From a virus: a stretch of 40,935 nucleotides of DNA. Both the position numbers and the translations under genes were made by a program. Below the pieces are notes generated by a model. It was given only the letters and a program-made list of their open reading frames with translations, was not told where the DNA came from and searched no databases. The stretch lies in the IMG/VR virus record IMGVR_UViG_3300049432_000210, positions 1 to 40,935 of that record; one strand, given 5' to 3'. Shown here in pieces: positions 1 to 40,935 of the stretch (positions within the stretch are counted from its first letter, which is position 1; the number at the start of each line of letters is the position of its first letter).

Positions 1-873
1 ATGCAACTGACAAAGTTATTTTCAATGTATATGGACGAAAGAAACTATCTCAAGAACGCTTCACCACTGAGCCTAAAAAGCAATCGTATCTGCTGGAAAA
101 GGTTTGAAAAGGCAATGGGCGAAAAACTAATGGTCAAGGTTCTGGATAAGGCTTTCTTAAAAGAATTTGTTATTAAATTGCGTGAATCGGGACTATCCCC
201 GACAACCTGCAATATCACGATCAGGGAACTGAATACGTTTCTGAAATGGCTTTATGACAATGAATTTACCGCCACGCAGTTAAAAATGCAGCAGTTAAAA
301 ACAGAGAAGAAAATCAAGAAAGATTTCAGCGATGAAGAAATTAAGCGAATTATGGATTGGAAGCCGAAAACGTGGTTTCAGCACCGGCTCTACGCTTTGT
401 TGATGACCCTGATAGACTCAGGCATCAGAATTGACGAAGCATTGACGTTAAAACGCTCAGACGTTAATTTCTACGACTTGGTAATAAAAGTCTCAGGGAA
501 GGGCAAAAAAGAGCGTGTAGTGCCATTTTCAATGGAGCTTCGGAAGGTTTTATGGAAGTTTTCAAAGATGCACCCGCACAATCTGATGTTTTCTACCCAA
601 AAAGGCTATAAACTCAGTTATAACAATATGCTGAGGGAATTAAAGCTGTTAGCAGCGGATTTAAGGATTAATAATGAAGATGTCGGATTTCACCAATTCA
701 GATACGGATTTGCCTTAAATTACATTCGTCAAGGCGGGGATGCGTTCCGGCTGCAAAGGGTGATGGGACACGCAACGATAATAACTACTCAAGGATATGT
801 CCGGCTTATGACCGACGATCTGAAAGAAACTCACGTAAAAACGTCAAGACTTACTAAACTTAGGAGCGGCTAA
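1..873 (+). CDS. int: Tyrosine recombinase (integrase)
   Basis: A 290-residue site-specific recombinase of the phage integrase/XerC-D superfamily. It is expected to cut and rejoin DNA at att sites through a 3'-phosphotyrosine link. The N-terminal SAM-like core-binding domain covers about residues 1-95 and the catalytic domain about 110-280. The full catalytic set is visible: R143 (GIRIDEAL), a lysine at 167 or 169 (GKGKKERVV), H231 and R234 (HQFRYGF), H257 (MGHATI) and nucleophile Y266 (TQGYVRL). The ORF begins at the first base, so no upstream signal is seen inside the window. If the ends join, the start lies about 60 bases past a tRNA-Phe half, the usual attP-int arrangement. The last 30 bases overlap the convergent HNH gene. 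Identification is firm; the target site is inferred. Confidence 0.95.
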   Translation: MQLTKLFSMYMDERNYLKNASPLSLKSNRICWKRFEKAMGEKLMVKVLDKAFLKEFVIKLRESGLSPTTCNITIRELNTFLKWLYDNEFTATQLKMQQLKTEKKIKKDFSDEEIKRIMDWKPKTWFQHRLYALLMTLIDSGIRIDEALTLKRSDVNFYDLVIKVSGKGKKERVVPFSMELRKVLWKFSKMHPHNLMFSTQKGYKLSYNNMLRELKLLAADLRINNEDVGFHQFRYGFALNYIRQGGDAFRLQRVMGHATIITTQGYVRLMTDDLKETHVKTSRLTKLRSG

Positions 874-1299
874 TTTTAATTTCCATTTATAACTGCCTAT
901 CCTCACACAGTCTTTTCTCATATGGCAATTAAAACAACGGACTTCGCATTTTGCGATTTCATCCATTACGCTTCTCAATGCCCAAGAATGTTTTGACATT
1001 TCCGAGATATTGCCGCGTTTTTCTCCCCGAACGTGGTCAAAAGTTAAAACCACAGCATCAGTTTCACCACAATCCACGCAAGGATGCGATTCCAGATATT
1101 CGTGAATAAATATTTGATTTCTAATTCGGGTTTTTCGGTTTCGCTCTAAATAAATTGGCTTGTGTTGCTGGTATCTAGCTTTACCGTATTCAGTTTGACA
1201 TGGTTTACAAGTAGTTTGGAGTCCATCTTTTTTCTGAGAATTTCGAGCGAATAAATCTATTAATTTGTCTTGCTTACAATTACCGCAAAACTTAGTCAT
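844..1299 (-). CDS. HNH endonuclease-like protein with N-terminal zinc ribbon
   Basis: A 151-residue protein with two zinc-binding parts. Residues 5-36 hold CGNC and CKPC pairs. The C-terminal part carries CVDCG, then TFDHVRG, then CFNCHMRK, the pattern of a zinc-finger HNH nuclease in which the DH pair supplies the metal site and the general base. The family is common in phage genomes as nicking or homing-type nucleases, often with unproven roles. The 3' end overlaps the convergent integrase by 30 bases, and the start overlaps the next upstream gene by 8 bases, so it is the last gene of a leftward cluster. It could be a free-standing homing nuclease or a DNA-processing enzyme. Confidence 0.75.
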   Translation of the reverse strand: MTKFCGNCKQDKLIDLFARNSQKKDGLQTTCKPCQTEYGKARYQQHKPIYLERNRKTRIRNQIFIHEYLESHPCVDCGETDAVVLTFDHVRGEKRGNISEMSKHSWALRSVMDEIAKCEVRCFNCHMRKDCVRIGSYKWKLKLAAPKFSKS

Positions 1300-1663
1300 T
1301 GAAGTTAGGATTAATAATTTGAGTAAATTCTTTAATTGCCTCCCGTTCGGACATCATTGTTTGAGCTTTCTTAATAATAGCTCGATGGCGATCTGGAAAT
1401 GTTTTTTTGAACCACTTAGTAAATGCTTCCGGTGTTTTGTGAGCTGAAAATAAGTGATTAAAAACGTGATGACTCACACATAAAACAACAGCGTTTTCCA
1501 TCATTAATCGTGTCGCCTTGCAGCTTCTACCTTTGAAATGATGTGCGTTTAATCCTTCCGTCATTTTGCAATATTCGCAATAAGGCGTTTTCTCTCTGGC
1601 GGTTTTAGACCACTCTTTATCGTATTTACTGAGTTTTATTTTCTTTATTTTGGAATAGCCCAT
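1292..1663 (-). CDS. HNH-type nuclease, NinG/Rap-like layout
   Basis: A 123-residue basic protein. CEYC at about residues 29-32 is followed by NAHHFKGR and later by VVLCVSHH, the Cys-pair, HH, Asn and C..HH order of small phage HNH or NinG-like recombination nucleases. The N terminus is Lys-rich. It sits second from last in the leftward cluster and overlaps both neighbours (8 bases and 1 base), which suggests coupled translation. The nuclease fold is well supported by the motif spacing. The NinG comparison rests on layout only and is not a confirmed family assignment. Confidence 0.65.
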   Translation of the reverse strand: MGYSKIKKIKLSKYDKEWSKTAREKTPYCEYCKMTEGLNAHHFKGRSCKATRLMMENAVVLCVSHHVFNHLFSAHKTPEAFTKWFKKTFPDRHRAIIKKAQTMMSEREAIKEFTQIINPNFND

Positions 1664-2022
1664 TAAAGTTGTTTCAATCGTTCTAAAACATCTGCCGAGG
1701 TATGTCCATCAAATTCAGGTGCTTTGTCTAAGGTTTCTGCAAAATAAGTTTCTTTCCACTTGGACATTGGTAGATGGTAAGTAATCTGGCTTCCTTTACC
1801 TTTGTCTATCCCCAAAAGAAACCAACCTTCAATTTCGGTACCATCTGGGTAGAAGCCACTTCTCCAAACTGTGTCATTAAATCCTCCTTGGGAGTTTATG
1901 ATACTAACGCATTTACAAAGTTGGATATATAGCTGTATACGATGCTCATAAAGCTCATCAAACGTATGGTAGCCGTCTGAAACCTGGATATTATCTCCAG
2001 TGATTTTTATGGATTTTTCCAT
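1663..2022 (-). CDS. WDGH-domain phage protein
   Basis: A 119-residue protein matching the WDGH-domain family from memory. The N-terminal signature DGYHTFDELYEHR (about residues 16-28) and the C-terminal FDGHTSADVLERL are the hallmarks, with the usual Trp of WDGH replaced by Phe. A central TEIEGWFLLGI and QITYHLP segment also fits. The family is widespread in phages and bacterial mobile elements; its biochemical role is not established to my knowledge. It lies between HNH genes, with a 1-base overlap to the downstream gene and a 12-base gap upstream. Confidence 0.75.
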   Translation of the reverse strand: MEKSIKITGDNIQVSDGYHTFDELYEHRIQLYIQLCKCVSIINSQGGFNDTVWRSGFYPDGTEIEGWFLLGIDKGKGSQITYHLPMSKWKETYFAETLDKAPEFDGHTSADVLERLKQL

Positions 2023-2034
2023 TTTTATTGTGAG

Positions 2035-2331
2035 TTAATTATTTGATTTCCAATATTTATATGATTCTGTCTGCTCATGACAAGGTTTGCAGATTGCCTG
2101 TAAATTCGACAACGTAAACCGCAAATCAGGACGACTTGCCCAAGATTCTTTGTGGTGGACTTCAAGATACCCACCTTGTTTACCGCACTTCTGGCAAGTG
2201 AATTTATCTCTACGAAGCACAGCAAGGCGTGTCATTTTCCACTCTGAAGAATTTCTACCGGGGTTATGCTTGGTGAAAAGCAGTAAGGCGAATATAGCTA
2301 TTAAACCGATTGTAATGATGGTGGTGTTCAT
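2035..2331 (-). CDS. HNH endonuclease with N-terminal hydrophobic segment
   Basis: A 98-residue classical HNH protein: CQKCG (about residues 46-50), LEVHHKESW, an Asn in SNLQAICKPCHEQ and a closing CxxC. This is the complete beta-beta-alpha-metal module of small phage HNH nucleases such as those near terminases. Residues 3-20 form a strongly hydrophobic stretch (TTIITIGLIAIFALLLF) that would be a membrane anchor if the first Met is used. An internal Met at about residue 33 would give a soluble enzyme instead. The start is therefore uncertain. It is the third HNH gene in 1.5 kb. Confidence 0.8.
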   Translation of the reverse strand: MNTTIITIGLIAIFALLLFTKHNPGRNSSEWKMTRLAVLRRDKFTCQKCGKQGGYLEVHHKESWASRPDLRFTLSNLQAICKPCHEQTESYKYWKSNN

Positions 2332-2455
2332 AAATCACGAGCTTAGTCCGCCGAACGTTGAAACAAACAAAGTCGCTCAGCGGATTAAATTTACGATTTG
2401 CGAGATTAGTGCGGTTACTGTGCCGTAATTATAGCAAGGAAGTTATCAATAGCCT

Positions 2456-2533
2456 TTATTTTTCTCCGCAAAATTCACAAGTTCCATCTGGGAATGGTTT
2501 CATATACATCCCACAGTTTTTACAAACTTTCAT
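2456..2533 (-). CDS. Zinc-ribbon micro-protein, 25 residues
   Basis: A tiny ORF reading MKVCKNCGMYMKPF, then DGTCEFCGEK. Two CxxCG knuckles 15 residues apart form a complete single zinc ribbon, which is unlikely by chance in 25 codons. It overlaps the 3' end of the ribbon-helix-helix gene by 14 bases, so translation is probably coupled. Role unknown; such mini-ribbons are often nucleic-acid or protein adaptors. Confidence is limited by size and by the weak ribosome binding site. Confidence 0.5.
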   Translation of the reverse strand: MKVCKNCGMYMKPFPDGTCEFCGEK

Positions 2534-2666
2534 CGGCGTTTAATTCTTTAATAAATAAATTCCAACTCTTGCCTGAATGTTTCTGGGCGACCTTTAGTGA
2601 TTCCCATACTTCATCAGAGAGGCGCATACTTCTGACCGGATATTTAATTCCTTGTTCATCATTCAT
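2520..2666 (-). CDS. Small ribbon-helix-helix-like regulator, 48 residues
   Basis: The protein contains YPVRSMRLSDEVWESLKVAQ, then HSGKSWNLFIKEL. A short basic strand (VRSMRLS) followed by two helices (DEVWESLKVAQKH and SWNLFIKEL) is the layout of MetJ/Arc-type ribbon-helix-helix DNA-binding proteins. These dimerise and insert the strand pair into the major groove, often at repeated operators by their own promoter. Its ATG overlaps the TGA of a 19-codon upstream ORF (ATGA), and a 12-base direct repeat abuts the start codon. No CI-like repressor is visible elsewhere, so it is a candidate regulator of the cluster or of lysogeny. Confidence 0.6.
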   Translation of the reverse strand: MNDEQGIKYPVRSMRLSDEVWESLKVAQKHSGKSWNLFIKELNADESL

Positions 2667-2722
2667 GTATTACTAATGGTATTACTAATGGTATTACCTA
2701 AACCCCACCACCCACGAGCCAT
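2663..2722 (-). CDS. Possible 19-codon leader peptide
   Basis: A short frame MARGWWGLGNTISNTISNT ends with TGA overlapping the ATG of the ribbon-helix-helix gene. The overlap suggests coupled translation, and GWWG-type N termini occur in small phage proteins. The ribosome binding site is weak (AGG three bases from the ATG). The 12-base direct repeat here reads as repeated NTIS, so repeat and peptide cannot be separated by eye. It may be a chance frame over an operator. Confidence 0.35.
   Translation of the reverse strand: MARGWWGLGNTISNTISNT
2667..2697. repeat. 12-base direct repeat (2.6 copies) at the regulator start
   Basis: GTATTACTAATG occurs at 2667-2678 and 2679-2690, followed by a partial copy GTATTAC at 2691-2697. 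The array touches the start codon of the ribbon-helix-helix gene. Tandem short repeats in this position are typical operators for such regulators, giving one dimer per repeat and autorepression. The alternative is a slipped-strand duplication inside the leader frame. Confidence 0.7.
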
Positions 2723-3001
2723 TTGCCTAAAACGATATTCTTTTATGGAAGGAAGGAGTCCGAGGTGTCCTCACCGGAATCTTGTCCGGTTCAAAGAGGT
2801 TTTGCAGATAATCGCATTTGAGGTTTCCGTTATCTGGCACACATGCCCTTAGCCATTTTACATCCGCTAAGTATCTTGTAGAGATTGGGGAGGATGAGAG
2901 TTTTATAAGCTCTTAACCCGATTCCTCGTAATGAAACCAGAAATGGGATTAAGAATTTATAAACGGCGGAAATTCACTTGAAACTAGGGTCAAAATAATT
3001 A
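2723..3001. other. Structured non-coding stretch
   Basis: No convincing gene on either strand. Inverted repeats are dense: GAGG/CCTC near 2773-2784, ACCGGA/TCCGGT near 2786-2804, and CAGATAA/TTATCTG near 2807-2838. A loose AGAG/CTCT pair follows near 2900-2915. It lies 5' of the leftward cluster, so it may be an untranslated leader or a small RNA gene. I recognise no known riboswitch or RNA family. Confidence 0.45.
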
Positions 3002-3275
3002 TTAAACGAGAATCTCTAACTCTATAGACTGAGTAAGTTCTCCATCAGGGTCTAACTTATCCAGTTCTTTCTGGTCTAAATCTGGCAGAAGGTAATGGAT
3101 AATGATGTCGTCTTTATTATTATCGTCAAGGTCTTTAATCATTTGCTCATAGGATTTTTCAGCGGCTTTTAATACTATCCTCATTTGATTGAAGAACATC
3201 TGTGGTTCCATCATTCGCGGATTTGGTAAGGCTATCTTGAATTCCATATTTTATATGCTTTCCTTGACCCTAGTT
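2982..3275. repeat. Perfect 12-base inverted repeats flanking a small gene
   Basis: AACTAGGGTCAA at 2982-2993 and its exact complement TTGACCCTAGTT at 3264-3275 sit just outside the 81-codon gene at 3002-3247. They could be paired regulator sites, ends of a small mobile cassette, or arms of a long transcript hairpin. No target-site duplication is visible outside the arms. Confidence 0.7.
3002..3247 (-). CDS. Small acidic protein, unknown function
   Basis: An 81-residue protein with no family I recognise. The N-terminal half is helical and Met/Lys-rich (PRMMEPQMFFNQMR, KAAEKSYEQMIKDL). The C-terminal half is strongly acidic (DLDQKELDKLDPDGEL) and ends in a beta-like IELEILV. The start is supported by AAGGAA about 9 bases upstream. 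It stands alone in more than 300 bases of non-coding DNA on each side, bracketed by perfect 12-base inverted repeats. Small acidic solo genes in phages are sometimes DNA mimics, but nothing specific supports that here. Confidence 0.6.
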   Translation of the reverse strand: MEFKIALPNPRMMEPQMFFNQMRIVLKAAEKSYEQMIKDLDDNNKDDIIIHYLLPDLDQKELDKLDPDGELTQSIELEILV

Positions 3276-3629
3276 GTAAATGAACGACTACCAAGCAGAG
3301 GGAACGATTCACGAAATGTTGTAGTATTTGCTATTTATCGTCGGCAACACACTAAATACGACGTTTAACTAAATTGTAGTAACAGAAAACCCCGCCCATC
3401 CGATCAAAGATAGAAGCGAGGTGTTGTGTGATCGGATGCTTTGTTTATTTGTTCGCGTAGGATTTTATAACTGAATTGTAGCAAGCCTATAAACGCCGTC
3501 AAGAGGGTTGATTGTGGATAATTTAACATAAATTTAATACTAACAATTAAAACATCTACAACTTTTAATTTCTGAGTGCAATCTAATTAATTGCTGAAAA
3601 GCAAATTCCATTTTAAGAGGTGTAAAACA
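3276..3629. other. Non-coding stretch with long hairpin and a DnaA-box match
   Basis: No gene seen. CATCCGATCA (3397-3406) and TGATCGGATG (3429-3438) form a 10-base perfect stem with a 22-base loop followed by a T-rich tract. An overlapping CCCCGC/GCGAGG pair offers an alternative fold. A perfect DnaA-box 9-mer TGTGGATAA lies at 3513-3521, in AT-rich DNA leading to the next gene. It may hold a terminator plus the promoter of the 3630 gene; one box alone does not make an origin. Confidence 0.45.
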
Positions 3630-3848
3630 ATGGGAAACTGGTTATGGGATGATAGAACTACAGACGAGGCATATGCCGAAGGACAAAGTGACGGCGCTAC
3701 TGATAATTTAGCAGAACGCATCGCACACGATATAGTGGATGGTTTTGATAATATGGCTGCTAACTTAGGTGGCGATGATGTTGAAGATACGCGCTCAGAC
3801 AATGAAAATGCGTATGAGTCTGGTTATCACGGACAAAGAGGAAATTGA
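3630..3848 (+). CDS. Small acidic Gly/Asp-rich protein, unknown
   Basis: A 72-residue protein beginning MGNWLWDDRTTDEAYAEGQ. I chose the ATG at 3630 over the in-frame TTG at 3591 because AGAGGTG lies 8-9 bases upstream. It is very acidic (many D and E), Gly-rich and free of Cys; no family recognised. The repeated AEGQSDGATDN, YESGYHGQRGN style resembles short phage accessory proteins. It is a single-gene rightward unit with its own hairpin terminator immediately downstream. Confidence 0.65.
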   Translation: MGNWLWDDRTTDEAYAEGQSDGATDNLAERIAHDIVDGFDNMAANLGGDDVEDTRSDNENAYESGYHGQRGN

Positions 3849-3869
3849 TTTAAATATAATTTTTTAGTT

Positions 3870-3899
3870 ATGCCCGTTATTATAACGGGCATTTTTATT
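3870..3899 (+). terminator. Intrinsic terminator
   Basis: ATGCCCGTTA, a TTA loop, then TAACGGGCAT form a perfect 10-base stem followed by TTTTTATTT. It ends the single-gene unit at 3630-3848 and separates it from the convergent deaminase gene. Confidence 0.85.
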
Positions 3900-3915
3900 T
3901 ATTGGCTTTTCCATA

Positions 3916-4809
3916 TTAAATATCTAAAGAGCTTTCCCAATCATCACCAAATACCCAGCGTAGAGCTGACATTTTGCCTTGAAGAAATCCCCATTCAAAA
4001 TCATCATAAACAAGATTTTCTCTACCGCCGTATTTTTCTTCCATTTCTTTCATTTTTTTAATTGCAGCTTGGAAAAAATGCTCCATTTCGGGTCGGCGTT
4101 CTTCTTCGCCCCTAGCCATTTTCTCGAACATGATTAATTTTCTGACATACCAAACTTTGTCTGTGATTTCATCCAATACTTCGGCAATCGAGTTATCGCT
4201 GCGCCTCAAAATCATTGCCCATTTTTCGCCGTCTTCTTCAATCCATTCAACCTTATTTCCTTCTTCATCATAGCCGATAGGAAAACCATTTATACCGACT
4301 TCACCTACTTGTACAGGGTCTTTCATCTCAGATTCAGTGCGATTGCGAAAAGGATTTAAAAATTCTCGGTTCATTTCCGCTATCTGTGTCGCCAAGTCAG
4401 TTTCGCATTGTTCTATTCCGATTCCAGCCTCTAAAATTTTCCACCAACCATTTCCTTGGATAGCCGGATTTCTATCTATTATTCCAAAAACTACTTTGCC
4501 GATTTTTCGACCGATTATTCTATCGGCACAAGGTGTTTTGTTTTTACCACGTCTAGTGCAAGGCTCTAAGGTTGTAAATAATGTTGCCCCAGTCAGGTCT
4601 TTATCTGCCAGTTTCATTTCCAATACGGTAAATTCAGCATGGTGTCCCGACTCAATTTCACCTCTGTATCCCTCACCCAAGATGATTCCGTCACGAGCGA
4701 CTATAGCAGCTACTTTTGGTGAATTTTTGCCCTGTTCACTTTTACAGTTATGAGCTAATTCTATAGCTCTCTGCATTATTTCTCTATCTGTTAATTTCTT
4801 TCCGTCCAT
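3916..4809 (-). CDS. RibD/CDA-superfamily deaminase with extra C-terminal domain
   Basis: A 297-residue protein. Residues 1-150 are a zinc-dependent deaminase of the cytidine/deoxycytidylate/RibD superfamily: H57-A-E59 supplies a zinc ligand and the proton-shuttling Glu, and P83-C84 ... P93-C94 supply the Cys ligands, with RRGKNKT between them as in RibD-type enzymes. Residues 165-297 form a separate, mostly helical domain ending YDDFEWGFLQGKMSALRWVFGDDW, a motif I recall from small uncharacterised bacterial proteins. The substrate is unknown: nucleotide, free base, RNA or DNA are all possible. It lies 15 bases downstream of the gene at 4825-5712, giving a two-gene leftward unit away from core phage modules. 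That hints at cargo or defence, but defence is unproven. Confidence 0.8.
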   Translation of the reverse strand: MDGKKLTDREIMQRAIELAHNCKSEQGKNSPKVAAIVARDGIILGEGYRGEIESGHHAEFTVLEMKLADKDLTGATLFTTLEPCTRRGKNKTPCADRIIGRKIGKVVFGIIDRNPAIQGNGWWKILEAGIGIEQCETDLATQIAEMNREFLNPFRNRTESEMKDPVQVGEVGINGFPIGYDEEGNKVEWIEEDGEKWAMILRRSDNSIAEVLDEITDKVWYVRKLIMFEKMARGEEERRPEMEHFFQAAIKKMKEMEEKYGGRENLVYDDFEWGFLQGKMSALRWVFGDDWESSLDI

Positions 4810-4824
4810 ATTTCTCCATACACA

Positions 4825-5712
4825 CTATTTTAAGGATTCTTTAGCTTTAATAATATAAGCCACTTCATTACCCGGAGCTTTTAATTCTCCTTCGAGTAAC
4901 TCAACTTTTCTATTTTTGAAAGAAAATAACGCTTCAGTAGCTTTACCCCATTTAAAACTTACTAAATCTCCTAAAACCTCTGCACTAGCGGTAATAAAAG
5001 TTTTAAGTGTTCCTGAATTCGTTTTCATTTTATGAAATTTCATGTGTTGCTGATATTGGTCTAATAAGTATTCAATTTTCTGTTCTATTTCAATTGGTGT
5101 CAGTTCGTTTCTCGAAACTTCATTAATCCAATTCCGCAACGATAAAAATTTACTTCTTGAATCCGGGTCGCTTTTAAAATCTAAAATCTGTTCCCAAGAA
5201 ACAGATTGATCAACTACAGGTAGTTCATTAATAACAATGCTTAAAACGTCTTTTGGCTGCAAATCCAAAAGTGGATTACAAAAGTGAGAAAAAGACGAGC
5301 ATGCATTAACCTTATTGATTTCACGCATATATAAACATCCTGCTCTTGTGTCTAGCTGAGTCATTATCATAACTGCTGCAAATCTGAATTTTATATCGTC
5401 AGGCATTTTTACCGGATGCTCGTCTTTAAGCATTTGGTGCAATTCATTTGCTAACCCCCGATACATCCAATATTCTTCACTTAAAGGCAGATTGGTTTTT
5501 GGCGTTTCTAACTCATACAAAATTCCTTTTTCTTGAAGCCACAGCATATCATTGATAGTGTCTTCGGGAATCTCCTTGTTATTAAACACTGATTCGAGAT
5601 AAAGAACTGGTATTCTATCGAGAATCATTGACTCTCGCTTCAAATTTGCAGAAATGTGAGTGGGTTCCATGATAAAATCAAATTCATTTTTTACTCCTAC
5701 AAATTCAATCAT
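4825..5712 (-). CDS. Unknown 295-residue protein, co-oriented with deaminase
   Basis: No recognised domain. The N-terminal part is mixed alpha/beta (IPVLYLESVF, MLWLQEKGILYEL). The C-terminal half contains VSWEQILDFKSDPDSR followed by long helices with IEQKIEYLLDQYQQHMK. I have seen similar 'VSWEQIL.FK.D..SR' tails in uncharacterised bacterial proteins, but no function is known to me. It starts at ATG 5712 with a weak ribosome site and faces away from the rightward early operon across a 159-base divergent region. Pairing with the deaminase gene suggests joint action. It might be a sensor, immunity or accessory partner; this is speculation. Confidence 0.7.
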   Translation of the reverse strand: MIEFVGVKNEFDFIMEPTHISANLKRESMILDRIPVLYLESVFNNKEIPEDTINDMLWLQEKGILYELETPKTNLPLSEEYWMYRGLANELHQMLKDEHPVKMPDDIKFRFAAVMIMTQLDTRAGCLYMREINKVNACSSFSHFCNPLLDLQPKDVLSIVINELPVVDQSVSWEQILDFKSDPDSRSKFLSLRNWINEVSRNELTPIEIEQKIEYLLDQYQQHMKFHKMKTNSGTLKTFITASAEVLGDLVSFKWGKATEALFSFKNRKVELLEGELKAPGNEVAYIIKAKESLK

Positions 5713-5788
5713 AATTTTACTGTTGATAACTTCTAATTTACTCCAGAAGATACGTCAAAACCCTAATAAAATCAACACTTTTTATCTA

Positions 5789-5816
5789 TTTACAAATTCG
5801 GTGAGATTGGTATGAT
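5789..5816 (+). promoter_or_regulatory. Sigma-70-type promoter for the early operon
   Basis: TTTACA (5789-5794), a 16-base spacer and TATGAT (5811-5816), placed about 55 bases before the first gene of the rightward unit 5872-7478. Confidence 0.6.
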
Positions 5817-5871
5817 TACCTCAAAGGTCGCTAATCATTAAAGCCCATGTTGGGCAGATTATGATGAGACT

Positions 5872-6225
5872 ATGTTAAAAGTGCCAGCGCAAATATCTAA
5901 GGTAGAAACTACCTCTGATAAATGCCTCAAGTTAATAGTCCATACAACACAAGAACTCAAGTCATCTGACGAAGCCGAAGTGTTTCAAATGAAACAGAAA
6001 ATCGGCTGGTTTGTTTTTTCTGATGTAGATATTACAGAAGATGACATACCCGATGAAACGATTGAGTTTGAAGGTCAGAAAACGCTGTCTGAACGATTGC
6101 GTAACGTGCTGTTCCGTCTGCACGAAAAACAAAACGGAAAACCGGAGGATTTTGAAAGCTATCGAGTAAGAATTATGGAGAAACTCATAAATTCTTATAA
6201 AGCGAAGCTCGACGATTTAGATTAA
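5872..6225 (+). CDS. Conserved phage protein of unknown function (early operon)
   Basis: A 117-residue acidic protein starting MLKVPAQISKVETTSDKCLKL and containing KIGWFVFSDVDI and TLSERLRNVLFRLHE. I recall a phage family with the same order (VPAQI..., then a K.GW..FS segment, then SQRLR..LF), usually found next to single-strand DNA-binding or recombination genes; its role is not known. The predicted fold is a small beta domain followed by two helices. It is first in a rightward unit, with a promoter at 5789-5816 and the SSB-like gene 43 bases downstream. Confidence 0.75.
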   Translation: MLKVPAQISKVETTSDKCLKLIVHTTQELKSSDEAEVFQMKQKIGWFVFSDVDITEDDIPDETIEFEGQKTLSERLRNVLFRLHEKQNGKPEDFESYRVRIMEKLINSYKAKLDDLD

Positions 6226-6268
6226 TTAAGTGCAAATTCAAGTTGAATCACTGCACGAAAGGGATTAT

Positions 6269-6985
6269 ATGAACGATATAATCAACAAAAATATTAAAGT
6301 TGCAGGTGTCGAAGCAAAAATGGCTTCTACCGGCAATATGAAATTTATTATCACTGATACTGAAAAGAATAAATATTATTTCTATCAAAAAAATAAAGGT
6401 GTAGATTGCGATGTGTATATGAGCTTCACCGGAATGGGATTAAAGCAAGGGGATACTTGTAATATCGGATTTACCGAAGAAGCAAAGTCATTCCAAAACC
6501 AGAAAGGTGAAACTATTAATTACACAGACCGCTTTATTTTAGGTTTACGCGAAGTAAATGGAGCTGTGCCGACTCCTGCACCGTCTCAAACAAAAACATC
6601 TAACACAAGCGATTCTGGTGCGTCACAGAATCCTTCTGATGACCAATATTGGGACAAGAAAGCCTATAAACAATGTCTCTGGGGAAAGTGGTTGAAAGAT
6701 TCTGTGCAATTGGCTCTTAATGAACCGGATTGGAAAGATATTGTCTGGGATGCTTTTAAGGAAATAGGAAAAGATGCAGACAAGCGATTCTCTCCGGTAG
6801 CTCAGGCTGTTACCAGAACTAATCCAAACTTCTTTAATGAACCTGAACTACCTGTGATCCAACAAGATGAACCGCCTCTTAGTGCGTATGAACAAGATAT
6901 AGAATTTGTTGCGCCGGATATAGCTGAAACTGCACACCAGATGAAAAACGGCGATATTAATGTAGATGATATTCCGTTTAATTAA
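6269..6985 (+). CDS. SSB-like single-stranded DNA-binding protein
   Basis: A 238-residue protein. The start was set at ATG 6269, which has AAAGGG 6-7 bases upstream, rather than at the GTG at 6230. Residues 1-95 look like an OB-type beta barrel (IKVAGVEAKM, MKFIITDTEKNKYYFYQK, YMSFTGMGLKQGDTCNIGF). A Pro/Ser/Thr-rich linker (VPTPAPSQTKTSNTSDSG) follows, then a helical middle. The very end is NVDDIPFN, nearly the acidic DDIPF tip that bacterial SSB proteins use to recruit repair and replication enzymes. It probably coats ssDNA during phage replication or recombination. No recombinase is adjacent. Confidence 0.65.
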   Translation: MNDIINKNIKVAGVEAKMASTGNMKFIITDTEKNKYYFYQKNKGVDCDVYMSFTGMGLKQGDTCNIGFTEEAKSFQNQKGETINYTDRFILGLREVNGAVPTPAPSQTKTSNTSDSGASQNPSDDQYWDKKAYKQCLWGKWLKDSVQLALNEPDWKDIVWDAFKEIGKDADKRFSPVAQAVTRTNPNFFNEPELPVIQQDEPPLSAYEQDIEFVAPDIAETAHQMKNGDINVDDIPFN

Positions 6986-6995
6986 ATAAACACTA

Positions 6996-7037
6996 ATGAA
7001 TGAAGCAATTAAATTAGCAATATGTGGAATGAAGTAG
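6996..7037 (+). pseudogene. Duplicated 5' end of the 7230 gene
   Basis: The 27 bases from ATG at 6996 read MNEAIKLAI and match 24 of 27 bases of the start of the gene at 7230 (MNDAIKLAI). The frame then meets TAG at 7035. This looks like a leftover of a duplication or an insertion that placed the 7022 gene ahead of the 7230 gene. Confidence 0.55.
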
Positions 7038-7237
7038 AAACTTGTGGTGTTCTGGCAGCCTTGTATAAGGGTAAACAGTTAGAGAAAGCTTTATCTCACA
7101 GCTACTATAGATATGCTTCCACTTCTCTGTGCGGTATCCCTGCTAACCATTTAGCTGACGACTACTCGCAAAAGAGACCTACTTGTAAACGTTGCCTAAA
7201 GAAAGACCCTCGCTTTAATCAAGACGACCATGAATGA
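7022..7237 (+). CDS. Small zinc-binding protein, unknown
   Basis: A 71-residue protein with Cys at C8, C37, C55 and C58. LCGIPANHLADDY and RPTCKRCLKKDPRF form a treble-clef or ribbon-like zinc site of a type seen in short phage and actinobacterial proteins. Function unknown. Its ATG lies inside the duplicated start segment of the next gene, and its end overlaps that gene by 8 bases. No Shine-Dalgarno site is visible, so translation may depend on the upstream frame. Confidence 0.6.
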   Translation: MWNEVETCGVLAALYKGKQLEKALSHSYYRYASTSLCGIPANHLADDYSQKRPTCKRCLKKDPRFNQDDHE

Positions 7238-7478
7238 CGCTATAAAATTAGCAATAGAAAAAGGTGGGTATGAGAATAAGCCAATTTGGATAACTGAATC
7301 CGACATAATTCTAGACCCTCTATTCTGGCAAGCACTCAGTAAGGCGTTAGGGTGGAAAGAATTTGCTGGAAGAGGTGAAGGGTCGTATCCGATTTGGAAA
7401 TGGCAAGCACATAGATACTTCGATTTAGTACTTACTGGCGGTAATAAAGAGAAGTTTTGGGAGGAGTTACTCCAATAA
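7230..7478 (+). CDS. Conserved small phage protein, unknown
   Basis: An 82-residue protein: MNDAIKLAIEKGGY, ILDPLFWQALSKALGW, then WKWQAHRYFDLVLTGGNKEKFWEELL. I recall many phage and bacterial homologues with the same 'LDPLFWQALGKALGW ... W..H...D.L..G....FF..LL' pattern; no function is established. It is Trp-rich, helical and probably a small folding unit on its own. It is last in the early rightward unit and overlaps the zinc protein gene by 8 bases. Confidence 0.75.
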   Translation: MNDAIKLAIEKGGYENKPIWITESDIILDPLFWQALSKALGWKEFAGRGEGSYPIWKWQAHRYFDLVLTGGNKEKFWEELLQ

Positions 7479-7546
7479 ACATTCCTCCTGAACCACACAA
7501 AGTATCTAAAACTTTATATGGTGGAGATGTAATAATTAAATAATGA

Positions 7547-7717
7547 TTAGTTTTTAATTTGCTTAGTATCACGTTTATTTTCTTCAAAAACCTCATCTTT
7601 AAAACCAATAGTTAGGTGAATGGATTTTGCTGTCAATAATTTATTACAAAATTTACCTAAAGTATTAAGCACTAATCCTATAAAAATACCTATTAAAAGA
7701 ACTAATACCAAACTCAT
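7547..7717 (-). CDS. Small single-span membrane protein, 56 residues
   Basis: Not a long ORF but well formed. ATG at 7717 has AGGTG 6 bases upstream. Residues 2-20 are a hydrophobic helix (SLVLVLLIGIFIGLVLNTL), followed by GKFCNKLL and a charged tail ending DEVFEENKRDTKQIKN. It is predicted to be a membrane-anchored protein with a cytoplasmic C terminus. It stands between the early unit and the AlbA_2 gene on the opposite strand. It could be a superinfection-exclusion or accessory membrane peptide; there is no direct evidence. Confidence 0.6.
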   Translation of the reverse strand: MSLVLVLLIGIFIGLVLNTLGKFCNKLLTAKSIHLTIGFKDEVFEENKRDTKQIKN

Positions 7718-7988
7718 AGACACACCTCGACTTATAGAAAAATATTCCTTGTCTAATAAACATCCTTATTGTTAGGGATATAACTGTTTTACCAGCTAAT
7801 TACTATTATATAAATACATTTTATAAATTGACAAATTTTCTATTTAAAACAGTTTTAGTTAAACAAAACAATTTTTAATCGAGTTACTAGTAAAATTAAA
7901 TAGTTAACAATAAACCGCTCGAAAGGGCGGTTTTGTTATAACATGAGCTTATGCATTTTTTGAGGGCTTATTAAAATAAAAACAACCT
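7718..7988. other. AT-rich intergenic region with inverted repeat
   Basis: No gene seen. AACTGTTTT (7782-7790) and AAAACAGTT (7846-7854) are exact 9-base inverted repeats around very AT-rich DNA containing TTGACA at 7829-7834, for which I find no good -10. It probably carries the promoter region of the AlbA_2 gene. Confidence 0.4.
7912..7936 (+). terminator. Hairpin terminator upstream of AlbA_2 gene
   Basis: AAACCGCTCGAAAGGGCGGTTTTG: a CCGC/GCGG-type stem with a T tract, about 50 bases before the AlbA_2 start. It may insulate or attenuate that gene. Confidence 0.6.
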
Positions 7989-9293
7989 ATGGTATATAAA
8001 CAAAATGAATGGACAGAGGAATCTCTTTTAGCCTTGTCAACTGAAGACGATAGGTTTGATAAAAAATCCGGGAGCATTTTCCCCTCTGATTTCAAAAAAA
8101 TATTAGCAAAGGCTGTGTCTGCGTTTGCTAATTCCAATGGTGGTCACATCATAATTGGGATGTGTGATGAAAGAGATAGAGATAAAAATGGTAGGGATTT
8201 TGATGGAGTGAATTTCAAGCCAAAGAAGGTTTCTTTTTGTGAGTGGTTAGAAGACCAAATATCAGGATTAGTAACCCCGCCTATTCAAAACTATAGAGTT
8301 CTTCCTGTAAAATCAAAATCAAAGAACTCTCAAATTCAAAAGGATAAGCCTGTTTACGTTATCGAGATTGAAGCAAGCGAAATTGCTCCTCATCAATCTA
8401 ATGTAGATAAAGTTTATTATTACCGTGAAGGGAATGATTCGCAGCCAGCAACCCACTATTATCTAGAGGGTTTGCGAAGCGTCAGAAGATTTATATCACC
8501 TGATTTAGTAAGGGCATGGTTAGACACTTTCCTTTTAAAATTAAATCAATTCTTCAAAGAGGCTGCCGCGTTTTATCAAAAAAGAGATTTTTTCCCATAT
8601 ATTAACGACTCATCAATTAGCAAAAAGTTTTCGTTTAAAATTGAATATACCGGGGATAATTTATTTTTTTACACACAACATTTAAACGCTGACCAGTTTT
8701 TACGCCGTTTCCCTAGATTTCAAACAAAATTTGAAGAATACAAAAAGCTCAGTGAGAAATTTAATATTCAATCTGATCTATTGAAAAATAGTATTGCTAA
8801 CAGCACTGAATTACACAATTTCTTATTCAAGAAATTTATTAAAAGCGATAATTTTTCTGTTTTGCTAACAGATGTTGGAATTGAATTAGGACATGACAAA
8901 TTAGAAAATCGGCAAAGGCGATTATTTGAATTGTGTTCATTTTCTCCTACAGTACCAAAAAAAGAATTCCTGAATATGATAGCTGGTATTGCGTCTTGCG
9001 AACTTTTAAGTTCAATCGCTTTAGATGAAAAAGCAAATAGATTAACCGATAAAAGTCCGGTTATGAAATTTATTCGTTTATGGAATGTAATATCAAAAGG
9101 AATTTACGAATCAATAATTCCAAACTTAAAAATTTCCAAATCTAAAAAAAATTGTGAATTAGCTTTGGTTGAGTTAAGTAGTTTTGTAAATGAACTTTCA
9201 AATGAATTAGATACAGAAATTGACCTTCTTACTAGTAGAAGTGGAGTACCTTATATTTCATATGATGATAGTAATACAGGACTCTTTAGATAA
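7989..9293 (+). CDS. AlbA_2/Schlafen-type ATP-binding protein
   Basis: A 434-residue protein. Residues 1-170 match the AlbA_2 (Schlafen-like, formerly AAA_4) domain: AFANSNGGHIIIGM (46-58), PVYVIEIEASEIAPHQ and VYYYREGNDSQPA. Members occur in stress regulators and in a number of antiviral systems. Residues 175-434 are a long, mostly helical Lys-rich region with no domain I recognise. It has its own upstream terminator and AT-rich promoter region and a terminator at 9317-9343, so it is a self-contained unit inserted between early and late modules. That fits a 'moron'-type cargo gene, perhaps superinfection exclusion or defence (inference). The family call is firm; the job is not. Confidence 0.75.
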   Translation: MVYKQNEWTEESLLALSTEDDRFDKKSGSIFPSDFKKILAKAVSAFANSNGGHIIIGMCDERDRDKNGRDFDGVNFKPKKVSFCEWLEDQISGLVTPPIQNYRVLPVKSKSKNSQIQKDKPVYVIEIEASEIAPHQSNVDKVYYYREGNDSQPATHYYLEGLRSVRRFISPDLVRAWLDTFLLKLNQFFKEAAAFYQKRDFFPYINDSSISKKFSFKIEYTGDNLFFYTQHLNADQFLRRFPRFQTKFEEYKKLSEKFNIQSDLLKNSIANSTELHNFLFKKFIKSDNFSVLLTDVGIELGHDKLENRQRRLFELCSFSPTVPKKEFLNMIAGIASCELLSSIALDEKANRLTDKSPVMKFIRLWNVISKGIYESIIPNLKISKSKKNCELALVELSSFVNELSNELDTEIDLLTSRSGVPYISYDDSNTGLFR

Positions 9294-9316
9294 AAATAAA
9301 TCTTTGTAAATAAAAG

Positions 9317-9350
9317 AACACCTCGGCATAAAGTCGGGGTGTTATTGATT
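9317..9350. terminator. Bidirectional terminator between convergent units
   Basis: AACACCTCG, loop, CGGGGTGTT (9317-9343) pair over 9 bases with one wobble. Rightward the tail is ATTGATT; leftward it is CTTTTATTT, so it best ends the long leftward late block. Confidence 0.75.
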
Positions 9351-9375
9351 CATTGCGAATCGGGGATTAGGCAGA

Positions 9376-10485
9376 TTATAGAGCGGCGGTATAGTCGGTG
9401 ATGAACTTTCCTAATTTCGCCGTATTTTCATAATGCGAAATCGGGTTAAGTTTTTTTAGGGCGGTAGTGACTGCGTTTTCCAGTCTCCACAGCGTTTTTC
9501 GGTTAAACTCCTCGTAAAGAGCGCGTTCAAAATATTCACGGTGTGTTGTTCTGAAAAGGCTGATGGGAAGTTTTGCGTCTGTGAAAAGCCTGTATAGCAT
9601 TTCTCTGGCTTTATCATCCAATAACTCGTGATTACGTTTGAAATCAATCATTTCACGAATGGGCTTCCATCCTCGCTGCAAGCGATCTACAGCAGTAGAA
9701 ACTGATTCGACCAGATCGAGATTCTTGCTGTGTTTGGCAAGCATTGGCTTGTATTCACCGGCAAAAGAAAGATTGTCGCAAACAATCACCTTATAACCGG
9801 CGACGATTCCAAGACGCATTGATTTGTCATTGGAATTTCTCAGTCCGATGGCAAAGTTCACGCCTTCATATCGAGCGTTTACCTGCAAGACGGCAAAGAA
9901 TTTCATTCCGTCCGGGGTAACTGCAAATTCTTCTTTAGTAATGTTGATATGACGAAACGCTAAGGCTTCTTCAATCGCTTGTACCAAGAAGTAATGGGAA
10001 ATCGGTTTGAATGTGTCTGTTTCTTCCGGTAATGGAAGTCCGAGCAATCCGCCTCTGGAAACAATACCTGCTCCGCAGTGGGCAATCAGCGTTCCGTTGC
10101 CAGCCGGATTAACGACAGCGACAGGAGCGACAACTTCAGGAATAACTACATTCCTTTGACCCCCATTATTGGCTGCAACAGGAATTTGGTTCAGAATTTC
10201 ATCTGAAACATCCGGCATATTATCCAGACGCTCCACGATTTCATCAATCAACTCCTCGTTCTCATAATTGACGTATTCATCCTCAAATGGTTCATCGTTA
10301 AACGATTCTTCAAGTTGCTCGAAGTAATTATCGGGCAAGTTTGATTCACCTTTCGGGATTTCGGTTTTGGCTCTTGATTGAGCCACGGCTTCGGCGATGC
10401 ATTCGGCATGAAAATTTTGACCGTTCCAATTGACCTGCATCGTTGCCAGAATATGTTTTTGGCATCTTGGTAAATCACAATTCAT
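9376..10485 (-). CDS. DUF932-family protein with N-terminal zinc motif
   Basis: A 369-residue protein. Residues 150-369 carry the DUF932 signatures EEFAVTPDGMKFFAVLQV, FAIGLRNSNDKSMRLGIVAGYKVIVCDNLSFAGEY and a long helical tail. DUF932 proteins are common on plasmids and phages and are of unknown biochemical role. The N terminus adds a small CDLPRC...H...C cluster (C3, C8, about H26, C29) that may bind zinc. An acidic stretch (about 50-95: LEESFNDEPFEDEY and more) links the two. It is the last gene of the late leftward block and overlaps the next upstream gene by 4 bases. Placement at the end of a late operon is unusual for DUF932, which more often sits with replication genes. Confidence 0.8.
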   Translation of the reverse strand: MNCDLPRCQKHILATMQVNWNGQNFHAECIAEAVAQSRAKTEIPKGESNLPDNYFEQLEESFNDEPFEDEYVNYENEELIDEIVERLDNMPDVSDEILNQIPVAANNGGQRNVVIPEVVAPVAVVNPAGNGTLIAHCGAGIVSRGGLLGLPLPEETDTFKPISHYFLVQAIEEALAFRHINITKEEFAVTPDGMKFFAVLQVNARYEGVNFAIGLRNSNDKSMRLGIVAGYKVIVCDNLSFAGEYKPMLAKHSKNLDLVESVSTAVDRLQRGWKPIREMIDFKRNHELLDDKAREMLYRLFTDAKLPISLFRTTHREYFERALYEEFNRKTLWRLENAVTTALKKLNPISHYENTAKLGKFITDYTAAL

Positions 10486-10739
10486 CTTGTTTTCCTCCGA
10501 AACAATCTCACGTTAGTGAGTCTTTTGAATTCGGCTTCTCCTTCCTTGGATAAGCTCCATTCGTCCTGTATCGCTTGAATCGCTTCTTCGGGTGTTTTAT
10601 TGCCGAATAATTGATGCCAAGCTCTATGTTTTCCAGTTTTCACCCGAACTACATTGCCGGGAAAGTTTGGGTTTATGCCTAACTCTCGGCAGCGGCTTTT
10701 GGGTAAGATATGGTGCTTGTCATATGGTTTATTGCTCAT
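10482..10739 (-). CDS. Small HNH-like protein (HHILPKS type)
   Basis: An 85-residue protein: DKHHILPKSRCRELG, then NVVRVKTGKHRAWHQLFGNKTPEEAIQAI. The HH, N and H..WH positions resemble an HNH fold without the Cys pairs. I recall small homologues in diverse bacteria and phages with the same HH-N-H-WH-LF spacing. It may be a degenerate nuclease or a DNA-binding remnant. Overlaps the DUF932 gene by 4 bases (ATGA-type), so coupled. Confidence 0.6.
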   Translation of the reverse strand: MSNKPYDKHHILPKSRCRELGINPNFPGNVVRVKTGKHRAWHQLFGNKTPEEAIQAIQDEWSLSKEGEAEFKRLTNVRLFRRKTR

Positions 10740-10748
10740 CGCGCCTCC

Positions 10749-11135
10749 TTACTTGCACGATGGGCAAAGTTTTGAGCGGATTGTTTTAGGGAACATCCGG
10801 TCGCATTTTCCGCAGAGCTTGTAATTGCTACTGCATTTCTCGCAAACCACGCCGCCGGTAGACAGCAAATGAGCTTCTTCGTCTGGGAATAACTCTTTAC
10901 AGTCATCACAGTTAAAAGTCCTGTCATTTATTTCTTCGTGTTGCCCGTTTTCTTCATGTTCCCCGTTTGATTTCGGGTCGCGCACGTTGAATGTCAGTCC
11001 GGGGTGAATGTCCAACTTGACGTTAAGACTTCCATCGCGGCACTCGTAAGCAACTCCGGCATTACGCCAGAATGTTTGTTTATTTGGTGGTAAACCACGC
11101 TCAACAATCAGGTAAACAATTTTCCTGTCTGCCAT
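10749..11135 (-). CDS. Phage protein with C-terminal double zinc ribbon
   Basis: A 128-residue protein. I placed the start at ATG 11135 because a perfect AGGAGG lies 7-8 bases upstream; the longer frame back to 11195 lacks this. The N-terminal 55 residues (KIVYLIVERGL, FWRNAGVAYECRDGSLNVKLDIHP) look like a small beta domain seen in other phage proteins of unknown role. The C-terminal half has four CxxC pairs (CDDC, CEKC, CGKC, CPSC), consistent with two zinc ribbons. It is likely an adaptor or nucleic-acid binder. It follows a hairpin-rich leader at 11170-11335. Confidence 0.65.
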   Translation of the reverse strand: MADRKIVYLIVERGLPPNKQTFWRNAGVAYECRDGSLNVKLDIHPGLTFNVRDPKSNGEHEENGQHEEINDRTFNCDDCKELFPDEEAHLLSTGGVVCEKCSSNYKLCGKCDRMFPKTIRSKLCPSCK

Positions 11136-11169
11136 ATAAAACCTCCTATTTTGTTGTGAATGTGCTATA

Positions 11170-11335
11170 AGCAAAGAGGAGCCGAAGCCCCTCAAGCTAT
11201 GGAATATCTAGCCGAATTGCTAGAGTGGAGACTGTTGAAAAAAATATAAAAACGACAGTCCCCGCTCCAGCCGGTGATGTAATGAACAAGAGGTTACTCT
11301 CCGGTCATCACCAGTGGAGGTGCGCCAAATAATAA
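11170..11335. other. Hairpin-rich leader between two zinc-protein genes
   Basis: Four consecutive inverted repeats: GAGG...CCTC (11176-11193), TCTAGC/GCTAGA (11207-11224, perfect), GACTGT/ACAGTC (11230-11260, with an outer TGGAG/CTCCA pair) and GGTGATG/CATCACC (11273-11312). It lies 5' of the leftward gene at 10749-11135. It could be an attenuator or processing site. No protein-coding frame. Confidence 0.5.
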
Positions 11336-11339
11336 GTGG

Positions 11340-11471
11340 CTAAACGGAATGGTACTCACCAGCTTTATGCGACTTACCGCAACGATTACAGTATTTGGGT
11401 TTTGGTTTACGACAACACTCGATCAGTAGTTGATAACTTGACCAATTTCTACCGCATCTGTTGCATTTCAT
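11340..11471 (-). CDS. Cys-rich zinc-ribbon peptide, 43 residues
   Basis: The protein begins MKCNRCGRNWSSYQLLIECC and continues with RKPKPKYCNRCGKSHKAGEYHSV. CNRCG occurs twice, with a CC pair between, a complete small zinc ribbon. Its ATG overlaps the stop of the holin-like gene (TAATG), giving tight coupling. Function unknown; its position within lysis genes makes it either a late regulator or a passenger. Confidence 0.6.
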   Translation of the reverse strand: MKCNRCGRNWSSYQLLIECCRKPKPKYCNRCGKSHKAGEYHSV

Positions 11472-11689
11472 TATTTCTTTTTCTTATCTTCTTCAACATT
11501 AGGAATGTTGGTATAGCGGGTAACAGCATCAGCTACGCCTTCTGCGGCAGTGAAGGTAATAATTAAAGTAACTATGGCATCTTGCTGATCGGGAGTGATA
11601 TTAAATTTATCACTGAAAAATACGGTTACTACACCAAAAATGGCGAGTAAGAATTTGCGGCTAGTAAGCCGAGCTATGAGGTCGTTCAT
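11471..11689 (-). CDS. Holin-like small membrane protein
   Basis: A 72-residue protein, LTSRKFLLAIFGVVTVFFSDK, then ITPDQQDAIVTLIITFTAAEGVADAVTRYTN, with a Lys-rich C terminus (EEDKKKK). Two hydrophobic segments (about 11-25 and 37-52) with a short polar link, and the EGVADAVTRY motif, are typical of small phage holin-like proteins encoded beside endolysins. It is expected to sit in the inner membrane and time lysis. It lies in the lysis cluster between the SLT gene and the coupled zinc peptide. Confidence 0.65.
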   Translation of the reverse strand: MNDLIARLTSRKFLLAIFGVVTVFFSDKFNITPDQQDAIVTLIITFTAAEGVADAVTRYTNIPNVEEDKKKK

Positions 11690-11806
11690 TTTCGTTGAGT
11701 TTATTAATTCTTAATATTGATATTTTCGTCCAGTAAGGATACTGGATAACGGCTACGTCGAGGGGTTCTCCGTTGGGGTGACGAACTGCTGTCCATTAAC
11801 GACTGA

Positions 11807-12388
11807 TTATTTGAGTTGGGTCACTGACGGACACGACTTTGCGACTGTCCATGGTTTTGCGTTTCCACGACTGCTCATGTATTTAACAGCCGCTCTAATG
11901 TTGCTTTCGGCGTCGAAAACCGATAAACCTGCTTTTCCTTCATCGGTTGACCGCCAAGTGGAGCTAAGATACTGGAATACACCGCTTGCGGATGAAGATT
12001 TATTCTTACTGTTTGGGTTGAATCCGCTTTCTTTTTTGGCGATACATAGTGGAGTGGCTGGGTCAATCCCATACTGTTGTGAGTATTTTCGGATGAGGTC
12101 TTGTATTTCTCCTGTGCCGTAATCACGTCCACTGGCTTTCGGAGTTGGAGGTTTAGTATCTTTTCTCGGTTGGACTTTGGCTGCCGGTTTTGATTTCGCT
12201 GCCACAACTGGCGTAAGCGATGGAGTAGGTTCATTTTTCGGCTTTTTTAATTCTTCATAGTTGATGAATATTTGAGGTTCATCAATATCTTTTCTGGCTT
12301 CTGCTAGGACTGGCAATGTGAGAAACAATGTCGCCAAAGCGATTATTAACCAGAAAATAGTTTGCTTAGCTTTGTCTTTATCGTACAA
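11807..12388 (-). CDS. SLT-type lytic transglycosylase / endolysin
   Basis: A 193-residue protein. A hydrophobic signal or anchor covers about residues 11-29, then a Pro/Lys-rich linker (50-90), then a lysozyme-like SLT domain (92-190). The catalytic Glu is E120 in CIAKKESGFNPNS, followed by SASGVFQYLSSTW, the standard SLT G-x-x-Q motif. It cleaves the MurNAc-GlcNAc bond of peptidoglycan outside the cytoplasmic membrane. The start is probably TTG at 12388, with AAAGG upstream. It could act in lysis or in virion entry; the neighbouring holin-like and M23 genes favour lysis. Confidence 0.8.
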   Translation of the reverse strand: MYDKDKAKQTIFWLIIALATLFLTLPVLAEARKDIDEPQIFINYEELKKPKNEPTPSLTPVVAAKSKPAAKVQPRKDTKPPTPKASGRDYGTGEIQDLIRKYSQQYGIDPATPLCIAKKESGFNPNSKNKSSSASGVFQYLSSTWRSTDEGKAGLSVFDAESNIRAAVKYMSSRGNAKPWTVAKSCPSVTQLK

Positions 12389-12512
12389 AACAAGCCTTTT
12401 AATCAGCCGACAGTCTTCATAGTCATCCCTTAAACTAGCCTCCAGAAGATTTTAGAGCTGTAAATAATCTTTTCTTCATTATACTCCTGTTACGGAGTGG
12501 GGATGGGGATAA

Positions 12513-12674
12513 CTATTCTCGGTTAATCAGCGGAAAACGAGTTATGAGCCAGTAAATAACGCTAACTATCGCTGCCACAATAAAGAAGTTTTGCATTGCG
12601 TTTGCTGAAATACTTAATGATAAATGCACTACAAAAGTGACTACCATAATGGCAAATAATAGAATTGGTGACAT
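12513..12674 (-). CDS. Two-span membrane peptide, holin candidate (53 residues)
   Basis: ATG at 12674 has AAAGGAAAA just upstream. Two hydrophobic helices (ILLFAIMVVTFVVHLSL and NFFIVAAIVSVIYWLI) are joined by a short polar turn, and the tail is basic (TRFPLINRE). This hairpin-type topology and size are those of class II holins. Placed between the M23 and SLT lysin genes, it is a second holin candidate beside the gene at 11471. Confidence 0.6.
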   Translation of the reverse strand: MSPILLFAIMVVTFVVHLSLSISANAMQNFFIVAAIVSVIYWLITRFPLINRE

Positions 12675-12691
12675 AAATTTTCCTTTCTTAA

Positions 12692-13390
12692 TTATTTAAT
12701 TTCCCCATCGTAAGTGAGGCGTGAGAAGTCTATCGAACCATCTGCTTTTAAGGGCAGAGATTTCCCATTTTGTGAAGCGAACCATTTCAAGTTAGATTCA
12801 TCATCTACTCCGAAAGCAGGATAAATCGTAGGTGGATCAGTACGCTTGTCTATGAATAATTTCATATGAGTTGTCTCCATAACATTCGGGTCTTTCATAT
12901 ATGGAAATGGATTAATCCATCCTAAAGTCCCGTTGTTATAATTAAGGATTACATAATTTTTAAGCTGCCTGACTCCGAAGTGGTCGTGGTGTCCGGTAGA
13001 GAAGCCTGTAGAATCTACCCAGCCGATTACCTGACCTTCTTTAACTGGATATTTTCGTTGCTTCAGATTGTAAGTGATAGCAGGGAAGGCAAGTTTATCA
13101 AAGTGTCCGTTCATTATCAGCCATCCGTAATCGTCTTCTTCAAAGTAAATCTGAACTCTTAGTCCATAGCCTGAATCTTTGGCTACTGATTCGACTATCC
13201 AGCCATCATGACTGGCTTTTACAGGCGTTCCTTTCGGAGCTGCAATGTCTATCCCGTCGTGTCCGGTCATCCCAAACTTTTGGTAAATTTGTGGGTTCTG
13301 TCCAAACCATTGTGATATATAAATCTCTGAACCATTTGGTTGGATAGGCGCAAAATTCCTTATATTGTCTATCGGGTAACGTAATCTCAT
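12692..13390 (-). CDS. M23-family peptidoglycan endopeptidase
   Basis: A 232-residue LytM-type zinc metallopeptidase. The zinc ligands are visible: H44 and D48 (HDGIDIAAP), then the catalytic His in NGHFDK (H96) and the HxH at H135-D-H137 (STGHHDHFG). It cuts peptide cross-bridges of peptidoglycan. No signal peptide; the first 30 residues (YPIDNIRNFAPIQ...ISQWFGQNP) match the usual phage M23 entry segment. With the SLT enzyme it makes a two-enzyme lysis set. The C-terminal 60 residues are of unknown role and may bind wall. Confidence 0.85.
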   Translation of the reverse strand: MRLRYPIDNIRNFAPIQPNGSEIYISQWFGQNPQIYQKFGMTGHDGIDIAAPKGTPVKASHDGWIVESVAKDSGYGLRVQIYFEEDDYGWLIMNGHFDKLAFPAITYNLKQRKYPVKEGQVIGWVDSTGFSTGHHDHFGVRQLKNYVILNYNNGTLGWINPFPYMKDPNVMETTHMKLFIDKRTDPPTIYPAFGVDDESNLKWFASQNGKSLPLKADGSIDFSRLTYDGEIK

Positions 13391-13396
13391 GGGTTT

Positions 13397-13723
13397 TTAT
13401 TTAATGACGAAAACTGCTCCAATAGTGGCAAGGATTATGAAGCCAACAACGGTACGCAAAGCCCATGTCTGCCAATCTTCTAAATCGTTTATTCGGCGGT
13501 TGGTTTCATCTAAATCACGCTGTACCGCGAGTTTTCCAATAAAGGTCTGAAATTCCTTAAACTCTTCACGTCCAACAAACCCTTTTTGCATTACTTCCAG
13601 TCTATTGTTGGTTTCCTTAGAAATATCCTTCAGGTCTTTAATATCACCTTGAATATTCTCCATTTGGAATTGGAGTCTATCTATTTTTTTGTCTTGGCTT
13701 AAATTATTATTGTCTTCTGCCAT
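13397..13723 (-). CDS. XhlA-like coiled-coil protein with C-terminal membrane anchor
   Basis: A 108-residue protein. Residues 10-80 form a heptad coiled coil (IDRLQFQMENIQGDIKDLKD and onward), then a single C-terminal membrane helix (LRTVVGFIILATIGAVFVIK). This is the layout of haemolysin XhlA-type proteins that assist holin function in phages. It is 6 bases upstream of the M23 gene in the same direction, so it belongs to the lysis cluster. The family match is by layout only. Confidence 0.6.
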   Translation of the reverse strand: MAEDNNNLSQDKKIDRLQFQMENIQGDIKDLKDISKETNNRLEVMQKGFVGREEFKEFQTFIGKLAVQRDLDETNRRINDLEDWQTWALRTVVGFIILATIGAVFVIK

Positions 13724-13790
13724 GTAAATGCAGTTAATTGTTGATAAGTTGAGTCTTTACACTAATTATACAGCACTGTAAGCTGTGGAT

Positions 13791-13865
13791 ATGAATTGGG
13801 TAATAATTACAATCTGTTTATTGATATTTGCTGTAGTTTACGGGTTATTTGGCGAGGACTATTAA
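13791..13865 (+). CDS. Possible 24-residue membrane peptide on the opposite strand
   Basis: The frame starts MNWVIITICLLIFAVVYGLF and ends GEDY: a single hydrophobic helix running against the late block in an otherwise gene-free gap. No clear ribosome site. Its stop overlaps the convergent virion gene end. Treat as a candidate only. Confidence 0.3.
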   Translation: MNWVIITICLLIFAVVYGLFGEDY

Positions 13866-15532
13866 TCTTCTTTTCCAAATATCCTGTCAACGGCATTTTT
13901 GAACGCTGGTATATTTCTGAATACGTGCTGTTTTTCCTTTTCACTAGCGGAGGCAAGCCATTTTGCAATACGGGTTTTAACCATCGGTTTGGAGATTATG
14001 GCTTCTATTGCCGCTACGCTCAGACCTAAGATTGCAGAAGTTGGATTACCCGATAAAAGTGTTCCGACAACACCTGAAATACCTGTTAATTTGCTTCCGA
14101 TAGACACAAGATTCAAACGCTGCTCAACTTTATCTCGATACTTGATGGCTATTTCTGCGCTGGATAAATCAGCGTACTTTTCATTTAGATCACTGAGTCC
14201 GGGAATCTCGTTGAGTTTTCCTTTGGCATTTCCATAAGAGCGAGTAAGAGCCTTGTTGATAGCTGCATCATCCGAGGCATTTCCAGTAAATTTAGTGAGG
14301 TCGGCAATATCTTTTTTGAACTCGAATAATTCCTTTGCGGTAATATCAGCCAGATTTCTTTGTTTGATAATTTTCCCTGCACCGTCACTCTCAACTTGCA
14401 GTAAATCGGCTTTCGTATCTTCTAATCGCTTTATCAAAGCGGCGTTGGTACGAGGGCTTTTTCTTGCCTGAGAGATAGCTTCATCAATTGGTGATAAAAC
14501 ATCCTGGGCATTATATCTTTTACCTGATGCTTCGACTCTAGTAGATATTTCCTGTCCAATCTCATTCCGACGTTGGGCTATTTTTACTGCTCCTTCTTCG
14601 AGCGAATTAAACACGATTCCTTCGCTGGCTACAGTTCGTCCGGGATTTTTACCGTAAGAAAAGTCTTTCGCAAGCGGTTTAATCAGTGAATTGATTAATC
14701 TTGCTCCGGTTGAAGCAGTTCCTTGAAATACTTTTTGTTTGGCAGCACTCGCCGCAGTTCCGGCAACAGGCAAAGCAGCTCCTAAAGTAAAAGCGGTTTT
14801 AGAATTTTCAAATACAGGGCGGTTATTGGCGACATTAGATGATGTGTTAAATCCAACGCCTAATGCGCCTTGCTCGACAGCTCGCGGAATTACTCCTTTA
14901 CCGAATGACAATGCTTTTATTACTACTGGCGTAAATTTCGGCGCAAGTTTTTGTGTGGCTTTAATTCCTAGATTCTTTGCTGCTGAACCGGAACCTGTTA
15001 AAGCAGTAAGACCGGCGTTTAACGAAGTGCTGATTGCCTGACGTGGTGTGGTAACAAATTCCTGAGTTCTCGCTCCCGCTTCATTCGCTATACCCATTGC
15101 CTCATTATTTTCTCGAATCAATCTTTGTAAAGTAAATTTCTTAGCTGGATCGGTAGTAGTTCTCAGTGCTTGGGCAAGTTTCACGTTTTGTTCGGCAAGC
15201 CCGCCGCGGCGGTTATCAAGTTCTGTTTGGTCTTTTAGAAGTCCAGATTGTCCGGCGACTTTACCGGGCAACTGCGCTACTCCAAGTAATCCTTTTTGAC
15301 CGATTGTAGAGCTGACAATATCACCCAATAGTCCGCGTTCTTTATTCTGACCAGTGAGTTCTTCTTTAACAAAATTCTTGGCTCTGGTAAAAATGCCAGG
15401 CTTTGTAGGCTGAGTAGCAAAAGACGGTGAGCTTGTTTGTGGTTGCTGTGATTTATATGCTAAAAACGAGTCAATTTGAGCCTGACTATACCCCTGAGAT
15501 TTTAGTTGTTGTGAGATTTGTTGTGGTGTCAT
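13862..15532 (-). CDS. Large virion protein, likely ejection (internal) protein
   Basis: A 556-residue protein with an N-terminal UBA-like helix bundle (MTPQQISQQLKSQGYSQAQI), a Gln/Ser-rich linker and repeated Ala/Gly-rich helices that look membrane-active (AISTSLNAGLTALTGSGSAAKN, GISGVVGTLLSGNPTSAILG). No catalytic motif is seen. It lies between the CHAP-bearing virion protein (4-base overlap) and the lysis genes, the position of the internal or ejection proteins of short-tailed phages, which form a conduit across the cell envelope. Function is inferred from position and composition. Confidence 0.55.
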   Translation of the reverse strand: MTPQQISQQLKSQGYSQAQIDSFLAYKSQQPQTSSPSFATQPTKPGIFTRAKNFVKEELTGQNKERGLLGDIVSSTIGQKGLLGVAQLPGKVAGQSGLLKDQTELDNRRGGLAEQNVKLAQALRTTTDPAKKFTLQRLIRENNEAMGIANEAGARTQEFVTTPRQAISTSLNAGLTALTGSGSAAKNLGIKATQKLAPKFTPVVIKALSFGKGVIPRAVEQGALGVGFNTSSNVANNRPVFENSKTAFTLGAALPVAGTAASAAKQKVFQGTASTGARLINSLIKPLAKDFSYGKNPGRTVASEGIVFNSLEEGAVKIAQRRNEIGQEISTRVEASGKRYNAQDVLSPIDEAISQARKSPRTNAALIKRLEDTKADLLQVESDGAGKIIKQRNLADITAKELFEFKKDIADLTKFTGNASDDAAINKALTRSYGNAKGKLNEIPGLSDLNEKYADLSSAEIAIKYRDKVEQRLNLVSIGSKLTGISGVVGTLLSGNPTSAILGLSVAAIEAIISKPMVKTRIAKWLASASEKEKQHVFRNIPAFKNAVDRIFGKED

Positions 15533-17445
15533 GCAGTTTTAGTTGGATTAATTACGCCTACTAATTTAGGTGAATTGAATGGAATTACCCGTCCATAACT
15601 TACTCTTTCGCTCTGTTTGAAGTTAGATTCTGCAACTATAAAGCCTTGTGCGTTTTTCCCAATGATCCAAGCAACGTGTCCGTAGGTAGGGTTTTCCTTA
15701 GTGACAAGCACTGAACCGATTCTGGCATTAGCAATAGATGTCCCGTGTTTTTGCACTGCCGCGATCTTTGATTTAAGCGCATCTCCAAGCGCAGGGTATG
15801 TAAGTCCAAATGATTTAGCTACATTCCTGACAAATACTCCACACTGACCACCCTTAGCTCCTTCGGGATATTTCTGGGTTAAAGTGCTAGCCAAAGTTCT
15901 GGAAATATTTGGAGAGAAGTTTTGGGTCAACGGAGCTTTTGGGTTTGTGCCTTCGCTTCCTCCAGGTGTGCCAAGGAATTGTTTGGCTTCCAAATTTACT
16001 TTTGTTGTTTCCAGTGCCTTTTGGATTCTTTCAAGCTCAGTCTTAAAGGCTGTCTCGCTCATCTTAGGATTTAATGCCGCTGCCGCATTAGTGAGGGTTT
16101 GAAATTCTCTATCTGACATAGCACCCAAACCGCGTAGCTTCTCAAGTTGAGGCAGAGTAATCAGTGATTTAACGCGTTCGAGTTTCGCTGCGAAATCAGC
16201 ACCCTTAGAGCCAGGGATAAAGTTGAAGAAGCTCGTCTTTCCTACTGCCCGTGACAAGCCTTTATCGCTAATCAGTCCGTTTACAGCTTCAAGAGCATCA
16301 TTAACGTTATTGAAGCTGGCTTGGTCTCTTTTACTGAGTTGTCCAGGTGCGCTGATACCTGCTTCATCATTGAGCTTGTTAATCTCGGCTAGCTTCTTCT
16401 GGATTTCAACATTCTTAACCTGAGCATCTAACTGGTCATTGTTTAGTAATCTGTTTAATTCATCATATTTCAATCCCATCTCAGCTTGGAATTTAGCTTG
16501 ATTAAATCCAAATTCATCCTGTTTAAGTCCGAACTCGGCGTTGAATTTCTCACGGTTAAAGTCAAATTCTGCACCAAACTTATCCTGTTCAAAACCGAAT
16601 TTGCTTTCTTCAAGTCCAAACTCACGTTCTTCCTTAAACCGTTCATATTCTGCCTGGGCTTGAGCGGCAGCAGCTTTAGAAAGCTCGCCTTTATACACAT
16701 TCTGTAATTCATCGGGAGTCATTCGGAGATTATTTGCAATCTGCCCAAATTGTTCAGCCGGTATATCTTCAAGCGTTAATCCTTGCGCCAAAAGCGACTG
16801 TAAAACAGCTTGAGCGTTCGTAGACTTTCGTTCTTCGGCTTGTCCTAGATACTGCAAATATGCCTGCGCTCCGAGTTCTTTAGCCTGTACCTTTTGAGCA
16901 TATTCAGCATCAGCCCGATTCTGCGCTTCAGTCATAATCGTTGAAATAGCTGACTGCTGACGAGCAGCAATATCTCCGGTGATTTGATTGTTATAGGTAA
17001 TTACTCCTTCTTTTTGGGCTTCTCCTCGTGGTTGTTGGAGGTTACCTGACCGCGCCGAAATAGCCCGTTGCTGTCCGAGTCGTCCTTCACCCTGCACATT
17101 TGCTTGAGCGGTAAGATTCGTAAAAATCTGATTAGTAGCATCAATTTGAGCCTGAAACTCAGCTACCTTCTGTTTACGGATAGCTTCACGATTAATTGGT
17201 TTTTGAGAATCTTTGTAGCGACTGATTGATAACTGATCCAACTCGGAAACATAAGGACTTTGAACACCACTGCCAAAACCATTTGCAGCAGTAAGCTGCA
17301 CTGGTTTTGCAGTTAAAGTTTGAGGAACGACCTGCGCCTTTTGCGCCAAGGCTTCTCGGTCAAGACCATAAGAACTTTGACCTGACGAAATTTCATCAAA
17401 AGAAATTCCAGTTGAGGGAGTGAGATTTTTCTTTTTTGTAGCCAT
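15529..17445 (-). CDS. Virion-associated peptidoglycan hydrolase (CHAP) with coiled-coil repeat
   Basis: A 638-residue protein. The middle (about 270-345) contains short tandem repeats of the form 'FG-x-x-x-x-KF' (EFGLEESKFGFEQDKFGAEF and onward), predicted to make a long helix. The C-terminal CHAP domain (about 520-630) has catalytic C535 (GGQCGVFV), H590 (YGHVAWI) and N608 (ESNF). CHAP enzymes are amidases or endopeptidases. Combined with the coiled coil, this is a typical ejected virion enzyme that opens peptidoglycan for DNA entry. It overlaps the next virion gene by 4 bases. Confidence 0.75.
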   Translation of the reverse strand: MATKKKNLTPSTGISFDEISSGQSSYGLDREALAQKAQVVPQTLTAKPVQLTAANGFGSGVQSPYVSELDQLSISRYKDSQKPINREAIRKQKVAEFQAQIDATNQIFTNLTAQANVQGEGRLGQQRAISARSGNLQQPRGEAQKEGVITYNNQITGDIAARQQSAISTIMTEAQNRADAEYAQKVQAKELGAQAYLQYLGQAEERKSTNAQAVLQSLLAQGLTLEDIPAEQFGQIANNLRMTPDELQNVYKGELSKAAAAQAQAEYERFKEEREFGLEESKFGFEQDKFGAEFDFNREKFNAEFGLKQDEFGFNQAKFQAEMGLKYDELNRLLNNDQLDAQVKNVEIQKKLAEINKLNDEAGISAPGQLSKRDQASFNNVNDALEAVNGLISDKGLSRAVGKTSFFNFIPGSKGADFAAKLERVKSLITLPQLEKLRGLGAMSDREFQTLTNAAAALNPKMSETAFKTELERIQKALETTKVNLEAKQFLGTPGGSEGTNPKAPLTQNFSPNISRTLASTLTQKYPEGAKGGQCGVFVRNVAKSFGLTYPALGDALKSKIAAVQKHGTSIANARIGSVLVTKENPTYGHVAWIIGKNAQGFIVAESNFKQSERVSYGRVIPFNSPKLVGVINPTKTA

Positions 17446-17458
17446 AATAATTTTTTAA

Positions 17459-18685
17459 TTATGCGAATGCTTCCCAGAGAAGATGAGCAGTCCCTGTAGC
17501 AGCACCATTTTTAGTCCAAGATAAAGTAATATTAGTGCCGTCCAGAGTTGCGGTTGCGCTTTGACCGTTACTAGCAATCAAGTAAATAACTGCTCCATCA
17601 GTTGACCCTGTTGATGATCCGTTAGAACGACTAAAGACAGCATTATTAGTAGTGCCGTTATATGTACCAATAGAAGTGATGGCAGTTGCATCGCCAGGAG
17701 TAACCATGGCGGTAATCTTAATTCGCTTTGGTGTGACACCTAAGCCGTGAGCTATCGTTTGCGACCCGGAAGCATCGGCTAAATTTTTAGTCGTTACGCC
17801 TGATGAATAATTAGGTACGGTTACAGGTGAAAGTAGCTGAAAATTAGTTCCGTCATAGATAACGCTAACGATTTGATTAGCCTTAATATCTCCATTTACC
17901 AATGGAAGGTTATAACTTTTGACAATTGTTTTTGCTCCAAGCGCATTTACATTTAGTGTGGCAGCTCCGGTACTTATGGTATTAGCCTTAAAATTAACCA
18001 CCATACCGGCAGTATAAGATGCCGGTGCAGGTGAAAGCGTAACTGCGTAATCATCACTGCTACCAGCATCTACGGCATAAGGTAAAACTGCGTTAGTTAA
18101 ATTTGTAAGGACTGTTTTTTCATTGCTAGTTGGCATCCGGGGATCATTATCTCCAACGGCAATCGGATTGTTACCATCAACCGGAGCAGTCGAAACTTTA
18201 ATAATTCCTTTAGTCGAAGTGGAAGCAGTAGCCGCTCCTTGATTAGCCAGCGATTCACTGTAAGCAACAGTTGATACCTGATGAGAACCCGGAGTTAAAG
18301 TAGGCGCGAGGGTATATTTCAAAGGGCTTGCCGGATCGAGTCCGTCCGTCCCTTGCAGAACGCGAATAACTCTCATTAAAGCAGGATGATTGGTAATTTT
18401 AATTGATGAATTTTTACGGTGTTCTTTCCCGGTCTGGGAGGTCGTTCCATCTGAATGTGAAAGATTGCGGGTCAAAAACGAAAGGGTTGTCCCTGACAAA
18501 ACACCCATAACATGCTCCTCGTTGGTTTTACCCTCGTTGATAGTAAAGGCATAAATTCCTGATGCAAGACTGTTTCCGTCTGGATCGGTTGCCGAAGTCA
18601 AAGTCAAAGACGTTCCGGCAGAGGTTAGTTTAGCTGATAGTGTCGTTTCAAAGTTGGCAATTATTTTTGGTATGGTTGATGCCAT
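17459..18685 (-). CDS. Tail fibre / receptor-binding-type protein
   Basis: A 408-residue protein, Thr/Ser/Ala/Gly/Asn-rich and low in charge, as in beta-structured phage adhesins. The N terminus (MASTIPKIIANFETTLSAKLTSAG...) resembles virion-attachment segments. The central AATLNVNALGAKTIVK motif is a repeat common in phage tail proteins. The C terminus has GSQTIAHGLGVTPKRIKITA followed by a beta domain, frequent in phage receptor-binding proteins. It lies 11 bases after the nozzle-type gene, where short-tailed phages place their fibre. Confidence 0.65.
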   Translation of the reverse strand: MASTIPKIIANFETTLSAKLTSAGTSLTLTSATDPDGNSLASGIYAFTINEGKTNEEHVMGVLSGTTLSFLTRNLSHSDGTTSQTGKEHRKNSSIKITNHPALMRVIRVLQGTDGLDPASPLKYTLAPTLTPGSHQVSTVAYSESLANQGAATASTSTKGIIKVSTAPVDGNNPIAVGDNDPRMPTSNEKTVLTNLTNAVLPYAVDAGSSDDYAVTLSPAPASYTAGMVVNFKANTISTGAATLNVNALGAKTIVKSYNLPLVNGDIKANQIVSVIYDGTNFQLLSPVTVPNYSSGVTTKNLADASGSQTIAHGLGVTPKRIKITAMVTPGDATAITSIGTYNGTTNNAVFSRSNGSSTGSTDGAVIYLIASNGQSATATLDGTNITLSWTKNGAATGTAHLLWEAFA

Positions 18686-18696
18686 ATGTAATGAGG

Positions 18697-20553
18697 TTAA
18701 TTAGTACGAAACTTTTTAGGTATTTTGTCTCCGTAACCGAGAATGTCTTTGTCTTTAATCATTGAAATTGAGGCATATCCGAACTTTGTGGCTTTGAATT
18801 TAAGTCGTCTGCGGTAGAATTTTCCAGTGTTTACTTTGAACTCGACAAAGTAGGAATAAACATCATCGCCGTCTCCACCTCCGCCTACCTCATCTACCCC
18901 TAATCGAACACTTCCGATGGTGCGGGCTTGGCTGGTTTCGACATACGAGCCATCGCCTTCGATAGTCCCAATTAATGCAAATTCGTCATTATCAAGTGAG
19001 AGATACACTTCGATTTCCTGTTCTCGTGATATTTCGCCTTCAAATGTTTGCCGGCGATATCGTTTATATTCTTCGCTGTCCAGTAAATCTGCTCCGGTAA
19101 TCCAGTAGTTTTCGACTTCATAACCATCATCGTCATAGCCAGAAAATACCTGATATACATTGTCTGAGATGGAATCACCTATATAGAGAAATCTGGCATT
19201 TTTAGCGAAAGTGTCGGCATTAAAAGGAAGCACATCAATTGATTTCCAGCGCAGGGAATAGAGAAATAAGCGATTATTATTGTCAGAATCAAGTGTTTTC
19301 CCCGTAAAAACGATGTATTCTCCAACTGAATCCATCGCGCATTTATCCCAATTATATTCAGCAAAGTTAAATTGGGGAGCGAGTTCATCAGGAATAACGC
19401 CATCACCAGTTAGATTTCGTTGCAGGATTCGCAGTTTAGGATATTCAGGATCGGCTGTATCCATAAAAACGATACCCGTTCCGGTTGAGACAGAAGCCCT
19501 GAAATACGGCATACCAATATTTCTTCTAAACACCAGATTAGTTGCGTTGGTATCATCTGCGGTTAAATTCAGCTCGTAAACCGAATGCTCTTTAAGTGAG
19601 TAGTAAATACCGTCGAATACTTCAGCTTTCTGGATGGCATCACCTCCATCGTCCTGACGGAATAAGTCACCTTCACCTGCAAGGCGCACTGCCGAGTAAG
19701 TAAAATCAGCCAGTCCCTTATTAGTTGAATCTTCCCATTGATAAGTTCCGGTAACATTATTGGCGACATTTGCAGGTGCGGTATTGAAAGTAACTGAGTA
19801 TGCTCCAGTTGAATAGTTAATTGTGCCAGTTCCGCCGAGCGAACCTGTTAATGTGCCATTGTAGTTATCGGTAAAGGTTTCAGTACCGTCGGTAATTGTT
19901 AGTCCGAATCCTGTCCGTTTCGGCTGCCCCGATTTAAAGGCAAGCGTTCCTGTAAATGTCGTAAGAACACCATTACCCGATCCTAATATTTCTGCTGTAA
20001 CTGTCGTGTATGGAGCATCATCAATGTATGAGAGATAAAGTCCGGTTTTGTCGGTATTCACTCCCCACATAAACATTCTTGAATCAGAAATAAGAATCTT
20101 TCCCGGATGAAGAAAATTCTTAGCTGCATCGGTTAAATTAACGTAAGAGCCAGGATTTGCAACATTGATTTTATACAGTCCGTCATACCCGGATGCGTAA
20201 ACGAATGAGCCGGTAAGTTTGCTGTGATTGGCAAAGGTATATTGGGCTGTTGCAGTGAGTCCGGTAATAACGTCAGCCCATAATTCTGTAGCTGTATTGT
20301 AATACTGGATTTTGGTGTTTACTTTGCGAAATTGAACGGCTGTGCCATCTGTTTTATAACCGAAGTGATGTCCCTGCACTGCACCATTAGCAGTTTCCTC
20401 AGCTCCAAGTAATGCTTTCCCGTTAGATAACTCGATATATGCGCCTTTGGTAATCCAGCCCAAAGCATCCGAAGCTCCGCCGCGAGGCACGAGTTCGGGA
20501 TCATAAGGGTTATTGACTACCCCATCTTTGAAAATGTTGGTTTTCAATTCCAT
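18697..20553 (-). CDS. Tail nozzle / tail tubular protein-like
   Basis: A 618-residue mostly beta protein. N-terminal MELKTNIFKDGVVNNPYDPELVPRGGASDALGW is typical of podovirus tail proteins, which place NPYDP-like turns near the start. A central domain with GVLTTFTGTLAFKSGQPKR..TGAYSVTFNTAP is an inserted immunoglobulin-like module. The rest has propeller-like repeats (LFLYSLRWKSIDVLPF). By length and order (connector, then nozzle, then fibre) it fits the P22 gp10 / T7 gp12 role of extending the DNA channel. Assigned by position and composition. Confidence 0.6.
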   Translation of the reverse strand: MELKTNIFKDGVVNNPYDPELVPRGGASDALGWITKGAYIELSNGKALLGAEETANGAVQGHHFGYKTDGTAVQFRKVNTKIQYYNTATELWADVITGLTATAQYTFANHSKLTGSFVYASGYDGLYKINVANPGSYVNLTDAAKNFLHPGKILISDSRMFMWGVNTDKTGLYLSYIDDAPYTTVTAEILGSGNGVLTTFTGTLAFKSGQPKRTGFGLTITDGTETFTDNYNGTLTGSLGGTGTINYSTGAYSVTFNTAPANVANNVTGTYQWEDSTNKGLADFTYSAVRLAGEGDLFRQDDGGDAIQKAEVFDGIYYSLKEHSVYELNLTADDTNATNLVFRRNIGMPYFRASVSTGTGIVFMDTADPEYPKLRILQRNLTGDGVIPDELAPQFNFAEYNWDKCAMDSVGEYIVFTGKTLDSDNNNRLFLYSLRWKSIDVLPFNADTFAKNARFLYIGDSISDNVYQVFSGYDDDGYEVENYWITGADLLDSEEYKRYRRQTFEGEISREQEIEVYLSLDNDEFALIGTIEGDGSYVETSQARTIGSVRLGVDEVGGGGDGDDVYSYFVEFKVNTGKFYRRRLKFKATKFGYASISMIKDKDILGYGDKIPKKFRTN

Positions 20554-20763
20554 TTATTTGCGGGATTTCTTTTTACGTTTCATATGAGGTGAGTAATAGT
20601 AATCACTTGCTGATGTATCAAAGCCAATGGCATAAGTCCCTTCAACTTTAGGCTCGCTGTCTGAATCAAGCAGAATATCGTCAGGTTTTTTACTCTTTTC
20701 CAGCTTAAAAACTTCGTGAATAGAGTTGGCAAGTATGTATTTTTTGACAATATACTTCTTCAT
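20554..20763 (-). CDS. Small basic-tailed protein, unknown
   Basis: A 69-residue protein starting directly after the stop of the connector-type gene (no gap) and running into the nozzle gene. The first half is KYIVKKYILANSIHEVFKLE; the tail is HMKRKKKSRK. No family recognised. The exact abutment on both sides supports a real, coupled gene in the tail module, maybe a tail or assembly factor. Confidence 0.6.
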   Translation of the reverse strand: MKKYIVKKYILANSIHEVFKLEKSKKPDDILLDSDSEPKVEGTYAIGFDTSASDYYYSPHMKRKKKSRK

Positions 20764-21384
20764 TTAAGTAAGGGTTAATAATTCATCGTCCATAATCATC
20801 TGCTGGAGCATTTCATCAAACCTAGCTTCGTTTTCTCCGTAGTAAGTTCGTCCTTTCGGCGTCTGGTCGGCAATGTAATAGTCAGAAATCATCCCGTGAC
20901 TGATGGCGTAATGGTAATCAGAGTCAAAAATTGGGCTTGTAACGAGCGTTAAATCACTTGGGCGGTAAATGTACGGGAAAGTAACTGTCTTGGCTTCTGT
21001 GGGCTGTTTTGTGAAATACAGGCGATTCTGTTTGGCATCTATGTAGAAAAACCCGTCCGCATCGTGATAATTTCCATAATTGAAACTGTCTGATTGAGTA
21101 ATCAGATGATACGGAACGCTGTCAGTGCCTATAAATATCGAATATCTGCCCTCATCATAACCGTTGTAAGGCACGAACCGCTTAAAATCGCTCGGCAAGC
21201 TAATATACGGAACTGAAGTTGAAGTCGTGCCTGTGAAAGTTGTCATCAGCCAGCTCCACGGACGACTGTTTAATATTTTCCGGTACACCTTATTAGCAAC
21301 GATCAATTCCTCATCTTCAGAAAAAGTCTTGTCGTCATCAACTAGCAGGTTTTTATGGTCAATAATTTGTTGGGTATTTGGCAT
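20764..21384 (-). CDS. Head-tail connector / tail adaptor
   Basis: A 206-residue protein. The N-terminal helices (IDHKNLLVDDDKTFSEDEELIVANKVYRKIL) followed by SRPWSWLM and a beta-rich second half (TVTFPYIYRPSDLTL) match the podovirus adaptor type (P22 gp4 / T7 gp11 tail-tubular-A-like), which binds under the portal. It lies between the coat gene and the nozzle-type gene, the canonical place. The similarity is structural by eye, not a computed match. Confidence 0.6.
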   Translation of the reverse strand: MPNTQQIIDHKNLLVDDDKTFSEDEELIVANKVYRKILNSRPWSWLMTTFTGTTSTSVPYISLPSDFKRFVPYNGYDEGRYSIFIGTDSVPYHLITQSDSFNYGNYHDADGFFYIDAKQNRLYFTKQPTEAKTVTFPYIYRPSDLTLVTSPIFDSDYHYAISHGMISDYYIADQTPKGRTYYGENEARFDEMLQQMIMDDELLTLT

Positions 21385-21435
21385 AGTTTTAGGCTTATCC
21401 CCGCTCCCATAAAAAGGAGCAGAGGAAACCTATAA

Positions 21436-22626
21436 TTAGGCTGCGATTCGTAAGTCAACGAAGGTCTTTTTGCGGTCATCAAATACCTTTACGCCGTACA
21501 AAGCGTCAGTTAGGTAGTTGGTGGTGCGCTGCTTCGGTTCTTCGCGTTCATCCAGTCTAACGTCTTGCTGCACTACGAGGTCAATACCTCCGGCAAGCCC
21601 GGCATAAGCGTGAACAAAGTTAGAAGTCCAGGAAGCATTTGCGGCAGTTTCTGCAAGAGACAACCGACCTGAACCTTTACCTACAATCGTTAGAGTTGTA
21701 GCGGTATCAGTTGCGGTGATTCGCAATGTATCAGTAATAATCAAACGGTTAGCGGCAGAAAGTTCAACATAAGTTGTTCCAGCACCGGCAGCACCGTTGA
21801 TAGCGGCTTCAAGGTTAGCAAGCGAAGCGGCAAGGTTAGCACCGATCAAAACGTTTCCTGCGGTTGCGCCAAGCGTGGTCTTCATCGTGAATGGTACGCC
21901 GCCGATTGTGATAATTTCACCATCAGAGAACGTGCTGGTTCCGGTTAAGACTGCTTCACCAGTCAAATTGTTGGAAACAATAAGACCGAAGTTTACGAGC
22001 GGTCCAACGTTTCCGTTCTTCAAAACATTGCCGGCAAGGTCAATGTTTTTACCGATTAAGAGTTGCTGGAACATGGAAACTGCATACGGATCAACAACCA
22101 TCTTCAATTGTCCACCGCGAATGTTATTCGCAGCCAAAAGCGCGAATAACTGGGTCGGGATTTGAGGAGCGTTGGTTGTAGACATCGTAATCGGAGTACC
22201 GTTGGAAGTAGTTCCGGTCAAGTTACCAGTATCGAATACATTTTGGGCATTAACGGTTTGGTAAAGAACATCTGCGTCAATGTATTGAGAGAGAATATCA
22301 CCAGCGATTTCACCTGCTTTTTCTTGAGGAGAAAGAGGTCCTGCTTGCAGTTTGTCCCAATCGTCCATTGCAAAGTCAACAGCCTTTTGCTGGTCGATAG
22401 TCATTGTTTGGTCTGCATCGGAAATCTGCGGGATGGTACGGTCGCTGTAACGGGTTACATCGCGCACCTTGAGGAGAGAAGTGTCAATTTTCGGACGGTG
22501 AACTGTGTCGCCGTATTTCAGGTTTGAACGAAGTTCGGTAGTAGCAATTTCTCGCGCTACCAAAGTCTTGGTCAATACATCCTGATACCGTAATTGGAAC
22601 TCCTCATTAAAAACTGAGAGAGCCAT
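21436..22626 (-). CDS. Major capsid (coat) protein
   Basis: A 396-residue protein. The N terminus (MALSVFNEEFQLRYQDVLTK, then TTELRSNLKYGDTVHRPKI) and the C terminus (GIDLVVQQDVRLDEREEPKQRTTNYLTDALYGVKVFDDRK) follow HK97-fold coat proteins of the P22-like podoviral type. Residues about 215-335 are Gly/Thr/Ala-rich beta sequence (FSDGEIITIGGVPFTMKTTL) that looks like an inserted surface domain. It lies right after scaffold in transcription order. No maturation cleavage site is evident. No strong ribosome site precedes the ATG, odd for the most highly expressed phage protein. Confidence 0.85.
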   Translation of the reverse strand: MALSVFNEEFQLRYQDVLTKTLVAREIATTELRSNLKYGDTVHRPKIDTSLLKVRDVTRYSDRTIPQISDADQTMTIDQQKAVDFAMDDWDKLQAGPLSPQEKAGEIAGDILSQYIDADVLYQTVNAQNVFDTGNLTGTTSNGTPITMSTTNAPQIPTQLFALLAANNIRGGQLKMVVDPYAVSMFQQLLIGKNIDLAGNVLKNGNVGPLVNFGLIVSNNLTGEAVLTGTSTFSDGEIITIGGVPFTMKTTLGATAGNVLIGANLAASLANLEAAINGAAGAGTTYVELSAANRLIITDTLRITATDTATTLTIVGKGSGRLSLAETAANASWTSNFVHAYAGLAGGIDLVVQQDVRLDEREEPKQRTTNYLTDALYGVKVFDDRKKTFVDLRIAA

Positions 22627-22651
22627 GTATTATGGTTTTTCTGTGTCGCTG

Positions 22652-23356
22652 TTATTGTTGGAATGAGGTTTTATCCAGATAGGCATACCATTGTTTTCTG
22701 GCGGCTGGATTAGCCAGCACTTTTGCCTTCTGTTCGGGTGTCATCGGTTGAGAAAAATCAATCGTTTCTGAATCGCTATCGGAAGTGCCTCTGGCTTCTT
22801 CGATAGTGCCTTTCTGCAAGGCTGATCCGAATACGTTTTGAATGATTTCTTCGAGTGATGAATCCTTATACTGCGGGGTAAAGGCAAGGGCTTTAATAGC
22901 ATCTTTGCGAGATTCCATATCCGGGTAATTCTTTACCAGTTTGGAAAATTCGTCATTAAACGCTTTGTCTACCTTTTCCTTTTGTTGCTGTTTTACAATA
23001 TCGCCGTATTTGGCATCTATTTCAGCCGAGGATTCAGCTTTAGCCGCATTTACAAGGGCTTCAACGGTTTCCTTTTCAACTCCCCATTTTTCAGCAATTT
23101 CACTGACTGTCCGGGAAGACGGGCTTTGCAGCTTTGCCAATTCTTCTTTAAGTTTCCGGTTTTCCTGCTTCAATTCGTCACGCACTTTGGCGTGGACATG
23201 AACAGGGACGGATTCTTCTTTCTTTGGCTCCTGATAACGTTCTGGAACTGCTTCCGGTTCATTATTAGGCTGAGTTTCTTCGGTCTGTTGACCTTCTACT
23301 TCTGGTGATGTTTTGACCTGTTCATCTTCAGTAGGGACGATTTGTTCGTCTGCCAT
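22652..23356 (-). CDS. Capsid scaffolding protein
   Basis: A 234-residue very acidic protein. It has a disordered N terminus (EDEQVKTSPEVEGQQTEETQ), a coiled coil at about 55-75 (VRDELKQENRKLKEELAKLQ), further helices, and a C-terminal MTPEQKAKVLANPAARKQWYAYLDK that probably contacts coat. Composition, size and position just upstream of the coat gene are standard for phage scaffolds. The ATG has AAAGGT upstream. Confidence 0.75.
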   Translation of the reverse strand: MADEQIVPTEDEQVKTSPEVEGQQTEETQPNNEPEAVPERYQEPKKEESVPVHVHAKVRDELKQENRKLKEELAKLQSPSSRTVSEIAEKWGVEKETVEALVNAAKAESSAEIDAKYGDIVKQQQKEKVDKAFNDEFSKLVKNYPDMESRKDAIKALAFTPQYKDSSLEEIIQNVFGSALQKGTIEEARGTSDSDSETIDFSQPMTPEQKAKVLANPAARKQWYAYLDKTSFQQ

Positions 23357-23495
23357 AATTTACCTTTCGGAGAGCATATGTAGCTCTTGGTTAATTGCCG
23401 AGTACCACTCGTAAGGGAGATTATAGTCTTCCGACTTCTACTTAAAATGTAGCGGAGGGGTAACAAACGACACGATGCTACCCCATCACCACACC
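23357..23495. other. Leader before the scaffold gene
   Basis: 139 bases with two small hairpins on the transcribed (leftward) strand: CTAC/GTAG around 23436-23450 and AGAGC/GCTCT near 23370-23390, just before the scaffold ribosome site. Possibly a processing or promoter region for scaffold and coat. Confidence 0.35.
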
Positions 23496-23813
23496 TCAAG
23501 AGATGATGGCTTTGATTTCAGCGTCCAGTGCTTCCTGCATTTCATCTGCACGTTTTTCTGCTGAAACAAGAGTTGTTAATAGATTTAAATGTGCTTCTAA
23601 TCTGAATACGAGCGGGTCTTTTACTTCGGAGATTATCTGCTGAATCATTGTCGAACAATCATTGCGAAGTGCATTGACAAGTTCCTGTCCGGCTGGTGTT
23701 CTAACTACTGAATTAAGCTGTTGAAGTTTATCTAGTTCACCTGCCATTATTATAACACTTTCTTTATCAACAGCCTCAGGAATTGCTTCTTTAATTTGAT
23801 CTAAATTAGACAT
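23496..23813 (-). CDS. Small helical protein of the head module, unknown
   Basis: A 105-residue, wholly helical, acidic protein (MSNLDQIKEAIPEAVDKESV, VRTPAGQELVNALRNDCSTM, AEKRADEMQEALDAEIKAI). Not recognised. It sits between the repeat protein and the scaffold gene, where head completion or accessory proteins are often encoded. May be a structural or chaperone-like factor. Confidence 0.55.
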   Translation of the reverse strand: MSNLDQIKEAIPEAVDKESVIIMAGELDKLQQLNSVVRTPAGQELVNALRNDCSTMIQQIISEVKDPLVFRLEAHLNLLTTLVSAEKRADEMQEALDAEIKAIIS

Positions 23814-23833
23814 ATTAATTATTTAATTAATTT

Positions 23834-25852
23834 TTAGATACCTACTCCCATCAACATTCTGCGAGGGATAACGCTTGGCTCTGTTTGAGTTAATATGAAA
23901 TTTGCATCTTGCCCCGAAAGGATAAAGTTCGCTTGCGCTCCGATAAGCACCCCAGATGAAATAAATCCTACTGTTTGACCTGCCAACGCAAACGCTCCGT
24001 TATCTGTATTTAACAATCTGTCGGCGCGAATCTCTATATCTTTGCCAGAAAGCGTATAGGTTCTATGAATGGCTGTCAGCAATCTTCCCACTTTGACATT
24101 CATATTGTGACCTGTAAGGGATATTGCGGCGTGTGTTGCACGTAAAACCCTACTGACAACCATATTTGCGCTTTGTGCCGTTACGGTAAATGTACCGTAA
24201 ATGGCTGTCATCACTTCGTCTTGAGCAAAGCTAACGGCTTGTCCGGTGAGGTTAAATACCCCCTGCTCAAGCGAGAACACTAATCCCCGAAGGAAATTAG
24301 TAACCCCGCCAGTAACAGAGACCAAACCTTGGGCGGCTGTTAGTGATACGGCTGAGTTATTGAAAGTGACTTCTACTTCAACCTTATAGACATTACTCGA
24401 AGGTTCTTCTCCACCGGAAAGATAAATTTTGGTTTCAAGGTCATTAACCTTTTGCCAAGTCCATCCTCCTGACGGTGTATTTAAAGTAATGTAATTACCG
24501 TAACCCGCGACACCTAAACTACCAATTCTAGTTGCTGTTCCTAATAATTCCCCTAATCCATTTGAATAAATAACGGCACTTGTAGTCCCTGGTGTATCAC
24601 CTCCGTTTAATGCGTAAACTCTTGCCCTGACCTGGGTAATTGTTCCGCCTGACGTTGGAGCATTAGTTCCTTCACCTAACAAGAAATTAGATAATGTGCT
24701 GCCGGTAGTAGCAGTGCTGGCACTATCTGTAGTATTACCGTTAAAAGCATTTGCATCATTAGACCAAACACTATTCGGGTCGCTTATCGCGGCATCTGAA
24801 GCGTCAAGATAATAAGTCGCTACTGCTCCTATAGAGAATGTTGTCGTTTGTCCTGTAAGTGCAAAAGAGCCTTGGGCAGCGGTGAAAGTATAACCTCTTT
24901 TTAAATTCGCGGTCTGTCCAGATAAAGAGAAACTTCCCTGAGATGCAGTCAGTTTTCTTGTTGCTTGGAATGTCGCAGTCTGTCCCGAAAGAACAAAACT
25001 TGCTTGACTGACAGAGAACGCATAGCCTTTTTTGAGATTAGTAGTTTGCCCTGTAAGACTAAAACTTCCACTTCCTGCGGTAAGTTTCCTCGCGGCTTTT
25101 AAGTTTGTTGTTTGACCAGTTAAAGTAAATGAACCTTGGGCTGCTGTAAGAGTATAAGTAGCGCCATCTGCCGCAGGTCGAATTGCCAGTGTTACCGCAG
25201 CCCAAGAATCTGATGTAGATGTAGTCCATCCAGTCCAAGCCGGAGGGTCTTCTGCGCCTGAACCACTCCATGCCTTAGAAGCAACCCCGATAATAGCGTG
25301 TTCCGATAAAGCACCACTACTAGAGGTATTAAAAGCATTAGTATAACCTGACGGAGCTGTGACTATCGCGTCTGAAGCCGCTCCAGTTCCCAAACCAGTT
25401 GCGACTACAACTGAACCAGCAGTGACTGGAGTTATAGCTGGAGCATCTGGGATAGCCGAGTTCGCTCCTGTTACAGTTGCCCTAGTAACATCTAAAGGCG
25501 TAAGCTGGTCAGCATTTCTCCAAACATAAACGATACCTACTGAACCTAAACTAGCATCACCGCTTCCGAGACAAGTAACAGACGTATCTGGCGTACCCCC
25601 CATAAGTTTCCAGTTCACTGAGAATTGAGCGTCTCGAATATCATTCCCTGCTATATCAGCGACTTCAGTATAACCAGAAGTAGCAACGCCGGGGTTTGCA
25701 CTGCTTAGTGTGCGGCTAAAACCCGTAGCGACAATAACTAAGTCGCCCGTTGCAGCAGTCGCTGATATACCTCCGACAAGAGAAGTTAAACTGATAGCAA
25801 AATCAGCACTTGTTCCATTCGCAGATTTTCCGCCAACAAATTCTAAAGCCAT
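23834..25852 (-). CDS. Repeat-bearing virion surface protein
   Basis: A 672-residue, Thr/Ser/Ala/Gly-rich protein. Residues 1-228 form a beta-sandwich-type domain (GSVGIVYVWRNADQLTPLDV, GWTTSTSDSWAAVTLAIRP) common in phage and lectin-like proteins. Five 22-residue repeats follow (233-343), each like TAAQGSFTLTGQTTNLK. A second unique domain covers 345-500, and seven more diverged repeats run 501-656. The ATG has GGAGGG upstream. Repeats of this GSFTLTGQ type occur in virion proteins of environmental phages. Likely head decoration or adhesion; the exact role is unproven. Confidence 0.65.
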   Translation of the reverse strand: MALEFVGGKSANGTSADFAISLTSLVGGISATAATGDLVIVATGFSRTLSSANPGVATSGYTEVADIAGNDIRDAQFSVNWKLMGGTPDTSVTCLGSGDASLGSVGIVYVWRNADQLTPLDVTRATVTGANSAIPDAPAITPVTAGSVVVATGLGTGAASDAIVTAPSGYTNAFNTSSSGALSEHAIIGVASKAWSGSGAEDPPAWTGWTTSTSDSWAAVTLAIRPAADGATYTLTAAQGSFTLTGQTTNLKAARKLTAGSGSFSLTGQTTNLKKGYAFSVSQASFVLSGQTATFQATRKLTASQGSFSLSGQTANLKRGYTFTAAQGSFALTGQTTTFSIGAVATYYLDASDAAISDPNSVWSNDANAFNGNTTDSASTATTGSTLSNFLLGEGTNAPTSGGTITQVRARVYALNGGDTPGTTSAVIYSNGLGELLGTATRIGSLGVAGYGNYITLNTPSGGWTWQKVNDLETKIYLSGGEEPSSNVYKVEVEVTFNNSAVSLTAAQGLVSVTGGVTNFLRGLVFSLEQGVFNLTGQAVSFAQDEVMTAIYGTFTVTAQSANMVVSRVLRATHAAISLTGHNMNVKVGRLLTAIHRTYTLSGKDIEIRADRLLNTDNGAFALAGQTVGFISSGVLIGAQANFILSGQDANFILTQTEPSVIPRRMLMGVGI
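23885..24352 (-). repeat. Seven diverged 66-base coding repeats
   Basis: These encode residues 501-656 of the surface protein, units of 22-23 residues such as SVTGGVTNF, NLTGQAVSF, TVTAQSANM and TLSGKDIEI. The units have diverged much more than the first block. Confidence 0.7.
24824..25156 (-). repeat. Five conserved 66-base coding repeats
   Basis: These encode residues 233-343 of the surface protein. Each unit is 22-23 residues with a GSF-x-L-T/S-G-Q core (GSFTLTGQTTNLK, GSFSLTGQTTNLK, ASFVLSGQTATFQ, GSFSLSGQTANLK, GSFALTGQTTTFS). Confidence 0.8.
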
Positions 25853-25944
25853 CTATCCCTCCCCGAATTTTCAAAGAACAAAACGCCTTCCGAGAAAGGT
25901 TTACGTTGCGTATTCGCTTTTCGTAAAGGCGTTAATTTCATTCA

Positions 25945-26373
25945 TTATGCTAATTGCAGTAGACCATTAGTACCGTCGAAGTCAATAGTTAGAGTTTCTC
26001 CATCAGCCAATGTCAGAGATGAACCGTAATCGTAATATCCGATTAACGGGTCTGCCGGGGAAGTTGGAGTATCGTTGTAAATAACGACATACCGGAACGG
26101 TCCAACACTTCCGCCTGATGCGGTTAGAACCAAATCGGTTAATACCAATTTGTAAGTGCCAGAAGTTTGCGAACTGGAACTCGTTGTGATGTTAAACGGA
26201 GTTCCCCCAGAAAGATTGGTTGTTCCTAAAGGCGAGGTTAAATCTGCATATACTGAGTTTGCTGCTGTCGGCGCAGTGTTAGTGAGCGCGACTTTTAGCT
26301 GATCTGATCCAAGGTTATGGACTTTTTCAGCTACATTTTCAACGAAGGCGTTGAATTTGTTAAATGTTGCCAT
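25945..26373 (-). CDS. Small virion decoration-type protein
   Basis: A 142-residue protein beginning FNKFNAFVENVAEKVHNLGSDQLKVALTNTAP. This start and the later FRYVVIYNDTPTSPADPLIGYYDY and LADGETLTIDFD are hallmarks I recall from a common phage structural family of unknown exact role, often near head genes. It lies between the portal-associated protein and the repeat protein in the head module. Mostly beta with one N-terminal helix; no membrane segment. Confidence 0.7.
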   Translation of the reverse strand: MATFNKFNAFVENVAEKVHNLGSDQLKVALTNTAPTAANSVYADLTSPLGTTNLSGGTPFNITTSSSSQTSGTYKLVLTDLVLTASGGSVGPFRYVVIYNDTPTSPADPLIGYYDYGSSLTLADGETLTIDFDGTNGLLQLA

Positions 26374-26399
26374 TTGTGTGTGAGTTAATTGTTAGTTGA

Positions 26400-27308
26400 T
26401 TAATCGAGGAAATAAGTGAAGTGTCCTGATACTTGGACTGCGGAAGATAAATTGAGGTTAAGGGCTTCTCCTGCTTGAGTGGCAAGGATGGCTCCCTGCG
26501 AGATACTGCCTTTTGGGGATGACACACCAGAATTAGCCACAAAATCCATCGCTCCGGTTAAATCGGTGTCATCGCTTCTGAATTTTGCCGCCACCGCTCC
26601 CGAACAGACAAACGTATAATCAAGGACTTTTATTCTTCTGCCGGAAACTGCCTCCACCAGCGTATTATTACCGCTACCGGAAGCATTGATCGAGGCATAA
26701 AGTTCGGTCGGGATGAGCTGCTGTTTAATGAGTAATAGAGTTTCTTCCTGAGCTGTGGCAGTTCCTCCATAAAAGGTCATTGATTTGCCAATGCGTTCTA
26801 AATCCGCATCCGACAGCTTTACTTTTACCCGCCCGTCTTCAGTGGGAATCTCAATCTTAATTAGCTTTTCTATCCGTCCGAGTGCCTTTTCAATCTGGGT
26901 AAAATCATTTTCCAGATTAACTTCCATCGGCTTGAGGTCAACGGTTTCAATCAAATCCCGAATCGCTTTGACTGTTTCCCGTGAATCATTGATAACAGTA
27001 GGTTCCGGGACAGTAAATATATTTCTGCGATTGAAAGTATTGTCGAGCTTCTTTAGCAGAGGGAGCATTTTGTCATTAACTGCCACTGGTTCAATCTTGC
27101 TCAGATACTTCTCAATAGACTTAATTGATTGGGCAATCTGCTTTGCTCCGTCGGTATATGAAACGACGAGAGCTTCCATCACAGGCTCAAGTCCTTGTAA
27201 TGTTTCAACTGTTTTCTGTGATGACTGGTGCTGAGAAAGTATTAAAGCTTCAGTGGTAGTTTCTAGTCTTTCGAGCGGCGAGCTAGTTGGCTGCAAGTTG
27301 GGCTGCAT
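26400..27308 (-). CDS. Structural protein with phage beta-domain at C terminus
   Basis: A 302-residue protein. Residues 1-170 are helical and likely coiled (KQIAQSIKSIEKYLSKIEP, FTQIEKALGRIEKLIKIEI). The C-terminal 105 residues (NTLVEAVSGRRIKVLDYTFV, AVAAKFRSDDTDLTGAMDF, GEALNLNLSSAVQVSGHFTYF) match a beta domain frequent in phage virion proteins. It overlaps the portal gene 3' end by 26 bases and so is coupled to it. Possible fibre, spike or head-bound protein. Confidence 0.6.
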   Translation of the reverse strand: MQPNLQPTSSPLERLETTTEALILSQHQSSQKTVETLQGLEPVMEALVVSYTDGAKQIAQSIKSIEKYLSKIEPVAVNDKMLPLLKKLDNTFNRRNIFTVPEPTVINDSRETVKAIRDLIETVDLKPMEVNLENDFTQIEKALGRIEKLIKIEIPTEDGRVKVKLSDADLERIGKSMTFYGGTATAQEETLLLIKQQLIPTELYASINASGSGNNTLVEAVSGRRIKVLDYTFVCSGAVAAKFRSDDTDLTGAMDFVANSGVSSPKGSISQGAILATQAGEALNLNLSSAVQVSGHFTYFLD

Positions 27309-29184
27309 TTGGTTGCGGAGTTAATGATTGTCCAAGGTCTTGTTCTAGGGCGAGATTTCCTGCGGCGGCATTGACTTCATTGGCTTTACGGACGGTATTT
27401 TGGATAACAAAAGGTTCTATTTCTTCGATATAAGCGATGATTCTGGCTAACTGGTCTTCTTTGAGGTTTTCGGACTTATCGCGGAGATAATCAACCATTT
27501 TTTGCTTGTAGGCGATATTAGCGGCTTCATTCGGTTTAATATCTTCATCATTCAGGAGTTTTTTGATGTCTCTCGCACATTCACTCATCAGCTCGGCGTT
27601 TCCGAACTCATCAACGTCATGAAGTCTCTTAATATCATCAATTTCAAACCCAGATATTTCAGCTTCTATTTCACCTAATACCTTTTGATTAATGATTGGA
27701 TTCTGGCGATTTCGCTCGACATAATTCATCTTCATTCGCTTCTCGGAAATATCGTTTCGCATCTCGGCATCTGAAGCTGAAATGTAGTAATCAAACGTTG
27801 TATCTTCCGGCAACATATCGGTCTTGCTGAGTTCTTCCCACTCGATACCGTCGCTACCTATCATCTGAATGGCGACCTTATTGTTTAAGTGTTCTTTTAC
27901 GCCGTACTCGTACAGTTCCAGCAAGCGGTGATACATATTGGCGTAGGAATCATTGAGTAAGCCTAAGCGGTCTGCGATATTTGCCTGATTGCCTTCGTAA
28001 ATCGCTACCTTATCTTCATCGGAAATGCCTCGTGATTCTGCTGTTACACCTGATTCTAATTGCTGAATCTTGTCTAATTCCTCATAAACAGTAATGCCGT
28101 TGTTAATCGGCTTGGTTTCAAGCACCTGCAACGCCTGATTGATATTGGTATCTTTCTTGAAGGGAATTAAACCGCCACGGCGATAATTAAGAAGTGCTTT
28201 GTTGGTGACTTTATCTACATCATAGGCTTTCATCGGGAAGTTAATCATCTCGTTGTTATCGAGCATCTGATTAATCACCGCTGACTGCGCCATAAAAATT
28301 TCACGCACCATGTCATCCGGTCCCGGTGTCCAGTATTCATCCAAATCTGGATCAGTCGCCCAGGATAGATACTGCCACTTACCGGATGCAAACAATTCTT
28401 CGTGGTCTTGTATTCTAATTGCTGTTGATTTATCGGTATTGACCAGCAGATAGTATCTTTGTCCCTGATAGGTAGTTCCCCAGCGAATAAATTTAAATAT
28501 ATCTATAGCGGTTTTGTGCCGTTTCTGTCCGGTTAATTCAAAATAGCGGTTTTCCTTGTTCTTTTCTTCTTCCGAGTTATCACTTGCCACGCCTTCTTTA
28601 TCAATCAAATCATTAGATTCAGTGCGAAGATAAATGCCGTCCTTGATGCCTTTTTTAATATCCGACTTAGATAAATAAATGCCAGTTCTTCCCAAAAACT
28701 TAGCGTTTTCAATATCTATTCCTCCGGCTCCGGGGTCAATCAAGAAATCATAAACCGATATGTTATTGAAATGACTTTTATACTTATCCACAGAATCAGC
28801 ATAATACTCAAAACAAGCTCGTCCGTAGCGGATTGCGGATTTCTTACCGATTAAATCCTTGAATTTCCAATTGCCGTTAGTTGGTTTGGCTGTCTGTTCG
28901 AGAAGGGAAGTAAGGCGTTTTGCTTTCTTTAAGTCTGATTCCTCACCTTTAGTGTATTTGAGCGTAGGGAAGTTGCGAATTTTAGACAGTAAAGTATTCT
29001 CAAAGCCCTGCATTTTAGGCAGCATGACGTTTGAGCGATGAGGAATGTTCTCCGGCTTTCTACCAAATACCAAATCCTCATTGGCTTTCCACTGTTTTAT
29101 TCGTCCGCGTTTGTATTCTCTGGCGTGTTCGATTTCTGATAGAGATTGAGTGATGAGCGCATCTCTGGTTTTTTTGTCTAACAA
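27283..29184 (-). CDS. Portal protein
   Basis: A 633-residue protein with podoviral portal features: an N-terminal KQWKANEDLVFGRKPENIP, a central VYDFLIDPGAGGIDIENAKFLGR, WTPGPDDMVREIFMAQSAVINQMLDN and a long helical C-terminal part. It forms the dodecameric ring through which DNA is packed by terminase, whose gene lies 69 bases upstream. The start is unclear. TTG 29184 opens the frame, but protein-like sequence (KAFNDDTELNAPL) continues upstream in frame without a standard start codon, while an ATG with AAAGG sits one base out of frame (see findings). Confidence 0.8.
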   Translation of the reverse strand: MLDKKTRDALITQSLSEIEHAREYKRGRIKQWKANEDLVFGRKPENIPHRSNVMLPKMQGFENTLLSKIRNFPTLKYTKGEESDLKKAKRLTSLLEQTAKPTNGNWKFKDLIGKKSAIRYGRACFEYYADSVDKYKSHFNNISVYDFLIDPGAGGIDIENAKFLGRTGIYLSKSDIKKGIKDGIYLRTESNDLIDKEGVASDNSEEEKNKENRYFELTGQKRHKTAIDIFKFIRWGTTYQGQRYYLLVNTDKSTAIRIQDHEELFASGKWQYLSWATDPDLDEYWTPGPDDMVREIFMAQSAVINQMLDNNEMINFPMKAYDVDKVTNKALLNYRRGGLIPFKKDTNINQALQVLETKPINNGITVYEELDKIQQLESGVTAESRGISDEDKVAIYEGNQANIADRLGLLNDSYANMYHRLLELYEYGVKEHLNNKVAIQMIGSDGIEWEELSKTDMLPEDTTFDYYISASDAEMRNDISEKRMKMNYVERNRQNPIINQKVLGEIEAEISGFEIDDIKRLHDVDEFGNAELMSECARDIKKLLNDEDIKPNEAANIAYKQKMVDYLRDKSENLKEDQLARIIAYIEEIEPFVIQNTVRKANEVNAAAGNLALEQDLGQSLTPQPNAAQLAAN

Positions 29185-29253
29185 GGGTGCGTTTAATTCT
29201 GTGTCGTCATTAAATGCCTTTGCTATAAGTATAACACTTTTCTTTTCAAGGAT

Positions 29254-30435
29254 TTATAAACCGATGGAACTTTGAAGAGGGGCATAGGTTTCTACGGGTT
29301 CTTCTTCAGGTTCTGATGGCGGTTCAATATTGCTCATACCGTATCTAATTGCATCCATAGAGTGTGAATATAAATGATCTGGTTCGTTGATAATCTTCCC
29401 GTCTTTATCTGTAATCCAAATGTAATTGCGGTATTCCTTTATAACGTGAGTGGATCGTTTGGTAACTGAAATTTGATGTTGTTGGACGAATTGTATTCCC
29501 TGTAAAACTGAACCGGGTCCTTTGGTCGCGGGAAGGATGGTTAATCCATAACTTTTAATCTCGTCAATGCTCTTTGGTTCTGCGCTGTCGGCAATGATTA
29601 CCGCTTTATCAAGATTGGTGAAAATATCGGCTATTTGCTTATTGGAAAGTCCCTTTTGAAAGGTTATCTCATCAAGGATATATCCACCGTTATAGTAGTA
29701 AATGGCAACAATGGCAGACGGGTCATTAGTGTACCCAAAATCAAGTCCATATCTTTCGAGCCGCGCTTCGTGTGGAATGTCATCAATGATTCTCCATCCT
29801 GTATGGATTCGGCTTTCAACTTCTCCGAGCTGTCCTTCGCCATAGACTTGCCACCAGCTTTTATTACCTTTTCGTTGTTCGATTGATTTGATGATTTGCG
29901 GGTCGAGTGCTTCATTGTCTTTATAAGTAATAATTAAATGTTCTACATCATCTCGTTGGCTCTGAACATCAGTGTAAAACCAGAATTCTGTGGTCGGATT
30001 CCAGTCGAGAAAACAATACTCCTTAGTACGGACTTCGAGCTGCTGAAAGGCATCAAACGGGATATTATTGGCTTCATTGATAAATAGCCTATCGCGTCTG
30101 GCTCCCCTTAACTTATCGCCGTTATCTGAGGAAAAGAATTCAATCTGGCTGCCAGTTTCAAAGGTATATATCGAGTCGGTAGCGTTCCACCGGCTATCTT
30201 TCCAATAGCGATGCTCCTGCATGATTTTCTTGAAATCACGCATTGCGCCGCGTTTAAGATGAGGAACCGATTCGGATACTACTGAGGTAAGTTTAGGCTT
30301 CTTGTCCGTCTGTGCGGAGTGAATCAATAAGAGGAGTATCGAGATTGTCTTGCTGGCTGATGTCCCGCCCTGAACTGCCCTGATGCGCTTTGTCAGCTTC
30401 GCTATTTTGTTGGTTGCTGTCGTGAGTTGAAACAT
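29254..30435 (-). CDS. terL: Terminase large subunit
   Basis: A 393-residue packaging motor of the Terminase_3-type. The ATPase has Walker A GGTSASKT (residues 23-30) and Walker B RLFINEAN with catalytic E121. The RNase H-like nuclease has D232 (GLDFGYTND), D283 (IIADSAEP) and D361 (HSMDAIRYG). It cuts concatemers and pumps DNA through the portal. The start at 30435 lies 142 bases inside the small-subunit gene. A later start would remove the strand before Walker A, so the long overlap appears real. Confidence 0.93.
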   Translation of the reverse strand: MFQLTTATNKIAKLTKRIRAVQGGTSASKTISILLLLIHSAQTDKKPKLTSVVSESVPHLKRGAMRDFKKIMQEHRYWKDSRWNATDSIYTFETGSQIEFFSSDNGDKLRGARRDRLFINEANNIPFDAFQQLEVRTKEYCFLDWNPTTEFWFYTDVQSQRDDVEHLIITYKDNEALDPQIIKSIEQRKGNKSWWQVYGEGQLGEVESRIHTGWRIIDDIPHEARLERYGLDFGYTNDPSAIVAIYYYNGGYILDEITFQKGLSNKQIADIFTNLDKAVIIADSAEPKSIDEIKSYGLTILPATKGPGSVLQGIQFVQQHQISVTKRSTHVIKEYRNYIWITDKDGKIINEPDHLYSHSMDAIRYGMSNIEPPSEPEEEPVETYAPLQSSIGL

Positions 30436-30844
30436 TCATGCTGGCTAATATTGGTATAGGTTTACCTCCGCTAGTTACGTCAGTTTCTGATTTATCTGAG
30501 TAACCGTGTTTGGTGAGAATAAGTTTTGAAATTGTTGAGTTGTAATCGCCTGAAAGCCCTTTCTCTATGAGCCTTTGTGCCTGTTCCGCTCGAATATCTT
30601 CTAAAATGTCCGAAAATTCAGGATACTTACTTTCCCATTCATAAATGGTGCTGCGAGCAACCTTCAAATGTCGAGCTAATCCTTCAATACTAGGCAATTT
30701 TACCGTTATCCGATGTTCATAAGAAGTTGATTTATCACCGCTCGTTTTAGTCCAGTCATATTCTTCATCCTCACAAGAATCTAAATACTCCTGCGCTTGT
30801 TCGAGGATGGTTTCTGAATATTCTATTGGTCTTCCTGCTGACAT
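30293..30844 (-). CDS. terS: Terminase small subunit
   Basis: A 183-residue DNA-recognition subunit. Residues 1-30 (GRPIEYSETILEQAQEYLDS) and 50-75 (LPSIEGLARHLKVARSTIYEWESKYPEFSDIL) give the helix-turn-helix typical of phage small terminases that sense host-like KTPSIEGLA motifs. Helices 80-115 would oligomerise. The polar C-terminal tail (135-183) is encoded in the region that overlaps the large subunit in another frame. It is the first gene of the leftward late block. No Shine-Dalgarno site is visible. Confidence 0.85.
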   Translation of the reverse strand: MSAGRPIEYSETILEQAQEYLDSCEDEEYDWTKTSGDKSTSYEHRITVKLPSIEGLARHLKVARSTIYEWESKYPEFSDILEDIRAEQAQRLIEKGLSGDYNSTISKLILTKHGYSDKSETDVTSGGKPIPILASMNVSTHDSNQQNSEADKAHQGSSGRDISQQDNLDTPLIDSLRTDGQEA

Positions 30845-30967
30845 TTTTTATCAATATTAAGAATTTTTTGGGAACATTTGCTAAAAATTGGAGTAATATA
30901 TTTTAGACGATATTTCGTCAGGGGTTGTTCCTAACGTTTATGCTATGTGTTGCTCGGTTATGTATGG

Positions 30968-31058
30968 ACTAGCTTAGGCTAGTAAGAAATACTGGTAACA
31001 CATTGGCTAGTACCTTTTATGTCCCTAGAGGACGAACATAATACATTGTGTAAGGTAC
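30968..31058. repeat. Nested inverted repeats in the leader of a small transcript
   Basis: ACTAGC/GCTAGT (30968-30983, perfect, loop TTAG). Then an outer GTACCTT (31010-31016) / AAGGTAC (31052-31058) pair encloses GTCC/GGAC and TATGT/ACATA pairs. They lie immediately upstream of a strong ribosome site and a 31-codon ORF. They could fold as a 5' untranslated structure or serve as protein-binding sites. Confidence 0.6.
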
Positions 31059-31078
31059 AAACTCCGAAAGGAGGAACA

Positions 31079-31174
31079 ATGCAACACAAACAACAGTTCA
31101 GTTTCTGGGGTAAGCTTGGTCTTGCCGTAGCAATTGTAGACTTAGTTGTTAGTTTCATTCAGATCATTTACTAA
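31079..31174 (+). CDS. Hydrophobic 31-residue peptide, type I toxin-like
   Basis: The peptide begins MQHKQQFSFWGKLGLAVAIV and continues DLVVSFIQIIY: a short basic head and one membrane helix. GGAGG lies 5 bases before the ATG, the best ribosome site in this part of the window. The 5' leader is packed with inverted repeats and a strong terminator follows 25 bases downstream, giving a compact single-gene transcript. Small hydrophobic peptides in such structured transcripts are typical of type I toxins (Fst/Ldr/TisB-like in layout). An antisense RNA could not be confirmed. It could also be a pinholin or exclusion peptide. Confidence 0.6.
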   Translation: MQHKQQFSFWGKLGLAVAIVDLVVSFIQIIY

Positions 31175-31198
31175 CATCTGGATGGAACAAACCCGAGG

Positions 31199-31242
31199 AG
31201 CGGTTTTGATGCTTAGGTATTCAAGACCGCTTTTAACTTTTA
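31199..31242 (+). terminator. Intrinsic terminator of the small-peptide transcript
   Basis: AGCGGT...ACCGCT with inner TTGA/TCAA pairing (31199-31231), then TTTAACTTTT. Confidence 0.85.
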
Positions 31243-31299
31243 AAGTGAATAATTTACTAAAGGGAGGCTAACCGATATGGTCAGCCAAACTTCAATAAA

Positions 31300-31620
31300 C
31301 TACGCCAAATCTGGGCGCAAATGCTTGTCGCCTTCAGCATCGCCGGGAACCATCGGCACGACTTCGCCAACTTCTACATCTTCCAATCCTTCTTGGGTTT
31401 CTTTATCAAGCGGGGTTACTTCGTGCATAGCGGTAACAGTTGGTTCATCTTGGGTGTCGTTTGTGTCATTTTCTTCAATTTCTTTGGTCATGGGTTTGTT
31501 ATTAATTATTACGCCATTACTACGAGGGCTTATTTTCATATAAGACTTACTGGCATTGAGCGTGAGTTTCTCTCCGGCAATCTGAGCGGCTTCCTCTGAA
31601 CTCGTTGCCATTACCTGCAA
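31300..31620 (-). CDS. Phage protein with disrupted start, unknown
   Basis: The frame from TTG 31620 (next ATG 31611) encodes MATSSEEAAQIAGEKLTLNA, NGVIINNKPM and an acidic tail to the stop at 31300. Coding-like sequence continues upstream in frame (PHLHDVDLKIDGQVVGSLQV) as far as 31677. There it meets TAA directly preceded by an in-frame ATG at 31683. So the natural start may have lost its second codon, or initiation is internal or non-standard. No known domain. It lies 4 bases after the neighbouring gene and may be co-transcribed leftward with it. Confidence 0.55.
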   Translation of the reverse strand: MQVMATSSEEAAQIAGEKLTLNASKSYMKISPRSNGVIINNKPMTKEIEENDTNDTQDEPTVTAMHEVTPLDKETQEGLEDVEVGEVVPMVPGDAEGDKHLRPDLA

Positions 31621-31686
31621 GCTGCCGACTACCTGACCGTCAATCTTTAGATCAACGTCGTGCAGATGTGGTGTCGTTTACATAAA

Positions 31687-32106
31687 TTATTTCTTAATTT
31701 TCTTAGTTGTTTTCTTGCCTGTCTTTTTGGCAGAAGCCTTTTTCGTTTTCTTCGGCTTGGAATCGTCAATCTCTTGTCTATCGAGGTCAACGGCATCAAG
31801 TTTCGGATTAAAAGCCTCCAAAGTGTAGCCGTTGAGTTCGGCATAGAGTTCAGCGTGTTTCTTCCAGTTCGTGCCGTCCCTATCACCTGAATAGGTTTTA
31901 ATCAGGGTTTCGCCGTCCATTACGTTTATCCGGTTGTTGGCGTAATGAGGGCTGTTTGCGTGACGCAGAATATTATCTGCCTTGCCTCCGACGAAATCTA
32001 CCGGAATTACCGGATAAAGAATGTCTGTTTGGTCTACCTCGTCGCCGACTTGGGCTTCAAGCTGCGGATTTAGTTCAATCTCCGCTTCAGTGAGCATATG
32101 CTTCAT
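31687..32106 (-). CDS. Phage protein with Lys-rich tail, unknown
   Basis: A 139-residue protein: AEIELNPQLEAQVGDEVDQT, VIPVDFVGGKADNILRHANSPHY, then a strongly basic C terminus (KPKKTKKASAKKTGKKTTKK) typical of a nucleic-acid-binding tail. No domain recognised. It lies to the left of the hairpin-rich stretch, transcribed away from it. May bind DNA or RNA; inference from composition only. Confidence 0.6.
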   Translation of the reverse strand: MKHMLTEAEIELNPQLEAQVGDEVDQTDILYPVIPVDFVGGKADNILRHANSPHYANNRINVMDGETLIKTYSGDRDGTNWKKHAELYAELNGYTLEAFNPKLDAVDLDRQEIDDSKPKKTKKASAKKTGKKTTKKIKK

Positions 32107-32643
32107 TTTAGTTAAATTTAATGATTGATTGTTAATTATTTTTGGCTCATATCATATTTTTTAAGTTTTGAGAAGGTTTTTCTTTCATAAAAATGAACCT
32201 CCTCAATAATATTTCTTTATGTTTAACTGAATTGTTGGAATTTGTGAATAGCATATTTTGGCAAGTATTTCCACTTGTTTTTTCGGTCAAAAAACAAGTG
32301 GAATTGGGTAAATCATATATGCATACTTGAGTGTGCATAACATGTTTTGAAGAAGTTTTACACTTGAAAGTTTGGTAATAATTCAAGTTTAAAGCTGGGA
32401 GTGCATAGCATATTCTACTTCAAAATAATAGTGTAATTTGCTTCCGAAATAGCACTATTTCTTTTTTGTGGTTGTAAGTAAAGTAAGATTTTGGTTGAAA
32501 AATCCTACTATTTTTCTACTGCCAAAAGTGCGGAAAATAACTATGATTCAGAAACTATATTATTTAATGGTCAGGTTTTAATGACAATTTTTGGCTATAA
32601 AACAAGCCTTTAAGAATGAAAGTTACGAGGATACAGTAAACAT
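32107..32643. other. Hairpin-rich non-coding stretch, candidate origin or transfer site
   Basis: No convincing gene. It holds at least five inverted repeats in 240 bases: a perfect 15-base stem (32269-32303), TATGCATAC/GTGTGCATA (32318-32339, one wobble), ACTTGAA/TTCAAGT (32362-32388), AATAGTG/CACTATT (32427-32459) and AGTAAGATTTT/AAAATCCTACT (32482-32509, one mismatch). A direct repeat ATAGCATATT occurs at 32249-32258 and 32405-32414. It is AT-rich overall. Such nests of hairpins are typical of replication or transfer origins; no nick site is recognised. Confidence 0.5.
32269..32303. repeat. Perfect 15-base inverted repeat
   Basis: TTCCACTTGTTTTTT, loop CGGTC, AAAAAACAAGTGGAA. The longest perfect stem in the window. 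It is not followed by a T tract in either direction, which argues against a plain terminator. Confidence 0.85.
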
Positions 32644-32766
32644 ATGCGAGAACACAAAGATATATTTAGCAAGATAGAATGGGTGCTTTTGAGAATTGCA
32701 ATAATCCTTCTTCTCTTAATAGGAATTATTAAAGTCTTAAAAGTAGAGATTATGTCTTTATGGTAG
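32644..32766 (+). CDS. Small single-span membrane peptide, 40 residues
   Basis: The frame begins MREHKDIFSKIEWVLLRIAI and continues ILLLLIGIIKVLKVEIMSLW: a charged head, one hydrophobic helix, a short tail. A GAGG lies 13 bases upstream of the ATG, rather far. Its stop touches the methyltransferase fossil in another frame. Function unknown. Confidence 0.45.
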   Translation: MREHKDIFSKIEWVLLRIAIILLLLIGIIKVLKVEIMSLW

Positions 32767-32822
32767 GAGGAACGCCATGTCAAGGATTTTCAGTAATAGA
32801 CCTATTTGCTGGAGCGGGCATA
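32766..32822 (+). pseudogene. Fossil of cytosine-C5 DNA methyltransferase (motif IV fused to motif I)
   Basis: One frame reads GGTPCQGFSVIDLFAGAGI. GGTPCQGFS is the catalytic motif IV of C5-methyltransferases, and VIDLFAGAG is the N-terminal SAM-binding motif I. In a real enzyme motif I precedes motif IV by roughly 70 residues; here they are fused in the opposite order in 19 codons. The frame is not conserved beyond and runs into the antisense small gene. This is best explained as a deletion or recombination scar between two methyltransferase genes. Confidence 0.6.
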
Positions 32823-32963
32823 TTACTTATTGTTGCCGAACTTCTCCCGATATCGAACCTGCACTTCTGCCACAGTCGGCACTTCTCCGGTTTCTCTCAA
32901 AAGCTGATTGTAACAATCCATCAAAAGCTTATCTTCTAATGTGGGTTTAGTTCTGCGAGGCAT
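32823..32963 (-). CDS. Small basic protein, 46 residues, unknown
   Basis: The frame starts MPRRTKPTLEDKLLMDCYNQ and ends LLRETGEVPTVAEVQVRYREKFGNNK: a helix-rich basic peptide with a TVAEVQVRYREKFG segment like a small helix-turn-helix recognition unit. A TATAAT box lies about 8 bases before the ATG, so the mRNA may be nearly leaderless. It follows the membrane gene at 32972 by 8 bases in the same direction. Confidence 0.5.
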   Translation of the reverse strand: MPRRTKPTLEDKLLMDCYNQLLRETGEVPTVAEVQVRYREKFGNNK

Positions 32964-32971
32964 TAATTACA

Positions 32972-33601
32972 TTATACAGGATTAAATGTTAAAGGTGTGT
33001 GGATAACTAAATGGGATTCCCCTTGATGAGTAGTTGGTCTGCAATTTACTTTACTAAATATTTGTACGTTGCAAATACGTATTCCCGCATATATTATCCA
33101 TGCCAGAATTAACACAACTAGGACAAATGTCATACACCGCTTTAGTATCATCAATAATTCAATCGGTACACTTTTAACTATCTGAATTTTTATGCATAGC
33201 TTATTGTTACTAATTGGAAATGTCTCGTAACACTCGACCCCATTATTCATTTCCATGACCACCTTTCCAGTCATATATAAAGCATATATTCCTACCCCAT
33301 TTTGCGCGATAAAAGCTAGAGCAATTACGGCAACTGTACCTTTATTAGAAATATCGCTACCCGCAGCAAGCCATCCCATAGTCGCATAATTTACCGTCAC
33401 GAAGAATATAAACCAATTCATTGCTAACTGAGTAATATGGCGGATATTATTGTGTACTTCTTTGACTTTATTCTCTAAAAAACTCTTTTCTATGTCCTTC
33501 AACTCCATGACTTCATCAGGGTTATTCTTTGAAGATTCATCTTTGGCACCCGCTTCCTCAGTTCCATTCTCTGGAGGACTGTCTTTTTTCTCATTATTCA
33601 T
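32972..33601 (-). CDS. Membrane protein with acidic N-terminal tail, unknown
   Basis: A 209-residue protein. Residues 1-50 are hydrophilic and acidic, followed by a short coiled stretch (KSFLENKVKEVHNNIRHI). Three membrane helices follow: WFIFFVTVNYATMGWLAA, VAVIALAFIAQNGVGIYALY and MTFVLVVLILAWIIYAGI. No enzyme motif. The C terminus (PTTHQGESHLVIHTPL) is polar. It might be an exclusion or envelope protein. A perfect DnaA-box 9-mer (TGTGGATAA, 32998-33006) lies within its 3' coding end. Confidence 0.6.
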   Translation of the reverse strand: MNNEKKDSPPENGTEEAGAKDESSKNNPDEVMELKDIEKSFLENKVKEVHNNIRHITQLAMNWFIFFVTVNYATMGWLAAGSDISNKGTVAVIALAFIAQNGVGIYALYMTGKVVMEMNNGVECYETFPISNNKLCIKIQIVKSVPIELLMILKRCMTFVLVVLILAWIIYAGIRICNVQIFSKVNCRPTTHQGESHLVIHTPLTFNPV

Positions 33602-33759
33602 ATCGAATATTCCTTAGAACGAAGTTTGTGCGGAATAATATCACAAAATCAGGACATTACCGATAAAATGTATTCTTTGGCAGTTTCAAAAAAGGGGATA
33701 ACTCGCATCAAAAGTATAATTCTGGCTTACTTAACTCCTTTATTTTCTGTATTTACCTA

Positions 33760-33788
33760 TTGATGATCTGTAAGTGATAGCTTATAAT
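33760..33788 (+). promoter_or_regulatory. Sigma-70-type promoter for the small-gene operon
   Basis: TTGATG (33760-33765), a 17-base spacer and a consensus TATAAT (33783-33788), about 48 bases before the first gene of the rightward operon. Confidence 0.75.
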
Positions 33789-33835
33789 TACTACAGATAA
33801 AGCAAATAAGCCTCTCGGCAGAAACAATCAAAAAA

Positions 33836-34027
33836 ATGGCAAAAAATATACTCTACTCCGCCTATTCAGACGGATCACACATTCACCATCGAGCTTGGGG
33901 TGATGAAGTCTGTGTCCAGAAACACACAAAGAAACTTCCTCAATATGCAAAATTCCTTATCATTAGCGGTTGGTTTCTCTCGGTCGTGCTAATCGCTCAT
34001 TTAATCCTTAATTCAAATAATTTATAA
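33836..34027 (+). CDS. Small membrane-anchored protein, 63 residues
   Basis: The first gene after the promoter at 33760. A His-rich soluble head (SDGSHIHHRAWGDEVCVQKH) is followed by a C-terminal membrane helix (FLIISGWFLSVVLIAHLIL). No family recognised. A-rich sequence (CAATCAAAAAA) precedes the ATG, without a Shine-Dalgarno site, as for most genes in this operon. Confidence 0.55.
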   Translation: MAKNILYSAYSDGSHIHHRAWGDEVCVQKHTKKLPQYAKFLIISGWFLSVVLIAHLILNSNNL

Positions 34028-34031
34028 ATAT

Positions 34032-34163
34032 ATGGACTTATCACATTTAGCCGACAAAGCAGGAGATTATCTTCTAGACCCTGAACTAGAAATAACAATA
34101 GAACAAGAGCAAGCCTTACAAATAGTCTATTCATTAGGCTCTAGATTACGAAAGAATTATTAA
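34032..34163 (+). CDS. Small acidic helical protein, 43 residues
   Basis: The frame reads MDLSHLADKAGDYLLDPELE, then ITIEQEQALQIVYSLGSRLRKNY. Amphipathic helices, no Cys, not recognised. It starts 4 bases after the previous stop, preceded by TAAATAT, a leader repeated before the next genes. Retained because of tight spacing in a run of same-direction frames. Confidence 0.5.
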   Translation: MDLSHLADKAGDYLLDPELEITIEQEQALQIVYSLGSRLRKNY

Positions 34164-34174
34164 CTTATAAATAT

Positions 34175-34291
34175 ATGGATAAAATATCAATCTTAGAATG
34201 GCTTTACGAACTTCACCAAGATGCTTGTAAAGACGGTGATAAAGAAATTGCAGAACTATCTAGCCAAGCATATCAATTAATCAACAAGTAA
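34175..34291 (+). CDS. Small helical protein, 38 residues
   Basis: The frame reads MDKISILEWLYELHQDACKD, then GDKEIAELSSQAYQLINK. Two amphipathic helices; not recognised. It is preceded by the same TTATAAATAT leader as the 34032 gene and followed one base later by the next ATG. Confidence 0.5.
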   Translation: MDKISILEWLYELHQDACKDGDKEIAELSSQAYQLINK

Positions 34292-34292
34292 T

Positions 34293-34448
34293 ATGAAATG
34301 CACTCACCCAATGGACAGGGAATCCATCAAACAATGCGCTCTGAAATTCGGCGACTGCTACCACAACAGAGAAACATTAACCAAAGAACCTAAAAGCTAC
34401 TCAAACAAACCCTCTGGCTCTTACGCCAAAGATAAACGTTTCGATTAA
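34293..34448 (+). CDS. Small Cys/His-containing protein, 51 residues
   Basis: KCTHPMDRESIKQCALKFGDC then YHNRE: Cys 3, 15 and 22 with His 5 and 24 could make one zinc site. The C-terminal half is basic and Ser/Lys-rich. Starts 1 base after the preceding stop. Unknown function. Confidence 0.5.
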   Translation: MKCTHPMDRESIKQCALKFGDCYHNRETLTKEPKSYSNKPSGSYAKDKRFD

Positions 34449-34462
34449 TTAATAAAAAATAT

Positions 34463-34636
34463 ATGAACAATTACGAACGTCCAGAATCTCACGACTGCAA
34501 ACTATCACCTGATAGCTCTTGTAAAGGCTGTGAAATTATCCAAGAAATACTAGAGCCTGATAAACTCCTGCCCATAAATAAAGTTCCTAATCCGCCTGGA
34601 ACATTATCACACCCTGCACCTAGAACATTTAACTAA
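34463..34636 (+). CDS. Small Cys-containing, Pro-rich protein, 57 residues
   Basis: ESHDCKLSPDSSCKGCEIIQ provides H10, C12, C20 and C23, a plausible zinc knuckle, then a Pro-rich tail (VPNPPGTLSHPAPRTF). A-rich leader without a Shine-Dalgarno site; 14 bases after the previous gene. Unknown function. Confidence 0.5.
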   Translation: MNNYERPESHDCKLSPDSSCKGCEIIQEILEPDKLLPINKVPNPPGTLSHPAPRTFN

Positions 34637-34641
34637 AAAAA

Positions 34642-34872
34642 ATGAAAAATAGAATCAACCATCACTCAAAAATTCTCAAACTTCTATCAGATAAAAAATG
34701 GCACTGCTCATTAGACATTCAAAAGCTATACATTCGAGATGATAGAAAGCGTATCAGTGAACTCAATAAATCCGGCTATCTCATCCTTGGCGAACCTTGC
34801 GACATCCATATTCACAACAGCCGATTATATATGCGAAAATTAGTAAGAAAACCTAAGAAAATTAATCAATAA
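34642..34872 (+). CDS. Winged-helix-like DNA-binding protein, 76 residues
   Basis: The protein reads INHHSKILKLLSDKKWHCSL, DIQKLYIRDDRKRISELNKSGYLI and NSRLYMRKLVRKPKK. The helix-turn-helix (SLDIQKLYI, DDRKRISELNKSG) followed by a beta wing (YLILGEP ... RLYM) is the winged-helix layout common in small phage and plasmid regulators that read 'shorten the job to one step' operons. Target unknown. It ends the first run of the rightward operon before the convergent membrane gene. Confidence 0.6.
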   Translation: MKNRINHHSKILKLLSDKKWHCSLDIQKLYIRDDRKRISELNKSGYLILGEPCDIHIHNSRLYMRKLVRKPKKINQ

Positions 34873-34905
34873 ACAATGACTTTAGAAAAACAGAGGAATT
34901 TAGAA

Positions 34906-35352
34906 TCAACTGAGTGGATATATTGGACCCTCAGCAGCAATTATCGGCTTTAAACCTTCTACAATATTATCTATACCTCGAACTACCAGATATACTGCTG
35001 CAATAATACTGATAGTTTCGATATAACCAACGGTTTCTACTTTATTGATTGCATACAAACCGTAAGCAATCGCAAATACAACTTCAACACATCCGTACCA
35101 AACTCGTTTCCGCTCCCGCAATAAATACAACAAAATACCCACAACTAAAATTAAGATTACACCAATTATATTAATCCAAAATTGGCTAAAAAAAGACGTT
35201 ATTGCAGTTAAAAGTCCAGGGAAAGCAGAAATTAGAATATCAGCAAAAAAATTAACAATGATTCCCAAGACAGCAGAAACAATAACAAATGTAAATTCCT
35301 TAGTACTTCTGGGTCTGCGTTTATAACCACCTTTTTGATTTGCCATATTCAA
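34906..35352 (-). CDS. Four-span membrane protein, unknown
   Basis: A 148-residue protein. A basic N terminus (KGGYKRRPRSTKE) precedes helices FTFVIVSAVLGIIVNFFADIL, FWINIIGVILILVVGILLYL, RVWYGCVEVVFAIAYGLYAI and ISIIAAVYLVVRGIDNIV. The TTG at 35352 has AGGAG 8 bases upstream and is the better start; ATG 35346 is the alternative. It runs against the flanking small-gene operon, suggesting separate control. Confidence 0.6.
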   Translation of the reverse strand: MNMANQKGGYKRRPRSTKEFTFVIVSAVLGIIVNFFADILISAFPGLLTAITSFFSQFWINIIGVILILVVGILLYLLRERKRVWYGCVEVVFAIAYGLYAINKVETVGYIETISIIAAVYLVVRGIDNIVEGLKPIIAAEGPIYPLS

Positions 35353-35443
35353 TTTTTTCTCTCCTTTTGCAAATTTTGCGACTAGGCTAACACGAACGAA
35401 TAATTAATGCACTAAAATATTTATTTATTAATCCAACTAACCT

Positions 35444-35620
35444 ATGAAAAACCTCAAACCTGAACAGCAAACATCTAACAAAAAATTCAAACCATCAAGC
35501 GCAAGAAACTTCAATATCTATAAATCCCAATTCCTACCACTTAATGCCAACGATTCAGATGCGCTAGATGACCTGCTTAGAAAAGCCTATGAATACGAAT
35601 TATTAATAAAAAAACAATGA
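35444..35620 (+). CDS. Small basic/acidic two-part protein, 58 residues
   Basis: A basic, disordered first half (KNLKPEQQTSNKKFKPSSAR) is followed by an acidic helix (DSDALDDLLRKAYEYELLIKK). Unknown. It overlaps the next gene by ATGA, a sign that both are translated. Confidence 0.5.
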   Translation: MKNLKPEQQTSNKKFKPSSARNFNIYKSQFLPLNANDSDALDDLLRKAYEYELLIKKQ

Positions 35621-35736
35621 TAGAACCATTTGACCTAAACGAAGACTTTGATGTATTTGACCTCGAACTCAAACTGAACGAAGTAATAAAGGAACTCAAC
35701 GAAATCAAATCCCTTATTGAACCTTCTTCTCACTAA
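35617..35736 (+). CDS. Small very acidic helical protein, 39 residues
   Basis: MIEPFDLNEDFDVFDLELKL, then NEVIKELNEIKSLIEPSSH. Strongly acidic with a heptad-like second half; not recognised. Coupled to the preceding gene through a 4-base overlap. Confidence 0.5.
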   Translation: MIEPFDLNEDFDVFDLELKLNEVIKELNEIKSLIEPSSH

Positions 35737-35781
35737 ACACAATAACGATAGATAACAATCAATCCTTAAACAATAAAATCT

Positions 35782-35973
35782 ATGACATTAGAACAATATT
35801 TGAACAATGAATCTATGGAATTTAAAATTGATTTCTCAATACGAGTTTATGCATGGAATGATGGAAAACCTCACTTTTACATACACCCAACAGGTAAAGA
35901 CGGTAAAACCTTAGATTTTGAAGTAAATGGAAACCAGCTAATCCCTATTTACAAAACAGAAGAAACCGAGTAA
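35782..35973 (+). CDS. Small phage protein, 63 residues, unknown
   Basis: The protein contains FKIDFSIRVYAWNDGKPHFY, IHPTGKDGKTLDFEVNGNQL. I recall short homologues with the same FSIRVYAWNDGKPHFYIHP segment in phages and plasmids, of unknown role. Beta-rich. Its stop codon lies in the loop of the terminator hairpin that closes the operon. Confidence 0.65.
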   Translation: MTLEQYLNNESMEFKIDFSIRVYAWNDGKPHFYIHPTGKDGKTLDFEVNGNQLIPIYKTEETE

Positions 35974-35990
35974 TCCTCGGTTTTCTTTTA
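35964..35990 (+). terminator. Intrinsic terminator of the small-gene operon
   Basis: AACCGAG, loop TAATC, CTCGGTT, then TTCTTTT. The loop contains the stop codon of the last gene. Confidence 0.85.
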
Positions 35991-36873
35991 ATGGAAAGAC
36001 TGCCCCTGCTACATCCGCAGAAATTCACATCTCTGCGACTGCAAGCATCTAGCCCATACAGACGTGCCTTTGACATCTAAGACAAGGGCAATCTCCCTAC
36101 CTTAATAATACAGTACAAATCGGCAAGCTACGCTGGGTTATTGAAGGCAACCTCTTTACGGTTGCGGATGTCTGCTACAATTCTAAGACCTGTAAGTGAA
36201 TGGATAAATCAAAACTAACTATCTACACAAAATAACTAATCAATCTAACAAGCACATATCCTAATACCACATACACACACAATCTCTCTACCAACCACTC
36301 CCATAACTTAGTTTCACAGTACTCACAAAGATACACACTAAAGAACTTTCTCATACTTATTCCTTTCACTTAATAATGGTCTTCAAAAAGCAGACAGGCT
36401 CCGCAGCAGTCAAGAGTGGGAACGATTTAAATATATATATTCTTCTCTCCTCTTACTCTCTCGTGTTCATTCTCCAGTGCACACCAGAAACCAAACCAAA
36501 AACCATGAAACAACAAAACCGTTTCACACAAACAATGAACAATTAGCCTTACCCTTATTACCAATCCAACTACTACAATCTAACTAACTATGTTAACCCA
36601 CTAAAACACTCACCACTTAACATACGTTAACCACTCCAACCTGAACACATGAACACACAACCAGTTCACTAAAACACAAAACTGAACTGATAAAACCAAA
36701 CACAACAACACTGATAATAACAATTCAAATTAACCTTATACCCCGAACAAAGAGAGGGGATTATTCGGAAAACCGAAAAACAATCCCTATAGTATTCATC
36801 TCGTCATTCGACAACCCGCGCAAATGCTTGATTTTATTGATTATAAATTTTTAAGTCGGTATATCCTTATGGA
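35991..36873. other. Long non-coding stretch with an extreme G-poor half
   Basis: About 880 bases without a convincing gene. The first 200 contain a GCAACC/GGTTGC hairpin near 36150 and look like possible structured RNA. From about 36190 the plus strand becomes A/C-rich: in 36541-36720 I count 9 G against 54 C. That part has GTTAACC twice (36592, 36626) and an inverted repeat CAGTTCA/TGAACTG (36662-36689). CCGAA, TTCGG and CCGAA then occur in 36745-36776 before the convergent Replic_Relax gene end. Replication origin, transfer start or counter-transcribed RNA region are possible. Confidence 0.5.
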
Positions 36874-37608
36874 TTATGTAATGGACTCCGTAATGGAAAG
36901 CAAATCCGAAATTTTTTTAGTCGTAAATCGGTTTGTGATAAGTGTATTGAGTGGGTTTTCAACCAGATCAGAATGGACGGCTGCGTAATAATGACTGGAG
37001 CATTTCAGTTCTTCAAACAGCTTTACAACATTCGTCACAGAGGCTTCATCAGGCATTGTAAAAAGCAAATGAAACTGCTCTTTAGCTTCACGAAAGTGCT
37101 TCAGATAATTCAAGATTTTCTGCCGCCATACAGATATATTCTGTGAGCCGGTTTCGTGTTCAATATAAATAATTCCAATTTCACTATCCCACGTTCGATC
37201 TGGAATAAAATCTTTACCCAGACGTTTGTGCATTATCCATGTCACAACTAAATCAGCCAGCATCAGCGAAACAAATAAATTTCCCAATCCCCATTCGTGC
37301 TTGCGTTTATTATTATTGACTTCTGCTTTTGGCGGGACATAGCCAAGCTCATTTACGATATAAGAATCATTGGTAAGCGCCCAGAAATATTCCAGGGTTC
37401 CTTCATCCGGTGTGATTCCGTAGGATTTAGATTTTAAGAGTTTTTCGCCTCGGAGGGTTTTTAGGTTTTTCATCACCCTCTGATAAGCTCTGTTGCTGTT
37501 TTCGGGCGAGTATTCCTGCGGGTACATTGCTCTCGTTATCTGTCTCCCGGTCATCCACTTCTCGTAGTGGAGAAGTTGGAATATTTGTTCGTATTTGTCG
37601 TACATCAA
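36874..37608 (-). CDS. Replic_Relax-family protein (plasmid replication-relaxation)
   Basis: A 244-residue protein. Residues 1-75 are a winged helix (IFQLLHYEKWMTGRQITRAM, RVMKNLKTLRGEKLLKS). Then HEWGLGNLFVSL (104-115) is a family hallmark. The C-terminal half has P136-D137, E150-H-E152 (IYIEHETGSQN) and K164 in RQKILNYL, an order like PD-(D/E)xK nucleases. The family is typical of plasmids and integrative elements, often beside a coupling ATPase, and has been linked to replication or relaxation of DNA; the nuclease reading is my inference. Its first 182 bases overlap the upstream ATPase gene in another frame. Confidence 0.75.
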   Translation of the reverse strand: MMYDKYEQIFQLLHYEKWMTGRQITRAMYPQEYSPENSNRAYQRVMKNLKTLRGEKLLKSKSYGITPDEGTLEYFWALTNDSYIVNELGYVPPKAEVNNNKRKHEWGLGNLFVSLMLADLVVTWIMHKRLGKDFIPDRTWDSEIGIIYIEHETGSQNISVWRQKILNYLKHFREAKEQFHLLFTMPDEASVTNVVKLFEELKCSSHYYAAVHSDLVENPLNTLITNRFTTKKISDLLSITESIT

Positions 37609-39016
37609 TTTGTCTATGAATTTCTTCTTTACTTAAATAAAACGGCTGGCTTAATATTTCCTTTATATATTCATCAAGTTGCTCATCGGATACTTGCTCT
37701 GTGGTAATGTCCGGCACGTCCGGTACTCTAATTCTAACAGGTGTTTCTTTGTCTTTTTTGATAACCATCTCCCGCTTGGGAATATTCTGGTTGGCATAAG
37801 AAGCGAGCAGCGGATGCAAATCTCCGCCATATCCTAAATCCTCAACCATTTCCAGCCGGTCTTTATAGCTCGATATATTGAACATCATCTTAATGCGGCA
37901 ACCGTTCTTGATGGCGTTTAATGCGGCTTCTTGTCCGAATTTCCGAAACTGATAAAAGTCATGATGAGCGATAACAAGGCGAAGTCCAATCTTGCCAAAG
38001 TAATCTAGTAAATCAGCAATTTGTAAAGTAGCAAATCGAGCCGCTTCATCCATATATAAATAAAATATCTTTTTAACTACACCTTCGGGTTTGTAATGGA
38101 ATAAAGCACTCATCGCTTGAACAATCTCGGAAATTATCAGAATCCCTAGAAGCCTCGCCTGTGTTTTAGGTAATGATCTGTTCGGTGACAAATTCACTAA
38201 AATTACCCATCCCTCTTTCACCATCTTTTCAAAATCTATCCCTTTGTCGCTGGCTGTCATTAGTTTTAACGGATTTCCGCGAAAAGTGTCGAGCCTGCCG
38301 ACTGTAGTAATAAAATACTGATTAAAGTGTGTGCGGTTGTTGAATCCATCTTTGATGATTAAAGAATCTTCATCAAAATCCATAAACGGCAATTGTCTGG
38401 GATCAACATAATTACGGAAATACTTTGTTTCATATAAGGTAAGATTTTTTTGAGCTAGGATATTTAAGATGGCAGTGAGATTGCGCTTAACGCGGTTTGT
38501 ATCCGTCTGATTTACTACTCCGAACAAAGCATTTACTGATTCTAATATCGCATCTATGGACTGTTCACGGTAAGGGGGTGGTTTAATTGGCTGGATGGTA
38601 GGTATTCTGTTTAGCCTGAAACATAAATCAGGGTCTATGTAAATAACCTTCTTAATACCTTTTAGAGCGCAGTAACGAAGAACTTTTTTGCAAGTATCAC
38701 CGTTTTCTGATGGGTCTAGCAGACACAGCCCGTTGCCCATATCAATATCCTGTCTTATCTGATATTCGATAAACTTGGATTTACCCTGTCGAGGCTGCCC
38801 GATTATGTGCATATTTGCCTCGCGTTCTTCTTCTGTTATCCACAGTTCTTTAGAGCCTGATCCAAGCAGACGGAGCGGATACTCGGATTTTGAACGTTTG
38901 GCATCTTTATTTAAAATATCTTCAAAACTCGGAATGTGATAATCAGCATCGAAATTTCTACCTGTTACACGCTTATAAAAGTCTGGAGGCTTCTGTTCTT
39001 TGCCGTTTGAACTCAT
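37427..39016 (-). CDS. VirD4/TraD-like coupling ATPase, soluble form
   Basis: A 529-residue ATPase of the TraG/VirD4-HerA group. Walker A is GQPRQGKSKF (73-82). CLLDPSENGD (98-107) corresponds to the 'DPhGD' element, Walker B is FYLYMDEAARFA (D324-E325), and LVIAHHDFYQF follows as the sensor region. Such ATPases deliver relaxase-bound DNA to a type IV channel. No N-terminal membrane helices, so it may dock on the membrane proteins encoded just upstream. It is unusual beside a complete phage head-tail module. The C-terminal tail overlaps the Replic_Relax gene by 182 bases. Confidence 0.85.
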   Translation of the reverse strand: MSSNGKEQKPPDFYKRVTGRNFDADYHIPSFEDILNKDAKRSKSEYPLRLLGSGSKELWITEEEREANMHIIGQPRQGKSKFIEYQIRQDIDMGNGLCLLDPSENGDTCKKVLRYCALKGIKKVIYIDPDLCFRLNRIPTIQPIKPPPYREQSIDAILESVNALFGVVNQTDTNRVKRNLTAILNILAQKNLTLYETKYFRNYVDPRQLPFMDFDEDSLIIKDGFNNRTHFNQYFITTVGRLDTFRGNPLKLMTASDKGIDFEKMVKEGWVILVNLSPNRSLPKTQARLLGILIISEIVQAMSALFHYKPEGVVKKIFYLYMDEAARFATLQIADLLDYFGKIGLRLVIAHHDFYQFRKFGQEAALNAIKNGCRIKMMFNISSYKDRLEMVEDLGYGGDLHPLLASYANQNIPKREMVIKKDKETPVRIRVPDVPDITTEQVSDEQLDEYIKEILSQPFYLSKEEIHRQIDVRQIRTNIPTSPLREVDDRETDNESNVPAGILARKQQQSLSEGDEKPKNPPRRKTLKI

Positions 39017-39866
39017 TAATAATCTCCCTCCTGTCGGCTATCATCTGCTGTTTGGTGTTGTGGTCTAAGTATCTGTTCTGAGAAATAAGCATTATCTGAG
39101 TGTGCTGTTCATCAATAAACTCCTGTATCAATAAAACCTTGCGGTTATTCTTCAGATAGTCGGAAACAATACCGGCGTTCACGCGAGCCTCATACTCTCT
39201 GATACGGGCATCAAGTTCGGCGTTTATCTTACGGATTTCATCATCTACTATTCGACTGCGTTCTTCCATCTCCAGCCGCTTTTCGGCTTCGAGAGTCATT
39301 ATGTGCAGCTTATTCATGAACTCCGCTTCTTGTTTGCGTATCTCCGACAAGTAATACTCTTGATTTACCCGGTCGAAGCCTTCTACCGTCAACCCCTGCT
39401 GAGCTGCGTTATGGTAGAGCTGCGCGTAAGCGATAACATTCTGAATAACTGATTCATTCTCTGCAATAAACCGTCTCAAGTCGCTTTCTGATCTCTGCCG
39501 GTTGATTATCGCAGTAGAAATATCTTCAGCTTGTTCAATTAGAAGCTTCTGGTTTTTACCTACCTTTTCTAAAAAATCATTTCTTCGGTCTTGACTCTTT
39601 CCTTTGAACCAAGCCCAAAATCCACCCATATCCGAGCGATAACTATTCCATAAAGTGAACAGTTTAGTATCGTGATTTGGGTCAGATATTTGAGTTGTTA
39701 AACTTCGGGTTTCGTAACGGGCAAGCTGTGTATCTTTAAACGTCTGGTAAAACGGATCGTGCGGGTAACGAGATTTTACCATTCTACCTACTTCTTCGTC
39801 AGACAAATCGTATTCGTCGGGGTGTTCTTCTTTGTAGAGTCGTCCTAAATCCGCAAGAGTCGGCAT
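38973..39866 (-). CDS. Long coiled-coil protein of the mobilization module
   Basis: A 297-residue protein. The N-terminal 35 residues (TLADLGRLYKEEHPDEYDLS, DEEVGRMVKSRYP) are a short helical unit I recall at the start of many bacterial and phage proteins. From about 100 to 297 it is almost all charged helix, with E/R/K-rich coiled coil (TLEAEKRLEMEERSRIVDDE). It lacks catalytic motifs. The 3' end overlaps the coupling ATPase by 44 bases, so it is likely a partner, for example a spacer or adaptor between DNA and membrane parts. Confidence 0.6.
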   Translation of the reverse strand: MPTLADLGRLYKEEHPDEYDLSDEEVGRMVKSRYPHDPFYQTFKDTQLARYETRSLTTQISDPNHDTKLFTLWNSYRSDMGGFWAWFKGKSQDRRNDFLEKVGKNQKLLIEQAEDISTAIINRQRSESDLRRFIAENESVIQNVIAYAQLYHNAAQQGLTVEGFDRVNQEYYLSEIRKQEAEFMNKLHIMTLEAEKRLEMEERSRIVDDEIRKINAELDARIREYEARVNAGIVSDYLKNNRKVLLIQEFIDEQHTQIMLISQNRYLDHNTKQQMIADRREIINEFKRQRTEASRLL

Positions 39867-39869
39867 TAC

Positions 39870-40373
39870 TTATTTCCCCTTTTGTTTTTCTCTCCATCGT
39901 TTAGCAAGTCCCAGGGGGTCAATGTGATTCCCTGACGAATCCCCAAACATATTCTGAACGCTTTCTTCCATTTCCTTTTGTGCTTTTTTTTCTTTATCAA
40001 GTTGATTTTTCCCCAGCCATATAGCGAATAAACTAACAGGTATACCTACGAAGAGTACACGCGCCCCCAGTCTCCATTCTCCACTCCCTATTACATGTAA
40101 CGCAGCTAGAGAAATACTTAGGGAAAGCACACACAAACCATATTTTAACTCAGTAGGTTCTAATAACTCTCTGTACTTATCACGATAGGCATAATAGATT
40201 CCTAATACATAACTGACTAATAAACCCGAAAAAGCAAAAAACGCACCGTCTGGTAAACCGTATTGGACTGCTGCATATAATCCGTATAAAAAGCCAATGG
40301 TCAACATTCCTAATAATAGAAAAAAATTAATAGGTGACTCGCTTCGTTCAAAGGATATACTGAATCTGCTCAT
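39870..40373 (-). CDS. Four-span membrane protein of the mobilization module
   Basis: A 167-residue protein. Membrane helices lie at about 16-37, 43-62, 80-95 and 102-120; the C-terminal 45 residues are soluble and charged (QLDKEKKAQKEMEESVQNMF, LGLAKRWREKQKG). It starts 3 bases before the coiled-coil gene and 36 after the small membrane gene, all leftward. The topology suits a membrane base for the soluble coupling ATPase; this is inference from position. Confidence 0.6.
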   Translation of the reverse strand: MSRFSISFERSESPINFFLLLGMLTIGFLYGLYAAVQYGLPDGAFFAFSGLLVSYVLGIYYAYRDKYRELLEPTELKYGLCVLSLSISLAALHVIGSGEWRLGARVLFVGIPVSLFAIWLGKNQLDKEKKAQKEMEESVQNMFGDSSGNHIDPLGLAKRWREKQKGK

Positions 40374-40409
40374 TCATATTCTCCTACAAAACTGAATTTG
40401 TCTTGGAAC

Positions 40410-40637
40410 TTATCTCCCACTATTCTCTAAAGTGCGGATGCTCCCTGCGGTTATCACTCTGCCTAGATAGCAAAGTCCGACGAGAACAAAAGACATTATC
40501 GGTATCCATAAGCCATGTAACCCGACAAAGTAAGTAATGACGCTGATGACTCCGACTAAAACAAAGACTGTCAACGCTATCCCAGCAACTAAATTAAAAT
40601 TAGCCAGTAGTGATATAGAACTATCATATTTCCCCAT
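40410..40637 (-). CDS. Two-span membrane protein, first gene of the mobilization operon
   Basis: A 75-residue protein with two helices (LVAGIALTVFVLVGVISVITYF and LWIPIMSFVLVGLCYLGRVI) and a short polar tail. AGGAG lies 8 bases before the ATG, and the operon promoter is about 30 bases further upstream. Size and topology recall small type IV secretion membrane components or holin-like proteins; no firm match. Confidence 0.6.
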   Translation of the reverse strand: MGKYDSSISLLANFNLVAGIALTVFVLVGVISVITYFVGLHGLWIPIMSFVLVGLCYLGRVITAGSIRTLENSGR

Positions 40638-40666
40638 AAATTTATCTCCTGTTTTGGGTGTCAGCG

Positions 40667-40695
40667 ATTATAATCTAAAATTAATTTATGGTAAA
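40667..40695 (-). promoter_or_regulatory. Near-consensus promoter of the mobilization operon
   Basis: On the minus strand: TTTACC (40695-40690), a 17-base spacer and TATAAT (40672-40667). It points into the gene at 40410-40637, 30 bases away. Confidence 0.8.
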
Positions 40696-40730
40696 GAATT
40701 TTTTAAAATGTGATAAAATCCTTATCTGTA

Positions 40731-40766
40731 AATAAAAAATCCACCGGAAATTTAACCAGTGGATTT
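40731..40766 (-). terminator. Intrinsic terminator after the tRNA half
   Basis: On the minus strand AAATCCACTGG, loop, CCGGTGGATTT pair over 11 bases with one G-U, followed by a T-rich tract (TTTATTT). It ends whatever is transcribed leftward from the tRNA-half promoter and isolates the operon promoter at 40667. Confidence 0.75.
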
Positions 40767-40840
40767 AAGGATTTGAACGAATTTTACTGCTCGTAAGTTG
40801 TTGAAAACAAAGAAGGATGGATTGTAAATTTAAAGTTGTC

Positions 40841-40878
40841 TTTTCAGTCCGCTGCTCTACCAACTGAGCTACCAAGCC
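40841..40878 (-). tRNA. Partial tRNA-Phe(GAA), 5' half only; probable att site
   Basis: Read on the minus strand from 40878: acceptor GGCTTGG, TA, D-arm GCTC...GAGC with loop AGTTGGTA, A, anticodon 5' stem GCGGA and loop CTGAAAA with anticodon GAA. The homology stops exactly after the loop: the next bases are GACAAC instead of TCCGC. No T arm or matching acceptor CCAAGCC follows within 110 bases. A break at the anticodon loop is the classic crossover point of tRNA-targeting tyrosine integrases, so this is best read as attP or a prophage junction. Confidence 0.75.
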
Positions 40879-40880
40879 GT

Positions 40881-40908
40881 TTGCTCTCGGAAAAATTTGT
40901 AAGAGCAA
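40881..40908. repeat. 7-base inverted repeat beside the att region
   Basis: TTGCTCT (40881-40887) and AGAGCAA (40902-40908) are exact complements. They lie between the tRNA half and the integrase, overlapping the tRNA-half promoter. Possible recombinase arm site or operator. Confidence 0.5.
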
Positions 40909-40923
40909 GTTTGTTAGTGTAAA
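40896..40923 (-). promoter_or_regulatory. Possible promoter for the tRNA half
   Basis: On the minus strand TTTACA (40923-40918), a 16-base spacer and TACAAA (40901-40896), about 17 bases before the tRNA start. It would let the element drive a restored tRNA-Phe after integration. Confidence 0.45.
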
Positions 40924-40935
40924 TAAGCCGCCCGC

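Follow-up and report, generated by a model that had tools for sequence, protein, structure and literature searches.

Gene content and context of the operon

The window, by which we mean the whole stretch of DNA that was analyzed, is an IMG/VR virus record of 40,935 bases. Five ORFs on the minus strand between positions 36874 and 40637 were confirmed with unchanged coordinates. The initial annotation had described them as genes for two membrane proteins, a coiled-coil protein, a VirD4/TraD-like ATPase and a Replic_Relax protein, and ORFs, Pfam matches and transmembrane (TM) predictions agree with this description. The features of the operon and of the element that carries it are as follows.

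1..873, plus strand: tyrosine integrase (Pfam 2.2e-27), at the end of the element opposite to the operon
29254..30435, minus strand: terminase large subunit, which marks the element as phage and served as query for the relatedness test
36874..37608, minus strand: Replic_Relax protein (Pfam PF13814), 244 aa from a TTG start (or from the next-codon ATG at 37605)
37427..39016, minus strand: VirD4/TraD-type ATPase, 529 aa, Walker A at residues 73-80, Walker B MDEA, without N-terminal TM segment
38973..39866, minus strand: soluble protein rich in charged residues, probably a coiled coil, with the N-terminal motif YDLSDEEVGRMVKSRYP
39870..40373, minus strand: membrane protein, four predicted TM segments, DPLG motif at the C-terminus
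40410..40637, minus strand: small membrane protein, two predicted TM segments
40667..40695, minus strand: promoter-like site TTTACC-N17-TATAAT ahead of the operon, matching the consensus at 10 of 12 positions with a 17-nt spacer
40737..40766, minus strand: terminator-like hairpin between the operon and the partial tRNA, of a kind not found above chance
40818..40878, minus strand: partial or degenerate tRNA, 5' half clear (RF00005, 14.6 bits, under the gathering score; E 2)

Membrane proteins are thus the products of the first two genes to be transcribed; the third gene encodes the soluble charge-rich protein, whose relatives in most other phages have an N-terminal transmembrane helix. The near-consensus promoter proposed for the operon holds in part: the site just behind the terminator-like hairpin has the top score in the region, tied solely with its own 16-nt spacing version, but promoter-like sites are not commoner there than expected by chance (18 versus 16.2). 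Directly downstream of the Replic_Relax gene lies a non-coding stretch (35973-36874), C/A-skewed in the window, with counterparts of about 0.4-1.4 kb at the same place in the relatives looked at. The stretch in the window matches no Rfam family and shows no clear repeats, and no obvious oriT-like repeat set was seen beside the module.

The module shares its element, which is temperate and podovirus-like, with phage genes, as had been noted earlier. Besides the integrase and the terminase large subunit, the window encodes an SU10-type portal, a gp3-type small terminase and coat-like and scaffold-like ORFs. Its start coincides exactly with the integrase start codon and its end lies beyond the partial tRNA, a pattern expected of a trimmed provirus; that the record is a complete genome is therefore unproven. 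The partial tRNA is a probable attachment site. As it flanks the operon on the right, the window has the appearance of a temperate phage that is integrated or carries attP, and not of a plasmid. No plasmid partition (Par) or replication (Rep) family was recognized among the window proteins scanned, and the suggestion of a phage-plasmid gives way to that of a provirus. Curated RNA families gave no match in the window at gathering scores.

Some other genes of the element were recorded in passing. A Schlafen/AlbA_2-domain protein (7989-9293; Pfam 1.6e-15) is a possible defense or regulatory gene. A deoxycytidylate/cytidine deaminase-like protein with a C-terminal extension is encoded at 3916-4809 and a DUF932-like protein at 9376-10485, the latter with relatives in three module-bearing phages with unrelated virions (G001, G003 and G004). 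Within the virion operon, a 672-aa protein with internal repeats (LTAxQGSFxLTGQT; 23834-25852) lacks a recognized counterpart in phage G003, which is otherwise similar.

Predicted domains of the Replic_Relax protein and the ATPase

The Replic_Relax protein scores above the Pfam cut-off for PF13814 (E 1.3e-9; 38.9 bits versus 25.3), while some of its relatives fall under it. This domain is listed for MOBC relaxases (PMC5357655), which are PD-(D/E)xK-related enzymes (PMC12857230). The structural model (pLDDT 87.5) has a winged helix at the N-terminus and a PD-(D/E)xK-like nuclease domain at the C-terminus. Residues 1-89 match MarR-type folds with a Z-score of about 10, and the C-terminal domain matches BstEII moderately (Z 9.4 over 125 residues), with further moderate matches to Can2/Cdn1-type nucleases, N.BspD6I and others. 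H104, D137 and E150 are kept in 13 of 13 sequences, and E105 and K164 in 12 of 13. Model and conservation together suggest a PD-(D/E)xK-like nuclease domain with conserved H/D/E/K residues, as in MOBC relaxases.

The ATPase has a RecA-like nucleotide-binding domain in which both motifs of the initial annotation were located: Walker A is GQPRQGKS (residues 73-80), the sole match to the pattern [AG]xxxxGK[ST] among the ORFs of the window, and Walker B lies in LYMDEAAR. None of its scores exceeds the cut-off of a curated coupling-protein family in Pfam or NCBIfam. TraG-D_C (E 0.0014; 19.0 bits versus 22) and TrwB_AAD_bind (E 0.0026; 17.2 bits versus 20.5) stay just below, and the TraD models of NCBIfam are matched, SXT_TraD with 1.1e-7 (30.7 versus a cut-off of 366) and TOL TraD as well. 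In profile comparisons, the highest probabilities were obtained with coupling proteins, i.e., VirD4 of Embleya (99.4%), proteins of Bdellovibrio and Campylobacter (98.5%) and of Paenibacillus (96.4%), as against 34.7% for the FtsK-like ATPase of Bacillus phage 268TH007; an FtsK-type ATPase was rejected on this comparison. The model (pLDDT 79) has TrwB as its top fold match (Foldseek 1.7e-11; Z 27.4 over 358 residues), but DndH-C (Z 26.6) is tied with it and VirB4 (26.2) is close, so the fold alone leaves the subfamily unsettled and the sequence profiles do better. On the latter, the grouping of the ATPase with conjugative coupling proteins is supported. A packaging ATPase was also rejected, a separate terminase being present on the element.

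An N-terminal TM domain in the same chain is usual, though not universal, for type IV coupling proteins. The ATPase of the window had been called soluble, in line with the TM predictions; among the ATPases scanned such a segment was predicted in none (0/9), and separate membrane proteins precede them.

Conservation and allele swapping among related phages

Relatives were collected by a terminase search, which yielded 80 related phage loci, and by profile searches with the ATPase. Besides the window, 12 IMG/VR phage records from many metagenomes carry the ATPase gene followed by the Replic_Relax gene. The two ORFs overlap in all 12, by 104-296 bp in the eleven that were measured, and the recurrence of this order and overlap in independent records excludes a chance arrangement of ORFs. 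An assembly chimera, in particular a join of phage and plasmid sequences, was rejected, since the same arrangement recurs in these syntenic relatives. In all 12 the module is found no more than about 2 kb from a record end, and membrane and coiled-coil genes stand upstream of the ATPase gene in those records that are complete enough. Where an integrase gene is present, the module is mostly found at the opposite end, with the exception of G051, in which the integrase directly precedes it. In L103, a related provirus, an intact tRNA-Leu adjoins the module at the record end, and the adjacent sequence reads by eye as the start of a trigger factor gene. Two more distant phage contigs (L150, 517-3786, and L151, 1992-5314) encode an ATPase, a Replic_Relax protein and then a second related ATPase.

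The three closest phages by terminase (91, 91 and 78% identity) all carry both genes. The module was not found in terminase relatives at 75% identity or less, but this counts for little, as many of them are fragments cut before the site. Virion genes vary among module-bearing records: G004 has little in common with the window beyond the terminase, and G001 shares an ATPase of about 61-64% identity, while its terminase and portal are unrelated. VirB4 (PF03135) was not found in 11 records, several of them fragments, so module phages seem to lack a type IV channel of their own. A self-conjugative element was rejected on this basis and on the single Walker A pattern match in the window. No polymerase, replicative helicase or initiator was recognized in the module phages, although many window ORFs have no assigned function, and a DnaG-like gene occurs only in G053 and its relatives L148 and L149.

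Phages with terminases of 91-99% identity have ATPases that are just 29-41% identical. For G053 and L149, the terminase is 99% identical, the ATPase 41% and the Replic_Relax protein 28%. The window differs in the same way from G003 (91, 29 and 39%, respectively) and from G002 (91, 41 and 24%). Reassortment also occurs inside the module, as the window ATPase is closest to that of G001 (61%) and its Replic_Relax protein to that of G003 (39%). A difference in evolutionary rate alone is an unlikely cause of this divergence. The simplest reading, in relatives complete enough, is that the locus stays occupied while its alleles are replaced. Near-identical packaging genes next to very different modules indicate that the module matters to these phages and is often exchanged.

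Possible function of the module

The biochemical class of the module is much better supported than its final purpose. Our preferred but tentative reading, with a probability of roughly 0.4, is that the operon is a plasmid-type relaxosome and coupling module of temperate phages that hands DNA to the type IV channel of a helper. The ATPase matches TrwB as top fold, the SXT_TraD and TOL TraD models and VirD4 profiles at 96-99%, and the Replic_Relax domain is that of MOBC relaxases. The same VirD4–Replic_Relax gene order is present on an Embleya plasmid, where the two genes follow each other directly in a conjugation locus that also contains genes for PrgI, NlpC/P60 and an ATP-binding protein. Coupling proteins need anchoring in the membrane, and wherever a record extends far enough, genes for membrane proteins stand before the ATPase gene; the lack of a VirB4 match in 11 records is what mobilizable elements would give. 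On the other side stand the missing oriT-like repeats beside the module and the near-equal fold scores of DndH-C and VirB4.

Beyond the parts, their conservation and their folds, the mechanism is modeled on MOBC systems such as CloDF13. Once the phage genome has been excised and is circular, the winged helix of the Replic_Relax protein would recognize a site on it, and the protein's PD-(D/E)xK-like domain may nick one strand in the manner of MOBC. The ATPase would act as a hexameric VirD4/TrwB-like DNA pump, with the membrane and coiled-coil proteins encoded upstream standing in for the membrane domain that it lacks. The module as a whole could carry phage DNA to the inner membrane, there to pass it to the type IV channel of another element in the host, which would give the prophage a second, conjugative route of spread. 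Mobilizability of the element is plausible.

A role in prophage defense or superinfection exclusion, in which a membrane-anchored translocase and a nuclease attack incoming phage or plasmid DNA during lysogeny, is unlikely but a serious contender. The module lies at the att end of proviruses, furthest from the integrase gene and with its own promoter-like site, and defense and exclusion genes are also common at such ends. Its membrane or exported partners are variable, the motors of HerA and DndH defense systems are close fold neighbors of the ATPase, and the PADLOC model mad8 matches related ATPases (1.4e-14 for L105; 7.8e-9 for L103). A similar pair in a Bacillus phage is part of an insertion, the four-gene cassette of 268TH007, that is missing from a 96% identical sister phage (PMC9476937). 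Yet PADLOC gives no meaningful match to the module proteins of the window itself, sequence profiles favor TraD for the ATPases of the window and L103, and in the Embleya locus the pair stands among transfer genes. Divergent alleles in phages with 91-99% identical terminases fit exclusion or immunity, but also replication. In the latter case, Replic_Relax would nick the circularized genome to start replication while the ATPase moves or unwinds DNA at the membrane. Such a role is distinctly less probable, though it too is a serious contender. It would suit phages in which no replication initiator was recognized and a module that is always kept but swapped, like replication and immunity regions, and Replic_Relax has been called essential for plasmid replication in the phage literature (PMC9703825). 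However, phage 268TH007 has a full replication set while its sister lacks the pair, Tyroviruses likewise encode a replication set of their own, the ATPase belongs with coupling-type pumps and not with replicative helicases, and the many window ORFs without assigned function could hide an initiator. Very improbable, finally, is that the module, as a relic of a plasmid ancestor, maintains or segregates an episomal prophage through a link to the membrane: ParM/ParG-type partition genes do lie close to the pair, or to Replic_Relax, in Bacillus phages (PMC7685451, PMC9703825), but the integrase and the tRNA-proximal ends point to integration, and a partition gene was not recognized in the window.

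Gene spread by virus particles and gene spread by conjugation are regarded as two distinct routes. With its retention in many unrelated temperate phages and its exchange between near-identical ones, a relaxase/coupling module would bridge both; alternatively, it would represent a new prophage exclusion system built from conjugation parts. It is possible, though doubtful, that a widespread, allele-swapping, membrane-anchored system of relaxase and coupling ATPase belongs to the core genes of a temperate-phage guild and provides either a conjugative route or a new membrane-sited form of exclusion or restriction. As the pair is already annotated in cultured Bacillus-group phages, the question can be addressed in laboratory strains.

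Comparison with known systems

CloDF13 resembles the module in that MobB and MobC combine a VirD4-type ATPase with a PD-(D/E)xK-type MOBC relaxase and have no channel of their own. In contrast to the window ATPase, which is soluble and has its membrane parts in separate proteins, MobB includes, within its own chain, a membrane domain of three helices, without which it is inactive and transfer is abolished (PMC7431656). Furthermore, CloDF13 is a mobilizable plasmid, whereas the module sits on a phage. The long ORFs of CloDF13 gave no convincing profile match to the module proteins, and direct comparison returned a short P-loop match only. TraX of pAD1 and the MOBC family likewise combine the Pfam Replic_Relax domain with a restriction-endonuclease-like catalytic domain (PMC12857230), but the sequence of TraX is very divergent from that of the window protein, and the oriT of TraX has five direct repeats to which the protein binds, a set that was not found beside the module. 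HerA-nuclease, DndH and mad8 defense ATPases share a related motor fold and a frequent pairing with nucleases. The partner of the window ATPase, however, is a Replic_Relax protein, which PADLOC models do not cover.

The module had been put forward as an undescribed system, which overstates its novelty, since pairs of an ATPase and a Replic_Relax protein are already annotated in the Bacillus-group phages 268TH007, phi18-2, GBSV1, SpaA1 and Bfsp1, in Tyroviruses (PMC9703825) and in Novomoskovsk and Bolokhovo (PMC9658697). In 268TH007, a small membrane protein, an ATPase and a Replic_Relax protein follow each other in the same order, with overlapping ORFs and near an integrase, but the ATPase is FtsK-like and not VirD4-like, and the cassette has no coiled-coil gene. 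According to its published annotation, Tyrovirus Thrax has a type IV secretion protein (gp17) beside a replication-relaxation protein (gp18) (PMC9703825); Tyroviruses, unlike the phage of the window, have genomes of 157-169 kb with their own replication genes and ParM. What is new is the VirD4-type instead of FtsK-type ATPase with the added membrane and coiled-coil genes, the persistent retention of a module that is nonetheless swapped within a group of phages whose virions are unrelated, and the structural support for a nuclease.
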